Assembly (NCBI GenBank): GCA_028287745.1
Contig: JAQBPB010000040.1
Span: 62,001-126,000 of the forward strand
Length of the DNA stretch: 64,000 nucleotides
Source of the DNA: Chloroflexota bacterium
GTDB lineage: Bacteria > Chloroflexota > Chloroflexia > Chloroheliales > Chloroheliaceae
Direction: 5' to 3'
Shown here: positions 1 to 64,000 of the stretch, one piece after another
Numbering within the stretch: the stretch's first letter is position 1
Layout: every line of letters begins with the position of its first letter
Made by a program: the position numbers and the translations under genes
Notes under the pieces: generated by a model
What the model saw: the letters and a program-made list of their open reading frames with translations, nothing else
Database searches by the model: none
Told to the model about the DNA's origin: nothing

Positions 1-343
1 CTACCCGTTCGCCCCTTAACAGGCTCCGGGCCGACCCTTGCACGATAGCCAGGGTTTGACCGGCTTCTAACTGGGAGCCGTCAAGCGTCATTGGGACGAA
101 GCGTAACTGGGAATCCGCCGCCTGATAGACCGCCCGGGCCACATCTAGCCCGGCTACCACTCCACTGCTTCGCGCTACGAAACGAGCTTCGGCGGATACT
201 TTGGATGGTATAAAGTAGTCGGTCGATACATCGCCCCAACCGAGGTCTTCCTCAAGGGCCGCTTCGGCTATGCGCCGCAGTTGGCCTTCGGTCATTTCCA
301 GCCGCGCGGTACTATAATCGTTTAAAGTTTTTGCATTTACCAA
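1..343 (-). CDS. nadC: Nicotinate-nucleotide pyrophosphorylase (quinolinate phosphoribosyltransferase), N-terminal part, truncated by window edge; probable TTG start
   Basis: Minus-strand translation ...MTEGQLRRIAEAALEEDLGWGDVSTDYFIPSKVSAEARFVARSSGVVAGLDVARAVYQAA... matches the NadC N-terminus; GAGGAAAGGAAG RBS before TTG at 343; not in ORF track. Confidence 0.8.
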   Translation of the reverse strand, partial: MVNAKTLNDYSTARLEMTEGQLRRIAEAALEEDLGWGDVSTDYFIPSKVSAEARFVARSSGVVAGLDVARAVYQAADSQLRFVPMTLDGSQLEAGQTLAIVQGSARSLLRGERV

Positions 344-575
344 AGCGCACTTCCTTTCCTCGGAACTTCAATGAGTTATTGTCAAAGTAACCTTTACTCA
401 CATTATACCATAGCTTTGCAAGAATGAAAGAGGGAATCGTGAAATAAGTAACGGATTTTAAAAATTGGTTGGATGGGAAAGGCAAGTGCCGGGGATGGCC
501 GGGCGGAAAAATCAGCAAAAAAATTGGCCGCCCCGAGGCAGCCATAATTTTCACAAATTTTACTTTTTAGAATAT

Positions 576-980
576 TCAGGCAGAAACTCTACCAAACTGA
601 CTGGCTGCCCGTTGAATAATTTGTTTTATTACATTCAACTGGGCTTCTTCGCCGGTTTCTTTCCAGGGGATATAATAATCCGCGCCATTCTTGTACGCCT
701 CAACAATAGTTTTAAGGCTCTCATCCTGACCTAGCATAACCACCGGTATCTTTGACTGGCAGTACAGCTTTATCAGGTTGCAAAATTCCAAACTGTTGCT
801 GTTTGGCTGAATGGCATCCAGTAAAACCAGGCTGTAATTATTATAATCGACTTCGCCAATGTGTTCGAGAGCCTGAACATCCAGCTCAAAGTTAACGTTC
901 AACTTGCCCAACAAGGCATTAAGACGGGCTGTGCGAGATTGCGTAGCGCTAAAAAGTAAAATTTTCCCTAAAGCTGCCAT
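576..980 (-). CDS. Response-regulator receiver-like protein (degenerate)
   Basis: CheY-like pattern KILLFSA...LVLLDAIQP...PVVMLG...GADYYIPW; acidic pair absent. Confidence 0.6.
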   Translation of the reverse strand: MAALGKILLFSATQSRTARLNALLGKLNVNFELDVQALEHIGEVDYNNYSLVLLDAIQPNSNSLEFCNLIKLYCQSKIPVVMLGQDESLKTIVEAYKNGADYYIPWKETGEEAQLNVIKQIIQRAASQFGRVSA

Positions 981-1019
981 AAAGGAACTTTCTGATTGAT
1001 AACCAACCCTGCGATTTGG

Positions 1020-1379
1020 CTAGGCAGCCGAAACCTGATCCGCGATTGGAATTAAATCGTTCCTATCGGGTTCAATAAAGGACTGGGTCGTAAGCATTTT
1101 GCCAGGGATAAACTGTGGCTGGTAAAATGCGGTTTCCTCAATTTGCTCCAGGACTGCTGCCATTGCTTCGTAAAACTGCTGGATGGTACCGGCCGGTACT
1201 GAAGTAACCAGGCGGCGCTCTTCATCGTTCAGCAGGATTGGGCTTTCCCCAAACCGTCGAGCGTAACCGCGATTGTAGGCTTCAATAGCTTCCAGGCGGT
1301 TGATCATAAATTCTCCACGCAACTGACCATCTAATGCAATAGCAACGGTCAACTGGTCTATCGTAGATTGAGAAATCAT
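1020..1379 (-). CDS. Putative NHLP/Os1348-like small protein, candidate NHLM export substrate
   Basis: MISQSTIDQLTVAIALDGQLRGEFMINRLEAIEAYN...LLNDEERRLV resembles the helical NHLP-clan leader pattern; ATG at 1379 with AGAGGCAGG RBS preferred over the TTG at 1409. Confidence 0.5.
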   Translation of the reverse strand: MISQSTIDQLTVAIALDGQLRGEFMINRLEAIEAYNRGYARRFGESPILLNDEERRLVTSVPAGTIQQFYEAMAAVLEQIEETAFYQPQFIPGKMLTTQSFIEPDRNDLIPIADQVSAA

Positions 1380-1412
1380 TTGCCTGCCTCTATTAACATG
1401 ACTATTCAAAGA

Positions 1413-1535
1413 TTACCAGGGAACAATCGGTCCTTCCAAAAGTGAGGTGCTGTGAACTACTAACAAATTGCCTTCTTCAGTACGAGCTTCCACGCCTTCT
1501 TCAGTGCTGACGAACCCGATAATGTTTGCGTTCAT
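1413..1535 (-). CDS. 40-aa small peptide MNANIIGFVSTEEGVEARTEEGNLLVVHSTSLLEGPIVPW
   Basis: ATG at 1535 preceded by AGGGAGT RBS; TAA at 1413-1415; about 33 bp upstream of the NHLP-like gene, same strand; not in supplied ORF track. Confidence 0.6.
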   Translation of the reverse strand: MNANIIGFVSTEEGVEARTEEGNLLVVHSTSLLEGPIVPW

Positions 1536-1718
1536 TTTAAACTCCCTGTATTTTTCATCTTCCTACAAAGCTCTGAGCAGCCGGTAGGTTAATCACTTTT
1601 TGTCCATTTATATCCACTTAGCTGTCACCCACCTGAGTGAAAATCCGGTGTACAAAAGGAGTATAGCAAGTGATTCTCACACAAAAATCACCACAAAAAA
1701 GTTAGGGAGAAGTAAATT

Positions 1719-4700
1719 TTAAGCTAATTTTAGGAGTAAGGAACGCGTTTCCATGGATGGTTGAAGGTCGAGTTCTTCCAGTGCTTTCAGGCATTGGGTA
1801 TACTGGCGCATGGCTTCGGGTTTGTTATTCAGGGCGAGCAGGCAGGTTATTTCCGCCCGGTAAGCTTCTTCGTTGTAGGGGTCTCGAAACAGAATCTGTT
1901 TCCAAAGGGGGATTGCTTGCGAGTAGTCGGCGGCGGCCTGGTAATATTCGGCCAGCCTCTTTAAACCTTTCAGGTATAGTTCCAAAAGGTAGCGTTGTCG
2001 TTCAATTACCCAGTTTGAGTATAACTGGTCCAGGAAATCCCGCCGGTAGAGTTGTAAGGCAGCGGCTAACCGCTCGGGCTGTAACTCCCGGCTGGCAAGC
2101 GCGGCTGTTACTTCGGTCGTAAATTGGCGGGTGTCGTACCAGACTTCTCCTTGCAGACTGTAACGGTGCGCCTGTAATTTTAATTCGACCGGAGCAATTG
2201 CTTTCCGCAACAAAAAGAGCACATTATGCAATGCGTGGGTTGCATTAATGTCTTCATCATCGTCAAATAGGGCATCTATCAGTTGGTCCCGGCTGCACGA
2301 AGGATTTTCTAATAAATAGAACAAGGCTTCGCGGGACTTGGTGTTGCGCCAGTGTTTTATTTCCTCACCACCACGCCAGACGCGGCCTCCATCAAGTGCG
2401 TAATTGGTCAATCCGCCAGTCGAAATCTTTTGGGCAGCCTCCGGCGAGGGCGGGCCGGTAGTCGGGACCGCCGCGATTGAACGCTGTTCCAGGTAATTGC
2501 CCAGCTTTATCTGGGGCGGCAGAGTTAGATGGGACAGGTGGCCGTGGCGACGCAGGAAGCTTTCGACAACCGGGTTTATTTTCTTGGTAGCCACAAAATC
2601 CATCAAGCCGTTGGCCCATTTTAATTCAAACGGCAGGAAAGGCTCGTAGCCAAGGTCATCGGCCAGTTCCAGGGCGCGGGTGAAGGTATTCAAGGCTTTA
2701 CGCGGTTCGGCCAGGGCCAACCAGTTAGCCGCCTGGATTAAAAGGATGCTGGCTTCTTCCTGGGTCGAATTGGTAGTTTCAAAAATGGTCAGGGCTTTCT
2801 CACTGGCCCCGATCGAGCGCCGGTAGGCTTTATGCCCGAACTCCAGCCAGGCCAGGTTCCGGTAACTGTAACCGGTCTGGCCTGGCATGTTATAGTCGAT
2901 TGCCAGTTCCAGGGTATATTGAATCAGGCTGGTGGCTTCTTCGTAGCGGGACTGTAGAAGCATGTGCGTCGTCTGGTCGTGCAGGATAATCAGCTCCATT
3001 TTTCGGACCTGACCCTGGCGCGCCAGCCTCAATGCTTCTTCGTAGTGGTGCATCGCTTTGGTATAACGGGCGGTATCCCGGTAGATATTTGCCAGGATGT
3101 TTTGCAGGAACAAATTCAGGTACTGGTCCTTGAGGTCCGTGCTGAAAGACAGCGCTTCCTGGAGCATTTCTTCGGCGGGCTGGTAGCGGCGCTGTAGATA
3201 ATAATTGTTCGCCAGGTTGGTCCGGGTGTAAGCTTCCCGGCTGCGGTTGCCGCTCTTAATAAACTGCTGGAGCGACCGTTCGTGATAAATAGTAGACTTC
3301 ATCAGGCGGCCCTGGTTGTGGTAGAGGCGCCCGAAGAAGGTATCAATTATAGCCAGCCTGAAATGGTCGCCTAACTCGCGGTAGATTTCCGATGCCTCCC
3401 GCAAGTGTTTTTCCGCGTCCACTCCCCGGTGATGTTCAATTGCCACCGCCCCGGCTACCAACCGGGCTGACCCGATGGCGTGGCGGCCCTGCTCGGTCAG
3501 CATAAGCTGGTTCGCATTGGCTAATACCCGGTGAGCTTCGGCCTGGGCATCCCAGAATTGGCCGGTCCGCAAGAGTAACTGGGCTTTATCGCCGATGGCC
3601 CGGGCGGCCAGGTCAAAAACCCCGGCCTGTTCGTAGCCTTCAATCGCTTTACTGTATTTTTGCATGGCGGCCTGGTTTTCGCCCTTTTCAAGCAAAAGCC
3701 TGGCCTGTACATTGAGTAAATGAGGGTATTCGTCCTGTTCGCCCTGCGGCAATTTGTCCAGCAGTTCGGCTAATAAATCGGTTTGACCTGCCGCGTAAAG
3801 GGATTGGGCAATTTCGTTAAGCAAACCGGCCGCAGCAGCCCTCTCCCCGGCTTCCCCCAGGTGGCGGACCGCGTCGATTAGATTTCCGGCCTGTTTTTCG
3901 ACCACGGCCGCCCGGTAATGAATATTGCGGTAGCTTTCCGGGTCGTTTTTCAGTTGCGATTGTAAGAAGCGCCCGAATAGATTGTGGTACTGGTAGGTAA
4001 CCAGACCGTCGTCCGACTGGTGGCGAGTGATGAAAAGGTTAAGGCTGGTCAGGTGTTGCAGCCATTGCAGGCAGCGTTCGATGCTGACCGGGTTGCCCGG
4101 CTCGTTTAATAATTCGGCGCATTTCTCCGGTGTGAGCCAGGCCAGCGATGAGCTTTTAACCAGGAAATCCTGTAAATCAGGTTCAAGGTTGTGAAACACT
4201 TCCAGGGCGAGGTAGTCGAATAAAACCTCAAACCCCAGGTCGGTCGGGTTCAGGTTAGGCTGGTTCTTTTTAAACCAGGAGGGGCGCGAGGTGCCGCGGG
4301 CGTTTAAGAGCAGGATAATGGCTGTAATCCAGCCTTCCGAGTACCCGGCCAGGATAGACGCCAGTTTCTCGGGCTGCTCTATATTATAAAACTGCTCTAA
4401 AAGCTCTTCAATTTCAGATTGAGTAAACGCCAGGTCGGGCGGTCCCAGGAAGCTGACCTTTTGTTTAGCCAGCAGCCGGACCAGCATTAGATTTTTGGGC
4501 TGGGTCCGGGAAGCGATAATCAGGTGGACGAAAGACGGCAAGATACCAATCAACCGCTGCAAGAACCAGCTTACGCGCTGGCTTTCGGCGTATTGAAAAT
4601 CGTCCAGGACCAGTAGCGTTTGAATATCGGTCGTGTCGGTCTGGGTCTGGAGCAGCTCCAATTCGTGGGCGAATTCGTCAGCCATCCGGCGCAGCATTGG

Positions 4701-5030
4701 CTCGGACTGCAACTCGCTGAGGTTTTGATTTAACAGGGTTTCAAAGCCCTGGCCGAAGCCCGGAAATGAGCGCCGGACCGCCTCAAGCAAGTAGCGGCAG
4801 AAGACCGTAGGGTCGCGGTCGGGTTCCTCCAGGGTGAACCAGGCCAGCCGGAACCGGGTGGAGCGCGCAAAATCCAGCAGCAAACTGGTTTTACCGTAAC
4901 CGGTCGGCGCTGAGATAATCAATAGATTCTGAGTATGCACTAAATCCAGAAGTTCCTGCAGCCGGGGCCGGTGCAGTAAAAGCTGGGACTGGGGTGGTGT
5001 TATTTTACTTATTAGAACGGAAGTATCCAT
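1719..5030 (-). CDS. MalT-like ATPase / TPR / BTAD (SARP-type) transcriptional regulator
   Basis: Walker A APTGYGKTS, LVLDDFQ Walker B, long TPR-like middle, C-terminal winged helix plus BTAD repeats (YRRDFL...RYLLELYLKGLKRLAEYY). Confidence 0.8.
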   Translation of the reverse strand: MDTSVLISKITPPQSQLLLHRPRLQELLDLVHTQNLLIISAPTGYGKTSLLLDFARSTRFRLAWFTLEEPDRDPTVFCRYLLEAVRRSFPGFGQGFETLLNQNLSELQSEPMLRRMADEFAHELELLQTQTDTTDIQTLLVLDDFQYAESQRVSWFLQRLIGILPSFVHLIIASRTQPKNLMLVRLLAKQKVSFLGPPDLAFTQSEIEELLEQFYNIEQPEKLASILAGYSEGWITAIILLLNARGTSRPSWFKKNQPNLNPTDLGFEVLFDYLALEVFHNLEPDLQDFLVKSSSLAWLTPEKCAELLNEPGNPVSIERCLQWLQHLTSLNLFITRHQSDDGLVTYQYHNLFGRFLQSQLKNDPESYRNIHYRAAVVEKQAGNLIDAVRHLGEAGERAAAAGLLNEIAQSLYAAGQTDLLAELLDKLPQGEQDEYPHLLNVQARLLLEKGENQAAMQKYSKAIEGYEQAGVFDLAARAIGDKAQLLLRTGQFWDAQAEAHRVLANANQLMLTEQGRHAIGSARLVAGAVAIEHHRGVDAEKHLREASEIYRELGDHFRLAIIDTFFGRLYHNQGRLMKSTIYHERSLQQFIKSGNRSREAYTRTNLANNYYLQRRYQPAEEMLQEALSFSTDLKDQYLNLFLQNILANIYRDTARYTKAMHHYEEALRLARQGQVRKMELIILHDQTTHMLLQSRYEEATSLIQYTLELAIDYNMPGQTGYSYRNLAWLEFGHKAYRRSIGASEKALTIFETTNSTQEEASILLIQAANWLALAEPRKALNTFTRALELADDLGYEPFLPFELKWANGLMDFVATKKINPVVESFLRRHGHLSHLTLPPQIKLGNYLEQRSIAAVPTTGPPSPEAAQKISTGGLTNYALDGGRVWRGGEEIKHWRNTKSREALFYLLENPSCSRDQLIDALFDDDEDINATHALHNVLFLLRKAIAPVELKLQAHRYSLQGEVWYDTRQFTTEVTAALASRELQPERLAAALQLYRRDFLDQLYSNWVIERQRYLLELYLKGLKRLAEYYQAAADYSQAIPLWKQILFRDPYNEEAYRAEITCLLALNNKPEAMRQYTQCLKALEELDLQPSMETRSLLLKLA

Positions 5031-5235
5031 CGCTTAATCAGCTGCAACCCAGATTTCCCCACCTGTATAGGGAAAATAAATTTTTATCCACACAAAATCA
5101 ACTGCAAATTATAACTAATACATCTTAAACAAATATTCGTCAGGACACAATAACTAATACCTGTATTTTTAAACGAATAGTCAAAATACAGCTTGAGCAG
5201 AAAAAGAGCCGGTGTATTCCCACCCGGCTATCACC

Positions 5236-7656
5236 TTAATTGACAGCCTGTAAGGGCTGCCGCCGGATTGCTAGCGCCGTAATATCGTCGGAAGGCTCGG
5301 CCTTAGCCACGTGCCGGGCCACTTCACTTTGAATCAAGTCCAATATATCTTTAGCCGGACGGCCTGTTTGCCCTTCAAGCAGTGCCATTAACCTTTTTTC
5401 GGTAAAGAAATCTCCGGTAGTATTGCGAGCTTCCGGGATACCATCGGTATAGGCGAACAGGAGGTCACCCGGGGCTAAATAAACCTGGCGCAATTTGTAA
5501 GAAACCCCGGGCATAAGTCCTACCGCCGGGCCGGTCAGTTTCAGGCGTTCTTTAAGCCCTTCGCCATTCAGGATGGCCGGGGCATCGTGCCCGGCATTGA
5601 TATAGCTGACCATGCCGGAGGCCGGGTCGAGTACACCAAAGAAAAGGGTGGCAAACATGTTGGTACGGCTGTGGTTGGCCGAAATATAATCATTTGCCAG
5701 GGTTATGGCATTCAGCACTTCCGCCGTTGCAGCCGCCAAGACCAGCCGGGGCGGGCCGGGTATCTCCAGTAGCAACCGGGACCCTGTACTTATACCGGCC
5801 GAAACCAGCCGGGAAGTGGCCTGCTGGGCCAGCACCCGCACCAGGCTCCGGGTCAGCGCCATGAAAAGGGCCGCCCCTACCCCTTTATCACAGACATCCG
5901 CGACCACAAAACCTAGCTGGCCGTCCGGTAATTCAAAGACATCATAAAAGTCGCCCGAGACTTCCCGGGCCGGTTTAAAGCAGACGGCCAGTTCCCAACC
6001 CTCAGCCTGTGGCAGTGCTTCCGGCAGGAAATCGGCCTGAATCTGCCGCCCGATTTGCAACTCCCGGCGTATTACCTGCATTTCGGCTTCAAGCTGGCGG
6101 TTTAGCTCGGCAATCCGGGCGTTCGCGGCGGCGACTTCCTCCAGGGCCTGGGCCAGTTCGACGTTTTTAAGCCGGAAAATCTCACGCTCGCGTTCGGCTT
6201 TCTCCACGTTGAAGCGGATTTGCATCCCGGCAACTGCTTTTTTGTTATCTTTATTAAAGACTTCGCTTTTTATTTCGGCAAAAAGCTTGTAGTGGCGCAA
6301 GGCCCGGGTAAAATCGCCCTGGGCTTCGTAGACCTGGGCGAAGGCTTCATGGACCTGGTAGGTCAGGTTGCGCGCCCGGATTTTCTCGGCAAGTTTCAAG
6401 GCTTTTTTATAATTTGCCAGGGCTTCCGGGTAAGTGCCTTCCCTGGCGTAAATCCGGCCCAACCTTAGCAGCGTTTCGGCCACGCCGCCCCGGTTTCCCA
6501 GGTTTTCCAGCAGGGCCAGCGCTTCTTTGAAATAAGCGGCCGCTTCCCCGGCAGCTCCGAGGGTTTCATATAGCAGCCCGGCGTTCAGAAAAATGTGGCC
6601 CTTATCGTAAAGGCTTTCCAGGGCGCTTGCCCCGGCCAGGGCCTGGTTCTGGTATTCCAGGGCTTTTTCCGGTTGGCCCAGTTTTAAATAGAGCGCCCCG
6701 GTGCTGGAATAAGAGCAGCTTAGTTGGGCCTGGTGGCCCAATTCCCGTTCCAGTTCCATGCCCTTTAGCTGGTATTCCAGGGCGGTTTCGGTCTGCCCGC
6801 ACTCGTCATAAATTACCGCGATATTACTGTAGGACTGGGCGCTGCCGGACCTATCACCCAGTTCTTCGGCCAGGCTCAGCGCTTTTAACTGGTAATCCAG
6901 GGCCGCTTCGTACTCGCTTAGGCTGCCGTAAATAGCGGCAAAGATGGTCAGTACCGTCCGCTGTCCGGCTTTATCGTCCAGTTCCCGCAAGAGATTGAGG
7001 GCTTTTTGGGCGCAGGAGAGGGCCAGGGCGTTGCTGCCCAGCAGCCAGTAAGCCGCTGCCGCGTTGCGCCAGCCATAACCCAGACCTCCGCTAAACCCGC
7101 CTTTTTCAGCCAGTTCCACGGCGTGTAAGGCCAGTTCAAGGGCCTGTTCCGGTGCGGAATTGAAAATCAACCAGGCCTGGTTGTTCAATTCCGTAGTTTG
7201 CTCTAAAGTCGGTTGAAGGGAAGGGCTCGCCTGGACAGCGGTTCCCAGCGGTTTCCGGACGATAAAAATGTTGCGGTTATAACCTTCGACCCGCTCATAC
7301 TTAAACTCGTCTACACTCTCCAGGGCCAGTTGGACGCCCCAACCGCCCGGCTGGCGCTCGTCCAGGGAAAGATTAGGGCTGGACCGGCCGGCTTTGCGCG
7401 GGTCGAAAGGCGGGGCGCTATCCTCAACAGTCACTACCAGTTCTTTATCCAGGGTCTCGCCGGTAACCCGCAATAACCCGGTCTGCCCGTTTTCGCCATA
7501 GCCGTGCACTACAATGTTAGTTACTATTTCGTCCACGGCCAGCCGCAGCCCGTAGACGGCTTTTTTTCCTAAACCTTCCAGGGTCGCTAAATTGGTTACG
7601 TATGCAGCAACCGGTTGCAAAGCGTCCATGGTTGCGGGAAGGATTAGAGGTTGCAT
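5236..7656 (-). CDS. Fused HATPase (RsbW-like) - TPR - SpoIIE/PP2C phosphatase
   Basis: N-box EIVTNIVVHGY and PGGWGVQLALESVDEF; TPRs; SpoIIE motifs SGDFYD, ADVCDKGVGAALFM, NAGHDAPAIL, LFAYTDGIPEARN. Confidence 0.85.
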   Translation of the reverse strand: MQPLILPATMDALQPVAAYVTNLATLEGLGKKAVYGLRLAVDEIVTNIVVHGYGENGQTGLLRVTGETLDKELVVTVEDSAPPFDPRKAGRSSPNLSLDERQPGGWGVQLALESVDEFKYERVEGYNRNIFIVRKPLGTAVQASPSLQPTLEQTTELNNQAWLIFNSAPEQALELALHAVELAEKGGFSGGLGYGWRNAAAAYWLLGSNALALSCAQKALNLLRELDDKAGQRTVLTIFAAIYGSLSEYEAALDYQLKALSLAEELGDRSGSAQSYSNIAVIYDECGQTETALEYQLKGMELERELGHQAQLSCSYSSTGALYLKLGQPEKALEYQNQALAGASALESLYDKGHIFLNAGLLYETLGAAGEAAAYFKEALALLENLGNRGGVAETLLRLGRIYAREGTYPEALANYKKALKLAEKIRARNLTYQVHEAFAQVYEAQGDFTRALRHYKLFAEIKSEVFNKDNKKAVAGMQIRFNVEKAEREREIFRLKNVELAQALEEVAAANARIAELNRQLEAEMQVIRRELQIGRQIQADFLPEALPQAEGWELAVCFKPAREVSGDFYDVFELPDGQLGFVVADVCDKGVGAALFMALTRSLVRVLAQQATSRLVSAGISTGSRLLLEIPGPPRLVLAAATAEVLNAITLANDYISANHSRTNMFATLFFGVLDPASGMVSYINAGHDAPAILNGEGLKERLKLTGPAVGLMPGVSYKLRQVYLAPGDLLFAYTDGIPEARNTTGDFFTEKRLMALLEGQTGRPAKDILDLIQSEVARHVAKAEPSDDITALAIRRQPLQAVN

Positions 7657-7670
7657 GGGAAATGCCGCCT

Positions 7671-8000
7671 TTAACTTAAGAAGTTGACCGCTTCACTTTG
7701 AGTTTCAAAAATAGTAAAAAGATCCAGGAACCCGGTTATAGCCATGGTATCTTTGATTTGCTCTGGTAAGCTCGTCAGGACCAGGTTGCCGCCGTATGGC
7801 ATCTGGCGGCGCAGTGATAGGAGAAACCGCAGCCCTGCACTTGACATAAAACCAACCCGGCTCAAATCCAGGACTAACCGGCAATCTTCTTTAACCAGCG
7901 GTAGTATTTTTTCCTGGGCCTGGGAGGCGGTTTTGCCATCTATCTCCCCACTCAATTCCACCAGGGTTATTTTACCGCTTTCTCTAAAGTTAATCTCCAT
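7671..8000 (-). CDS. STAS-domain anti-sigma factor antagonist (RsbV-like)
   Basis: LVELSGEIDGKTASQ...LVLDLSRVGFMSSAGLRFLL STAS signature with Ser. Confidence 0.85.
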   Translation of the reverse strand: MEINFRESGKITLVELSGEIDGKTASQAQEKILPLVKEDCRLVLDLSRVGFMSSAGLRFLLSLRRQMPYGGNLVLTSLPEQIKDTMAITGFLDLFTIFETQSEAVNFLS

Positions 8001-8585
8001 AATAACTTAATGTCCAACGTACTACTTCCGCGCAGACCTTGAATTCAGATTATGGTTTGTCACGGATAAAACAAAAAAAGTAGGTGTTAAAAGCTGCCAA
8101 TAATCATAAAGTATAATGTAATCCTTCTCAGCGTGCAATCCTGATAATTTTGTAGTTAAAGCCCTTAAAAATCTTAAAGTCCAGGCCGTTTTAGGACCGC
8201 CCGGTATTTTAAAAAGCTATTGCGTGGCTATGTTGGCTATGTAATAATAACTGCAACCAACCAATTCATTCAAAAGTTAATTGTTCCTGACCACTTGTTT
8301 TATGTTACCGGCGGTCCTACTTTCCCGGGTAAGCCCAAGCAAAATGATAACATCCGGTGAAAAGTGTGTTCTAGCTTACAGATTGTCGCTTGTAGATCTT
8401 GTAAGATAGGTCAGTAAAAAAATTTAAACTTTGCTTTTGTTCCTGACCATTTAACTTTACTGATCGGTACCTGATTCTCCCGGCTAAAGTTTTACCGTTG
8501 AATAATAAACTTAGCTTTCTAAAGGCTAACCAGTCTTTCTCCCCGGCCGGTTTTTGTTAGAGAAATGAGCAGATAAAGGACTTTT

Positions 8586-9413
8586 ATGTCACAACGCATC
8601 TTTCGCCAGGCCGCCCTGGACAAACTGGCTACCCCGGAAGAACTTGATAAAATGATCCAGGTGACCAACTTGCGCGGTTGGATTGCCCTGGGGGGTATTA
8701 CCCTGGTTGTGGTTGCCGGGCTGGTATGGAGTATCCTGGGAAGTATCCCGACGGTAGTCAAGGCTAACGGCGTGCTGGTAAGGCAGGATGGTGTCCAGGA
8801 AATCCAACTCTCCGAAGCCGGTCAAATCAGCGAATTTAGCCTTAAACCGGGCGACGCGGTCAAAGAGGGCCAGGTGCTTGGCAAGTTCAGGGCCGAAAGC
8901 GGCGCGGAAAAGCCCCTGACCAGCCCCTTTACCGGGACGGTCCTGGAAGTGCTGGTTTCCAACAATACCCCGGTTAAGGCCCAGAGCCCCCTGGCCCGGG
9001 TTGAGCAGGACGGCAAACCCCTCAAAACTATCCTGCTGATGTCCCTTGCCGATGGTAAACAAATCAAGCCCGGCACAAAAGTTCAGCTATCCCCGACTAC
9101 CGTCCGGCCCGAGGAGCACGGCTTGCTGCTGGGTACTGTTTCCTATGTTTCGCAGTTACCCGTCTCGGCCGAAAGCCTGGCGAACCAGCTTAAAAGTCCT
9201 GAACTGGCGGCCGCGCTGACCGGCGGGGGTCCGGCGATTCAGGTAGATGTGACCCTGGAGCCGGATGCCCGGTCGGCTAGCGGCCTGAAGTGGACCACCC
9301 AGGGCGGGCCGCCTTTTAAACTTAGCAACGGTACGCTCTGCCAGGCCAACCTGGTGGTGGGCGAACAGCGTCCGATAGATTTGATTTTACCGGTGTTTAA
9401 AGGGCAAGGTTAG
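8586..9413 (+). CDS. NHLM-system HlyD-like secretion (membrane fusion) protein
   Basis: N-terminal TM plus biotinyl-lipoyl-like half-motifs (VLVRQDGVQEIQLSEAGQISEFSLKPGDAVKEGQVLGKF); first of three tightly spaced genes. Confidence 0.75.
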   Translation: MSQRIFRQAALDKLATPEELDKMIQVTNLRGWIALGGITLVVVAGLVWSILGSIPTVVKANGVLVRQDGVQEIQLSEAGQISEFSLKPGDAVKEGQVLGKFRAESGAEKPLTSPFTGTVLEVLVSNNTPVKAQSPLARVEQDGKPLKTILLMSLADGKQIKPGTKVQLSPTTVRPEEHGLLLGTVSYVSQLPVSAESLANQLKSPELAAALTGGGPAIQVDVTLEPDARSASGLKWTTQGGPPFKLSNGTLCQANLVVGEQRPIDLILPVFKGQG

Positions 9414-9415
9414 GC

Positions 9416-11623
9416 ATGTCTATAGATATAGCCGGTCAAAATACAAAAAAACCACCTTCTGCCAGAGTGAAATACAAACGCGTCAAGACGCCTACGGTGC
9501 TGCAAATGGAAGGGGCCGAATGCGGGGCGGCTTCCCTGGCAATCGTACTGGGTTATTACGGCCGCTTTGTACCCCTGGAAGAATTGCGGGTCGCTTGCGG
9601 CGTTTCCCGTGACGGTAGTAAAGCCAGTAATATCTTAAAAGCGGCCCGGCAGTATGGCTTGACCGCCAAAGGTTTTCGTAAAGAGCCGGAAGCTTTGCGC
9701 TCGATGGCCCTGCCTTTGATCGTCCACTGGCAGTTCAATCACTTCCTGGTAGTCGAAGGGTTTGGGAAGAACAAAGTTTATCTCAACAACCCGGCCAGCG
9801 GCCCCTATACCGTAACCGACCAGGAGTTTGACGACTCGTTTACCGGGGTGGTATTGACCCTGGAGAAAACACCTGAATTTATCACCGGCGGGGCTAAATT
9901 TGATACTATCGCCTCCCTGCGGAAACGGCTGGCCGGTTCCAGCCGGGCTTTGCTGTACGTGGTGCTGGCCGGGCTGAGCCTGGTCATTCCGGGCCTGATT
10001 GTGCCCAGCTTTATCCGTATCTTCGTAGATTTTTACCTCGTCCGGGAGCTGCATAACTGGTTTTTGCCCCTGATAATCGGCATGGCTATGACGGCAGTCT
10101 TGCGCGGTATCCTGACCTATTTGCGCGAGTATTACCTGCTGCGGCTGGAAACCAAACTTTCGGCCAGTATGTCCGGCAAGTTCTTCTGGCACGTCCTGCG
10201 CCTGCCGATGGAATATTATTACCAGCGTTTCGCGGGCGAGTTAGGCGGGCGGGTCGCCATCAACGACCAGGTGGCCGCGCTCCTTTCCGACCGGTTGGCC
10301 GCTACTATCCTGGACATTTTTACTATCTTCTTTTACGCGATACTGATGTTCCTGTACGACCCGCTCCTGACGGTGGTCGGGATTTTCTTCGCCCTGCTGA
10401 ACATTGCCGCCCTGCGCTATGTTTCGCGCAAGCGGGTGGATATAAACCAGCGCTTGCAGCAGGAAGCGGGCAAGCTGGCCGGGGTTTCGATGTCCGGCCT
10501 GTTTATGATTGAAACCCTAAAAGCGGTCGGCCGCGAGTCGGACTTTTTCGCTCGCTGGGCCGGGCACCAGGCTAAAATCAACCGCGCCGAGCAGGAAATC
10601 GGGCTTTACACCCAGTTTCTTTCGGCTGTCCCGCCCTTGCTGACCGCCCTTAACACGGCAGTTATCCTGACCCTGGGCAGTTTCCGGGTAATCGAGGGCG
10701 AGCTGACCATCGGGCTGCTGGTGGCTTTTCAAACTCTAATGGCGAGTTTCCTGGAGCCGGTCAATAAGCTGGTGGACCTGGGCGCGACCCTGCAAGAGAT
10801 GGAAGGCGGCCTTAAACGGCTGGATGACGTATTGAGCAACCGCCAGGACCCCCTGCTGCAAACCGAAGAAGAAACCAGCGAAGTTTCGCGCCGGTTGCCG
10901 AAGTTAAGCGGCGTCCTGGAATTAAAGAATGTCAGTTTCGGCTACAGCCGCCTGGCTCCGCCCCTGATTGAAAATTTCAACCTGACTCTCAAGCCGGGCA
11001 GCCGGGTGGCCCTGGTCGGCGGCAGCGGCAGCGGCAAGTCTACTATTGCCAAGCTGGTTTCTGGTCTTTTCGACCCCTGGGAAGGCGAGATTTTGTTTGA
11101 TGGCAAGCCCCGCACCGCCCTGCCCCGCACCACCCTGACTAATTCGTTGGCTGTGGTGGACCAGGATATTTTCCTCTTTGAGGGGACCGTCCGGGAGAAC
11201 CTGACAATGTGGGACCCGACAATCCCCGAACACCAGGTCATCCAGGCTGCCCGTGATGCTGTAATTCATGACGAAGTGGCTACCCGTAACGGCGGTTACA
11301 ACGGCCGGATTGCCGAAGAAGGCGCTAACTTCAGCGGCGGGCAGCGCCAGCGGCTTGAAATCGCCCGGGCGCTGGCCGGAAACCCGGCTTTACTGGTCTT
11401 AGACGAGGCGACCAGCGCCCTGGACCCGATTACCGAAAAATTGATTGACGAAAACCTGCGGCGGCGTGGCTGTACCTGCCTGATAATTGCCCACCGCTTG
11501 AGCACTATCCGCGACTGCGATGAGATTATCGTGATGGAAAGCGGCAAGATTGTCCAGCGCGGCACTCACCTGGAACTCCGCGATGAAGAAGGGGTCTACG
11601 ACCAGTTGATGGCGACCAGCTAA
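9416..11623 (+). CDS. NHLM-type bacteriocin/peptide exporter with N-terminal C39 peptidase, permease and ATPase
   Basis: C39 QMEGAECGAASLAIVLGYYG, HWQFNHFLVVEG; Walker A GGSGSGKST; FSGGQRQRLEIARAL; LLVLDEATSALD. Confidence 0.9.
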   Translation: MSIDIAGQNTKKPPSARVKYKRVKTPTVLQMEGAECGAASLAIVLGYYGRFVPLEELRVACGVSRDGSKASNILKAARQYGLTAKGFRKEPEALRSMALPLIVHWQFNHFLVVEGFGKNKVYLNNPASGPYTVTDQEFDDSFTGVVLTLEKTPEFITGGAKFDTIASLRKRLAGSSRALLYVVLAGLSLVIPGLIVPSFIRIFVDFYLVRELHNWFLPLIIGMAMTAVLRGILTYLREYYLLRLETKLSASMSGKFFWHVLRLPMEYYYQRFAGELGGRVAINDQVAALLSDRLAATILDIFTIFFYAILMFLYDPLLTVVGIFFALLNIAALRYVSRKRVDINQRLQQEAGKLAGVSMSGLFMIETLKAVGRESDFFARWAGHQAKINRAEQEIGLYTQFLSAVPPLLTALNTAVILTLGSFRVIEGELTIGLLVAFQTLMASFLEPVNKLVDLGATLQEMEGGLKRLDDVLSNRQDPLLQTEEETSEVSRRLPKLSGVLELKNVSFGYSRLAPPLIENFNLTLKPGSRVALVGGSGSGKSTIAKLVSGLFDPWEGEILFDGKPRTALPRTTLTNSLAVVDQDIFLFEGTVRENLTMWDPTIPEHQVIQAARDAVIHDEVATRNGGYNGRIAEEGANFSGGQRQRLEIARALAGNPALLVLDEATSALDPITEKLIDENLRRRGCTCLIIAHRLSTIRDCDEIIVMESGKIVQRGTHLELRDEEGVYDQLMATS

Positions 11624-11632
11624 AGAAAGACT

Positions 11633-14600
11633 ATGGCAACTACCACTATTCCCGGCGGCGGCAGCACACCTTCCACCGTCCTGCAGCCACATTTACATAT
11701 CCTTAACGGCCGGTCCCGCCAGGCCCACGTGCCGCTTGATTTTGGCCGCCTGCAAGCTCGCCCACTGGTCCTGGGGCGGCATCACCAGGAAGCGGATGTT
11801 GTTTTAAGCAGCCCGGGCAACCAGGTCTCGCGCCGCCATGCCTTTATCAGCTACCGGCTCGACGATGAACTGGCTATCCTGTCCGATGCCGGGTCGGCTA
11901 ACGGCACCCGCCTGAACGGGCAATTTATCGCAGGCCCGACTCCGCTGCTGCCGGGGGATATAATCGCTTGCGGTGATGTAGAGTTAATTTTCGTGGTGCC
12001 GTTTGTCACCAGCGTGCCGCTTTTCCGGCCGCCCGGCTTGCCCCGCCGCCAGTACCCCGAAGACCTGGAACCCGGCATGGCGCGGCTGGAAGTTATTGCC
12101 AGCCATACGCCCTCCATGCGTCCGGGCTCTTTCTGCCGCCTGACCCACCGCCACCCGTTCTTGATCGGCCGCCAGTCCGGCAACGACTTCCGGTTACTGG
12201 AAGAAGGCGAAGCAGCCCGCCAGATTAGCCGGAAGCAGGCCGAGATTCGCTGGGACGGCACCGGCTACCTGCTGCGCGACCCCGGCGCGTCTAACCCCAC
12301 CTGGCTCAACGGGAAAGCCCTTGTAGCGCCCAGCTTGCTAAAAGAAGGCGACCAGTTCCAGATAGGCTCGACTGTCTTGCGGTTCCGGGCACCCCGGACG
12401 CCGCTGGCCGGTGAGCCGGGTAAATTCCGGCCGGTTGTGACCGGTCCGGCCCCGGTCCTGCGTTTCGCGGCCCGCTGGGCCTTGCATCTTGGACCACGCT
12501 GCGTCCAACTGCCCCTGGACCGCCCGGTAGCAATCGGCCGTTCCAAAGATACCGACTTCAGGTTGCAGGACCCTTCGGTATCTCGCCAGCATGCCCTGTT
12601 ACGGTTCGATGCCGCCACCCGCCGGTTCATCATTTCCGACCGGGGTTCGGCCAACGGGACCCTGGTCAACGGAATTGCCGCTTCGGAAAACCACCCTTTG
12701 GCGCCAGGCGACCGCCTGACCCTGGGTGAGTTCGAATTTATTTTTGATGAGTTAACCCAGGCTGCGGTAGCCGCCGAGGTAGTCGTGCCGCTGACCCAGC
12801 CGGTAACCCTGCAGCTTGAAATTGCCCCTGACGGCAACCTGGTCCCGGCCGGGTCGCCGGATAAACTACCGGCCGGTTCCACGTTGTCGGGGTCGCCGCC
12901 CCTGGTCGCCAGCCGGGCCGTGCAGCCGCTGGCCCGCCCCGGACCGGGTGAACTGGATGACCGGGATATTGACCCATCCGAAATCGTGGACAAAAGCCTG
13001 ACCGAACTGATGGTGACCCGGGGTATTTCTCTAATGGTCGGGGGTAACCAGCCTTTCTTGCTGGACGACCCGGCCAGTGTATGGTTGGTCCGCTCCGGTA
13101 GGGTCGAAACCTTTGCGGTCCAGGTAAAAGCCGGTCAACCGGCTGCGGCTCGTCACCACGTATGCAGCTTCGGGCCGGGTCAGGTCCTGTTCGGATTGGA
13201 CTCGAACCGTTACGGCGAAGGGCTGGGCATGCTGGCGGTAGCGCTGGTGAATACCGAACTGGTCAAAGTGCCGCTGTCCCGGCTGCGCCACCTGTCGCGC
13301 CACGTTGCCTTTAAAACAGAAATAACCGGCCTGATTGCCCAGTGGTTGGAAGCCTTATCCAAAGACATCACCAAAGAAACTATTTCCAACCGCACTGAAG
13401 TCTTGCTTGACCCTAACGCCGAAGTGGCCCTGGAAACCCAGCAGACTGCCAGCCCGCGCAAAGATGGCGTCTGGCTCAAGCCGGTCGAAGGCGAATGCCT
13501 TTTCCTGGGTGAAGAAGACATGGCGTCGCCCTACGATGACGCGCTCTTTCCGCTCTACGGGTTTACCTGGCTCCAGGCCCTGAGCGGCTCCCGGTTAGTA
13601 ACCTATGGGGCGTTGGAAGCCCTGGACCAGCCGGGTTTCTGGAATGGCCTCGACCTGTTTTATGAGCTTTTCTTCCGGGTAAAATTCACGAATATCCGGC
13701 TGGCGACTTACGATGAAATAAACCGGCTGCGTAAGCGGGCCGAATTTGACCTGGCCGCCGGGCGCAATGCCCTGCAAGAACTGGTCTCGATTCTTGAGCC
13801 CGATTCGGCGGTGCCTGGTCTGGCCGGACCGGACCAGGCCGACCTGCTATTGGAAGCTTGCAAGCTGGTTGGTACCTACCAGGGCATAATGGTCCAGCGG
13901 TCGGCGGCGGTTTCGGAGGAGCAGGATACCAGGCGCAATCCCCTGGAAGACATTGCCAATAATTCCCGGATGCGCACCAGAGAAATCACCCTGACGCCGC
14001 GCTGGTGGCGCACCGATGCCGGGCCAATACTTGCTTCGGTCGAGAGCGGCAGCGAACGCTACCCGGTTGCTTTGTTGCCGACTTCGCCTAAATCCTATGA
14101 AATGGTCAACCCTGCCGACGGCACTCGCCAGCCGGTTACTCCTGCCCTCGCGGCGACCTTATCTTCCAAAGCTTTTGTCTTCTACCGCTCCTTCCCGGAC
14201 AAGGCCATCAAGGTCCGCGACCTGGTTAAATTTGGCTTCCGGGGCACACGCAAAGATTTAATAGTAACGCTGTTGTTGGGTATGGCCGGTGGCTTGCTCA
14301 ACCTGGCAATACCGATTATGACCGGCTTTGCTTTTGATACGGTTATTCCTTCGGCAAACTCAAGCTATCTCATTCAGGTGCTGGCCGGTTTAGTGGTAGT
14401 CGCCATTTCGCTTGCCTCCTTCCAGGTTATTCGCGGGGTTGCCATTTTGCGCCTGGAAAGCAAGCTGGATATTTCAATCCAGGCGGGCCTCTGGAACCGC
14501 TTGCTCAGCTTACCCACCACTTTCTTTCGCCAGTATTCGGTGGGTGACCTGGCAAACCGGGCCAACGGCATTGACCAAATCCGCACTTTAATTAGCGGCA

Positions 14601-15907
14601 CGGTTATTACGACTATTCTGGGAACCATTTTCTCCAGTTTTAGTTTGATCTTGCTCTTTACCTACGATGCGGGGTTAGCCGGGGTCGCGGTCGGACTGGT
14701 CGTGCTAATCCTGGCGATAATCATTGGAATTGAATTGTGGCAATTGCGCTACCAGCGCCGCCTGGCCGAATACCAGGGCAAAATATCCGGCCTGGTGCTG
14801 CAACTACTGACCGGGATTGCCAAACTCAGGGTAGCCGGGGCCGAAATCCGGGCCTTTGCGGTCTGGGCCAGGGAATTTGCCGCCCAACGCAAGCTGGCTT
14901 TCAAAGCCCGCACGATTGGCAACTTGCTAACGGTCTTTAACGCCATCCTGCCTATCCTGGTCTATATGGTAATTTTCTGGGCCCTGGACGTATTTAAAAA
15001 CCGGACCTTAAGTATTGGCGCTTTCCTGGCCTTTATCGCCGCCTTCGGGCAGTTCCTGGGCGCAATGATTAGCATGGCAAGCTCCTTTACCACCATTTTC
15101 CAGGCGGTCCCGATTTTCGAAAGAGCCAAACCTATCCTGGAAACCCTGCCCGAAGTTAACCTGAACAAGTCCGATCCCGGCGAACTGAGCGGGGCAATAG
15201 AGGTAAATCACATTTCCTTCCGCTATGCTCCTGACTCGCCGCTGGTACTGGATGATGTTTCCTTGAAGATCGAACCGGGTAAATTCGTGGCAATTGTCGG
15301 GCCGTCCGGGGCCGGTAAATCCTCGATCTTCCGGCTGCTATTGGGGTTTGAAAAGCCGGAGGCCGGGTCGATCTACTACGACAACCAGGACATTTCGGGC
15401 CTGGACATCCAGGCGGTCCGGCGGCAAATGGGTGTGGTAATTCAGAGTGGCAAGCTTATGCCGGGTGATATTTTCAATAACATCGTTGGCAACGCTCCCT
15501 TTACTATTGAAGATGCCTGGGAAGCGGCCCGGCTAGCCGGGATGGAAAAAGATCTCAAAGAGATGCCAATGGGCATGTATACCCTGATTTCCGAAGGCGG
15601 CAGCACTCTTTCGGGTGGGCAGAAGCAGCGCCTCATGATTGCCCGGGCCATTATCTCCCGGCCCCGGATTTTACTCTTTGACGAAGCCACCAGCGCCCTG
15701 GACAACCACACCCAGGCGATAGTCAGCCGCAGCCTGGAAAGCTTGCAGGCGACCCGGGTAGTGATCGCCCACCGGCTCAGCACTATAATCAACGCGGACC
15801 GGATTTATGTATTGCAGGGCGGTAAAGTGGCCCAATCCGGCACTTACCAGGAGTTGATCGGACAGGAGGGGCCGTTTAAACAATTGGCCTTACGCCAGCT
15901 CGGCTAA
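11633..15907 (+). CDS. NHLM-type ABC permease/ATPase (ABC2-like) with three N-terminal FHA domains
   Basis: Three FHA-like modules (LGRHHQEADV..VSRRHA..SANGTRLNG; IGRQSGNDF..ISRKQA..SNPTWLNG; IGRSKDTDF..VSRQHA..SANGTLVNG), a sensor-like middle region, then ABC exporter GPSGAGKSS / LSGGQKQRLMIARAI. Confidence 0.88.
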   Translation: MATTTIPGGGSTPSTVLQPHLHILNGRSRQAHVPLDFGRLQARPLVLGRHHQEADVVLSSPGNQVSRRHAFISYRLDDELAILSDAGSANGTRLNGQFIAGPTPLLPGDIIACGDVELIFVVPFVTSVPLFRPPGLPRRQYPEDLEPGMARLEVIASHTPSMRPGSFCRLTHRHPFLIGRQSGNDFRLLEEGEAARQISRKQAEIRWDGTGYLLRDPGASNPTWLNGKALVAPSLLKEGDQFQIGSTVLRFRAPRTPLAGEPGKFRPVVTGPAPVLRFAARWALHLGPRCVQLPLDRPVAIGRSKDTDFRLQDPSVSRQHALLRFDAATRRFIISDRGSANGTLVNGIAASENHPLAPGDRLTLGEFEFIFDELTQAAVAAEVVVPLTQPVTLQLEIAPDGNLVPAGSPDKLPAGSTLSGSPPLVASRAVQPLARPGPGELDDRDIDPSEIVDKSLTELMVTRGISLMVGGNQPFLLDDPASVWLVRSGRVETFAVQVKAGQPAAARHHVCSFGPGQVLFGLDSNRYGEGLGMLAVALVNTELVKVPLSRLRHLSRHVAFKTEITGLIAQWLEALSKDITKETISNRTEVLLDPNAEVALETQQTASPRKDGVWLKPVEGECLFLGEEDMASPYDDALFPLYGFTWLQALSGSRLVTYGALEALDQPGFWNGLDLFYELFFRVKFTNIRLATYDEINRLRKRAEFDLAAGRNALQELVSILEPDSAVPGLAGPDQADLLLEACKLVGTYQGIMVQRSAAVSEEQDTRRNPLEDIANNSRMRTREITLTPRWWRTDAGPILASVESGSERYPVALLPTSPKSYEMVNPADGTRQPVTPALAATLSSKAFVFYRSFPDKAIKVRDLVKFGFRGTRKDLIVTLLLGMAGGLLNLAIPIMTGFAFDTVIPSANSSYLIQVLAGLVVVAISLASFQVIRGVAILRLESKLDISIQAGLWNRLLSLPTTFFRQYSVGDLANRANGIDQIRTLISGTVITTILGTIFSSFSLILLFTYDAGLAGVAVGLVVLILAIIIGIELWQLRYQRRLAEYQGKISGLVLQLLTGIAKLRVAGAEIRAFAVWAREFAAQRKLAFKARTIGNLLTVFNAILPILVYMVIFWALDVFKNRTLSIGAFLAFIAAFGQFLGAMISMASSFTTIFQAVPIFERAKPILETLPEVNLNKSDPGELSGAIEVNHISFRYAPDSPLVLDDVSLKIEPGKFVAIVGPSGAGKSSIFRLLLGFEKPEAGSIYYDNQDISGLDIQAVRRQMGVVIQSGKLMPGDIFNNIVGNAPFTIEDAWEAARLAGMEKDLKEMPMGMYTLISEGGSTLSGGQKQRLMIARAIISRPRILLFDEATSALDNHTQAIVSRSLESLQATRVVIAHRLSTIINADRIYVLQGGKVAQSGTYQELIGQEGPFKQLALRQLG

Positions 15908-16083
15908 TGTTTGCTCCTTTATCTTTTCCGGTTCCACCGGGTGATGCATTTAGCCCCGGCCATAAACAGTGGCACAGCTTGTGCATTACTAGTATCCAGA
16001 ACAGGAAAAAAGTTTCCCAGCTAGGAAAAGCGGGAAACTGAAAAGGATAAAAACTAAACTTTAGGATGAAGGAGAATTCACAA

Positions 16084-16344
16084 ATGAGTATTATTGCTTG
16101 GTTGATTTTAGGTTTATTGGCCGGTTGGATTGCTAACATGATTATGAGCAGCGGCCGGGGCGGCCTCGTAGCTGATTTGCTGCTTGGTATTGTCGGGGCT
16201 TTTGTAGGCGGTTTCATTGGTTCAGCCATATTCGGCGCTGATGTATCCGGTATTAACCTGACCAGTATCGTTTTGGCAGTTCTTGGTGCCATAATTGTGG
16301 TTGGCATTTACCGTGCAGTCACTCGCCAGGCTATTCGGCAATAA
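16084..16344 (+). CDS. GlsB/YeaQ/YmgE family stress-response membrane protein
   Basis: MSIIAWLILGLLAGWIANMIM...LLGIVGAFVGGFIGSAIFG; AAGGAG RBS before internal ATG at 16084. Confidence 0.85.
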   Translation: MSIIAWLILGLLAGWIANMIMSSGRGGLVADLLLGIVGAFVGGFIGSAIFGADVSGINLTSIVLAVLGAIIVVGIYRAVTRQAIRQ

Positions 16345-16363
16345 TTTACTCCCGTAAATAGAT

Positions 16364-16392
16364 AAAAAACCTGCCGTATGGCAGGTTTTTTG
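16364..16392 (+). terminator. Rho-independent terminator
   Basis: AAAAAACCTGCCgtatGGCAGGTTTTTTG just after the GlsB-like gene. Confidence 0.85.
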
Positions 16393-16829
16393 TTACCTGT
16401 TTATTCGGTCCTGGCGCCGGTTAAACCTGGCCTTATTCCAGACTGACCCGGTCAGGCTATCCATTAATTTTCAGGCCCTACCCGGTTGCGCTGGAATTTC
16501 CTGCTAATGCGGGAGTATGTCTGACTTACCCGTCCCCAACCAGCGCCCAACCCCGAACACTGCCTCCCGATTAGGCTGTGCCAACTTCAACAGGCGCAGG
16601 AGGAACTGTCAGCCTAGGGATCGCCGGGTGCCCTTTTGGGCTCCGGTGGGCCTACCGAAAAAGCGAAGACCTGACCTTATCTAAGGCAGGAAAGAACGGA
16701 ACTTGACCTGTTCTACACTAGTTGCATTTCGCCACAGGCACCCAGTGGGTACCAGGACTCCTCACGGTGGCGCAGAATGACAGGGAAAAGGGGTATAATA
16801 TTTTCTTAAAGCCCCATAATTTCAGGCGC

Positions 16830-16870
16830 AATAAAGGCCGGGTTTCGCCATTGAAAGCCCGGCCTTTATT
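16830..16870 (-). terminator. Terminator downstream of S8 protease
   Basis: AATAAAGGCCGGG...CCCGGCCTTTATT inverted repeat next to the protease stop. Confidence 0.8.
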
Positions 16871-16881
16871 GTATTAAGTGA

Positions 16882-18201
16882 TTAGGCGCTCTGAATAGCC
16901 TTGTAGTTATTAATCAGGCCCTTTCCGAGCTTTGCGCCATACACCGGGTCATCGTCCACCAGCGAAATCGCGTTGTTAAGGATGCGATTGCTTACAAAAT
17001 CAGCCGTATTACCGGGTCTCCTGGACCAGACCTGGGCAGCCAGGCCCGCCACCTGGGGTGCCGCAAAACTGGTCCCATCGCCGTAAGCATAGCCCCCGGT
17101 ATAGTAAGCGCTGTAGATTTTTACGCCAGGCGCGCTGACCCGGGCGTTATCGCCATAATTCGAGAAAGAGGCTTTGTGATTCTGGCTGTCGGTGGCGGCA
17201 ACCCCGATAACCCCCGGAAAGGCTGCCGGGAAGCGGTTTTCGGCGGTGGAGGAATTACCGGCTGAAGCTATCAGCAGGTTTCCCCGGTCCTGGGCGTATT
17301 TCACGGTCAACTCTAGCAGCTTTGACCGGTTGTACAGACCAAAACTCATGTTTATTACCCGGGCGTTATGATTAGAGGCCCAGTAAAGACCTTCGGCGGC
17401 GAATGCGATGGTCCCTTCGCCCCGGCTGTTCATAACTTTAACCGGCATGATCGAGGCATCCGGCGCTACCTGGGCGAGTACCCCTGCCACAAAAGTGCCG
17501 TGCCCGCTATCATCGCTTGTATCGCTGCTCATCGTAATGGCGTTATAGCCAGCAATAAGCTGGTTATTGAATGAAGCGTGATTATTTGCCCCGGTATCCA
17601 GGGTGGCTACAATGATGCCATTCCCCTTACCATAGCGCTGCGACTTGTAAAGGTCTATCCGTTCCCAGGCCCACTGCTTCCGGGCAATGTTGACTGCTTC
17701 CGGGCTGCTGGTGCCGTTCTCCAGGCTGGAACCCTGGTCATAATAAATAAAGGCTTGCTGGGCTTCGGTTGCAAACATTTTGAAATTAGGCTCGGCAAAA
17801 GTAACGGCCGGGTTAGTTTGTAAGTTTGAAACCAGGTCAGCGGCTGTCGTGCCCGGTGGTACGGCTAACAGGAAGGTCCGGTCCAGGCTTAAAGGGCGTA
17901 CCAGGGTTGTACCCAGCAGCATGTTTATATTATATATATCGCTACCGGGTTCCAACTGTACAATAACTTCGTTTTCTGACCCGCCCGAAGCATGGGCTTT
18001 ACTGGCGAATAACCCTGACCCGCTGCTGAAAAGCAGCCCAAAAAGCATTAAAAATCCAAAAAAATGCAAACTTTTGATTTTTAATGCTTTAGCAATTCCC
18101 CGAAGGCTATAACGTTGCTGCATGAATTTCGTACTTCCTATTTTTAGGGATAATTGTTTCAGACAAGCATATTTTGTTTTGTTTAGCCAAGAATCTCTCA
18201 T
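16882..18201 (-). CDS. Secreted S8 family serine peptidase (subtilisin-like)
   Basis: VATLDTG, SGHGTFVAG, GTSFAAPQVAGL catalytic blocks; N-terminal hydrophobic signal and propeptide-like region. Confidence 0.92.
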   Translation of the reverse strand: MRDSWLNKTKYACLKQLSLKIGSTKFMQQRYSLRGIAKALKIKSLHFFGFLMLFGLLFSSGSGLFASKAHASGGSENEVIVQLEPGSDIYNINMLLGTTLVRPLSLDRTFLLAVPPGTTAADLVSNLQTNPAVTFAEPNFKMFATEAQQAFIYYDQGSSLENGTSSPEAVNIARKQWAWERIDLYKSQRYGKGNGIIVATLDTGANNHASFNNQLIAGYNAITMSSDTSDDSGHGTFVAGVLAQVAPDASIMPVKVMNSRGEGTIAFAAEGLYWASNHNARVINMSFGLYNRSKLLELTVKYAQDRGNLLIASAGNSSTAENRFPAAFPGVIGVAATDSQNHKASFSNYGDNARVSAPGVKIYSAYYTGGYAYGDGTSFAAPQVAGLAAQVWSRRPGNTADFVSNRILNNAISLVDDDPVYGAKLGKGLINNYKAIQSA

Positions 18202-18426
18202 ATACTCCTATAAAGAGGAGTGAGCCGGCATAAAAAATACATATCGGACTCAATATTAGCAAAATTCGAACCACAAATTGTAAATAATTAACGGTTGTAA
18301 TGACGAAGTACGAATAAAGTCCAGAATTAATAAATATTTTAACTAAATAGCGGTTTAATGACTATAGTACTTTATGACTGTAAATTACCTACATCAGGTA
18401 AAATACCTGCAAATAGTTTAACAAAC

Positions 18427-18452
18427 AAAAACGGCTTAACAAGCCGTTTTGC
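18427..18452 (-). terminator. Terminator downstream of Hsp20 gene
   Basis: AAAAACGGCTTaacAAGCCGTTTT. Confidence 0.75.
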
Positions 18453-18470
18453 ACTAAAAATTATCCCCGG

Positions 18471-19202
18471 TTATTGTTGGCCTTCGTTACCGAACGCCCG
18501 CTTGACCTCATCTTTGGTAACCCGGTGAGTCATGTAATGCCATACCTGGTCGGCGGTTTCCCGGTCCCAGCCAAACATTTCGGCTCGCATATTAAAGCCT
18601 TTGCGATCATTTTCGGCTACCTGGTTTTCCACTTCATTCATCTGGGTGGTGGACAGGTTATTTAAAATGTCAGGACGTTGGTTTGTCATACTTTGTCCTC
18701 CAGAGGTGGGCGCCTCGGTTGCTCCAAAATTGGATTTATTTAACTGCTGGCTAGTATCCGGGCCGGGTCGGACATTAATTTTTCGTTGGAGAGTTTGTTG
18801 CAGGCTAGGTAGGGTCAGTCGTAGTACGCCATCTTCCAGGGTGGCATCGACCTGGTCCGGGTTTACCGGTTCAGGCAGGCGGATTGATCTTTGATAGGAA
18901 CCAACATGACGTTCTCGATAAAGGTAATTGCCCTGCCGGTGTTCTTCTTCCTGTTGCGTCTGGCCGCGCACCGTCAGCAGGTCGCGGTCGATATTAATTT
19001 CGACATTTTCGGGTTTAACCCCGGGCATGGCGGCGGTCAGCTCATAGCCTTTTTCGGTCACATGCAAGTCAACCGCCAGGCTTAAACTTTGATTGGTCTG
19101 GGCAAACCCGGCATTATTAAGACCCCGGTCTTCAAGCCAGCGGTCCATGGCATGCCGCATATTTTCCAGCTCGCGAAAAGGATTCCAGCGTTCCATACTC
19201 AT
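18471..19202 (-). CDS. Hsp20/alpha-crystallin family protein with C-terminal extension
   Basis: VDLHVTEKGYELTAAMPGVKPENVEINIDRDLLTVRGQ..., GVLRLTLP alpha-crystallin domain. Confidence 0.88.
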   Translation of the reverse strand: MSMERWNPFRELENMRHAMDRWLEDRGLNNAGFAQTNQSLSLAVDLHVTEKGYELTAAMPGVKPENVEINIDRDLLTVRGQTQQEEEHRQGNYLYRERHVGSYQRSIRLPEPVNPDQVDATLEDGVLRLTLPSLQQTLQRKINVRPGPDTSQQLNKSNFGATEAPTSGGQSMTNQRPDILNNLSTTQMNEVENQVAENDRKGFNMRAEMFGWDRETADQVWHYMTHRVTKDEVKRAFGNEGQQ

Positions 19203-19354
19203 AATAAACCTCCATTATGAAATAAGGTCTAGCTTTGCCTTTTTTATAGTACCTCAGAATTGCCGGTTTGGACCTGTACTTGCGGCTATAGCAAAAGTCT
19301 TTGTTTTGAGCAGGCAAATTTAAAGATCATTGCCAATAGCCGCCGTATTTGTTC

Positions 19355-21412
<2,058 letters not shown>

Positions 21413-21607
21413 TTCGTTGCAAACCTCCCTTTGTCACTTTAATTATTAGTTCTGCTTAAGCCTAAAAGATTGTTGAAAATTAGTCAAATAAACTAAACCC
21501 GGCAGACGGCACCGGGGATGTAAATGACCCCTTTTAGCGGAAGTGGTACAATAACTTCCCGGCTTTGCCGCTTTGTTAAACCGAAAAGACAGGACAAGAT
21601 AGGAATT

Positions 21608-23806
21608 ATGACAAGGCTTTTAACCATTGAAGAGGTAGCCCATTTTCCCCGGCCTGGCACGGAAGGCCCGCGCCGGTTTGAATTTACGCCCGACAGCGCC
21701 CGACTGTTGTACCTGGCAAGCGCGCCCGGTTCGCTGGTCCAGCAGCTCTGGTCGTACAGCCTGGCTTCCGGCGACCGGCACCAGTTGAGCGATATGGGCG
21801 GGTCGAGTCCGGCCCAGCTTTCCCGCGAAGAAGAACTGCTGCGAGAGCGCACCCGGACCCGGGAACTCGGCATCACCGATTTTCAGGTTGCTCCAAAAGC
21901 TTCACCCCTGGCTATCCTGGTATCGCTGGGCGGCTGGCTTTATTTCAAACAGGGCGACCAGGCATTCCGCCGGTTGGAAGGCACCCAGGGTGCTTTGAAT
22001 GCCCGGCTTAGCCCGGATGGGCAGCGGGTGGCTTTCGTCCGCCAGAATAACCTTTACCTGTTGGAACTGGCCGGGCCGGGCGACCCGCTGGCGCTGACCG
22101 CCGATACCGGCGAGGGCCTGACCAACGGCCTGGCCGAATATATCGCCCAGGAAGAAATGCACCGCCTGGACGGTTTCTGGTGGAGTCCTGACAGCCGCCG
22201 GATAGCTTTCGAACGAGTCGACAGCCGCGAAATCCCGGTTTTCACAATTTTACACCAGGGCCAATCGGCCGGGCGGGGCGAGCTTGAACAGCACCGCTAT
22301 CCTTTTGCCGGTGAAGCAAACGATAAAGTTGAACTGGGTATTATCGGCCTGCCGGTGAATGGCACTCCTTCGCCTGTCCGCTGGCTGGACCTTAACCTGT
22401 CCGGCGAAGCGGCCTCAACCCGGCCTGCCCCCCTGGCAGACGGGTACCTGGCCCGGGTGGCCTGGCGTTCGGCTGACAGCCTGGCGGTCCAGCTTGAGAC
22501 TCGCGACCAGCGCAACCTGCGCCTGGCCCTGTATGATGCCGGGGACAGCCGGTCCCAGGTGCTATTGGAAGAACAGGGCGACCCCTGGCTGAACCTGCAT
22601 GACCTGACTCACTTCCTGAAAAATGGCGAAATCCTGCTGGGTAGCGAGCGGACAGGCTACCGGCATCTTTACCTTTATGACGCGCAGGGCCGCGAAGTGC
22701 GCCAGCTTACGGCGGGCGACTGGCTGGTGACTGAGGTCAACCGCCTGGACGAGCAGAACCGGACCGTCTACTTTACGGCCACTAAAGACAGCCCCCTGGA
22801 ACGCCATCTTTACGTTGTTTCGCTGGACGGCGGAGAGCCGATCCGGTTGACAATCGAACCCGGCTGGCATACCGCAGAGGTATCTCCGGATGGGCAGTGG
22901 GTAGTTGACCGCTGGAGCAACCTGGAAACTCCTGTCCGAGTTACCCTGGGCCGGATTGCCCCCGGACAGCCGCTTCAACTTGTAACCACGCTCTACGATG
23001 ACCCGGCGATTAGCCTTTCTTCCCTGGACTTGCGGCAGCCGGTACTGGTACAGTTCCCGGCCGAAGACGGCACAATTTTGCACGGCGCGATCTATCATCC
23101 ATATCAGAATGATAGTGAAACATCCCAGGGGCCTTTCCCTTTGATTATGTCGGTCTATGGCGGCCCTGGAGCGCAGCGAGTCCAGAACACCTGGGATGTG
23201 ACCGTTGATATGCGGGCGCAGTACCTGGCCCAGCAGGGGTTTGTGGTTTTTAGAGTTGATAACCGGGGCAGCGCCAACCGGGGACTGGCTTTTGAAGGTG
23301 TCCTGGCGGGCCGCTTCGGAGAACCCGAATTGCGCGACCAACTGGCCGGGGTCGAATTCTTAACCGCCAAAGGTCTGGCCGACCCTGACCGGGTCGGTAT
23401 TTACGGTTGGAGCTACGGTGGTTACATGACCTGTATCGCCCTTCTGAAAGCGCCGGAAGTCTTTAAGGTGGGCGTGGCGGGTGCCCCGGTCACTTTCTTT
23501 GAGGGTTACGACACCCATTACACCGAACGCTACTTGCGGACCCCCCAGGACAACCCGGACGGTTACCGCGCCACTTCGGTGCTGCCGCTGGTTGGTAATT
23601 TACAGGGCAACCTGCTGCTCATTCACGGCCTGGTGGACGAAAATGTCCATTTCCGGCATTCGGCGGCTTTAATCGAGCGCCTGACCGAAGAGCAAAAGAA
23701 ATTCGACCTGATGATTTTGCCGGAAGAGCGCCATATGCCCCGTCAGGCGGCTACCCTGGGCTACCTGGAAAAACGGGTTACCGAATACTTTAAAGAAAAC
23801 CTTTAG
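21608..23806 (+). CDS. S9 family peptidase (DPP IV-like prolyl oligopeptidase)
   Basis: beta-propeller plus C-terminal GIYGWSYGGYMTCIAL nucleophile elbow, HGLVDENVHF; start revised to the internal ATG. Confidence 0.88.
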   Translation: MTRLLTIEEVAHFPRPGTEGPRRFEFTPDSARLLYLASAPGSLVQQLWSYSLASGDRHQLSDMGGSSPAQLSREEELLRERTRTRELGITDFQVAPKASPLAILVSLGGWLYFKQGDQAFRRLEGTQGALNARLSPDGQRVAFVRQNNLYLLELAGPGDPLALTADTGEGLTNGLAEYIAQEEMHRLDGFWWSPDSRRIAFERVDSREIPVFTILHQGQSAGRGELEQHRYPFAGEANDKVELGIIGLPVNGTPSPVRWLDLNLSGEAASTRPAPLADGYLARVAWRSADSLAVQLETRDQRNLRLALYDAGDSRSQVLLEEQGDPWLNLHDLTHFLKNGEILLGSERTGYRHLYLYDAQGREVRQLTAGDWLVTEVNRLDEQNRTVYFTATKDSPLERHLYVVSLDGGEPIRLTIEPGWHTAEVSPDGQWVVDRWSNLETPVRVTLGRIAPGQPLQLVTTLYDDPAISLSSLDLRQPVLVQFPAEDGTILHGAIYHPYQNDSETSQGPFPLIMSVYGGPGAQRVQNTWDVTVDMRAQYLAQQGFVVFRVDNRGSANRGLAFEGVLAGRFGEPELRDQLAGVEFLTAKGLADPDRVGIYGWSYGGYMTCIALLKAPEVFKVGVAGAPVTFFEGYDTHYTERYLRTPQDNPDGYRATSVLPLVGNLQGNLLLIHGLVDENVHFRHSAALIERLTEEQKKFDLMILPEERHMPRQAATLGYLEKRVTEYFKENL

Positions 23807-23829
23807 TAAAAAGTGTAAGGACTTTAATA

Positions 23830-24456
23830 ATGACCATTAGCGCAGAAAGGCGCGGACGGGCTTTCAGTGAGGCCCAGACTTTCGCCGAATTTATTGAATC
23901 AATGCAGGTTAACCAGGCCGATTTCCGGGCCAACTTTGCGTCTTACAGCTTGACCGAGGCTGAAAAGGCTTTCTTTGCCGGGCTGCCAGGGCCGCTCGAT
24001 GTGCTGGTACTGGCCCATGACTGGTGCGGCGATGTACTGGCAAACCTGCCGCTATTCGGCCGGATAGAGGCCGATACCGGCAAGCTGCGGCTGCATATTA
24101 TTCCCCGCGACCCGCATAATACCGATATTGCGGCGGCTTACCCCTATCCACTGGACGGCAGCACCCGAATTCCGGCTTACGTCTTCTTCAACCAGGCAGG
24201 TGAAGAACTGGGTGTTTTCATTGAGCGGCCCGCTGTCATAACCGCTTTACAAAAGGGCTGGTCGGCCGATTTCTTTGCGGCAAACCCGGGCCTGGAAGGG
24301 AAAAACAAGCCACTGGGCGACTTACCCGAGGAAGTAAAGCAGCCTTTATTGAAATATCTAAAAGCGCGCCGCCGGGAAGCTCAAGCGGAAGAAAAGGCCG
24401 CTATTTTGCAGGAAATCCAGCCTATCTTGAACCGGACCTTAACCCTGGTTAATTAG
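23830..24456 (+). CDS. Thioredoxin family protein
   Basis: LDVLVLAHDWCGDVLANLP...IPAYVFFNQAGEELG. Confidence 0.7.
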   Translation: MTISAERRGRAFSEAQTFAEFIESMQVNQADFRANFASYSLTEAEKAFFAGLPGPLDVLVLAHDWCGDVLANLPLFGRIEADTGKLRLHIIPRDPHNTDIAAAYPYPLDGSTRIPAYVFFNQAGEELGVFIERPAVITALQKGWSADFFAANPGLEGKNKPLGDLPEEVKQPLLKYLKARRREAQAEEKAAILQEIQPILNRTLTLVN

Positions 24457-24466
24457 GCATCCTTAT

Positions 24467-24504
24467 AAAACCCGCCTGGCGAAGTCTAACCGGGCGGGTT
24501 TTGT
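24467..24504 (+). terminator. Rho-independent terminator
   Basis: AAAACCCGCCtggcgaagtctaacCGGGCGGGTTTTGTTT. Confidence 0.8.
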
Positions 24505-24610
24505 TTGCCCGGCGTCCGGTCCTATTGCTTTACCCGGTCAAAACTTCTTTTGGTATATTTTTTGAGAAAAAAGGCCGGAAGTGACTAATACATAAGCCTG
24601 TTACGCCAAA

Positions 24611-24654
24611 TAAAATACCCCACCCAGGCTATTCTCCGGGTGGGGTATTTTTAT
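24611..24654 (-). terminator. Terminator downstream of bioY (symmetrical, possibly bidirectional)
   Basis: AAAATACCCCACCC...GGGTGGGGTATTTTT. Confidence 0.8.
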
Positions 24655-24672
24655 AAAGATATCCGGGACGGA

Positions 24673-25284
24673 CTAGTTGCGCTTTTTGCCATCCAGGTTG
24701 CGGACCATGCGCCAGGCTGCTGGAGTAGCAACCCCGGCCACGATGGATTTAATAATTCCGCCAATGATGAAAATGAAGAAGCCATTATTAAGGGCGGCGC
24801 TCCACTCCATTCCGGTCGCGAGCTTCAACCAGGGCACTCCGATGCCAAAAATAACCAGTTGCCCGGCGGCAAAGGTTGCGATAGCCAGCAAAGGTTTGCG
24901 GTCGGCGCCACGTTCAGCCGCATAGCCCATCAACCAGGCTGCCAGCGGGAAAGCTACCAGGTAGCCCCCGGTCGCTCCAAATACGACATTCAAGCCATGC
25001 CCGCCATTCGAGAATACCGGCAGGAAAAGGCCCATCATGAGGTAAAGCACCTGGGAAGCAGCGCCTCGCTTGGCTCCCAGGGAAGCCCCGGCGATGACCA
25101 CTGCAAGGGTCTGGCCGGTTACCGGGACCGGGGATGGCGGCACCGGAATTGAAATCTGCGCGCCCAACACCGTTATCAGCGCCCCGCCTATAATCAGGGC
25201 CGCATCTCGCAGGTGCGACCCTGGGATTACGTCCCCCAGGACTAGAGGCCGGTAAGGGCGGTTAGTAACAGTGGGAGAATACAT
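24673..25284 (-). CDS. bioY: Biotin transporter BioY
   Basis: IPVPPSPVPVTGQTLAVVIAGASLGAKRGAASQVLYLMMGLFLPVF...GATGGYL. Confidence 0.9.
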   Translation of the reverse strand: MYSPTVTNRPYRPLVLGDVIPGSHLRDAALIIGGALITVLGAQISIPVPPSPVPVTGQTLAVVIAGASLGAKRGAASQVLYLMMGLFLPVFSNGGHGLNVVFGATGGYLVAFPLAAWLMGYAAERGADRKPLLAIATFAAGQLVIFGIGVPWLKLATGMEWSAALNNGFFIFIIGGIIKSIVAGVATPAAWRMVRNLDGKKRN

Positions 25285-25610
25285 TTATAAAGCTCCTTTC
25301 ATCAGGAAAAACCCGAATCGTTTGTGTGTCCAATATATTTAAGTTTCTTGGTAAAAAGCTTAGCTTACTATACCCGGTAACTTACCGGAAACCGGGGCAA
25401 TAGTCAAATGGGGACGGTAATAACCGGCAAGTTAGACGGGCCTTTCCGGGGTAAAATCCAGGCAAATCAGCACTTTTTTGCCCATGCTGCGCAACTTAAC
25501 CCCTGCCGGTTCGTTATAAAAACTGAGGCTGGGACAGATTTTGCGCAACCTATGGCGACCGGCCGGAGCCGTCAGAATCTGGTCAAAAGCATTTGTAATG
25601 TGGTAGATAG

Positions 25611-25638
25611 TTGTATCTCACGCAATATATTGTATAAT
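25611..25638 (+). promoter_or_regulatory. Candidate sigma-A promoter TTGTAT-N16-TATAAT
   Basis: Boxes at 25611-25616 and 25633-25638 upstream of the secreted propeller gene. Confidence 0.5.
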
Positions 25639-25815
25639 GACCTGGGTAATATGCTACGTTCATCTCTACATTTCCGACTCCATCTACCGGGACCACTGAT
25701 TTTCTTAGCTCAATTTGTTTCCAGCAGAAAATAGTTAAAGGCTAAACTCACCTGTATAGCCTTGGCAAACCATTTACAGTGCATTCGAGCAACAGAATGG
25801 AAGGAATACGGCACG

Positions 25816-27849
25816 ATGAAGAAAAAGTATACCTTTGCGGTACTTTGCGCAATGGCGCTCATGATTCCTATGATGACCATGGTGGCACTGGCCGCTGATC
25901 CCACGTTTGGCAACACCCTGATTAGAAACCGGTGGGTCGAACAGGACCGGTTGGTTGGTTCACCCGGTGTGACCCGCCCTTACACCTGGGGCCCATCGGT
26001 CCCGGAAGCGCCAGCCGCCCGGCAGGAGCCCTATAACAGCTCTCCCAATGGTTCGCGTCAGGTCCAATACTTCGATAAGGCTCGCATGGAAATCAATGAT
26101 CCCGGCAAGGGCATTGTAACCTCCGGTCTGGCAGTTAAGGAGCTGGTAAGCGGTCTGCGCCAGGATGGCGACACCACTTTTACCCCGCTTCAGCCTTCCA
26201 GGACCCAGGTAGCCGGTGACGCCGTTTCGGTTAACCCGAATGCCCCGGTTTATGCTTCATTCAGCAGCGTAGTTACGCTTGGCGGAGTTGACTCTCGCTC
26301 CAAACCTAACGCAGTTGGCTCTACCATCAACGCTTTCATAGACAAAGCCGGTAACGTCAGCACCATCGTGACCCCGGAAAATATTACGGTCGGCGCTTTT
26401 GAAGCCAATACCGGCCATAATATCGCCAAACCTTTCTTTGACTTCATGAACCAGACCGGCCCGATCACTGACCCGATCAGCGGAAGCCGCCTGGAGAACC
26501 GCAAAGTTTACACCGACGACCCGACGACCAATGTCTTTGGTCTGGCTATCAGCGAAGCTTACTGGGTAAACACCAAAGTGGGCGGCGTGGACCGCCTGGT
26601 CCTGGTGCAGTTGTTCGAGCGCCGCGTCCTGACCTACAACCCGGCCCTTACTTCCAGCAAAGTTGAAATGGGCAACCTCGGCCAGCACTACTACCAGTGG
26701 CGCTATGTGGAGAGCCAGGTGGTCACTCCTCCACCGACCACTAGCGCTCCCACTAACTTTACCCAGTTGCGGGCTTCTTTCCTGGGTGAAGGCAAGCCTG
26801 CCGGTAATACCGATGGCGCGGTCGGCAACGTAAAGACCTACCCGGCCGGTACTTCCAGCAACTCTTCCCCGGTCTATGATGCAGCGCAGAAGCTGGCTAT
26901 CGTTGGCACCGCCGGTTCCGGCGTGGTCGCGGTTGACCTGAAGGACTTCAGCACTCCCGTCCAGAAATGGCAGTTCCCCAACCCCCTTAACGGCGTTAAC
27001 TTCAATAGCAACGTTATCCTGAGCGAAGGCGTTGTCTATATTGGCGCTGGCGATAACAAGGTCTACGCTATCAACGAAACAACCGGCAAACTGGTCTGGG
27101 CGACCGCAGCAGCCGGTGGCCCCATCACCACCGATGTGATGGTGGATACCGATAGTGTTTACTACATCGCGGACGGCAAACTCTACAGCGTAGAACGCAC
27201 CACAGGTAAGGCCAAATGGGGCCCGATTGTGGCGGCTGCGGGCGTTAACCTGACCACCAGCCCGGTTCAGGATAACAATGGCAACCTGTACGTGGCCGGT
27301 TCCGACAGCAAAGTTTATGCTTTCAAAAAGGACGGCCAGCCCGTCGCCGGTTTTAACTCAAGCGTTCTGGACGGTACAATTTCCGCCCGGCCCGCTTTTG
27401 GTAACGGCCACCTTTACCTGGTAACTTCGACCGGTAAATTGTATTCCATGAATACTGACGGCTCCATCCTGCCGCCCCACACCTTTACGGTTGGGAAAGG
27501 TATCTACACCTCTCCGGCCATTGTAACCGTCGCCGGTTCGGTCCGGGTGTATGTCGGGACCGATGATGGCACTGTCTACGGTTTAGACGCCAATAACGTC
27601 TCGGCCACTCCGCAGTTTGCTTTTGGGGTACCGGGTGCCCCGGCCATCCGCTCAAGCATTGCCGTAGTCGGTGACTTTATCTACTTCGGCGCGGAAGACA
27701 AAAAAATCTACCGGGTCGAGGCTAACAAATCGTCCAACTACCTGGTTCTTGCCACTGCCGATGAAACCTTTGGTACCATTTCGCCGGTAATTAACGGCGG
27801 TTATCTGGTAATCGCTTCGCAGGCCGGAACACTTTACTTCGTTAAATAA
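25816..27849 (+). CDS. Secreted PQQ-like beta-propeller protein with N-terminal LGFP-like module
   Basis: Signal MKKKYTFAVLCAMALMIPMMTMVALA; repeated VYAINETTGKLVWA / VYGLDANN blades; start revised to ATG at 25816. Confidence 0.75.
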   Translation: MKKKYTFAVLCAMALMIPMMTMVALAADPTFGNTLIRNRWVEQDRLVGSPGVTRPYTWGPSVPEAPAARQEPYNSSPNGSRQVQYFDKARMEINDPGKGIVTSGLAVKELVSGLRQDGDTTFTPLQPSRTQVAGDAVSVNPNAPVYASFSSVVTLGGVDSRSKPNAVGSTINAFIDKAGNVSTIVTPENITVGAFEANTGHNIAKPFFDFMNQTGPITDPISGSRLENRKVYTDDPTTNVFGLAISEAYWVNTKVGGVDRLVLVQLFERRVLTYNPALTSSKVEMGNLGQHYYQWRYVESQVVTPPPTTSAPTNFTQLRASFLGEGKPAGNTDGAVGNVKTYPAGTSSNSSPVYDAAQKLAIVGTAGSGVVAVDLKDFSTPVQKWQFPNPLNGVNFNSNVILSEGVVYIGAGDNKVYAINETTGKLVWATAAAGGPITTDVMVDTDSVYYIADGKLYSVERTTGKAKWGPIVAAAGVNLTTSPVQDNNGNLYVAGSDSKVYAFKKDGQPVAGFNSSVLDGTISARPAFGNGHLYLVTSTGKLYSMNTDGSILPPHTFTVGKGIYTSPAIVTVAGSVRVYVGTDDGTVYGLDANNVSATPQFAFGVPGAPAIRSSIAVVGDFIYFGAEDKKIYRVEANKSSNYLVLATADETFGTISPVINGGYLVIASQAGTLYFVK

Positions 27850-27867
27850 GATTCATTCCTGAATCTT

Positions 27868-27902
27868 AAAAGCCGTTCCCTTGACCGGGAGCGGCTTTTT
27901 TT
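27868..27902 (+). terminator. Rho-independent terminator
   Basis: AAAAGCCGTTCCCttgaCCGGGAGCGGCTTTTTTTG. Confidence 0.8.
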
Positions 27903-27944
27903 GACCGGCATTTCGTCCGGTAGAATAGTAGAAATTACTTCAAA

Positions 27945-29090
27945 TCAGGCGACAGCGACAGGCTGGAGAATGACTTTTGTCCAGCCTGAGTCACGCGCGT
28001 CAAAGTGCTTGTACGCGTCGGGGGCTTTGTCCAGGGTAATCTTGTGCGATACGATAAAGGAGGGTTTAACCCTGCCAGCGTGAATCATGTCGCGCAACTG
28101 GCGGTTGTAAGTTTTAACGTTGCACTGGCCGGTGCCCATACTCTGGCCTTTGTTCCAGAAGAGACCATAATCGAATGTAATTTCCCCTTTCTTGCCCAGC
28201 GGGTCCGGACTATTAGGGTCCTTCGGCACGAAAACGCCTACTACCCCGATTCTGCCGGTGAATTTGACCGATTTTACAAGGTCGTTCAAGGTCATGTTAG
28301 GGTGTTCATGGCCCTGCGGGTCATGGCTCTGGTAGCCAACACACTCGCAACCCCGGTCTGCACCTATTCCGTTCGTCAGGGCCATTACCTGTTCAACCGG
28401 GGAGCCTTTTGAGTCGTCAATCGGAATAGCCCCGAGCGATTCGACCAGTTTGAGCCGGTCAGGATGCCGGTCAACCACCATAACTTGCCTGGCTCCTTTA
28501 ACCGTTGCGGAGAGCGCGGCCATCAGGCCGACCGGGCCTGCCCCGTAAATAACCACCGACTCCCCGGGCTGTACGCAGGCAAGTTCGGTGGCATGCCATC
28601 CGGTCGGGAAAATGTCGGAAAGCATCACATAATCGGCCTGTTTTTCCTGGGCATCTTCGGGCAGCCGCAGGCAATTAAAGTCGCCATAGGGAACACGCAG
28701 GTATTCCGCCTGACCACCAGGATATGGCCCCATGTCGGCAAAGCCAAAGGCAGCCCCGGCCATGCCCGGGTTCATAGTCAGGCAAAAAGCGGTTAGCTGG
28801 CGTTCGCAGTTCGCACAATGGCCACATGAAACATTGAATGGGATGGCGACCCAGTCGCCTACCTTAATCTTGTCAACAGCATTACCAACTTCGACCACCT
28901 GGCCGAGATTTTCGTGACCAAAAACCCTACCTTTTTCAAAGCTGGTCCGGCCCTCGTACATATGTAAATCCGAGCCGCAAATATTAGTACTGGTGATTTT
29001 TACCAGTACATCGGTGGGTCGTTCAATCTTCGCGTCCGGTACCTCTTTTACCATGACTTCGCGTGGGCCATTGTAGACTACTGCTTTCAT
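27945..29090 (-). CDS. Zinc-dependent alcohol dehydrogenase, formaldehyde dehydrogenase (glutathione-independent)-like
   Basis: CGSDLHMYEGRTSFEKGRVFGHENLGQVVEVG; YGAGPVGLMAALSA; start revised to ATG at 29090. Confidence 0.88.
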   Translation of the reverse strand: MKAVVYNGPREVMVKEVPDAKIERPTDVLVKITSTNICGSDLHMYEGRTSFEKGRVFGHENLGQVVEVGNAVDKIKVGDWVAIPFNVSCGHCANCERQLTAFCLTMNPGMAGAAFGFADMGPYPGGQAEYLRVPYGDFNCLRLPEDAQEKQADYVMLSDIFPTGWHATELACVQPGESVVIYGAGPVGLMAALSATVKGARQVMVVDRHPDRLKLVESLGAIPIDDSKGSPVEQVMALTNGIGADRGCECVGYQSHDPQGHEHPNMTLNDLVKSVKFTGRIGVVGVFVPKDPNSPDPLGKKGEITFDYGLFWNKGQSMGTGQCNVKTYNRQLRDMIHAGRVKPSFIVSHKITLDKAPDAYKHFDARDSGWTKVILQPVAVA

Positions 29091-29465
29091 GTATTGAACC
29101 TCTTTCTTTTCAGGGTGCCTGGGTTGCTTAAGAAACATGGCTGTTTTGCAAGTGACGCTACTTTATGCGGATGGTTGAACGGGAACTTTTTAAACTTGCG
29201 TGAATTTCCTGACCGGGCTCAAATATAAAAGTAGTAGTCTGGTCTTACCAGGGCGAAGCTTATACTGGTGGGTAAAGGTTTAAAGGTGTAAAAATATGAT
29301 GGGAAATCGAACCGGGCGGTGCTTATAACTATAATAAAATCAAAAAGGTGATTACTGATCAATATCTAAAAGAACAGCCAACTTAAAAAATGTAACATGC
29401 CCGCCGGGCACATTCTACCGCCTTTCGGTTATACCTTCCGTTTAACCGGGCAAATAACTTTGAAT

Positions 29466-29494
29466 TAAAAAAGGCCAAAGTTTTTGCTTTGGCC
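29466..29494 (-). terminator. Terminator downstream of PP2C gene
   Basis: AAAAAAGGCCAAAGtttttGCTTTGGCC. Confidence 0.7.
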
Positions 29495-29511
29495 TCAGAC
29501 ATTCAAACCTT

Positions 29512-32500
29512 CTATTTCAACCAGCCGGAACACCTGGCAAACTCGCTGCCCAGTAGCCCGAGCATTGGTTTGGCTTTTGAATCCGTTGTATTTAGTTCCA
29601 ACCGGCCAAAATCAAAGTATTGAACTTTAAGTTTGGTGCTTACATCAAACGCCTGGGTTTGAGGTGCCCCAAGTTTCAAAGTATCGGCGGTTGCGGCAAA
29701 GTCCGGGTCGGGCTTAATGGTCGGTAATGCCAGCGGCGTAATATTCGCCGGAAGGCGTATAACGCTGGTACAGGAGCTGTCGAGTAGGGTCCGGCTTACT
29801 TTGCCTATGGCTACCGGTTTACCCGCCCCTTCGGTAGTCAGCCAGCCTCGCTCGAAGAACTGGACATGGCCGTTACCGGCCCAATCAAACTCTTCCGAGA
29901 TAGGAAAGCCGAACCGTCCCAGGCCGCCATTGGCATTGTAGAAGGCCAGGAAATCGCCGCCCAGGCTGTGACGGGTCGCCGCGAAGTAACGAATACCTCC
30001 CGGCTGTTCCGCATCGGCATCACCACCTTTGAGGGGGTAGAAAGCCAGCATATCGGTTGTAATCCGCATCGTAGTATCAAAGCCTTTGACTGGGTCGAAG
30101 TTCAGGTCAGGGCTGATAAAAGACTTCTGGGAAGGATTATCCGGAGAAAGGTTCTCGGCATACTTGCGATTCCCGGTGTCTTTGGGACGGACTACGATAA
30201 TGTATTTTTGCTGGGGGTCCAGCCGGTTCAGCGTTGTTACGGGCAGCCGGAAGAACGTTGTTTCCTGGGTTAGCTCGCGGTAAGGGGAATTGACATCCCC
30301 GGCGGTCGCAAGGAAAACTACCACCTCGCTGGGCTTGACCCCTTCAATCCGTACTATGCCCTGGACGCCGGTAAGAGGCGGCGCGGTCGCGGTACGCGAA
30401 GCCTGTGGTGTCAGCGAGACGGTGCTGGTGGCGGCAGCGGAAGGACCGGAAGTGCCGGTGGGGGGATTCTGGCTGATTTTAGGCATTACAAGTTGCCACA
30501 CGATTATCAGGGCCAGCACAACCACCCCAATTACCAGGCCCGGCAGGACCAAGTTTGCTAAAACACTGCCAAAACCTCCGTTTACGTCCGTACCGGGCGG
30601 TCGTCCGGGCCGGCGAGGCGGCGGCAGGTCTTTAGGCATGGTAGTACCGGCGGCCCGGCTTATTTCCCGGCGAGCGGCCTGCTGGATGTTATCGCCCTGC
30701 CAGTTGGCGTTAATGCGCGGCCCACCGCTGGTCAGCGCCGGTTTGATTGACCCGGAAATATCTGTTAGCGGTTTTGACCGGGTACTATCGCCCTGCTGGC
30801 CGATTGGTGGGTTTAAGTTATCTTCCGAATCGCGGTTCCAGGTTCCCGAGGCAATTAAAGCCGCCGACCGGGGTTGTACGGTCAGGGGGTTGCTGGGATT
30901 GGTTATGGTCGGCAAAGAGTCTATCGACGGAAGGTTAAAATTCCCTTCGGGGGCGCGCGTTTTACCCATAAAGATGCCGTCCTGCGGCAGTTCGGGTTTA
31001 GGCGGGATTAATGGCCCGCTGATCTTCTCGGCCCGGCGAGGTGTGAAAAGCGAGGCCGCGTTAGTAACGTTTGGGCTGGCGCTTTCTTTGGGTTCCGGTG
31101 CTGCGGGCGGTGTCACAGGGTTAGGGGTACGCGAAACATTGCCGTTATTGATCGGCGAAAACATGGGACGGGTGACCGTCTGAAGACTGTCCGGCAGGTC
31201 CAGCGGTGATGGCCCCCTGGCTCCCTGGTTCTTTTCCTTGATCAGCCGGTCAACTTCTTTTATCCGCTGTTGGGCGGCGGCCATGCCAAGTTGCTGGGCT
31301 TTTTGAAAATAGGGCCGGGCTTCTTCGTATTGCCTTTGTTCCAGCAGCCACTTGCCGTAGTCGTAACAAACCCTGGGTAAGGTCTGCTGCCAGGGGTTGG
31401 GCGAAAGCGAGTCGTTTAACTGGTCTACCAGGTAGATGTACTCGGAACCAACTTCCTTACGGCCGCCATCCCAGGCTTTTTGGGCGCGGGAAACCCGGTC
31501 CTTCAGCCGGTTAATCAGTTCCTGTTCCGGCTTAATATCTTTTTGCAAACGGTCGAGGGTCTTGAAGGGGCCGGAAGCACCACCGGGCGGTGTGGGAGTG
31601 CCGGTCGGGTCGGCTGGCGGCGTGGTCTGATTGCTGGGTGAGCGGCGTCCCGGCTCATTTTGACTGCCCGGTGAGCGACGTCCCAGGTCGTCTTTGATAG
31701 AACGGTGTTTATTGTTGGCAAGCGAAAGCAGGCGCGAGTCGGTCGGTTTCAGAGACATAATCATGCTGTACCAACCGCTTGCATCTTCCAGGGCGTGCGA
31801 CTTGGCCGCTTCATCGCCCAGTTCCATGTAGATTTTTGCCAGGTCGTCCTGGATCTGGCCGTAATTTTCATCACGGGCATAGATCTTCTGGGCGACTGCC
31901 AGCCGTTCCGACAGGGAGGCGCGGGGCTTTTGCAGGGTAAGGTAGAGTTCGGCCATTTCGCTCAGGTTGCGGGCGCGGACATCATTCGGGCGCAAGCGCA
32001 TGCAAAATTGGGCATAGGCTTTAGAGGCCGGGTAATGATGCGCGGTAGCGGCCCGGCGGCTTTCTTCGTTACAGTAGTCCGCCAGGACTTCTATATAACG
32101 GTTAATGTTATTCTTTTCGAGATGCTTTACCAGGTTTTCCGCTTGCTCGACCTGTCCTTCACCGATGGCGATGCCAATGTAGCGAATAAGAGAGTTGGAA
32201 AAACTCTCAAATAACCCGTGATAGCTGGCCTGGATTAACTCAATTTCGATGTAGTAATCAATGGCCTTATCCCAATCGCCCAGGGCGAAACTTTTCTGGG
32301 CCTTTGCAAGCAGCATTTCAGGGTTGAGGGACGGTAATTTGATGCTCGGCTGGTCTTCAATTTGAGGCACAACCTCGGAATTATCCGCTGGCGCAGCGGC
32401 CTGGCGCAGCGGTGGGGTAGTGCGCGGTTCAGGGCGCGGCGGCAAGCTAAAGACCGGCGCGGGTTTACTATTACTCTGAGAGAAATTGGAAGGGGTTTTG

Positions 32501-33426
32501 TGTTCCTCGTCTATCACAATCGGGCGGGTCCGTTCGGCAACTTCCTGGCCGGTCCGTTCCAGCATGGGTCCCAGGGCCGGAAACTCGGCCGGTTTGTCCA
32601 CCTGGTCCACCCGGACAAGGGTCAAAGTGATATTATCGCGGCCCCCGGCTTCCATCGCGGCATCGACCAGTTTCTTGCTCAGGGCAGGCAAGTTAGTCCG
32701 GCCGTCTTTAGTAGCCTGGTCAAGCATTTCTTCCGGGATCAAATCCCACAAACCGTCGGAGCAAAGGACTATCAGGTCACCCGTTATCAAGTCGGCCGAA
32801 TTAATGTCGGCTGGGATTTTATCCTGCAGGCCAAAAGCCCTGGTTATGGTATGGCGGCGGGAGTCTCTGAGCAATTCCTGGCTGGACATCAACCCTTGCT
32901 GGACCATGAGTTGGCCCATTTCGGCGACCCAGCTATGATCTATGGTAACGGGCATTAATCCTAAGCCCGGGCGTGAGAGATAAATCCGGCTGTCGCCCAC
33001 GTGTGCGGTAATCAAACTCTGGCCGGAGACCAGGGCCGCGACACAGGTTGTTGCCATACCCTGGCGGGTCCGGGACAACTGGTATACCTCGGAGTTACCG
33101 GCCGCGAAAGCATCGGCCAACGCCTGGCTTAAATCGGTCTGGCCGGAGTCCAATTGGCGCTGGAAATCCTTTAGAATTACCTCTACGGCGGTCTTACTGG
33201 CTAAAGCACCGGCCTGGCCCATGCTTACCCCATCCGCGACCACAAAAAGGTAGCCGGCAGGCCGGTTAAGCGCCGGGTTGGCCGGTATATGCAAGTGGCC
33301 GTGAGCATCCTGCTGCTCCTTTTTCCGCTTGCCGATATTTTCTTCTTCCTGGAAACTAATCAGTAACCCACTGTCAGTTTCAAGTTTTTTGTTTAGATCA
33401 GGCAATTTCACTCTCACTACATGCAC
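29512..33426 (-). CDS. PP2C-type Ser/Thr phosphatase with TPR-like region, one TM segment and extracytoplasmic LGFP-like C-terminal module
   Basis: VVADGVSMGQAGALAS, TAHVGDSRIYL, LCSDGLWDLIPEE, GGRDNITLTLV; TM LVLPGLVIGVVVLALIIVWQLV; GGLGRFGFPISEEFDW. Confidence 0.82.
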   Translation of the reverse strand: MHVVRVKLPDLNKKLETDSGLLISFQEEENIGKRKKEQQDAHGHLHIPANPALNRPAGYLFVVADGVSMGQAGALASKTAVEVILKDFQRQLDSGQTDLSQALADAFAAGNSEVYQLSRTRQGMATTCVAALVSGQSLITAHVGDSRIYLSRPGLGLMPVTIDHSWVAEMGQLMVQQGLMSSQELLRDSRRHTITRAFGLQDKIPADINSADLITGDLIVLCSDGLWDLIPEEMLDQATKDGRTNLPALSKKLVDAAMEAGGRDNITLTLVRVDQVDKPAEFPALGPMLERTGQEVAERTRPIVIDEEHKTPSNFSQSNSKPAPVFSLPPRPEPRTTPPLRQAAAPADNSEVVPQIEDQPSIKLPSLNPEMLLAKAQKSFALGDWDKAIDYYIEIELIQASYHGLFESFSNSLIRYIGIAIGEGQVEQAENLVKHLEKNNINRYIEVLADYCNEESRRAATAHHYPASKAYAQFCMRLRPNDVRARNLSEMAELYLTLQKPRASLSERLAVAQKIYARDENYGQIQDDLAKIYMELGDEAAKSHALEDASGWYSMIMSLKPTDSRLLSLANNKHRSIKDDLGRRSPGSQNEPGRRSPSNQTTPPADPTGTPTPPGGASGPFKTLDRLQKDIKPEQELINRLKDRVSRAQKAWDGGRKEVGSEYIYLVDQLNDSLSPNPWQQTLPRVCYDYGKWLLEQRQYEEARPYFQKAQQLGMAAAQQRIKEVDRLIKEKNQGARGPSPLDLPDSLQTVTRPMFSPINNGNVSRTPNPVTPPAAPEPKESASPNVTNAASLFTPRRAEKISGPLIPPKPELPQDGIFMGKTRAPEGNFNLPSIDSLPTITNPSNPLTVQPRSAALIASGTWNRDSEDNLNPPIGQQGDSTRSKPLTDISGSIKPALTSGGPRINANWQGDNIQQAARREISRAAGTTMPKDLPPPRRPGRPPGTDVNGGFGSVLANLVLPGLVIGVVVLALIIVWQLVMPKISQNPPTGTSGPSAAATSTVSLTPQASRTATAPPLTGVQGIVRIEGVKPSEVVVFLATAGDVNSPYRELTQETTFFRLPVTTLNRLDPQQKYIIVVRPKDTGNRKYAENLSPDNPSQKSFISPDLNFDPVKGFDTTMRITTDMLAFYPLKGGDADAEQPGGIRYFAATRHSLGGDFLAFYNANGGLGRFGFPISEEFDWAGNGHVQFFERGWLTTEGAGKPVAIGKVSRTLLDSSCTSVIRLPANITPLALPTIKPDPDFAATADTLKLGAPQTQAFDVSTKLKVQYFDFGRLELNTTDSKAKPMLGLLGSEFARCSGWLK

Positions 33427-33955
33427 TCGCTCAGTGCTAAATTTGCCACAGGCTCACCACTCACCATCCGGTTTGTTGGCTTGCCTACCTGTTAAAGATT
33501 TCCCACCTTTTAAGGTAAATTGCAGGCGTAAATACTCAGCATCAAATCAGGAAAACGCCCCAGGGCATTTGCCATAAAAAGAGGCTGATAGACGGGTTAT
33601 TCTTTTAATGAAAAAGAATTTCGATTCTTTTCGACCGGGTAGTCTGCAACGGCTAACCTGCTAGAGTTTTTTATTTTACACCATTTTACCGCATCCTGCA
33701 CCCCGGGTAAATGGGTAAATCAGCTATATATTGGCAGGTTAAGAATTCACTTTCCACAAACCAAACTCGATCAGGCCGGTTTGTTCTCGCCAGGCGCACG
33801 GACAGGCTAAATTAGCGGCCGGTTTACCGGCCCGGTGGATTTTATTTTAGCATCTAGGTGGGAAAACCTGGTATAATCTAGCGGCCGGGCAATGCTGCCC
33901 CGGATTTAACTCTCAAGTGGCGAGTGTAAAGCAAATAATCGGTGGATAACTCCAG

Positions 33956-34207
33956 ATGAACCAGATTAAAGCGGCGGCCCTCTATATTTTGGCCTTGATT
34001 GTCTTACTTGCCCCGGCAATTATCCTGGGTTGGATCGGCTTTTCTTTAATAGGCTGGTTTGGACTGGTAATCGGGGTGCTGGCCGGACTGGTAATTTTTG
34101 CGGTCAGTGTTAACAAGATTGCTGCCCAGGAAGATGCCGAGGACGAAACCGACTCCAACCACGAGACCCCCCAGGCTCAAACACCTGAAGAGCAGCGGCC
34201 GGTATAA
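33956..34207 (+). CDS. Small two-TM membrane protein, unknown function
   Basis: Two hydrophobic helices, acidic tail. Confidence 0.55.
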   Translation: MNQIKAAALYILALIVLLAPAIILGWIGFSLIGWFGLVIGVLAGLVIFAVSVNKIAAQEDAEDETDSNHETPQAQTPEEQRPV

Positions 34208-34229
34208 CCATTTATTTCAGACTGGATTT

Positions 34230-34907
34230 ATGACTTCTTCTAACGAGCAAGACCCCAATAAAACCCACCTCAGTAGTTTTCCGGGCTTGCCCGTACTGGA
34301 AAAAGCCGCCGTTGCGCTGGCTTCCGCTTCTCCCCGGCGGCGCGAATTATTAGCCCGCCTGCTGCCGGACAGCAATTTCAAAATTATCGCGGCCGACCTG
34401 GACGAGTCTCGCCTGCCCGGTGAAAGCCCCACCGACTATGTACGGCGCCTGGCCCTCTCAAAAGCCCAGGCAGGCGGCAACCTCTGGTTCGAGATGGCCC
34501 CCGAACCCGGCTTTAAGCTGATAATCGCGGCTGATACTTCGGTTGTGCTGGGCGATACAATCTACGGCAAGCCGGGCCAGGACGACCGGGCCGCCAGCAT
34601 GCTTGGTGAACTGGCCGGACAGACCCACCTGGTAATGACCGGGTTTGCCGCTCGCTTGCTTGACCCGCAGGGCCAACTGGTTAAAGAAGCCGCCGCTATC
34701 TGTACCACCGAGGTCGATATCCGTCCCTTGACCAGGGCAGAAATTGATTGGTATGTCGCCACGGGCGAACCGCTGGATAAAGCCGGTGCCTATGCCATCC
34801 AGGGTTTTGGCGGAAATCTGGTAAACGCCCTCCGGGGCGATTATTATAACGTTGTCGGGCTTCCACTGGTCCCCCTTATCGCTTTATTACAAGATTTTAT
34901 CCTCTAA
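34230..34907 (+). CDS. maf: Maf family nucleotide pyrophosphatase
   Basis: LASASPRRRELLARL...AADTSVVLGDTIYGKP...Y.IQGFGG; start revised to ATG at 34230. Confidence 0.9.
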   Translation: MTSSNEQDPNKTHLSSFPGLPVLEKAAVALASASPRRRELLARLLPDSNFKIIAADLDESRLPGESPTDYVRRLALSKAQAGGNLWFEMAPEPGFKLIIAADTSVVLGDTIYGKPGQDDRAASMLGELAGQTHLVMTGFAARLLDPQGQLVKEAAAICTTEVDIRPLTRAEIDWYVATGEPLDKAGAYAIQGFGGNLVNALRGDYYNVVGLPLVPLIALLQDFIL

Positions 34908-35126
34908 CCGGCCAGATCTGGTCCGGCCAAACATATTCAAAAGATATAGACATTAGTCCTATATATTCTATTCGACTTCAAGTAGTTCTAATTTATAATA
35001 TCGTGATTTATTAATAAATAATCTAAAGTTTAGACATTTAGCAGATGTGCGGATTTGGAATCCGAGGTATAGTGAAGATCTACTAAATAGCCTTTATGGA
35101 GTAACATCTCCTTACTACAAGTTTTA

Positions 35127-35166
35127 CAAAAGACCCGCCTCTACCATCGCTCTGCGGGTCTTTTTA
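35127..35166 (-). terminator. Terminator downstream of thyX
   Basis: AAAAGACCCGC...GCGGGTCTTTTT. Confidence 0.8.
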
Positions 35167-35179
35167 TTTCATAGAATTT

Positions 35180-36850
35180 TTACCGGTTTAAGAAGTCAGA
35201 CTGCTCGAACGGGGTAACCCTGACCCAGCGAGCGACTTCGGGCTGCACTCTTTCCAGTTCCTGCCACATTTGATAAGCGGCTTGCCGGTAAGCAAAGTGA
35301 CCGTTGACGCCCGACCGGGTTTCGATCATGTAGGCCGCCTGTGCATCGTCCATCTTGAATAAAGCGCGCCGTTTGAATCCAAGCGGCAGCAAGTAGTGGG
35401 CGGCTTCGGCCTCCAGGCGGCTGACCACCTGGGCGGTTTCACGCATGGTCCGGTCGTAGCGTTCGACCTGCCCACCGTCCAGGGCGGAGGCGACCGTCTG
35501 GGCGGGTAAACCAAGTTCAAACCACTCTTTTCCACCTACAAAACCATGACGCGGCGTAATTTCCTGGCGCACCTGGACGCAGCGACGGTGCCGGAAGAAA
35601 TCTTGCATGGACTTGGCGTCAATCAGGATATCGTAAATCCGGCCGTACCCGCTTTGTTGCTCGCGCAGCCAGCCGTCGTGCCTGCCACGGGCGGCGTGGG
35701 CAAGGTCGTATATTTCGTTGACCTGGGCCGGGGATAGTTCCAGCACCACTGCCTGGACCTGGTGATAGGCCAGGTCGCTATAGCGATACAGCAAGGTGGT
35801 AACCGCTTCGAGTAAAGGCGGTGTGCCCTCCACCAGGTGGACCGTCCGGCTATTATCCGGCTCGATACCTCTCAAAAGTTCGCGGGCAGCCTGGCTCAGT
35901 CCAGCCGCGGCCTGGGCTTGCTGCGGCGAAGGTTCGGCATACTTGACCAGGGTCGGGGCCGGTTCGGTCGCGGAAAATACCCCGGCCAGTTCCTTAAGCG
36001 GTCCGGCGGCTTCCGGGTGCTGGGCCACCAGGTTTTCCAGGCTGGCTTGCAAGCGAATTTCCAGCGGGCTAAAGCCGGGCTGCTTGCAGACTTCCTTCAT
36101 CTCACTGGCGATGGCCCGGATTTCCTGGTACGGGCTGGCTAACAGCCGTGAAAGCTGGCGTTCCAGGACCCGGGCGCTGGTAATCTGCCCCACTGAAGTG
36201 CGGGTGGCATAAGGTAGCAAAGTCCGGGTGACATCCAGGATACGCGCGTTCAGGGTCCGTTTGTAAGCGGCCGGATCCATATCGTCAGGTCGGGGCAAGG
36301 CTTCGGCCAGGTGGCCGTATAGCTCTTTGGTCAGGGCGTTATAGGTCGCGAAAAGGTAGTCGGCCGCAGCGGTAAAGGTTTCGCGGTTTTCGGGCTGGCT
36401 CTCCAGTTCACCGGGCACGACATAGCGCGACTTGCTGAAATCCTGGTAGCGGGTGGAGCGCTCCTGGCCGTCCCAGAGCGGTTCGTCTTCAATTACAACC
36501 GCCGCCAGCACCGAGATATTTTCCAGGGCCAGGGTAATATGGGCCATGTCGGCAATGCTTTTGTGACCGTAGGCGAAATAAAATGTTTCCAGGAAGTCGG
36601 CGGCTTTTTGGTTGCTAATCCAGCCCACGCTTTCCCGCAAGGAAGCGGCCGAGCGGCTGTAACGGGCCAGGGCATAGGCCTGGGTCTCCGGAGCAATATC
36701 GACTACCGCGTAAATGTTTCGGTCCCGCGAGGGCGCCGGTTTGGCAGCAGCGGCTTCTTTAGGCGCTTTTATATTTCCGGCTTCCGGTGTAACTTCCGGA
36801 TTTGTAGCAGGGTTGACTTGAGAAGTGGGACCAATAACATCAGTTGTCAT
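35180..36850 (-). CDS. thyX: FAD-dependent thymidylate synthase-like protein with two tandem ThyX-like halves
   Basis: First half QERSTRYQDFS and TRTLLPYATRTSVGQITSARVLERQL; second half DFFRHRRCVQVRQEITPRHG. Confidence 0.8.
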   Translation of the reverse strand: MTTDVIGPTSQVNPATNPEVTPEAGNIKAPKEAAAAKPAPSRDRNIYAVVDIAPETQAYALARYSRSAASLRESVGWISNQKAADFLETFYFAYGHKSIADMAHITLALENISVLAAVVIEDEPLWDGQERSTRYQDFSKSRYVVPGELESQPENRETFTAAADYLFATYNALTKELYGHLAEALPRPDDMDPAAYKRTLNARILDVTRTLLPYATRTSVGQITSARVLERQLSRLLASPYQEIRAIASEMKEVCKQPGFSPLEIRLQASLENLVAQHPEAAGPLKELAGVFSATEPAPTLVKYAEPSPQQAQAAAGLSQAARELLRGIEPDNSRTVHLVEGTPPLLEAVTTLLYRYSDLAYHQVQAVVLELSPAQVNEIYDLAHAARGRHDGWLREQQSGYGRIYDILIDAKSMQDFFRHRRCVQVRQEITPRHGFVGGKEWFELGLPAQTVASALDGGQVERYDRTMRETAQVVSRLEAEAAHYLLPLGFKRRALFKMDDAQAAYMIETRSGVNGHFAYRQAAYQMWQELERVQPEVARWVRVTPFEQSDFLNR

Positions 36851-37240
36851 GCTGCTATCCTCATAGCCCGACTATACTGATTGGAAACCGCCAAAAAAGG
36901 CCAAACCGGTAGCGCAAATACAAGTTTTTGGTTGACCAGCGGCTGGAAATCTAACCGGTCTACTAACTATTTGCGTCGGGGACAAATAGCTTTTAACCGG
37001 TCAGCCAAAATAAAATTTTAAGGGAATAGAACTGGTAGTACAATATCTGGTAGCATTAGTTAAACTCAGACCCATTATAGCAGCTTCCTGGAAAAATGCT
37101 ATAGCAGAATCATTAAAAAATTTGGTCAAAAAGCAGGTATAAATACTTATCCCCAATCGGGCTGGTAGGCCAGATAGACGCCACTCCAATAGGCATTTCC
37201 CCCGGCTCTATTATTTACTTTTAGAATATAAGCTTAAAAT

Positions 37241-37283
37241 AAAAAAGGTAGGGAAGCTGATTTGCATCAATCCTTCCCTACCC
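37241..37283 (-). terminator. Terminator downstream of histidine phosphatase
   Basis: AAAAAAGGTAGGGAAG...CTTCCCTACC. Confidence 0.75.
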
Positions 37284-37304
37284 GGAAATCCGGCCGCCTA
37301 TTTC

Positions 37305-37964
37305 TTAGTAATCGGCGGCCAGCGGCAGCATTTGGCCGGCAAAGGCCACTTTAAGGGTACAGTTTTCCCGGGTGATGGGGGTCTGTTCAAAATGGACCTG
37401 CACCACGTAGTACTCGCAGTTGTCCAGCAAGAATTCCCGCCACTGAAACGGCTGCCCGGAAACCAGTTCCGAGAAAAACCCGGCCAGGGAACCACCGTGC
37501 GCCACGATGCCCACATTCGAGTGGACGCCCGCTTCGGCCAGGATGATTTCCCAGATAGCCCGGTCAACCCGCGTGTGAAAGACCATCTTGGTTTCGCCGC
37601 CCGGCCAGGAAAACTCCGGTTCGTCAAAACTTCGCCAGTTCTTAAACAGGTCCGGGTAATGGGTTTTTATCTCGGGAATGGTCATTCCCTCAACTTCCCC
37701 AAAATTCAGCTCTTTTAAATCCTCTTTAATTTCCGGCACCAAACCGGTCAACTCGGTCAGGGCACCGGCGGTCTGCCTGGCCCGTTGCAGCGGGCTGGCA
37801 TAAAGAGCCTCAATTTTAAACTCGGCGGTCACCTTTTCCGCCATCGCGCGGGCCTGTTCGAGGCCGCGCTCGTCCAGCCCAGGGTCGCCCCAACCGGTCA
37901 GGCGCAGGCCCAGGTTGTGACTGGTCCGCCCGTGACGGACCAGGATTAAGTTTAGAGTTTGCAT
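37305..37964 (-). CDS. Histidine phosphatase family protein
   Basis: LILVRHGRTSHNLGLRLTGWGDPGL...VGIVAHGGSL. Confidence 0.88.
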   Translation of the reverse strand: MQTLNLILVRHGRTSHNLGLRLTGWGDPGLDERGLEQARAMAEKVTAEFKIEALYASPLQRARQTAGALTELTGLVPEIKEDLKELNFGEVEGMTIPEIKTHYPDLFKNWRSFDEPEFSWPGGETKMVFHTRVDRAIWEIILAEAGVHSNVGIVAHGGSLAGFFSELVSGQPFQWREFLLDNCEYYVVQVHFEQTPITRENCTLKVAFAGQMLPLAADY

Positions 37965-37972
37965 GGTTTGTC

Positions 37973-39775
37973 CTAGCTCTGCTTCTTTTCAGGCGGCAGC
38001 GCCAGGGCAATATGCAATTCGGCTAACTGGCGGCTGTCGACCGGCGAAGGCGCCTGGGTCATTTCGTCGGTAGCACTCTGCGTCTTGGGGAACGCAATCA
38101 CGTTGCGGATATTTTCCTCATCGGCAAAGAGCATAACCGTCCGGTCCAACCCTGCCGCAACGCCGCCGTGAGGCGGTGCGCCGTATTCGAAAGCGTTTAG
38201 CAGGTGTCCAAACCGGGCCTGGGCATCTTCCAGGCTGTAGGACATCAGGCTGAACATTTTGGACTGCACATCCCGCTGGTGGATTCTGATCGAACCCCCG
38301 GCGGTTTCATAGCCGTTGCACACCAGGTCATAGGCGTTGGCTTTGGCCGCGCCCGGGTCGGTGTCCAGCAGGCCAATATGTTCAGGCTTGGGCGCAGTAA
38401 AGGGATGGTGGACCGCGTCCCAGCGCTTCTCGTCCTCGTTCCATTCCAACAGCGGGAAGTCAACTACCCAGCAGAAGGCGAAGATGTTGTGGTCAATTAC
38501 GTTCAACCGGCGGCCCATTTCGTTGCGCAGGCGGCCCAGGGCGTTAGCTACAACGTTCGGCTGGTCGGCTACAAAGACCAGCAAGTCGCCGCCTTTCGCA
38601 CCATCGGCAAAGCGCCCGGCAATCGCCTGGAGTTGCTCCGGAGTAAAGAACTTGGCAGCCGGGGATTTACTGGTCAGGCTGCCGCTTTCGCCATCCAGGG
38701 CCAGCCAGGCCAGACCTTTCGCGCCAAACTGCTTGACATAATCTACCAGCCCGTCCAGTTCGCGGCGGGTGTAATTCGCCACACCGGGCAGGCATAAGCC
38801 TTTAACCTGGCCTCCGGCGGCGATAGCTCCGCTAAATACTTTGAATTCGCTGTCTTTCACCAGGTCGCTGATATCGGTCAGTTCCATGCCAAAGCGGATG
38901 TCCGGCTTGTCGTTACCGTAGCGGGCCATGCTCTCGACATAGGTGAAGCGCGGGAAGGGGGTCTGCTTGATTTTTTTGTCAGGCCGGACCGCCTCGCACA
39001 TTCCAATATACAGACCTTCCAGCAGTTGCAGGATATCCTCTTGCTGGATAAAGCTCATTTCAATATCAAGCTGGGTAAATTCCGGCTGGCGGTCGGCTCG
39101 CAGGTCTTCGTCCCGGAAACAGCGAGCAATCTGGAAATATCTTTCCATGCCCGATACCATCAGGAGTTGCTTTAGTTGCTGGGGTGACTGCGGCAAGGCA
39201 TAAAATTCACCCGGGTGGACCCGGCTGGGTACCAGGTAGTCACGCGCCCCTTCGGGAGTGCTTTTGATCAAAATAGGGGTTTCAATTTCCAGAAAGGCGC
39301 GCTCGTCCAGGTAGTCCCGCATAAACTTGGTAATGCGGTGCCGGATTATCATATTGCGCTGCATAAAAGGCCGCCGCAGGTCAAGGTAGCGGTAGCGCAG
39401 CCGCTGGAGTTCGTCCACCTCGGCATTGTCGTTAACCTGGAACGGTAACGGCTTAGCGGCGTTCAGCACTTCCAGGGTGGCCGGCACTAATTCAATTCGT
39501 CCGGTTGGCAATTTATCATTGACGGTGCCTTCAGGACGCGGGCGTACTTTTCCGGTAATTTTAAGGACATATTCATTTCGTACATCACTGGCAACCGCAT
39601 GGGCCTCCGGGTTGTCTCGCGGGTCAATCGCAACCTGCAAAAGGCCGCTCCGGTCGCGGAGTACAATAAAAATAAGCCCGCCCAAATCCCGCCGGTTGTT
39701 TACCCAGCCATGGACAGTCACTTCTTCACCTACGTTTTCCAGCCGTAGCTCACCCGCAGGATAGACTTTAGCCAC
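37973..39775 (-). CDS. aspS: Aspartyl-tRNA synthetase
   Basis: GWVNNRRDLGGLIFIVLRDRSG, FRDEDLRADRQPEFTQLDIEMSF, GVAAGLDRTVMLFADEENIRNVIAFPKTQ. Confidence 0.96.
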   Translation of the reverse strand: MAKVYPAGELRLENVGEEVTVHGWVNNRRDLGGLIFIVLRDRSGLLQVAIDPRDNPEAHAVASDVRNEYVLKITGKVRPRPEGTVNDKLPTGRIELVPATLEVLNAAKPLPFQVNDNAEVDELQRLRYRYLDLRRPFMQRNMIIRHRITKFMRDYLDERAFLEIETPILIKSTPEGARDYLVPSRVHPGEFYALPQSPQQLKQLLMVSGMERYFQIARCFRDEDLRADRQPEFTQLDIEMSFIQQEDILQLLEGLYIGMCEAVRPDKKIKQTPFPRFTYVESMARYGNDKPDIRFGMELTDISDLVKDSEFKVFSGAIAAGGQVKGLCLPGVANYTRRELDGLVDYVKQFGAKGLAWLALDGESGSLTSKSPAAKFFTPEQLQAIAGRFADGAKGGDLLVFVADQPNVVANALGRLRNEMGRRLNVIDHNIFAFCWVVDFPLLEWNEDEKRWDAVHHPFTAPKPEHIGLLDTDPGAAKANAYDLVCNGYETAGGSIRIHQRDVQSKMFSLMSYSLEDAQARFGHLLNAFEYGAPPHGGVAAGLDRTVMLFADEENIRNVIAFPKTQSATDEMTQAPSPVDSRQLAELHIALALPPEKKQS

Positions 39776-40148
39776 TTAAGCAATCTCCTCTTTCAATGAT
39801 CAAATAATTTCAACCCTACTATTATAACCCTTCTAACCTCTCTCAGCAATTTGAAGGTAAGGCTGTAACCGGTAAATATGGAACTGGCGGCCTGCCTGTT
39901 TCAGCTATTAAAATCACCTGGCATCCCTCCCGGCCCTGAAATTACCCGGGGAAAGTTTTTAATTTTATTCCTTACCCTCTTTTCCCATTTCCTGAAACCC
40001 CTCACCCAATTGGGCTAATGATTAGACGGAAGTAGTACCCTTTTTCAGCAAGACTGGCCGATTTCCTGCTAACACAATTCACAATATACCAATAAGCCCT
40101 GTAAAAAGGGTAAATGTTATCAAAATGAAAGTTTAGTCAGGAGTAGAC

Positions 40149-41036
40149 ATGCAAAATCAACCGCAAGAACAACAAACACAACAGGAAGAAAATTTGCAAC
40201 CCCCTCAACACCAGGACCGCCGCCCGGGCCTGGAAACCGAAATGACGCCCCGGCCAAAAGCAACCGAAGCCGAGTACCGGGCCAGCGGCAAATTGGAGGG
40301 TAAAACTGCTATTATTACCGGTGGGGATAGCGGCATTGGCCGGGCGGTCTCGGTCCTTTTTGCCAAAGAAGGGGCCGATGTTGCCGTAGTCTATTTTAAC
40401 GAAGAACAGGATGCCAAAGAAACCGCCCGGTTGGTCCAGCAGGAAGGCCGCCGCTGTCTGTTGATTGCCGGTGACGTGGGCGACGAAAAGTTTTGCCAGC
40501 ACGCGGTGGAACAGTCGGTCCGTGAACTCGGCAAACTGGATATCCTGATAAATAACGCTGCCGAGCAGCATCCCCAGGAGAGCCTGGAAGATATTAGCGC
40601 CGAGCAACTGGAACGGACCTTTCGCACCAATATTTTCGGCTATTTCTTTATGGCAAAAGCCGCTCTTAAACACCTCAAAGAGGGCAGCACTATCGTCAAT
40701 ACGACCTCAGTCACGGCTTATAAGGGTAGCCCGCAGTTGTTGGACTACTCCAGCACAAAAGGGGCGATTGTGGCCTTTACCCGCTCACTTTCAATGAACC
40801 TGGCTGAGAAAGGTATCCGGGTCAACGCCGTAGCCCCCGGACCAATCTGGACCCCGCTGATTCCTTCAACCTTCCCACCGGATAAAGTCGCCAGTTTTGG
40901 CAAGGATGTACCGATGGCGCGGGCCGGGCAGCCTGTCGAAGTTGCCAAATGTTTTCTTTTCCTGGCAAGTGACGATTCTACCTACATGTCCGGCCAGGTC
41001 TTACACGTTAATGGTGGCGAAGTAGTGAATGGCTAA
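40149..41036 (+). CDS. SDR family oxidoreductase
   Basis: GKTAIITGGDSGIGRAVSVLFAKEGADV...YSSTKGAIVAFTRSLS. Confidence 0.92.
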   Translation: MQNQPQEQQTQQEENLQPPQHQDRRPGLETEMTPRPKATEAEYRASGKLEGKTAIITGGDSGIGRAVSVLFAKEGADVAVVYFNEEQDAKETARLVQQEGRRCLLIAGDVGDEKFCQHAVEQSVRELGKLDILINNAAEQHPQESLEDISAEQLERTFRTNIFGYFFMAKAALKHLKEGSTIVNTTSVTAYKGSPQLLDYSSTKGAIVAFTRSLSMNLAEKGIRVNAVAPGPIWTPLIPSTFPPDKVASFGKDVPMARAGQPVEVAKCFLFLASDDSTYMSGQVLHVNGGEVVNG

Positions 41037-41214
41037 CCCGGAAGTACCATCCATATATTAATCAAAAAGCGTTGAAAGTTGGCACAATTTGTGCTTTGAT
41101 AGTATATGGAAACAACAAATTTATTTCTTCATCCAGATTCTTGTATTAAACCAAGTATTTGGGTCCTCTATAATGAGAAGGGAAACCTCTCCACACGCCT
41201 GATGAGAAGGTAGA

Positions 41215-42060
41215 ATGGTTTTTGATTTTGCGAAACCGGCCAGTCTACTGCGGGTGATGATGCTGGGAGAAATCTATAGTAAAGCCGGTCGTAAAGCAGT
41301 AAGTATGCATCTACCCAGGCTTCGGCATGAATATCATGTTGACCTGGTAATTGCTAACGCTGAAAGTGCAGCCGGTGGCTACGGCCTGACGGTGGGTACC
41401 GCTCAGGAGCTCCTTAAAAACGGAATAGATGTATTAACTTCCGGAAACCGCATCTTTGACCAGCGGGAGATGGTAGAGTGGATGGGGACCAATCCGCAAG
41501 AACCGGTCTTGCGTCCTCTCAACTATCCGGCCGGTACGCCCGGTAAGGCGTCTTTTCAGTTTAAAACGGCTCTCGGTACGGTCGAAATTTTAAATCTGAA
41601 CGGCCGGGTCTATTTCAATGAAATGGACTCTCCTTTCCGCGTCGTTGATCAATGGCTGGACCAGCGCCAGCAAGCCGGAAGGGTTTTTCCGGTCATAATT
41701 GATTTTCACGCTGAAGCCACCAGCGAAAAGGTTGTACTGGGTTGGTATTTGGATGGACGGGTAAGTGCGGTACTTGGCACCCACACCCGTACACCAACCG
41801 CCGATGCCCGCTTGTTGCGCAATGGCACCGCCCACGTCAGTGATATTGGAATGGTTGGACAGTATCATTCCGTGGCCGGTCTGGAGGTTGAGAGCGCCCT
41901 TAAACCATTCATCACTCATTTAGCGGGTAAATCCCGTCCAAATAAACGCCCGGCGGGACCGGTTACTTTTAATAGTATCTTGCTGGATATTGAACCTGTA
42001 TCTGGAAGATCATTAGCCATAAACCGTCTCGATTTGATGCTAGACGACGATACGAAGTAG
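41215..42060 (+). CDS. YmdB-family metallophosphoesterase homologue with substituted active-site residues
   Basis: DFHAEATSEKVVLGWYLDGRVSAVLGTHTRTPTADARLL matches YmdB family; followed by spoVS. Confidence 0.85.
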   Translation: MVFDFAKPASLLRVMMLGEIYSKAGRKAVSMHLPRLRHEYHVDLVIANAESAAGGYGLTVGTAQELLKNGIDVLTSGNRIFDQREMVEWMGTNPQEPVLRPLNYPAGTPGKASFQFKTALGTVEILNLNGRVYFNEMDSPFRVVDQWLDQRQQAGRVFPVIIDFHAEATSEKVVLGWYLDGRVSAVLGTHTRTPTADARLLRNGTAHVSDIGMVGQYHSVAGLEVESALKPFITHLAGKSRPNKRPAGPVTFNSILLDIEPVSGRSLAINRLDLMLDDDTK

Positions 42061-42225
42061 TTCCCGGTTGCTTACTGAATCCTTCTGCAGGCAAACGAAA
42101 CTACATCTATGCTCACTCAAAGCCACACTTAGCTTGCCGAGTCGAGTTAACCCAGGTCGTTTCGTCAACAATAATTATTTCGTCAGCTACAATTGTTAAC
42201 AGAAACAACGACAAGGAGAGAAGCT

Positions 42226-42657
42226 ATGGATCCAAAATATCAGAATTACCGGGCTAATGAACCTGGCATGGAAGCAGCTTACCAGGCCGAAAGGCCCGCT
42301 AACCCACCGCAACAGCAACCCCAGGCAGATTTTGTTACACCACTCCGACCGGTTCACCCTGATCTGGCCCCCGGTGAAGTTGAAGTTCTTAAAGTTTCAG
42401 GGAAATCCCGGCCAAGTTCGGTCGCGGGTGCCATTGCCGGAGTAGTCCGGCAGGCTGGCCGGGTTGAAATCCAGGCGATTGGCGCCGGGGCTACCAACCA
42501 GGCGATTAAAGCGGTCGCGATTGCACGTGGTTACCTCATCAGTAGCGGGATTGATATTGTCTGTATCCCTGCTTTTATTGATGTTCAGATTGATGATGAA
42601 GAACGGACAGCCATCAAATTATTGGTGGAAAAACGTCCCGGTTACGGTATCCAATAA
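42226..42657 (+). CDS. spoVS: Stage V sporulation protein S (SpoVS/Alba-like)
   Basis: VEVLKVSGKSRPSSVAGAIAGVVRQAGRVEIQAIGAGATNQAIKAVAIARGYL; AAGGAGAG RBS. Confidence 0.93.
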   Translation: MDPKYQNYRANEPGMEAAYQAERPANPPQQQPQADFVTPLRPVHPDLAPGEVEVLKVSGKSRPSSVAGAIAGVVRQAGRVEIQAIGAGATNQAIKAVAIARGYLISSGIDIVCIPAFIDVQIDDEERTAIKLLVEKRPGYGIQ

Positions 42658-42730
42658 GCCGCTAACTTGTCAGAAAATTTAATACAAAACGGTGCCGTTG
42701 CTCGCTGAAGAGGAAAACGGCTGGAAACTT

Positions 42731-42757
42731 GAAAAGCGCCCAAGAGGCGCTTTTTAA
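42731..42757 (+). terminator. Rho-independent terminator after spoVS
   Basis: AAAAGCGCCcaagaGGCGCTTTTT. Confidence 0.75.
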
Positions 42758-42880
42758 TTTTTATAAATTTGATTGTCCTGGCTTTAATAACCATTTAACC
42801 TGGGCCGGTATTACCCGGCAGGCCCGGCCAATTCTTCAAGAATTAGCCTTCTTAGCCGGGTCCCTGTCAAAGACTCCCGG

Positions 42881-43618
42881 TTACAGGCCAAACTCGGCTT
42901 GCAGGCGTTTCAGGTCAACCGGAATCCCGGCCATTACGAAGAAAACTTCGTCAGCCTGGCCCGCCAATCGCTGGTTGAGACGCCCCAACAGGTCCCGGTA
43001 AGCCCGGCCCAGCGGGTAAGGCGGCACCAGGCCCATGCCTACCTCATTCGAAACCAGCACCAGGCCCGTACCCGCCGCTTGCAGCCCGACCAGCAGCCGT
43101 TCCAGTTCAGCGCCCATTTCATGCTCTAAGGCCTGGTAATCCACCGCTTTTGGCTCCGGTGGCACCGCCTGGTTATTTTGGCCGGTATCCCCGGCCCCGG
43201 CCTGTCCTGACCGGGCGGGTGGTTCGCCCGGTAACTCTTCTTCGAAAATAACCTTTGCCCTCATCAGGTCCGGCTCCATAGCCGCGATAAGCCGGTTGGC
43301 CGACCAGACCGTCAGGCAATCCAGCAGGACTATATCTTCGCCCTTCAGCGCGGCCAGCACCTGGTCGGCCAGGTTGTACGGCGCTTCCAGGGTGCGCCAG
43401 CTTTCCGGGCGGCTGGCCCGGTGCAAAACGACCCGCTCGCGCATTTCCTCGTCATAGGGCAGCAGGGTTGCCACGTAAAGCACCTTCCCGGTTTTCCCGG
43501 CCCTGGTCTGGGCCAACTTTTCGGCCAGGGTACTTTTGCCGCTCCGGGCACCGCCCAGGATTAAAGTAAATCTTTTAGCTGCTTCTTGCATAATATTATT
43601 GGGTAAAGGGTTCTTCAA
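42881..43618 (-). CDS. cobU: Adenosylcobinamide kinase / guanylyltransferase
   Basis: LILGGARSGKSTLAEKLA...YVATLLPYDEEMRERVVLHRASRPESWRTLEAP...VSNEVGMGLVP. Confidence 0.93.
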   Translation of the reverse strand: MKNPLPNNIMQEAAKRFTLILGGARSGKSTLAEKLAQTRAGKTGKVLYVATLLPYDEEMRERVVLHRASRPESWRTLEAPYNLADQVLAALKGEDIVLLDCLTVWSANRLIAAMEPDLMRAKVIFEEELPGEPPARSGQAGAGDTGQNNQAVPPEPKAVDYQALEHEMGAELERLLVGLQAAGTGLVLVSNEVGMGLVPPYPLGRAYRDLLGRLNQRLAGQADEVFFVMAGIPVDLKRLQAEFGL

Positions 43619-44228
43619 TATGGGCTACATCATTAAAAAGCGACAGGATGGCCCCTTTAGGGTACAGGTCCACGATACTCACCGAACAGGTATCCACCCG
43701 CCACTGCCATAGCCGGTCCAGGTCCATACCCATCAGGTGGCAAAGCATCACACTGATAATTCCGCCGTGCAGCACCAGTAAAATAGTCGCGTCCTGGGAA
43801 GGCACTTCTTCCACGACCTGGGCCATTCCCCGGTCAATCCGGCTTACGACTTCCAGCAGGTTTTCGCCACCGGGTGGCGCAACATTGGCCCGGTCGGCCT
43901 GCCACTCGGCCGATTCTTCGGCAAAGGTCTCGGTTATTTCACTCCAGGTCAGCCCTTCAAAATCGCCGCCGCTGATTTCACGTAAAAGCGGGATGGGGCG
44001 CGGGTCCTGGCCGTAAGGATGACCTTCCAGGACAATCTGGGCGGTCTTTATCGCCCGTTGCAGGTCGCTGCTATAGACCGCGTCAAAGTGGGTGTTCGCC
44101 AGGCGTTTATTAAGAAAATGAGCCTGGGCCAGCCCGGTTTCGTTAAGCGGGATATCAATCTGACCCTGGTAGCGGTGCTGGGCATTGTAATCGGTCAGGC
44201 CGTGCCGGACCAGGATTAAACGAGGCAT
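43596..44228 (-). CDS. cobC: Histidine phosphatase, alpha-ribazole phosphatase (CobC)-like
   Basis: LILVRHGLTDYNAQHRYQGQIDIPLNETGLAQA; embedded between cobU and cobS. Confidence 0.8.
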   Translation of the reverse strand: MPRLILVRHGLTDYNAQHRYQGQIDIPLNETGLAQAHFLNKRLANTHFDAVYSSDLQRAIKTAQIVLEGHPYGQDPRPIPLLREISGGDFEGLTWSEITETFAEESAEWQADRANVAPPGGENLLEVVSRIDRGMAQVVEEVPSQDATILLVLHGGIISVMLCHLMGMDLDRLWQWRVDTCSVSIVDLYPKGAILSLFNDVAHIEEPFTQ

Positions 44229-44255
44229 AAACTCCTTCTATCTAGAATTTTCAAT

Positions 44256-45041
44256 CTAGTATTTTATAAAAAATGAAAAGCCGGTTATCCAACCGGCCCC
44301 GGCCCCGATAAAAAGCCAGGTAGCAGTTTCGGTTATCTCGGCGATAGCGCCGTAACTGTCGCCGGTCAGCCCGGCCGGAAGCTTACCCATTATCCAGCGT
44401 CCGACCAGCATAGTCAGCCCGAAAATAAAGGCCACCAGCCCCAGGCCGGGCCACCCCAGAAAAGCCAGGACTATTATAATTACGAAGATCGAAGCCAGTA
44501 CCAGTTCAGGTGGATGGGTGTAACGTTTGTAAATCAGCCCCAGGCCGCTTACCCGGCCGTAGGGAAAGATGACTACCGCGCAAAGCAAGGCCCAGCGGGC
44601 TACCAGCGGGGCCAGGATTAAAGCGGCGGGCATCAGGCCGGGAGTTACCAGCGACAGGCCGGTATATTTCAGGGCCAGGAGGCATATCCCACCGGCGACC
44701 CCAAAGCTGCCCACCCGGCTGTCGCGCATTATCTCCAGGCGGCGTTCGGTCGTGTGGTAGCCGAAAAGGCCGTCACAGCTATCCAAAAAACCGTCAAAAT
44801 GCAGCGCCCCGGTCAGGGCCAGCAATGATATTACGAGCAGCAGCGTGACCAGGTTGGGCGGCAGAAATAAAATCAGGACACTGTAAAGCAAGGCCAGGAT
44901 TGTGCCAAGAAACAACCCTACCAGCGGAAAGTAACGGCCTGCCCGGGCCAAATCCTCGGAATCTACCGGCCTGCGCAAGGACACCGGCAGAGTCGTCATA
45001 AATTGCAGGGCGGCCAAAAAAGTAAACAAAACCAGTCTCAA
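44256..45041 (-). CDS. cobS: Adenosylcobinamide-GDP ribazoletransferase
   Basis: LQFMTTLPVSL...YFPLVGLFLG...GALHFDGFLDSCDGLFG. Confidence 0.93.
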   Translation of the reverse strand: MRLVLFTFLAALQFMTTLPVSLRRPVDSEDLARAGRYFPLVGLFLGTILALLYSVLILFLPPNLVTLLLVISLLALTGALHFDGFLDSCDGLFGYHTTERRLEIMRDSRVGSFGVAGGICLLALKYTGLSLVTPGLMPAALILAPLVARWALLCAVVIFPYGRVSGLGLIYKRYTHPPELVLASIFVIIIVLAFLGWPGLGLVAFIFGLTMLVGRWIMGKLPAGLTGDSYGAIAEITETATWLFIGAGAGWITGFSFFIKY

Positions 45042-45394
45042 TCTCCGGCGGGAAGTTCCACAAAGACTTCGCCGGTTTCAATAACTACAGGGTAAGTGTT
45101 CAGCCGCTCGCTCAGGCCGCTTTCTTCCATACCGCTCAGGCAGCCGTTACGGACATCAAAAGGCCAGAAGTGCATCGGACATTCCAGGATATAGCCTTCC
45201 AGGGGACCGTAAGCCATCCAGCCCCCGGCATGCGGGCAGGTGTTGGATACCGCGAAGAACTGGCCTTCGACATTTACCACTAAAATATTCTCGTAATAAT
45301 CTCTTACAAGAGTTTTGCTGCCCGGCGGCATTTCTTCTAGTCGTCCGGCTTTGACCCGCCGGGTAGGTTTTTTATCAATAATTTGTTCGGTCAC
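45038..45394 (-). CDS. Rieske 2Fe-2S domain protein
   Basis: CPHAGGWMAYGPLEGYILECPMHFWPFDVRNG (CxH ... CxxH). Confidence 0.88.
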   Translation of the reverse strand: MTEQIIDKKPTRRVKAGRLEEMPPGSKTLVRDYYENILVVNVEGQFFAVSNTCPHAGGWMAYGPLEGYILECPMHFWPFDVRNGCLSGMEESGLSERLNTYPVVIETGEVFVELPAGD

Positions 45395-45660
45395 TCGACT
45401 TCAAATAATTCGGTTAGATATAATTTTGACGGTTCGCTCTTGTCAGAGTTACTTACCGGCAGGTCAGAGTCGCTCAGGGAAAGGTCTCCATCTGCCTCGC
45501 CCGGCACCGGGAAAGGCATCGCCAGGGACATGGTCCGCTGGATAATTTTATCCAGTTCGCCCCGTTCCAACCAGATACCCCGGCAGATGGCGCAGTAATC
45601 AATACTGACCCCCTGCCTTTGAGTGCCGGTTAATTTCACGTGGCAATTCGGACAATCCAT
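45391..45660 (-). CDS. zf-TFIIB-like zinc-finger protein
   Basis: MDCPNCHVKLTGTQRQGVSIDYCAICRGIWLERGELDKII. Confidence 0.85.
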   Translation of the reverse strand: MDCPNCHVKLTGTQRQGVSIDYCAICRGIWLERGELDKIIQRTMSLAMPFPVPGEADGDLSLSDSDLPVSNSDKSEPSKLYLTELFEVE

Positions 45661-45760
45661 TGCTACCTCCTGCTGATTAGTTTCTCCTTAATATGTAACA
45701 CTACACCGTTACAAGTTGATTATATTATTAATAGTCCAGTAGTTACCACTGGCCGCGCCC

Positions 45761-46486
45761 TTACTGTACCTGGTACCAGACAACCGTATCGGCACCCTCT
45801 TTTTCTTCGATGCGGGTAACTTTGACCGCACCAACTTCCCCGGTACTCCGTAAAATAGTGCCGCCGTCCGCGACCGATCCAATACTTGCCAGGGTCAGCT
45901 TGCGCAGGGGCTTGCCGGTAGGCAGGCCGGGTTGCAGGTAAATCGCGTCTTTTTCCAGTTGTTCCAGGCTGGTAAATTCCCAGCTAAATTCCAGGTTTTC
46001 GGCTATCAACCGGTTGGTTTCGGCTTCCACTGCCGCCGTATCCAGGGCCGGGGAAACCGTCCCGGAATATTGCACGAAAGATTTCTTGCCGTGGTCGGCT
46101 TTGGTCGGGGCCAGCGGTTTCGGCGAAACGCCCAGCCGGTATAGCGCGTAATCAATAAGGTGCCCGGCGGTATGGACGCGCATATTTTGAAAGCGCCGGT
46201 TCCAGTCAATAGCTCCCTGGACCATCGTGCCGGTTGCCGGGGGTTCGGGGGTTTCCAGGTAGTGCCAGATGTCGCCTTCTTTAAGCATGACCTGGTAGAC
46301 CTTCGCCCCGGCCCCGGCCCATTCCAGGCGGCCCTGGTCGGTGGGCTGGCCGCCGCCCATCGGGTAAAAGACGGTCTGGTCGAGCCTGGCCCGCCAGCGG
46401 TTAGGTCCTTCCGGCAAAACTTCCAGCACCTCCGCCTGCATCTCGCGCAGGTACGGGTCGGTTAGATAAAGCGGCTTTGTTTCCAA
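45761..46486 (-). CDS. Alanyl-tRNA editing (AlaX-like) protein
   Basis: VFYPMGGGQPTDQGRL...MRVHTAGHLIDYAL. Confidence 0.85.
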   Translation of the reverse strand: METKPLYLTDPYLREMQAEVLEVLPEGPNRWRARLDQTVFYPMGGGQPTDQGRLEWAGAGAKVYQVMLKEGDIWHYLETPEPPATGTMVQGAIDWNRRFQNMRVHTAGHLIDYALYRLGVSPKPLAPTKADHGKKSFVQYSGTVSPALDTAAVEAETNRLIAENLEFSWEFTSLEQLEKDAIYLQPGLPTGKPLRKLTLASIGSVADGGTILRSTGEVGAVKVTRIEEKEGADTVVWYQVQ

Positions 46487-46671
46487 TTTGTACTCCCTCT
46501 TTTCATGCCACGTACCACATTTACCGTGTAACGTGCTAACTTTCCCAATCAGGTTATTTGTGCCACGTCCTGATTACCACCCAGGTTGTTTGTTTAGGGT
46601 GCCTGTCTTCCGTTTCCCGTACTACGTCTTCTGTCCCCCCGTTCAACTTTCCACGTTCAACGTGCTACCCC

Positions 46672-47538
46672 TTACGTTAACATTACCAGGGCCATAAACT
46701 GACCATAGTTATGGCGCTGGTCTTGCGGCGTGGCCCGGTAGGAAAAGAAATGTTCGCGCTGGCAAAGCGTGCAGACCTGGCTTTGCTCGATGTTGTCCGG
46801 CGCGAGCCCGGCCTCCAGCAAGGTCTGGTAGATGGCCTGCCACAGGTCAAAATGGAAGGAGTCGTCCGGCTGTTTTTGCAGCAGTTCGGCGGACAGTTCC
46901 GGCCCAAAGGCCCGCTGGACCTCACTCAGGACCGGCTCACCAACCTGGTAGCAGCACGGCCCGATACTCGGGCCAATCCCGGCCAGGATATCCTTCGGGT
47001 TACTGCCGAAGTTTGTTACCATCTGCCGGACCCCTTCCAACCCGATTTTACCGACGGTGCCGCGCCACCCGCTGTGGAGCGTCCCAGCCACTTTGCGGAC
47101 CGGGTCATACAGCAGGATAGCCGGGCAGTCGGCATGGATAGTCATGAGCGGGACGCCGGGGCAGTCTGTAATTATTCCGTCGCATTCCGGTATCGGATTG
47201 TCCCAGTTCAGGTTGGCCCCGTAAGCTTCCTTACCTATTGACCGGACATTCGCGGTATGCATTTGATGAACCCCGACCAGGTTTGGCTGCACCTCGCGGT
47301 AATCTAGCCCCAGCGCCGTGAGCAGTTCGCTGCGGCGCCCCGTGATGATTTCGCGCTGGATGTAGATGCTCCGACCGGCCAGGCGGTAATCGCCGGGGGT
47401 CGCGGGTTGCACTTCCGGCAGCATCGGCCTCTTCGGCGCGTAGCGGGTGCTGACCGCGTGGGCCAGGCCGGAAATATTCTTAAGACTTTCAAATTGAAAA
47501 ATCGGTAGTTCTAATGGATTATCGGTATAAATTGGCAT
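46672..47538 (-). CDS. pgeF: YfiH/PgeF family protein (laccase domain, purine nucleoside phosphorylase-like)
   Basis: VHQMHTANV...DGIITDCPGVPLMTIHADCPAILLYDPVRKVAGTLHSGWRGTV...GPSIGPCCYQVG. Confidence 0.92.
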   Translation of the reverse strand: MPIYTDNPLELPIFQFESLKNISGLAHAVSTRYAPKRPMLPEVQPATPGDYRLAGRSIYIQREIITGRRSELLTALGLDYREVQPNLVGVHQMHTANVRSIGKEAYGANLNWDNPIPECDGIITDCPGVPLMTIHADCPAILLYDPVRKVAGTLHSGWRGTVGKIGLEGVRQMVTNFGSNPKDILAGIGPSIGPCCYQVGEPVLSEVQRAFGPELSAELLQKQPDDSFHFDLWQAIYQTLLEAGLAPDNIEQSQVCTLCQREHFFSYRATPQDQRHNYGQFMALVMLT

Positions 47539-47909
47539 TGTGATTAAAAGTTAATTTAAGGGTTCCGGTTGAAAAATTGTAGAAAAAATCTGATTAATTC
47601 CGTTTATAAAAAGACAACGGTATTTTACCCTTTCGGTGGTAACCCTGGCAAATATAACAGGGCCAGGCCATCCGGAAAAAGTTTGTCAGAAATCAGGGAA
47701 ATCCAACATTTTCAAATTATTTGTGATAAAATTGCAATAAGATTTTAATGTATACTTAATGAAAAAGTATTATATTAAACTTGTAAAGCTAACACAGGTT
47801 TCTTGTTACTGCCGTAAACCGGGTTGGTTATTTCCCTGAATTAAGGGTCCATATACATATCCGCTACTTAAATATTTTCCCTAAAGTGAAGAAAGGATTG
47901 TGGCTCTAA

Positions 47910-48362
47910 ATGACTAAGCGTCTGCCGCTAATGATTGTTTTTGCAGTGCTTCTCTCCCTGGTATTAGTTGCCTGTGGTGACGAAGCGGCTCCCGTACCTA
48001 CCTATACCGGCGCTACTTCCCTTGCTACCCCCGACAGTTTCAAATCTCAGATGACCACAAGCATGAAAGATGTCAAGAACGCCTCGGTAGAAAGCTTCAA
48101 GACGTCAGATGATCTTACCAAGGTTAAGAGTGGCTTTGAGTCTAGCTTCAAAGGCGCCGGTTGGTCCGATCAGACTGCCAAGTATTCCAGCGGTTCTGAC
48201 TTAAAACCTTTGACCGATGCCGGTGTGTTCTTTGTGGGCTACCAGAAGGGCAATAAAGCGGCGGTTATTATGGGCATCCCTGGCCCTATTGCCAAGGCCA
48301 TGGGTTACACCGGGGTTTCCGACACTGAAAATGCCTATCTCGTAATCAGCGGAAACGAGTAA
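47910..48362 (+). CDS. Putative lipoprotein of unknown function
   Basis: Signal peptide with lipobox LVAC; no recognised domain. Confidence 0.7.
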   Translation: MTKRLPLMIVFAVLLSLVLVACGDEAAPVPTYTGATSLATPDSFKSQMTTSMKDVKNASVESFKTSDDLTKVKSGFESSFKGAGWSDQTAKYSSGSDLKPLTDAGVFFVGYQKGNKAAVIMGIPGPIAKAMGYTGVSDTENAYLVISGNE

Positions 48363-48407
48363 TTAGCCACACTGGAGCCTATTATAAGGTTTCCATGCAA
48401 CTTATAC

Positions 48408-48441
48408 TCGAAAAAGGCGGTTTTCAAAACCGCCTTTTTTT
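48408..48441 (+). terminator. Rho-independent terminator
   Basis: AAAAAGGCGGTTTTcAAAACCGCCTTTTTTT. Confidence 0.85.
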
Positions 48442-48567
48442 ATTTCATTTTATAAATTATTAACCTTGTAAATTGCTTTTAACCGCCCGAAAGCTATAAT
48501 AAAAACGCCCCTGTAATATACTCACCTTTATATTCCTACTCAAATAGGCTGCAAATGGATTGGTTCT

Positions 48568-48873
48568 ATGCTTTACCACATAATTGACATACGGAACGGG
48601 CAAAAAGTGGCCGAGCTGGAGTTTGAGGCCAACGGGCCGCCAATCCTGCACTGTACCCAACCCCAGGCCCGCGCTGAATTGCAGCGCCTGGTCGGGCGTG
48701 ACCTGCTTACGGTTGACGACCCGGACGAATTTGGTGACCCGGTTGAAGAGGGCGCGATGTGTTATCTCGGCCAGCGCACCATTACCCCCACCGACCCGGC
48801 CTATCTCCAGGTTTTAACCCGCCAGTTGCCTCTGCTGACCCATTATGAGTTAAGGCCACTGGCCGGAGAATAA
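48568..48873 (+). CDS. Hypothetical protein
   Basis: Complete 101-aa ORF, codon usage consistent with neighbours. Confidence 0.6.
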   Translation: MLYHIIDIRNGQKVAELEFEANGPPILHCTQPQARAELQRLVGRDLLTVDDPDEFGDPVEEGAMCYLGQRTITPTDPAYLQVLTRQLPLLTHYELRPLAGE

Positions 48874-49153
48874 CTCCCCAACAAATCCCAGGTTTAATAC
48901 ACCTTTAGTAAAGGGCAAAATAACTTCCAGCCGGGCGGTTTTCATCCTCAAAAAATAAAACCAGGTGGTTAAAAATAAATATATAGGAAGAATTTACCAG
49001 TGTATATTCACCGGCAACTAGTACAATTGAATATTAGCACTCTTACCGGCTGCCCACTTTAGCACATTACCGGTTTACCGGCTCCTGTGCTATATTAGGT
49101 CCATGTAGTGCCATGAACTGGTAGCCCTTCTTTCGAACTTTCAGAGGTTTCAA

Positions 49154-51763
49154 TTGCATCAGCAAGATCAGCAGGTCTTTTTACTAAATACTTTCCGGGA
49201 GGAAATTGACGGGCATACCGTTAGTTTAACTCGCGAACTGGTTGAATTGGAAGAAGTCGGGGCTACCGTTGAGCAGGCTGAACACATCCGGGAAATAATG
49301 CGGCTGCTCCATACAATCAAAGGGGCCGCTCGCATGATGGGTTTTAATCCCATTTCGAAAGTGGCTCATTTAATGGAAGAATTGGTGGCAAACTTCCGGG
49401 ACAGCGCCGTTCCGCTCGAAATCCCACGCGCCACCATCGACATTCTTTTCGAGGGGCTGGACGTCATCAGCGAACTGACCCGTGAAGCTTCCAGGCCGGG
49501 CGGCACCGCCGAGGCCAGTATCTTCACCTCACCTGAAGTAGTCCAGGCCCTGATCGAAAAGATGGCTTTTATGGCCGGACGGCCTGAACTGGCCCTGGAA
49601 GGCGCTGCCAGTCCGCCCCATCCGCAGGCCCACATCCCTGCCCCTAACGAGGGAAACGGGGCGGCAATTCTCCTGGATGCTCCAGATCCTAAAACCTCCT
49701 CTGAAATTATTCCCGTCCCGCTGACCTCTTTCGCTGACCCGCCGGGGCCGGTAGAGCCCCGCGCCGAACAGCGGGCCGCTGAAGAAACTATCCGCGTCCG
49801 GCTGGATAAACTTGATAACCTGATTAACATGGCGGGTGAGCTGGTAATTAACAAGCAGCAAAACGAAGAACACCTGTCAGCTTTGCAAGACCTATTGCGC
49901 CAGGCTCACGTCCGCAACCAGATAGCCATCCAACTGCGCGACTTTATCATCGAACGTACTCCAATAGAAGAGCGCAACCGGCTCCTGGGCATTACCGAAC
50001 TTTTCTCTTTTGAGCAACAGGCTTTGCCAGACCGGGTAGGTGCGGCCCCGGTGGCTGGTCCGGCTGCCAGCCGCCAACTGCGGTCCCAACGTGATAAGTT
50101 TACTAGTCCTGGCGGTAGGGGCGACGAAGTTTTTGGGCTGGGAGCTAAAGACTTAAAAACGGTCTTTAATAAGATTGAAGATTTGATTAGCCGGAATAGC
50201 AACATAGAACAGCATCTTTCCAGGGTGGTCCGCGAGCGCAAAAGCTATAACTTGCGTTTTGCCAGCGCCGCCGATGAACTGCGCCAGAACATGCTGGGTA
50301 TTCGAATGCTGCCACTGGATACTATCTTTGGCCGGTTCGCCCGGCCTATCCGTGACCTGGCTTTTGAACGAGGTAAAGAAGTTAAATTTAGCCTGAGTGG
50401 CGGGTCGATTGAAGTCGATAAACGGATCCTGGAGCAGGTTGCCGACCCACTGATTCACTTGCTGCGCAACTCGGTTGATCACGGCCTGGAAAGTCCCCAG
50501 GAGCGCCTGGCTGCCGGTAAGCCGCCGGAAGGCAGCCTCAAGCTGGCCGCTTCCCAGAAAGGCAACCGGGTTTTAATCGAAATAAGCGATGACGGGCGCG
50601 GTATCAACCCGGCCGACCTGCGCAAAGCCGCCGTTGCTAAAGGCTTTTTGAACCAGGCCGGGGCGGCCGCCCTGACCGATGAAGCGGCCCTTGACCTTAT
50701 CTACCGCAACGGCTTCAGCACCCGCGCCCAGGCCGATGACATTTCGGGCCGGGGCGTAGGTTTGGACCTGGTGCAACATAACGTCAAACGCCTGAATGGC
50801 CGGATCTCCATTACAACCGGCCCCGGCCAGGGCACGACCTTCCAGATTGAAATCCCACTGACCCTGGCTACCATAGATGCCCTGATTGTCGGTGTGAGCG
50901 GCCAGCTCTTTGCCCTACCTTCGACAATGGTATCGGGCACCTTTCGGGGCTCCCGGGGCGACCTGCAGACCGTTGAGGGCCACCCTGTTATGCGCATTCG
51001 CGGCCAGTTAATGCCGGTCATCCCCCTGGCTAACCTTTTGCAACTGCCCCCGGCCGAAGATCTCGCCAGCAGCGCATATGCAAGATATAACCAGGATTTC
51101 ATTCACGGGGTCCTGGTAGGTACCGGGGCGAGTGGTGTCGAGAATACCCAGCGCTTTATTTGCTTTGAAGTTGACTCTTTTATTGATGAGCGTGAAGTAG
51201 TGGTTAAGGGCTTAGGGTCATTCCTGGAAAATACGCCTACTATTGCCGGGGTAACCGTCCTGGGGGCCGATAGCCTGGCCCTTATCCTGGACGCTTTCAG
51301 CCTGGTGCAAACCGTCCGGCAGGGTAATTCGGTATATTTGACCCGGCCTTCCACCGGATTTAATACCAATACTCCGATTATGGCCCAGCGCCGCTATCAC
51401 ACTATTTTAGTAGTGGATGACTCGCTGGCAACCCGCGAACTGGAGCGCAGTATCCTGGAAACCGCCGGGTTTAAGGTTGAAACTGCCCGCGACGGCCTTG
51501 AGGCACTAAAAATCTGCCGGGAACACCGTCCGGACCTCGTGCTTACCGATGTGGAAATGCCCAATATGGACGGGTTCCGCCTGAGCATGGCTATTAAACA
51601 GGATGACCGGCTGCGTGATTTGCCGGTTATTATCGTAAGTTCTCGCGATTCTGACGAAGACCGGCGTAAGGGCCTGGACGCCGGGGCCCAGGCTTATATT
51701 GTTAAAGGTCAGTTCGAGCAAAACAAACTGCTTGATACGATCTCTCGCTTGCTTACGAAATAA
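49154..51763 (+). CDS. CheA-type histidine kinase with Hpt, CheW-like and C-terminal receiver domains; TTG start
   Basis: LLHTIKGAARMMGF Hpt; HLLRNSVDHGLESP, DDGRGINP, GRGVGLDLV; C-terminal REC ILVVDDSLATRELERSIL...LTDVEMPNMDG. Confidence 0.9.
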   Translation: MHQQDQQVFLLNTFREEIDGHTVSLTRELVELEEVGATVEQAEHIREIMRLLHTIKGAARMMGFNPISKVAHLMEELVANFRDSAVPLEIPRATIDILFEGLDVISELTREASRPGGTAEASIFTSPEVVQALIEKMAFMAGRPELALEGAASPPHPQAHIPAPNEGNGAAILLDAPDPKTSSEIIPVPLTSFADPPGPVEPRAEQRAAEETIRVRLDKLDNLINMAGELVINKQQNEEHLSALQDLLRQAHVRNQIAIQLRDFIIERTPIEERNRLLGITELFSFEQQALPDRVGAAPVAGPAASRQLRSQRDKFTSPGGRGDEVFGLGAKDLKTVFNKIEDLISRNSNIEQHLSRVVRERKSYNLRFASAADELRQNMLGIRMLPLDTIFGRFARPIRDLAFERGKEVKFSLSGGSIEVDKRILEQVADPLIHLLRNSVDHGLESPQERLAAGKPPEGSLKLAASQKGNRVLIEISDDGRGINPADLRKAAVAKGFLNQAGAAALTDEAALDLIYRNGFSTRAQADDISGRGVGLDLVQHNVKRLNGRISITTGPGQGTTFQIEIPLTLATIDALIVGVSGQLFALPSTMVSGTFRGSRGDLQTVEGHPVMRIRGQLMPVIPLANLLQLPPAEDLASSAYARYNQDFIHGVLVGTGASGVENTQRFICFEVDSFIDEREVVVKGLGSFLENTPTIAGVTVLGADSLALILDAFSLVQTVRQGNSVYLTRPSTGFNTNTPIMAQRRYHTILVVDDSLATRELERSILETAGFKVETARDGLEALKICREHRPDLVLTDVEMPNMDGFRLSMAIKQDDRLRDLPVIIVSSRDSDEDRRKGLDAGAQAYIVKGQFEQNKLLDTISRLLTK

Positions 51764-51767
51764 AATT

Positions 51768-52973
51768 ATGGCCGAACGGATTAAAGTCTTAATAGTCGAT
51801 GACTCCCCAACCGTCAGCCGGATTCTAACCGAAATGATTGAATCCGACCCCACCATGATGGTAGTTGGCGTGGCAACCAATGGGGCCGAAGCAATTCGGA
51901 TGACCAGCCGATTGCACCCGAATATTATTACTATGGATGTGAACATGCCCCACATGGGCGGTTTGGAAGCCACCGAGTATATTATGGCGCACCAGCCTAC
52001 CCCCATCCTGGTTCTGACGGCTTTTGGCAAGCACGACCTGAATTTATCTTTCAAGATGCTGTCGGCGGGGGCCCTGGAATTTATTGAAAAACCGGATGCC
52101 CTGGCCTTAGCCCAGCAGGGAGGTCACCTGCTCAGCCGGATAAAACTGCTGACCAGGATTAAAGTTATTACTCATCCCAGGGCTAAAAACCGGGTCTACC
52201 AGGATATATTGCTGGATGAACCGCCGCCCCTTGAAAAAGCACCGACCCCGGCGCGTATTCCGGCCGATATAAGGCCGACCGTAAAACTTTCACAGGGCAC
52301 CGCCCCGCTCACCGTGAACCTGGTCCCGGCAGACCAACCGGAAACTACCCCGCCAAAGCCTCCTTATGAGCTAATGCAGCGGCGGTTCAAGGCTGTAGGA
52401 ATTGCGGCCTCCACCGGCGGGCCGCCCGCCCTGGCCCGCTTGCTCAAAGAAATAATGCCCGGCTTCCCGGTGCCAATATTTGTGGTCCAGCATATCCCGG
52501 CCGGTTTCAGCCAGGGTCTGGCCGAATGGCTGCAAAGCGAAATCCGGCTCAAGGTCAAGCAAGCGGAAGAAGGCGAGAAACCCTTACCGGGGGTAATCTA
52601 TCTACCGGCCGATGACCGGCACCTGGTCTTTAACAGAATGGGCCGGATTCATCTTAGCACTGAGCCTGACCGGTTCGGGCTGCGTCCCAACGCCGACTTC
52701 ACCTTCTTATCTATGGCCGCAACCTGGCCGGGCGAAACCCTGACCGTGGTCCTGACCGGAATGGGCCGGGACGGCACCGAGGGCATGCGGCGGCTTAGCG
52801 AGTTAAACGGCTATAACATTGCCCAGGACGAAGCGTCTTCGGTAATTTTTGGAATGCCTAAAGCGGCCATTGATGCCGGGGTGATTCACCAGGTACTGCC
52901 GTTGAGCCATATTGCGCCTTTCATCAATCAAATTTTCCGGCCCGCTCGCACCAAAGATTTATTTACAAAGTAG
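51768..52973 (+). CDS. cheB: Protein-glutamate methylesterase CheB
   Basis: REC VLIVDDSPTVSRILTEMI...MDVNMPHMGGLEAT; GIAASTGGPPALARLL, FVVQHIPAGFS, GMGRDGTEGM; ATG at 51768. Confidence 0.93.
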   Translation: MAERIKVLIVDDSPTVSRILTEMIESDPTMMVVGVATNGAEAIRMTSRLHPNIITMDVNMPHMGGLEATEYIMAHQPTPILVLTAFGKHDLNLSFKMLSAGALEFIEKPDALALAQQGGHLLSRIKLLTRIKVITHPRAKNRVYQDILLDEPPPLEKAPTPARIPADIRPTVKLSQGTAPLTVNLVPADQPETTPPKPPYELMQRRFKAVGIAASTGGPPALARLLKEIMPGFPVPIFVVQHIPAGFSQGLAEWLQSEIRLKVKQAEEGEKPLPGVIYLPADDRHLVFNRMGRIHLSTEPDRFGLRPNADFTFLSMAATWPGETLTVVLTGMGRDGTEGMRRLSELNGYNIAQDEASSVIFGMPKAAIDAGVIHQVLPLSHIAPFINQIFRPARTKDLFTK

Positions 52974-53372
52974 CTAAACCGGCCTTGTTTTATCAACTTT
53001 ACTCTTAAAATATCCCTAATTTTAACAAGCATGAGCGAACAACTGTTGCAAAAATAGTTTTCTGCTATATAATAATCGTAAGGCTTGTGAAGTAGGGTCT
53101 TGCACCTCACAACTACGGCCAGTTTCGTTAAAAACTTCGAATCACAAAACGCATTAACACTCACAATATTTTCACTACTCTTTTATTTTTTTGAAGAGTT
53201 TGTTTTGGGAATAACCACACCTCTTAAATATTTCCTGAACTCATGGCAGACTGTATTCTTAACATACCGGTTAATTCCTGAATAAGCGAATAACTACAAC
53301 TGGCTATATGTGGTAATTTAAATCCACCTTGCCAACTCAGTTTTTCATTAGCAGATCAAACGGAGGCTTAAG

Positions 53373-53618
53373 ATGGCGAAAATGCGAATTCTTTCGTCAC
53401 TCGGCGATACAGTAGTAGAATGGGATACCGAAAAAGCTGTTACGGACGCCGAGGCGGCCAGGGCAGTTAAAGAAGCTGAGCGGATTTTCCGTGAGGCCCG
53501 GCAGCGCGGTGCGACTGCTTTCCGGGTAGACTCGCCCGAAAAACCCGCCGAGCGTATCGATAAATTCGATAAGACTGCTGAGCAAATTATTGTGGTACCA
53601 CGGGTAGCCGGGGGTTAA
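53373..53618 (+). CDS. Hypothetical 81-aa protein
   Basis: Complete ORF with GGAGG RBS before ATG; uncharacterised. Confidence 0.7.
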   Translation: MAKMRILSSLGDTVVEWDTEKAVTDAEAARAVKEAERIFREARQRGATAFRVDSPEKPAERIDKFDKTAEQIIVVPRVAGG

Positions 53619-53645
53619 TTCAGGTAAAGGCAGGGTGGTGTAACC

Positions 53646-54095
53646 TTGATGCTAACCCTTTTTGCGGTGGTTACGGCTGGAATTGCCCTTATCTGGTTCC
53701 TTTCCTATAGTCGCCTGTTGGTCCGGGGACCTTTTAATAACCGGCATTCCGCTTTCGCCCGCTATTACGTTAATAAGCAAGAAGCCGAGCAACGCGCCGA
53801 GCAGTTGCTCAAAATCCTTCTGCAAACTGACCAGTACAACCATCTGGTCCGCAAAGGCTACCTGGAAGTTCAAAGCGGTATGTATCCTTACCGGACCTAC
53901 CGTATTCCCCGGCACCGGGGAAGTGTTGAAGTCTATGAAATGGGTCGCCTGGTGATGAGTTTGTGCGTTCAACCCACCGAAGTAGTGCCAGATGCCGACG
54001 TGGTTGTAATGCACAAACTTATGATCGAAGGTAACGAACGCGAGTATTTACGCCGGGCTAACTACTTCGACCGGCAGACTGACCCCTTCTGGTAA
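53646..54095 (+). CDS. Hypothetical membrane-anchored protein
   Basis: N-terminal TM then soluble domain; 28 bp after the preceding ORF. Confidence 0.65.
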   Translation: MMLTLFAVVTAGIALIWFLSYSRLLVRGPFNNRHSAFARYYVNKQEAEQRAEQLLKILLQTDQYNHLVRKGYLEVQSGMYPYRTYRIPRHRGSVEVYEMGRLVMSLCVQPTEVVPDADVVVMHKLMIEGNEREYLRRANYFDRQTDPFW

Positions 54096-54281
54096 ACTAT
54101 CCTGCACCGAGGCGATTGCATCCTTCCCTATTCTTCTCATGCTTTCCCTATCGCTTTTACCCAACGATTACATACTTGCGTTTGTACGAAACGGCTTCCT
54201 TTTAAGCAACCTGCCCTGGACTTTGCCAGGGGTCTGGACCAGGTTTAAGTTAAACCAGGGTTCGGGCAACCGGGGCATAGC

Positions 54282-54310
54282 TTGACTAAGTTAAGGGGGA
54301 TGTGTATAAT
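54282..54310 (+). promoter_or_regulatory. Strong sigma-A-type promoter for rho: TTGACT-N17-TATAAT
   Basis: -35 at 54282-54287, -10 at 54305-54310, 17-bp spacing. Confidence 0.75.
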
Positions 54311-54399
54311 TGTACCAAAGTTGAGGGTACACCCAACTCTCGCTGCTCCGTTTTCTCTGCCAGGTACTTCACCGATTTTGCTTTTCACCCATTAAGAGA

Positions 54400-54447
54400 A
54401 TGAACGAGTCCAGCATGAGCATGTTTAAACTCACGACTTTTAATTAA
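54400..54447 (+). CDS. Candidate rho leader peptide/uORF (MNESSMSMFKLTTFN)
   Basis: 15-codon ORF in the rho 5' leader; weak RBS; 3' part overlaps one arm of a stem AAACTCAC/GTGAGTTT. Confidence 0.3.
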   Translation: MNESSMSMFKLTTFN

Positions 54448-54760
54448 TCCGTAGTGAGTTTGGTATCCTCAAACTGAAACGGTGAAACTTTTCCAGACTC
54501 GGTTTAACACTTCACCGGGTCATCGCCAGAACAGTAACTGAATCGTACTCGCCTCTCCCGGCGTGGTTCATGCAGCCCCACTGGCAAATTTAACGCCCAA
54601 GAAACGTTGATTGTTGTAAAGATTTGAGCTTTTCTAAAAAGCTATTTAGATTTTTTCTTCCTGATTATGAGGTAGCGTCGCCTCTTAATTTCTTGTGCCC
54701 AAAACTGGATTTATTAATAAGTTTATAATACAAGCTACTATTTGTTTTAGGAGTTCAACT

Positions 54761-56011
54761 GTGAATCTCGCAGAATTAGAAACAAAGACTCTGGATGAGT
54801 TAAAGGAGATGGCCCGCGATCTTGATATGGTGGGCATAAGCGGCCTGAAAAAACAGGACCTTATTTTTAAGCTTCTCCAAGCTCAAACCGAGCAGCAAGG
54901 AAACATCTTTAGCGCCGGTATCCTGGAAATTATGGAAGATGGCTTCGGCTTCCTTCGCCAGGAACGTTTCCTACCCGGCCCGGATGACATTTACGTCAGC
55001 CAGTCCCAGATCCGCCGCTTTGGCTTGCGCACAGGCGACCGGATTAGCGGCCAGGTCCGGCCCCCCAAAGAAAATGAGAAGTACTTCAGCCTGTTGCGGG
55101 TAGAAGTCGTCAACGGCCTGGACCCAGAAGTGGCCCGCCGCCGCCCTCACTTCGATAACCTTACACCAATCTTCCCGCGCAATATGATTGACCTGGAAAC
55201 GATGCCTAACGTCCTTTCAACCCGCCTTTTAAACCTGGTTGCCCCGATCGGACGCGGCCAGCGCGGTATGATTGTGTCCCCGCCAAAAGCCGGTAAGACC
55301 ATGCTGTTAAAAGCGATCGCCAACGGTATCACCGCCAACTACGCTGACATCCACCTGATGGTCCTGCTAATCGGCGAGCGGCCTGAAGAAGTCACCGACA
55401 TGAAGCGCAGCGTTAACGGCGAAGTCATCAGCAGCACCTTTGACGAAGAAATTGACAACCACACCAAAGTTTCCGAAATGGCTCTCGAACGGGCCAAGCG
55501 CCTGGTCGAAAGCGGCCGGGATGTCGTAATCCTCCTGGATAGTATCACACGTCTGGCCCGCGCCTACAACGTGGCGATGCCTCCCAGCGGACGGACCCTT
55601 ACCGGCGGTATTGACCCGGTGGCTCTATACCCGCCAAAGCGCTTCTTTGGTGCGGCCCGTAATATTGAAGAAGGCGGCAGCCTGACCATTATTGCTACCT
55701 GTCTGGTAGATACCGGCTCCAGAATGGACGACGTAATTTACGAAGAGTTCAAAGGTACCGGTAACATGGAGCTTCACCTCGACCGCAAGCTGGCCGAACG
55801 CCGGATTTATCCTTCGATTGATATTCAGCGCTCCAGCACCCGCCGCGAGGAACTCTTGCTCGAGGACAGCGCTCTCAAACAAGTCTGGACCATGCGCCGG
55901 ATGGTTTCGGCCCTGGGTGGCACCGAAGGTATCGAGCTTCTGCTCGGCCGGATGTCCAAAACCGCCAGCAACGCCGAATTCTTGAGTACCCTTACCAAAG
56001 ACGTACTCTAG
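54761..56011 (+). CDS. rho: Transcription termination factor Rho (GTG start)
   Basis: [95 protein letters not shown] before GTG at 54761. Confidence 0.96.
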
Positions 56012-56080
56012 GCTGTGGGCCATCTCCCCTTACGGGTGGCTTCCCTTCCTTTCCCTGAATAGAGTCTGTGGATTATAAAA

Positions 56081-56123
56081 GTAAGTAGAAAATTTGCGGT
56101 TTAGCGGCAAATTTTCTACTTAC
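56081..56123. repeat. Perfect 17-bp inverted repeat (hairpin) after rho
   Basis: GTAAGTAGAAAATTTGC-ggtttagcg-GCAAATTTTCTACTTAC. Confidence 0.9.
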
Positions 56124-56176
56124 CGGCTCTAACGCCTTCTCAACTTCAGGCTAACACAACTCAGATTAAATCTTCT

Positions 56177-56980
56177 ATGCAACGGCTCTTTCCTGACTAT
56201 AATCCGGACCTTGCTTCTCAGGACATTTACAGCGTCCCTGAATTAAACTTTCCCATCGAGGGCCTGCCCCTGGAAAACGGCGGGCGGCGTCCCTATGTCT
56301 ATTTTAATATGGTCGCCAGTGTTGACGGCAAAGCGGTCAGTGTCCGGGGCAACGCCGAGGGCCTGGGCAGCCATATGGACCGTTTCCTGATGCACCGCTT
56401 GCGGGCGGCGGCTGACGCGGTCCTGGTCGGCGCGGAAACCTTCCGGCGCGACCCTTATGTACCCCAGGTAAAACCCGAAGCCGCCCGCGAACGCCAGCAG
56501 TATTTCCCGGGTGCTCCCCAGCCCCTGGGTATTGTTATTTCCCGCGATGGCAACTTGCCGCTGGATAAGAAATTCTTCGACCGGGAAAAAGCCGCTAACC
56601 GGCTGGTGCTGCTGGGGCAGTCCGCTTCCAGCGAGAAAGAAGCCGCGTTTAAGCCTTTCGCCCGGGTCTTGCGGGTGCCTGACGGTGCGGACGGCCGGCC
56701 GGACGAAAGCTGGTTCCTGGAAACACTCTTCCGGGAATTTGGGGTGCGGCGTTTGCTGTGCGAAGGCGGCCCCAGCCTGAATTACTCGCTTATCTCGCAG
56801 GGCCTGGGTGACGAGTTTTTCTGGACCCTGGCTCCCAAGTTAGTGGGCGGAACCGCTAACAGCACTATCCTTACCGGTCCGGGTAATGGTTTTCCCCTTG
56901 ACCGGATGCCCGGGCTTAGCCTGCTCTCGATTTACGAACAGGCCAGCGAACTGTTTTTCCGTTATAAAATAAATCCCTAA
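56177..56980 (+). CDS. RibD C-terminal / dihydrofolate reductase-like (pyrimidine reductase family) protein
   Basis: VYFNMVASVDGKAV...AADAVLVGAETFRRD...RRLLCEGGPSLNYSLI. Confidence 0.88.
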   Translation: MQRLFPDYNPDLASQDIYSVPELNFPIEGLPLENGGRRPYVYFNMVASVDGKAVSVRGNAEGLGSHMDRFLMHRLRAAADAVLVGAETFRRDPYVPQVKPEAARERQQYFPGAPQPLGIVISRDGNLPLDKKFFDREKAANRLVLLGQSASSEKEAAFKPFARVLRVPDGADGRPDESWFLETLFREFGVRRLLCEGGPSLNYSLISQGLGDEFFWTLAPKLVGGTANSTILTGPGNGFPLDRMPGLSLLSIYEQASELFFRYKINP

Positions 56981-56998
56981 AAAGGTTTAAGGTTTATT

Positions 56999-58276
56999 TT
57001 GATAAGGCATATTTTTGCTTTTGCCAGCGCCGGTTTTGCCGCTATCCGGTCGCTGCGCTTAACCAACCACTTTCCTTTTATAAAATTTGCCACGCCGGAC
57101 TGGCCGGATTTGCTTCCCGCTGTAATCCATCCGTTGATTGTGGTGCCCGGCTTGCTGGGAACCTGGCCGCCCGCCCTGGGTCCCCGCGGCCGGATAGACC
57201 CGATTACCGGGGCTTATTACAATCTGATGGAAGGGCTGACCAGTCTGGGCTACGTGCCGGGCGTGTCGCTTTTTAGTTTCGCCTATGACTGGCGGCGCGG
57301 CGGGGCCGAACTGGCCCCTATGCTGGCGGCCGAAGTTAAACGCATCCGCAAATTATCGCCTAAAAAGGCCCTGGGCCGGTCGCCCAGGCCGGTAGATTAC
57401 AGCCGGGTTGACCTGGTTTGTCACAGCATGGGTGGGGTAATCGGGCGGGCTTACATTCAAAGTGAGAGTTATAACGGTGACGTCAACCGCCTGGCCCTGG
57501 TGGCCTCACCCCAGCAGGGTGCGATTGCGGCTTATTACGCTTTTGAGGGTGGCGATAGCAATCATATTGGGATTCCGGTGGCGGAAGCGCGGAGCATGGC
57601 TTTACTGGCCCAGGCCGCCGATACCTGGCTGCCTCACCGGCGGATTGAATACCTCTACCGGGGTATACGCGGTATAAACCTGCCTGACCTGTATCTTTAC
57701 GTCCGGGACAGCCTGAAATCCATCCGGGACTTTTTACCTTTAAAGGAAACCAATTACCTTTATTCGGCGGACGAAAGCGGCCAGGAAACCCTATACCCTT
57801 TTGGTTGTCCTGAAAACAGCCTGCTGGAAAGCCTGAACCGGCCCGAAAACCTGGACCGGCTGGACCGGGTAAAAGAAATTAGCTGTTATTACAGTTCGAC
57901 GGTTCAGACCCTGGTCAGGCTAAAGGTAATCAGCCCGTCCGGCGCGCCCCTGTTTGAACACGGCCAACCCCTGAACCCGCAACCGGCCACCAGTTACGGC
58001 CCCGGCGACAGCATCGTGACCCGGGAGTCGGGCCACCTGGCCTTGCCTGACACCAAAACGGACGGTTCGGCCTGGCAAGTCCGGGTGACTCATTCCGACC
58101 TGGGCCAAAAGCTCAACCGCTCGCTGAACCATGTCCAGATTGTGGCCGACCCTGATGCGGTCCGCTGCCTGTTGCAGGATTTCGTCCGCGCAGAACTGCC
58201 GCCCCTGGATGCCACAATCTGGGATGGACCGCCCATCTCGGCGCGGAAGCCAAATTATAGAGCCCTGGTTATTTAG
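56999..58276 (+). CDS. LCAT-like lipase/alpha-beta hydrolase (probable TTG start)
   Basis: VVPGLLGTWP...FAYDWRRG...DLVCHSMGGVIGRAYI. Confidence 0.78.
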   Translation: MIRHIFAFASAGFAAIRSLRLTNHFPFIKFATPDWPDLLPAVIHPLIVVPGLLGTWPPALGPRGRIDPITGAYYNLMEGLTSLGYVPGVSLFSFAYDWRRGGAELAPMLAAEVKRIRKLSPKKALGRSPRPVDYSRVDLVCHSMGGVIGRAYIQSESYNGDVNRLALVASPQQGAIAAYYAFEGGDSNHIGIPVAEARSMALLAQAADTWLPHRRIEYLYRGIRGINLPDLYLYVRDSLKSIRDFLPLKETNYLYSADESGQETLYPFGCPENSLLESLNRPENLDRLDRVKEISCYYSSTVQTLVRLKVISPSGAPLFEHGQPLNPQPATSYGPGDSIVTRESGHLALPDTKTDGSAWQVRVTHSDLGQKLNRSLNHVQIVADPDAVRCLLQDFVRAELPPLDATIWDGPPISARKPNYRALVI

Positions 58277-58310
58277 TTAAATCTATTCTGGTAAGCTGGT
58301 TTAGAAAGAC

Positions 58311-58535
58311 CTATTTGGAGGCTACTTCATCGTCAAAATCAAGGTTTCCACTACGGAAATTTTCGACGTGGATCTTAGCCCATGAGTAGCGGTCGGTCAG
58401 GGTCCAGTGGTCGGAACCGCTGTCGAAGAAGTAATAGAAAAAGACTTTAAGTTCATCCGGGTTAAAGCCCTGGGTTGCCAGGTTCACCACCATCAAACTC
58501 TGCCTGAAATGATCAGTATTCCAATAAGTGCGCAT
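58311..58535 (-). CDS. Hypothetical 74-aa protein
   Basis: Complete ORF, not overlapped by a better candidate. Confidence 0.5.
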   Translation of the reverse strand: MRTYWNTDHFRQSLMVVNLATQGFNPDELKVFFYYFFDSGSDHWTLTDRYSWAKIHVENFRSGNLDFDDEVASK

Positions 58536-58751
58536 AACGGTGCTAAACCTCCAGGATTCAAATAAACATTCCAGCGGAACTTAGCCCTATTATAACAAAA
58601 CTACTCCCGAAATTAAAGACCTGAATATAGTGTAAAACCAGGGATGGCTAAATTTAATCTGCCGGTCGTTTCAGACCGCACAGGGCCGGGCGGTTCGGCC
58701 AGGAAGGCTCCATTACACCCGGCTATCCTTTTAAACCATTCTGCTGTGCCT

Positions 58752-59660
58752 TTACTGCTCCGGGCTAATCCGCCCACCCTGCCGGACCAGCCATTCGCCG
58801 CTCTGCCAGTTGTCCAGCGAACCGTCCCCGGCGTAATAAAGGTCAAACCGCACCCCTAACCCCGGCCAGGGGTGAAAGATAAAGACGCTCCTCAAAATAC
58901 TGTCCAGCCCTGAAATTGCCATACCATAAGGGGCCGGGAACCGCTTTTCAAGCTCGCCTTTGGTTAAATCGGTCACCAGCGCGAACTGGTAGAGCGGATA
59001 TTGGAGGTACTCGTCATAGACAAGTTCAAAGCGGGGGTGCCGACCGGCCACAAAACTTTTTATTTCGGTTTCAAATTCCTGCCCGGTGGCGGGTAGGATA
59101 AAGGGCCATTCAAAGCCTTCCGGATAGCGGTATAAATTAGTCTGCCCGGCCAGCTTGTTCAACAGCTCCGTCCATTCCGGGCGGTCCACCAGGCTGACCG
59201 GCAGATTAACCCCAAAATGGTCGGCGCGTACCAGGTGGCCTTTCAGCCGCGCATAGAGTTGTTCCAGGGCCAGCAGGTTTTTGAAGTCGCACTTGTTGGC
59301 GTGTTTAATCCGCAGGTAGGAACCGTTATTATCTTCTAACCGCTCAATCGTGCCAAAACCTTCCGGCACAGCGCTTTTTTCCGAGAATACCGGGTGGTTG
59401 CTCAGCCTGAAATCGCCGATGGAAAGTTCAAAATCCTGATCCAGTTCAAATACGAGTTCGGGATAGGCCACCGGGGCCTGGATTAATTCGATAACCGGCA
59501 AAGCCTTATCCGGTTGGGTAGCTGCCAGGGTAATTTTGCCGGGGGCTACCTGGCTGTCGGGAAGTTCTTTAAGGATTAGCGCCAGGCTTTCCAACCATTG
59601 CTGACTGGCTAAATCGTCAGGAAACAGCATCGTTATGGCGCGGACCTGTTCTTTAAGCAT
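58752..59660 (-). CDS. Hypothetical 302-aa protein
   Basis: Long ORF; no recognised domain. Confidence 0.65.
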   Translation of the reverse strand: MLKEQVRAITMLFPDDLASQQWLESLALILKELPDSQVAPGKITLAATQPDKALPVIELIQAPVAYPELVFELDQDFELSIGDFRLSNHPVFSEKSAVPEGFGTIERLEDNNGSYLRIKHANKCDFKNLLALEQLYARLKGHLVRADHFGVNLPVSLVDRPEWTELLNKLAGQTNLYRYPEGFEWPFILPATGQEFETEIKSFVAGRHPRFELVYDEYLQYPLYQFALVTDLTKGELEKRFPAPYGMAISGLDSILRSVFIFHPWPGLGVRFDLYYAGDGSLDNWQSGEWLVRQGGRISPEQ

Positions 59661-59855
59661 ATAACCCCTTCCTACTTCACAAATTTCTCTTCCTATTATA
59701 CCGGATTTGGGCCTTATTTCGAGAATTGGCCTGCGGAGTGCCGCCGGTCCAGGTAGCCTTTAATTACCAGCGATTGAAGCCGGTATGCTATAATTAGGCC
59801 AAGTATCGCTGTAAAACCGCTTTAGCAAAACCACATAATCAGAAATGGAGCCGGG

Positions 59856-60668
59856 GTGGAAAGTCTTCCATTGGTGTTGTATACCAGTTTACTTGAAGTG
59901 GTCGTCGGTACCTTTGCCATTTTGATGCTGACCGATTTCCGGGGCGAATTAGGGCGAGGTTTCCTGTCCAGTGTCGGCCTGACCGTCCTGGTGGTAGCCG
60001 CCTGCGCCCGCCTGAGCCTGAGCGGCATTGATTTCGGGCGCGGTCAGGAACTTTACCCCGGCATTGACCTGGCCTGGAACGGTTTCCAGGATACCTTCCT
60101 GACTATAACCCTTATTTTACTTGTCGTCTACAACCTGATGGTCGGTCTGGGTACGGATAAAGCCCGCCGGGTTTCTGGGGTGGTGGCCCTGGTCGCGGCC
60201 TGCCTGACTCTTTTCGCCGTAGCGATGCTATACCGGGGGTCCTACCTGGGCGGGTTGATAGCCCCTTTCAGTTTCTTCCTGGGCGCGGCTTCGGTCGGAA
60301 CGGTCCTGACCGGCATGCTCCTGGGGCACTGGTACCTGGTCACTCCCAGCCTGACCGTCGCGCCGCTGGCCCGGATTAACCAGCTTTTCTTCTACGCTTT
60401 AATCGGCCAGTTGGTCCTGGTGATTGTCAATGCCGGGCCGTGGGTCAGCAACTCGCTGGCCGTGAACGAAAAGTGGGGTGCGATCTTCTGGCTGCGCGTC
60501 CTGGTCGGGATTGCCTTCCCAATGGTGCTTTCTTACGCCACCATGCAGACCTGCAAAATAAAAGCCCATATGTCGTCAACCGGCTTCCTCTATGTCGCTC
60601 TGGGCGGGGTGCTGGCCGGGGAAATCATTTCGAGGGTAATCCTCTTCCAGACCTTTGTACCACTCTAA
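59856..60668 (+). CDS. Polytopic membrane protein of unknown function
   Basis: Multiple hydrophobic helices throughout. Confidence 0.7.
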   Translation: MESLPLVLYTSLLEVVVGTFAILMLTDFRGELGRGFLSSVGLTVLVVAACARLSLSGIDFGRGQELYPGIDLAWNGFQDTFLTITLILLVVYNLMVGLGTDKARRVSGVVALVAACLTLFAVAMLYRGSYLGGLIAPFSFFLGAASVGTVLTGMLLGHWYLVTPSLTVAPLARINQLFFYALIGQLVLVIVNAGPWVSNSLAVNEKWGAIFWLRVLVGIAFPMVLSYATMQTCKIKAHMSSTGFLYVALGGVLAGEIISRVILFQTFVPL

Positions 60669-60672
60669 ACAT

Positions 60673-60701
60673 TTGATTTTTAGTTTGCCCTATGTTATAG
60701 T
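60673..60701 (+). promoter_or_regulatory. Candidate promoter TTGATT-N17-TATAGT upstream of SAM riboswitch
   Basis: -35 60673-60678, -10 60696-60701. Confidence 0.5.
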
Positions 60702-60732
60702 AAGTCGGCAAAAAATTTAATATATGTGGAAA

Positions 60733-60846
60733 GCTCATCAAGAGAGGTGGAGGGACTGGCCCTATGAAGCCCGGCAACCGTTTTATGCGGTGCCAATTCC
60801 GACAGGTAGGAAGTTCAACGGAATTAGCCGCCTGAGAGATGAGAGG
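60733..60846 (+). promoter_or_regulatory. SAM-I (S-box) riboswitch aptamer
   Basis: CTCATCAAGAGAGGTGGAGGGACTGGCCCTATGAAGCCCGGCAACC...GGTGCCAATTCC...CTGAGAGATGAG hallmark S-box core. Confidence 0.95.
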
Positions 60847-60863
60847 AAGAAGTTCCAAAACTC

Positions 60864-60940
60864 AGATTGATGTGAGCGGGCAGGTTTATAAGGGGTGTAT
60901 TTCCCTAAACCTCCCATTCCGCAGGCAATCTTTTTTTTGT
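60864..60940 (+). terminator. Expression-platform terminator of the SAM riboswitch
   Basis: Outer stem AGATTG/CAATCT and inner AGGTTTATAAGGG/CCCTAAACCT followed by TTTTTTTT. Confidence 0.65.
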
Positions 60941-60985
60941 CCATAAACCCAAGCGAAAATTATAAAGTCAGGAACATTTTTAAAT

Positions 60986-62107
60986 TTGGCTAATCAAGAA
61001 TTAACTGCCGCTGCAAACCCGGTCCAACAGAATGGAGTTGGGCCTTACAATACGCTGGAATGGCGGCCCGCGGCGGGCGGCCAGCCGGAAGCCCTCTTGC
61101 TGCTTGATCAACTTCTGCTGCCGCATAAAGCCGTAATGGTGGCGTGCCTGGATTACCTGGCAGTCGGGCAGGCGATTAGCACCATGCAAGTGCGCGGTGC
61201 CCCGGCCCTGGGTGTAACCGGCGCTTACGGCATGGCCCTGGCGGCTATTCGTTCGGCGGCAACCCGGCCGGATGAACTGCTGGCAGACCTGGCGATAGCC
61301 GGTAAACACCTCTATGAAACCCGTCCCACCGCCGTAAACCTGGGCTGGGCGATCAACCGCTGCCAGAAACTGGCCCTCCGGTTGGTACAGGAAGGCCGCA
61401 GCGTCGAGGAAATCAGGGCTGAGTTACTGACCCTGGCCAAACAAATTCACGAAGACGATATAAGAATCAACCGCCAGATGGGCGCTTTTGGGGCCGAACT
61501 GATTCCCGATGGCGGGCAAGTCCTGACCCACTGCAACACCGGGGCGCTGGCTACGGCCGGTTTCGGTACTGCCCTGGGTGTTATCCGGGCCGCGCACGAA
61601 GCGGGCAAGAAAATCCACGTCTGGGTAGACGAAACCCGGCCTTATTTGCAGGGCGCTCGCCTGACTGCCTGGGAACTGCACCAGTTGGAAATTCCCTACA
61701 CCCTGATTACCGACAGCATGGCCGGGCATCTGATGTCCCGGGGCCAGGTCCAGTTTATTGTGACCGGGGCCGACCGGATTGCCTCCAACGGCGATACCGC
61801 CAATAAAATCGGAACTTACAGCCTGGGGGTCCTGGCCCATGCCCACGATATTCCTTTCTATATTGCCGCTCCGCTATCTACGATTGATCTTAGTATCCCG
61901 GATGGCTCACACATTCCGATTGAAGAGCGCAGTGTTGTGGAAGTAACCACTATTGGTGGTACCCGCATGGCACCCGAAGGCGCGAAGGCGGCTCACCCGG
62001 CCTTTGACGTTACCCCGGCGCGTTATATTCACGGAATTATTACCGAGCGCGGCGTAGCCCGGCCACCATTCAACGATTCTATCAAGGCTTTATTTGAGGA
62101 GGAATAA
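60986..62107 (+). CDS. mtnA: S-methyl-5-thioribose-1-phosphate isomerase
   Basis: MQVRGAPALGVTGAYGMALA; LTHCNTGALATAGFGTALGVIRAA; VDETRPYLQGARLTAWEL. Confidence 0.93.
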   Translation: MANQELTAAANPVQQNGVGPYNTLEWRPAAGGQPEALLLLDQLLLPHKAVMVACLDYLAVGQAISTMQVRGAPALGVTGAYGMALAAIRSAATRPDELLADLAIAGKHLYETRPTAVNLGWAINRCQKLALRLVQEGRSVEEIRAELLTLAKQIHEDDIRINRQMGAFGAELIPDGGQVLTHCNTGALATAGFGTALGVIRAAHEAGKKIHVWVDETRPYLQGARLTAWELHQLEIPYTLITDSMAGHLMSRGQVQFIVTGADRIASNGDTANKIGTYSLGVLAHAHDIPFYIAAPLSTIDLSIPDGSHIPIEERSVVEVTTIGGTRMAPEGAKAAHPAFDVTPARYIHGIITERGVARPPFNDSIKALFEEE

Positions 62108-63081
62108 TGTCAATTCTTGTTTCCGGTTCACTGGCTTATGACCATATTATGGATTTCCAGGGACATTTCAAAGACCATATTCTTCCTGAAAAAGTCCACA
62201 TTCTGAATGTCTCGTTCCTGGTAAATTCCTTGCGCAAGTTGCGGGGCGGTTGTGCCGCTAATATTGCCTATAACCTGGCCCTGTTAGAGGAAAAACCTTT
62301 GATTCTCGGGACGGTCGGCCACGACTTTGAAGATTACCGGCGCTGGTTGGACCAGGCCGGGGTTGATACCAGTGCCATAAAAGTGATACCTGAAGAGTTT
62401 ACCGCTTCCTGCTTTATCACAACCGATAAATCCAGCAACCAGATTACCGGCTTCTATCCCGGTGCGATGAATTTTGCCCACGACCTGCACGTGGCCGACT
62501 ATACTCCGGCCGGGATTCGGATGGCGATTGTTTCGCCTAACGACCCGCTGGCGATGGTTTCCCATGTTAAAGAGTGCAAGGAACTGGGCATACCTTACAT
62601 CTACGACCCCGGCCAGCAGGTAATTTTCCTGGAAGGTGAAACCATGCTCGAAGCCATTCGTGGTTCACGGGCGGTTATCGGTAACGATTATGAGCTGGGA
62701 ATTATTGAAAAGAAAACCGGCTACAAACCGGAAGACTTGCTGCAATTTACCGGGATGGTAATTGTCACCAAAGGTGAATTTGGCTCGACCCTGATCACGC
62801 ACGAACGCTCGGTGGACGTCCCGGTAGCCCAGGAGAAGGCCGTAGTAGACCCGACCGGGGTAGGCGATGCTTACCGCGCCGGTATAATCAAGGGCCTGTT
62901 GTACGACTACAGCCTGGAGCAAATGGGCCGGATTGCCGCCCTGGCCGCGACTTACTGTGTCGAACAGTACGGCACCCAGAACCATAGCTACACCCCGGCC
63001 GAATTCGCGGTGCGCTATGCTGAAAATTTCCCGGATGTCCCGATGCCGCAGGCGAATGTGGTTAGCGCCGGGCAGGCCTAA
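62107..63081 (+). CDS. PfkB family carbohydrate kinase, adenosine kinase-like
   Basis: GGCAANIAYNLALL...DPTGVGDAYRAGIIKGL; start codon overlaps end of mtnA. Confidence 0.85.
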   Translation: MSILVSGSLAYDHIMDFQGHFKDHILPEKVHILNVSFLVNSLRKLRGGCAANIAYNLALLEEKPLILGTVGHDFEDYRRWLDQAGVDTSAIKVIPEEFTASCFITTDKSSNQITGFYPGAMNFAHDLHVADYTPAGIRMAIVSPNDPLAMVSHVKECKELGIPYIYDPGQQVIFLEGETMLEAIRGSRAVIGNDYELGIIEKKTGYKPEDLLQFTGMVIVTKGEFGSTLITHERSVDVPVAQEKAVVDPTGVGDAYRAGIIKGLLYDYSLEQMGRIAALAATYCVEQYGTQNHSYTPAEFAVRYAENFPDVPMPQANVVSAGQA

Positions 63082-63156
63082 AGCGCTGTTGCTGAAATTA
63101 CAGGTTGAATTGGGAGCGGCACAACAATCCGGCTCTCCTGTCCGTTGAAAGTGTAA

Positions 63157-64000
<844 letters not shown>

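Follow-up and report, generated by a model that had tools for sequence, protein, structure and literature searches.

The question raised by this locus is whether a 40-codon reading frame lying between the gene for a very large regulator and the gene for a 119-residue protein is a real gene and, if so, what its product might do. The window, by which we mean the whole 64,000-nucleotide stretch of Chloroflexota DNA analysed here, carries this frame on its minus strand, and its product, read directly from the sequence, is MNANIIGFVSTEEGVEARTEEGNLLVVHSTSLLEGPIVPW. Translation would begin at the ATG at 1535-1533. The frame starts 183 bp past the regulator stop codon (1719), and 33 bp separate its end from the start codon of the 119-aa gene (1379). 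The initial annotation had described the frame as an overlooked peptide gene, and its account of the start codon, the ribosome binding site (RBS), the strand and the 33-bp distance is accurate throughout.

Table 1. Features of the locus, with positions in the window and the basis for each assignment.
Feature	Position	Strand	Basis
Receiver-domain-like protein, last gene of putative operon	576..980	minus	Response_reg E=2e-6, just under cut-off; conserved in G001 and G002
119-aa NHLP-clan (Os1348-like) protein	1020..1379	minus	HMM from other loci; relative above NF038399 cut-off
Small peptide gene, 40 aa, C-terminus GPIVPW	1413..1535	minus	Shine-Dalgarno sequence, orthologs, in-frame indels
Shine-Dalgarno AGGGAG of the small ORF	1542..1547	minus	Sequence; G/A-rich RBS also in G001, G002 and G004
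Putative SARP operator/promoter: GTGATTT (1691-1685), 4 bp, GTGAGAA (1680-1674), 8 bp, extended -10 TATACT (1665-1660)	1660..1691	minus	Conservation and geometry
1103-aa regulator: MalT-like STAND NTPase, TPRs, C-terminal SARP (winged helix and BTAD)	1719..5030	minus	Pfam/NCBIfam and structure model
Divergent NHLM export genes: HlyD-like, C39 peptidase/ABC, FHA/ABC	8586..15907	plus	TIGR03794, TIGR03796, TIGR03797 above cut-off

No Pfam or NCBIfam library model matches the small product above its cut-off, and tblastn searches of related genomes with the 40-aa peptide return only chance matches beyond its own genome and family. As a result, orthologs were sought by position, by locating the 119-aa gene in relatives and inspecting the DNA 5' of it. 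This comparison places the small ORF between the same regulator and the same 119-aa gene in two congeneric genomes, Chloroflexi bacterium 54-19 (G001; MEAMVMEFVAAEAQVEESSKLVITLPEDGPLTPW) and Chloroflexi bacterium isolate 14 (G002; MKAIVTESVAAEAQIEESSKLIVTLPEDGPLTPW), where it is preceded by an RBS and encodes 34 residues ending in EDGPLTPW. Conservation of the frame in relatives, which tblastn does not reveal, is thus seen by positional comparison.

The manner in which these sequences diverge is that of a translated gene. The C-terminus GP[IL]xPW, followed by the stop codon, is invariant among the window's genome (G000), G001 and G002, and the alignment places gaps of 12 and 6 nt, both multiples of three, inside the reading frame, while gaps in the flanking intergenic DNA are of mixed length. 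Between G001 and G002 there are 18 substitutions, distributed 6/2/10 over codon positions 1, 2 and 3 (dN 0.10, dS 0.74, dN/dS about 0.14), and simulated neutral substitution leaves an open frame with equal or higher amino-acid identity in 0.4% of runs. The synonymous versus nonsynonymous comparison that had been suggested for this gene thus favours coding. A search for the DNA pattern GPxxPW-stop gives remaining matches that are out of frame and inside unrelated genes, and hence no paralogs of the small ORF. Short ORFs are common in the window, and together with the chance-level tblastn matches outside the genome this could be taken to mean that the frame is fortuitous and has no product; the same-position orthologs with their binding sites, the in-frame indels and the low dN/dS ratio contradict this notion, which we find barely credible. 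With sequence conservation, purifying selection, the RBS, a conserved promoter block and a conserved position all in its favour, the proposal of an overlooked peptide gene is close to settled within the genus.

At the equivalent site in another genus (G004) there is a 44-aa ORF with an RBS, ending in NPCGGTNPWGV. It resembles the window peptide in the segment FVSSEKGL (FVSTEEGV in the window's genome; shuffle P=0.004 for local and 0.017 for global alignment), and it is probably a homolog. Two finer features given in the first description do not extend as far as the gene itself: the internal TEEG..TEEG repeat is peculiar to G000 and missing from the orthologs, and the absence of cysteine holds within the genus but not for the G004 homolog. 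The peptides of the window genus are acidic and have no hydrophobic core or signal-like region.

The profile matches (Pfam/NCBIfam) of the regulator encoded upstream comprise a MalT-like N-terminal half, several TPR matches and a BTAD match with E=1e-12. The C-terminal 232 residues, modelled together with 19 relatives (pLDDT 91), superimpose on the SARP domain of AfsR (8k60_I, TM 0.81) and on EmbR (TM 0.74); also matched is 8hvr, an AfsR structure solved on the afsS promoter. Owing to this match with the AfsR domain, the model shows that the protein belongs by its predicted fold to the SARP regulators, as a STAND-SARP with a C-terminal effector. No obvious peptide gene lies downstream of its paralogs in G000.

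By the published rule (PMC10936776), a SARP operator is built from direct repeats spaced by 11 or 22 bp, and its 3' copy lies 8 bp from the -10 element. The most conserved non-coding block between the regulator and the small ORF in three genomes, TGGTGATTTTTnnGTGAGAATCACTTGCTATACTC, contains a direct repeat whose geometry fits this rule, although its heptamers agree at 4 of 7 positions and, taken alone, the repeat is not significant (P=0.27). At the equivalent site in G004 the repeat is perfect and again 8 bp from the -10 hexamer (TGCTAAG-TTTT-TGCTAAG-AGTCCGTT-TATATC; P=0.0008). The operator sequence occurs at a single site in the window. It is strongly indicated by these sequence features that the regulator would activate the promoter of the small gene through the predicted operator, in the way that AfsR acts at afsS.

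The 33 bp separating the small ORF from the next gene could also suggest a leader peptide, whose translation would control translation or transcription of the NHLP-clan gene and whose product would have no function of its own. Selection on this ORF acts at the amino-acid level, however, and the distance to the next gene differs between genomes; in addition, the leader RNA folds worse than its shuffles (z=+2.1) and has no terminator-like site. We regard such a leader ORF as very improbable, and the last two results speak against an RNA attenuator.

The comparison was then extended to other regulators of this type. A SARP-domain search over 301 Chloroflexota genomes gave matches in 128, and the regulators examined were those that ranked highest with a single query. 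About 130 matches to C-terminal STAND-SARP regulators were followed into their downstream DNA, which yielded 106 usable regions, 98 of them non-redundant, with loci from one genome counted separately where their DNA differs. Before this phylum-wide test, the operator had been defined from the G004 site and the rule in the literature: at least 6 of 7 repeat matches, a period of 11, and 8 bp to a -10-like hexamer. Such operators are present in 15 of the 98 regions, against 0.17 expected from dinucleotide shuffles. A period of 12, a class noticed during the test, is enriched as well (8 regions), while each of the controls (the reverse strand, DNA 700 nt away, and periods of 8, 9, 10, 13 and 14) yields a count of 0-2.

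A number of the 98 regions encode a small peptide that looks secreted. Under a charge and hydrophobicity rule, distinct from SignalP, that calls for an RBS, a net positive N-region, a hydrophobic core and a short tail, 15 of 98 regions contain such an ORF on the regulator strand, compared with a single opposite-strand case, which lies antisense to a genuine ORF, and one farther downstream; the thresholds were chosen after several peptides had been seen, and these controls share them. One example is MKNFSARAVIAVVITLIASFASATIVAAGPIATLP. The peptide MKMKTALRTMLVVSIVTITSILSSVPIAAWPVGTCP directly follows the operator repeat GGTAAGA-ATCT-GGTAAGA, and MSLTRSLLVRVTLFALTVVGLIVSSGAAESYSP follows GTGAGGT-TTTT-GTGAGGT. 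Tails such as ..AAGPIATLP and ..AAGPFPTMP are similar to the GPIVPW of the window. Substitutions between close peptide pairs are biased to the third codon position, and all four amino-acid changes between the L110 and L118 peptides fall within the last seven residues. At L098 (G230), an 86-aa propeptide located 141-401 nt past the regulator stop codon contains three copies of LLANPPVGGGSSAT, and thus resembles the known pattern of tandemly duplicated pheromone precursors.

At many of the sampled loci a third component, a further small protein, comes after the regulator and the peptide. The 119-aa protein is 69% identical to its counterpart in G002, 64-65% to that in G001 and 42-47%, over the conserved part, to that in G004. 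An HMM built solely from 13 counterparts at other loci recognizes the window protein (E=2e-5) and the G004 protein (8e-7). One counterpart (L162) scores 48.1 bits against NF038399, the Os1348 family of the NHLP clan (cut-off 40 bits), and two more score below the cut-off, while the window protein itself gives no direct match; Pfam Frankia_peptide presents the same picture, below its own cut-off. A structure model of the 119-aa protein, built from three sequences, is weak (pLDDT 63) and gives no significant fold match. The neighbour had been called NHLP-like, which is apt as regards the NHLP clan and its Os1348-like members but not as regards the TIGR03793 leader: neither the 40-aa nor the 119-aa protein matches that model, and neither has a Gly-Gly motif.

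Secreted-type peptides co-occur with NHLP-clan genes (8 of 13 versus 5 of 85 loci, P=8e-6, training loci excluded), and the best match in the reverse-strand control has E=0.02. Given this co-occurrence and the recognition of the 119-aa protein by the HMM, the window ORF is the divergent middle member of a cassette that recurs at other loci, where it takes the place of the peptide. That this cassette, composed of a STAND-SARP, a predicted operator, a small peptide and an NHLP-clan protein, is widespread in Chloroflexota is close to settled. At L111, L177, L215 and L234 the peptide gene is separated from the NHLP-clan gene by one for a DUF5317-like membrane protein (PF17248, 86 bits at L234; the others recognized by eye). 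Several lineages, among them the window genus and those of L112 and L149, encode a stand-alone receiver-domain protein downstream of the peptide. The 119-aa gene of G001 (L006:1492-1839, contig C85) is interrupted at codon 68 by an in-frame TAA, past which the sequence remains conserved, reflecting either a recent pseudogene or a sequencing error.

Viewed as a whole, the cassette looks like an undescribed peptide-signalling arrangement. We tentatively favour, at somewhat short of even confidence, a scheme in which the regulator would activate the peptide gene much as AfsR does afsS, and the peptide would in turn act as a signal to the TPR regulator. The TPR/NTPase part would sense a stimulus, the SARP part would bind the direct repeats at 1691-1674, and RNA polymerase would be recruited to the -10 TATACT, as by AfsR at afsS, switching on the peptide operon. 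A short signal would derive from the C-terminus of the peptide (GPIVPW here, GPIATLP, GPFPTMP and similar sequences elsewhere); the peptide would be exported by Sec where its N-terminus is signal-like and by some other route in the window genus, and sensed by the TPR domain to close a quorum-type feedback loop. We infer the export, processing and sensing steps; the idea of a C-terminal signal sensed by the TPR domain draws on the adjacency of the two genes, the short tails of the secreted-type relatives, the tandem-tail precursor, the fixed C-terminus, and the concentration of the L110/L118 changes. The earlier suggestion that the peptide is sensed by a nearby TPR regulator thus gains circumstantial support from the AfsR-type SARP domain, the SARP-type operators and the secreted-type propeptides at other loci. 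Against this scheme stand the missing hydrophobic signal region of the window peptide, the weak repeat of the window operator and the finding of secreted-type ORFs, by the rule used, at only 15 of 98 regulators.

Precedents exist for parts of this scheme. In the RRNPPA quorum-sensing systems of Firmicutes (PMC10075063, PMC9765709, PMC11343458), a TPR regulator likewise adjoins a tiny propeptide gene, and the short C-terminal tail, the secretion signal of many relatives and the tandem tails seen once are further likenesses; the size and distance by which RRNPPA propeptides are recognized (10-100 aa, within 400 bp) also accommodate a 40-aa product encoded 183 bp downstream on the same strand. 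RRNPPA receptors, however, are proteins of 250-500 aa with peptide-binding TPRs and an N-terminal HTH, whereas the putative receptor in the window has 1103 aa with STAND and SARP parts, resides in a Chloroflexota host, and is paired with a peptide lacking a secretion signal region. Because two defining traits differ, namely the receptor with its type and size and, in this member, the secretion signal, we do not file the pair as RRNPPA. Leaderless communication peptides sensed by RopB in Firmicutes (PMC10518010) offer a precedent, and nothing further, for a peptide signal that has no secretion signal and is encoded beside a TPR receptor, but these are 8-aa ORFs and the window product has 40 residues. 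A bolder formulation is that STAND-SARP receptors of about 1100 aa sense short peptides cut from the propeptides that their own directly activated target genes encode, together with an Os1348-type accessory protein, that the window-genus propeptide has lost a Sec-type signal, and that these systems make up a new quorum-sensing class of Chloroflexota; this we consider speculative, with roughly a third of our confidence behind it.

The likeness to AfsR-AfsS of Streptomyces (PMC10936776, PMC6988585, PMC2267785) suggests a different fate for the peptide, in which the tiny protein would remain intracellular and influence either transcription or its NHLP-clan and receiver-like neighbours. Both systems combine a large STAND-type SARP, with an NTPase and TPRs, and a tiny gene. 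AfsR reaches its direct target afsS through two 11-bp direct repeats, placed 8 bp from the -10 element, and the putative operator of the window has this spacing; the acidic, signal-free peptide of the window genus would suit an intracellular role. The SARP domain is C-terminal in the window regulator but N-terminal in AfsR, and the window-type products (34-44 aa) are often secreted-looking in relatives and are followed by an NHLP-clan gene. AfsS-type proteins have 63 aa with three repeats of a 12-aa segment; the TEEG repeat was rejected as an equivalent, being confined to G000, and the peptides have no three 12-aa repeats. The slot encodes elsewhere a basic N-terminus, a hydrophobic core and a short tail, for which secretion is the better fit; we judge an AfsS-like intracellular regulator unlikely. 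We know of no similarity between the small peptide and AfsS. At L101, L172, L175 and L179 the operator precedes a different protein of about 70 aa, soluble-looking, with the pattern HVxTxEExxF and no meaningful Pfam match. These proteins would form a second class of small SARP target, so that a small gene behind such an operator need not encode a peptide signal in every case, a circumstance that speaks for an intracellular role.

The complete NHLM exporter adjoining the cassette in G000, G001 and G002 could instead point to a bacteriocin- or RiPP-like precursor, acting by itself or carried by the NHLP-clan protein, and exported by NHLM in the window genus. As in the NHLP/NHLM export system (Haft et al. 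2010, PMC2887384), three NHLM export proteins scoring above their cut-offs are at hand, but the window's small genes have no Gly-Gly leader of the kind that defines NHLP substrates, and in G004 the linkage is lost, with cassette and exporter on separate contigs. The NHLP-clan neighbour also lends this reading some weight, since the Os1348 of Pseudomonas has been connected with antibiotic activity (PMC7726476). The 119-aa protein and its counterparts resemble that family (NF038399; PMC7726476), one counterpart exceeding the cut-off that the window protein falls below; Pseudomonas Os1348, unlike these, lies beside modification-type genes rather than a SARP regulator and a peptide gene, and no modification enzyme was found within the cassette. 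Furthermore, another contig of G000 supplies the exporter with a more orthodox candidate substrate, a 211-aa protein (C111:15941-16423; L092:7833-8468) in which two NHLP leaders follow one another and the C-terminus is rich in Cys and Ser, encoded next to a 1128-aa LanM-like gene (L092:4345-7731; identified by eye), which could be a lanthipeptide served by the exporter in trans. A RiPP-like precursor accordingly strikes us as rather improbable. The proposal that the small ORF encodes the exported peptide of the NHLP system is unsupported on the same grounds, and for want of any leader match; export by the adjacent transporter may be possible, unsupported by any motif, and membership of the NHLM genes in the cassette is not supported. 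A short conserved block at 8360-8425, 5' of the exporter in three genomes (TGTGTnCTAnCTnACA), is inverted-repeat-like and possibly a regulator site, and comparison of the exporter promoters gave no clear SARP operator.

Returning to the signalling arrangement that we prefer, our search of the open-access literature found neither peptide-based cell-cell signalling nor small-peptide SARP pairs described in Chloroflexota. To our knowledge, the TPR part of large AfsR-type SARP activators has no established ligand. In many families the genes for a putative receptor and for its candidate ligand lie together with an operator of the direct-target kind, and both questions are thus directly testable; the cassette also supplies a genomic context for orphan Os1348-type NHLP-clan proteins. 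Upstream of the regulator, at 5236-8000, the window encodes a STAS protein and a TPR/SpoIIE phosphatase that also has an anti-sigma-type ATPase domain; G001 retains the STAS gene at this site but has no phosphatase gene there.
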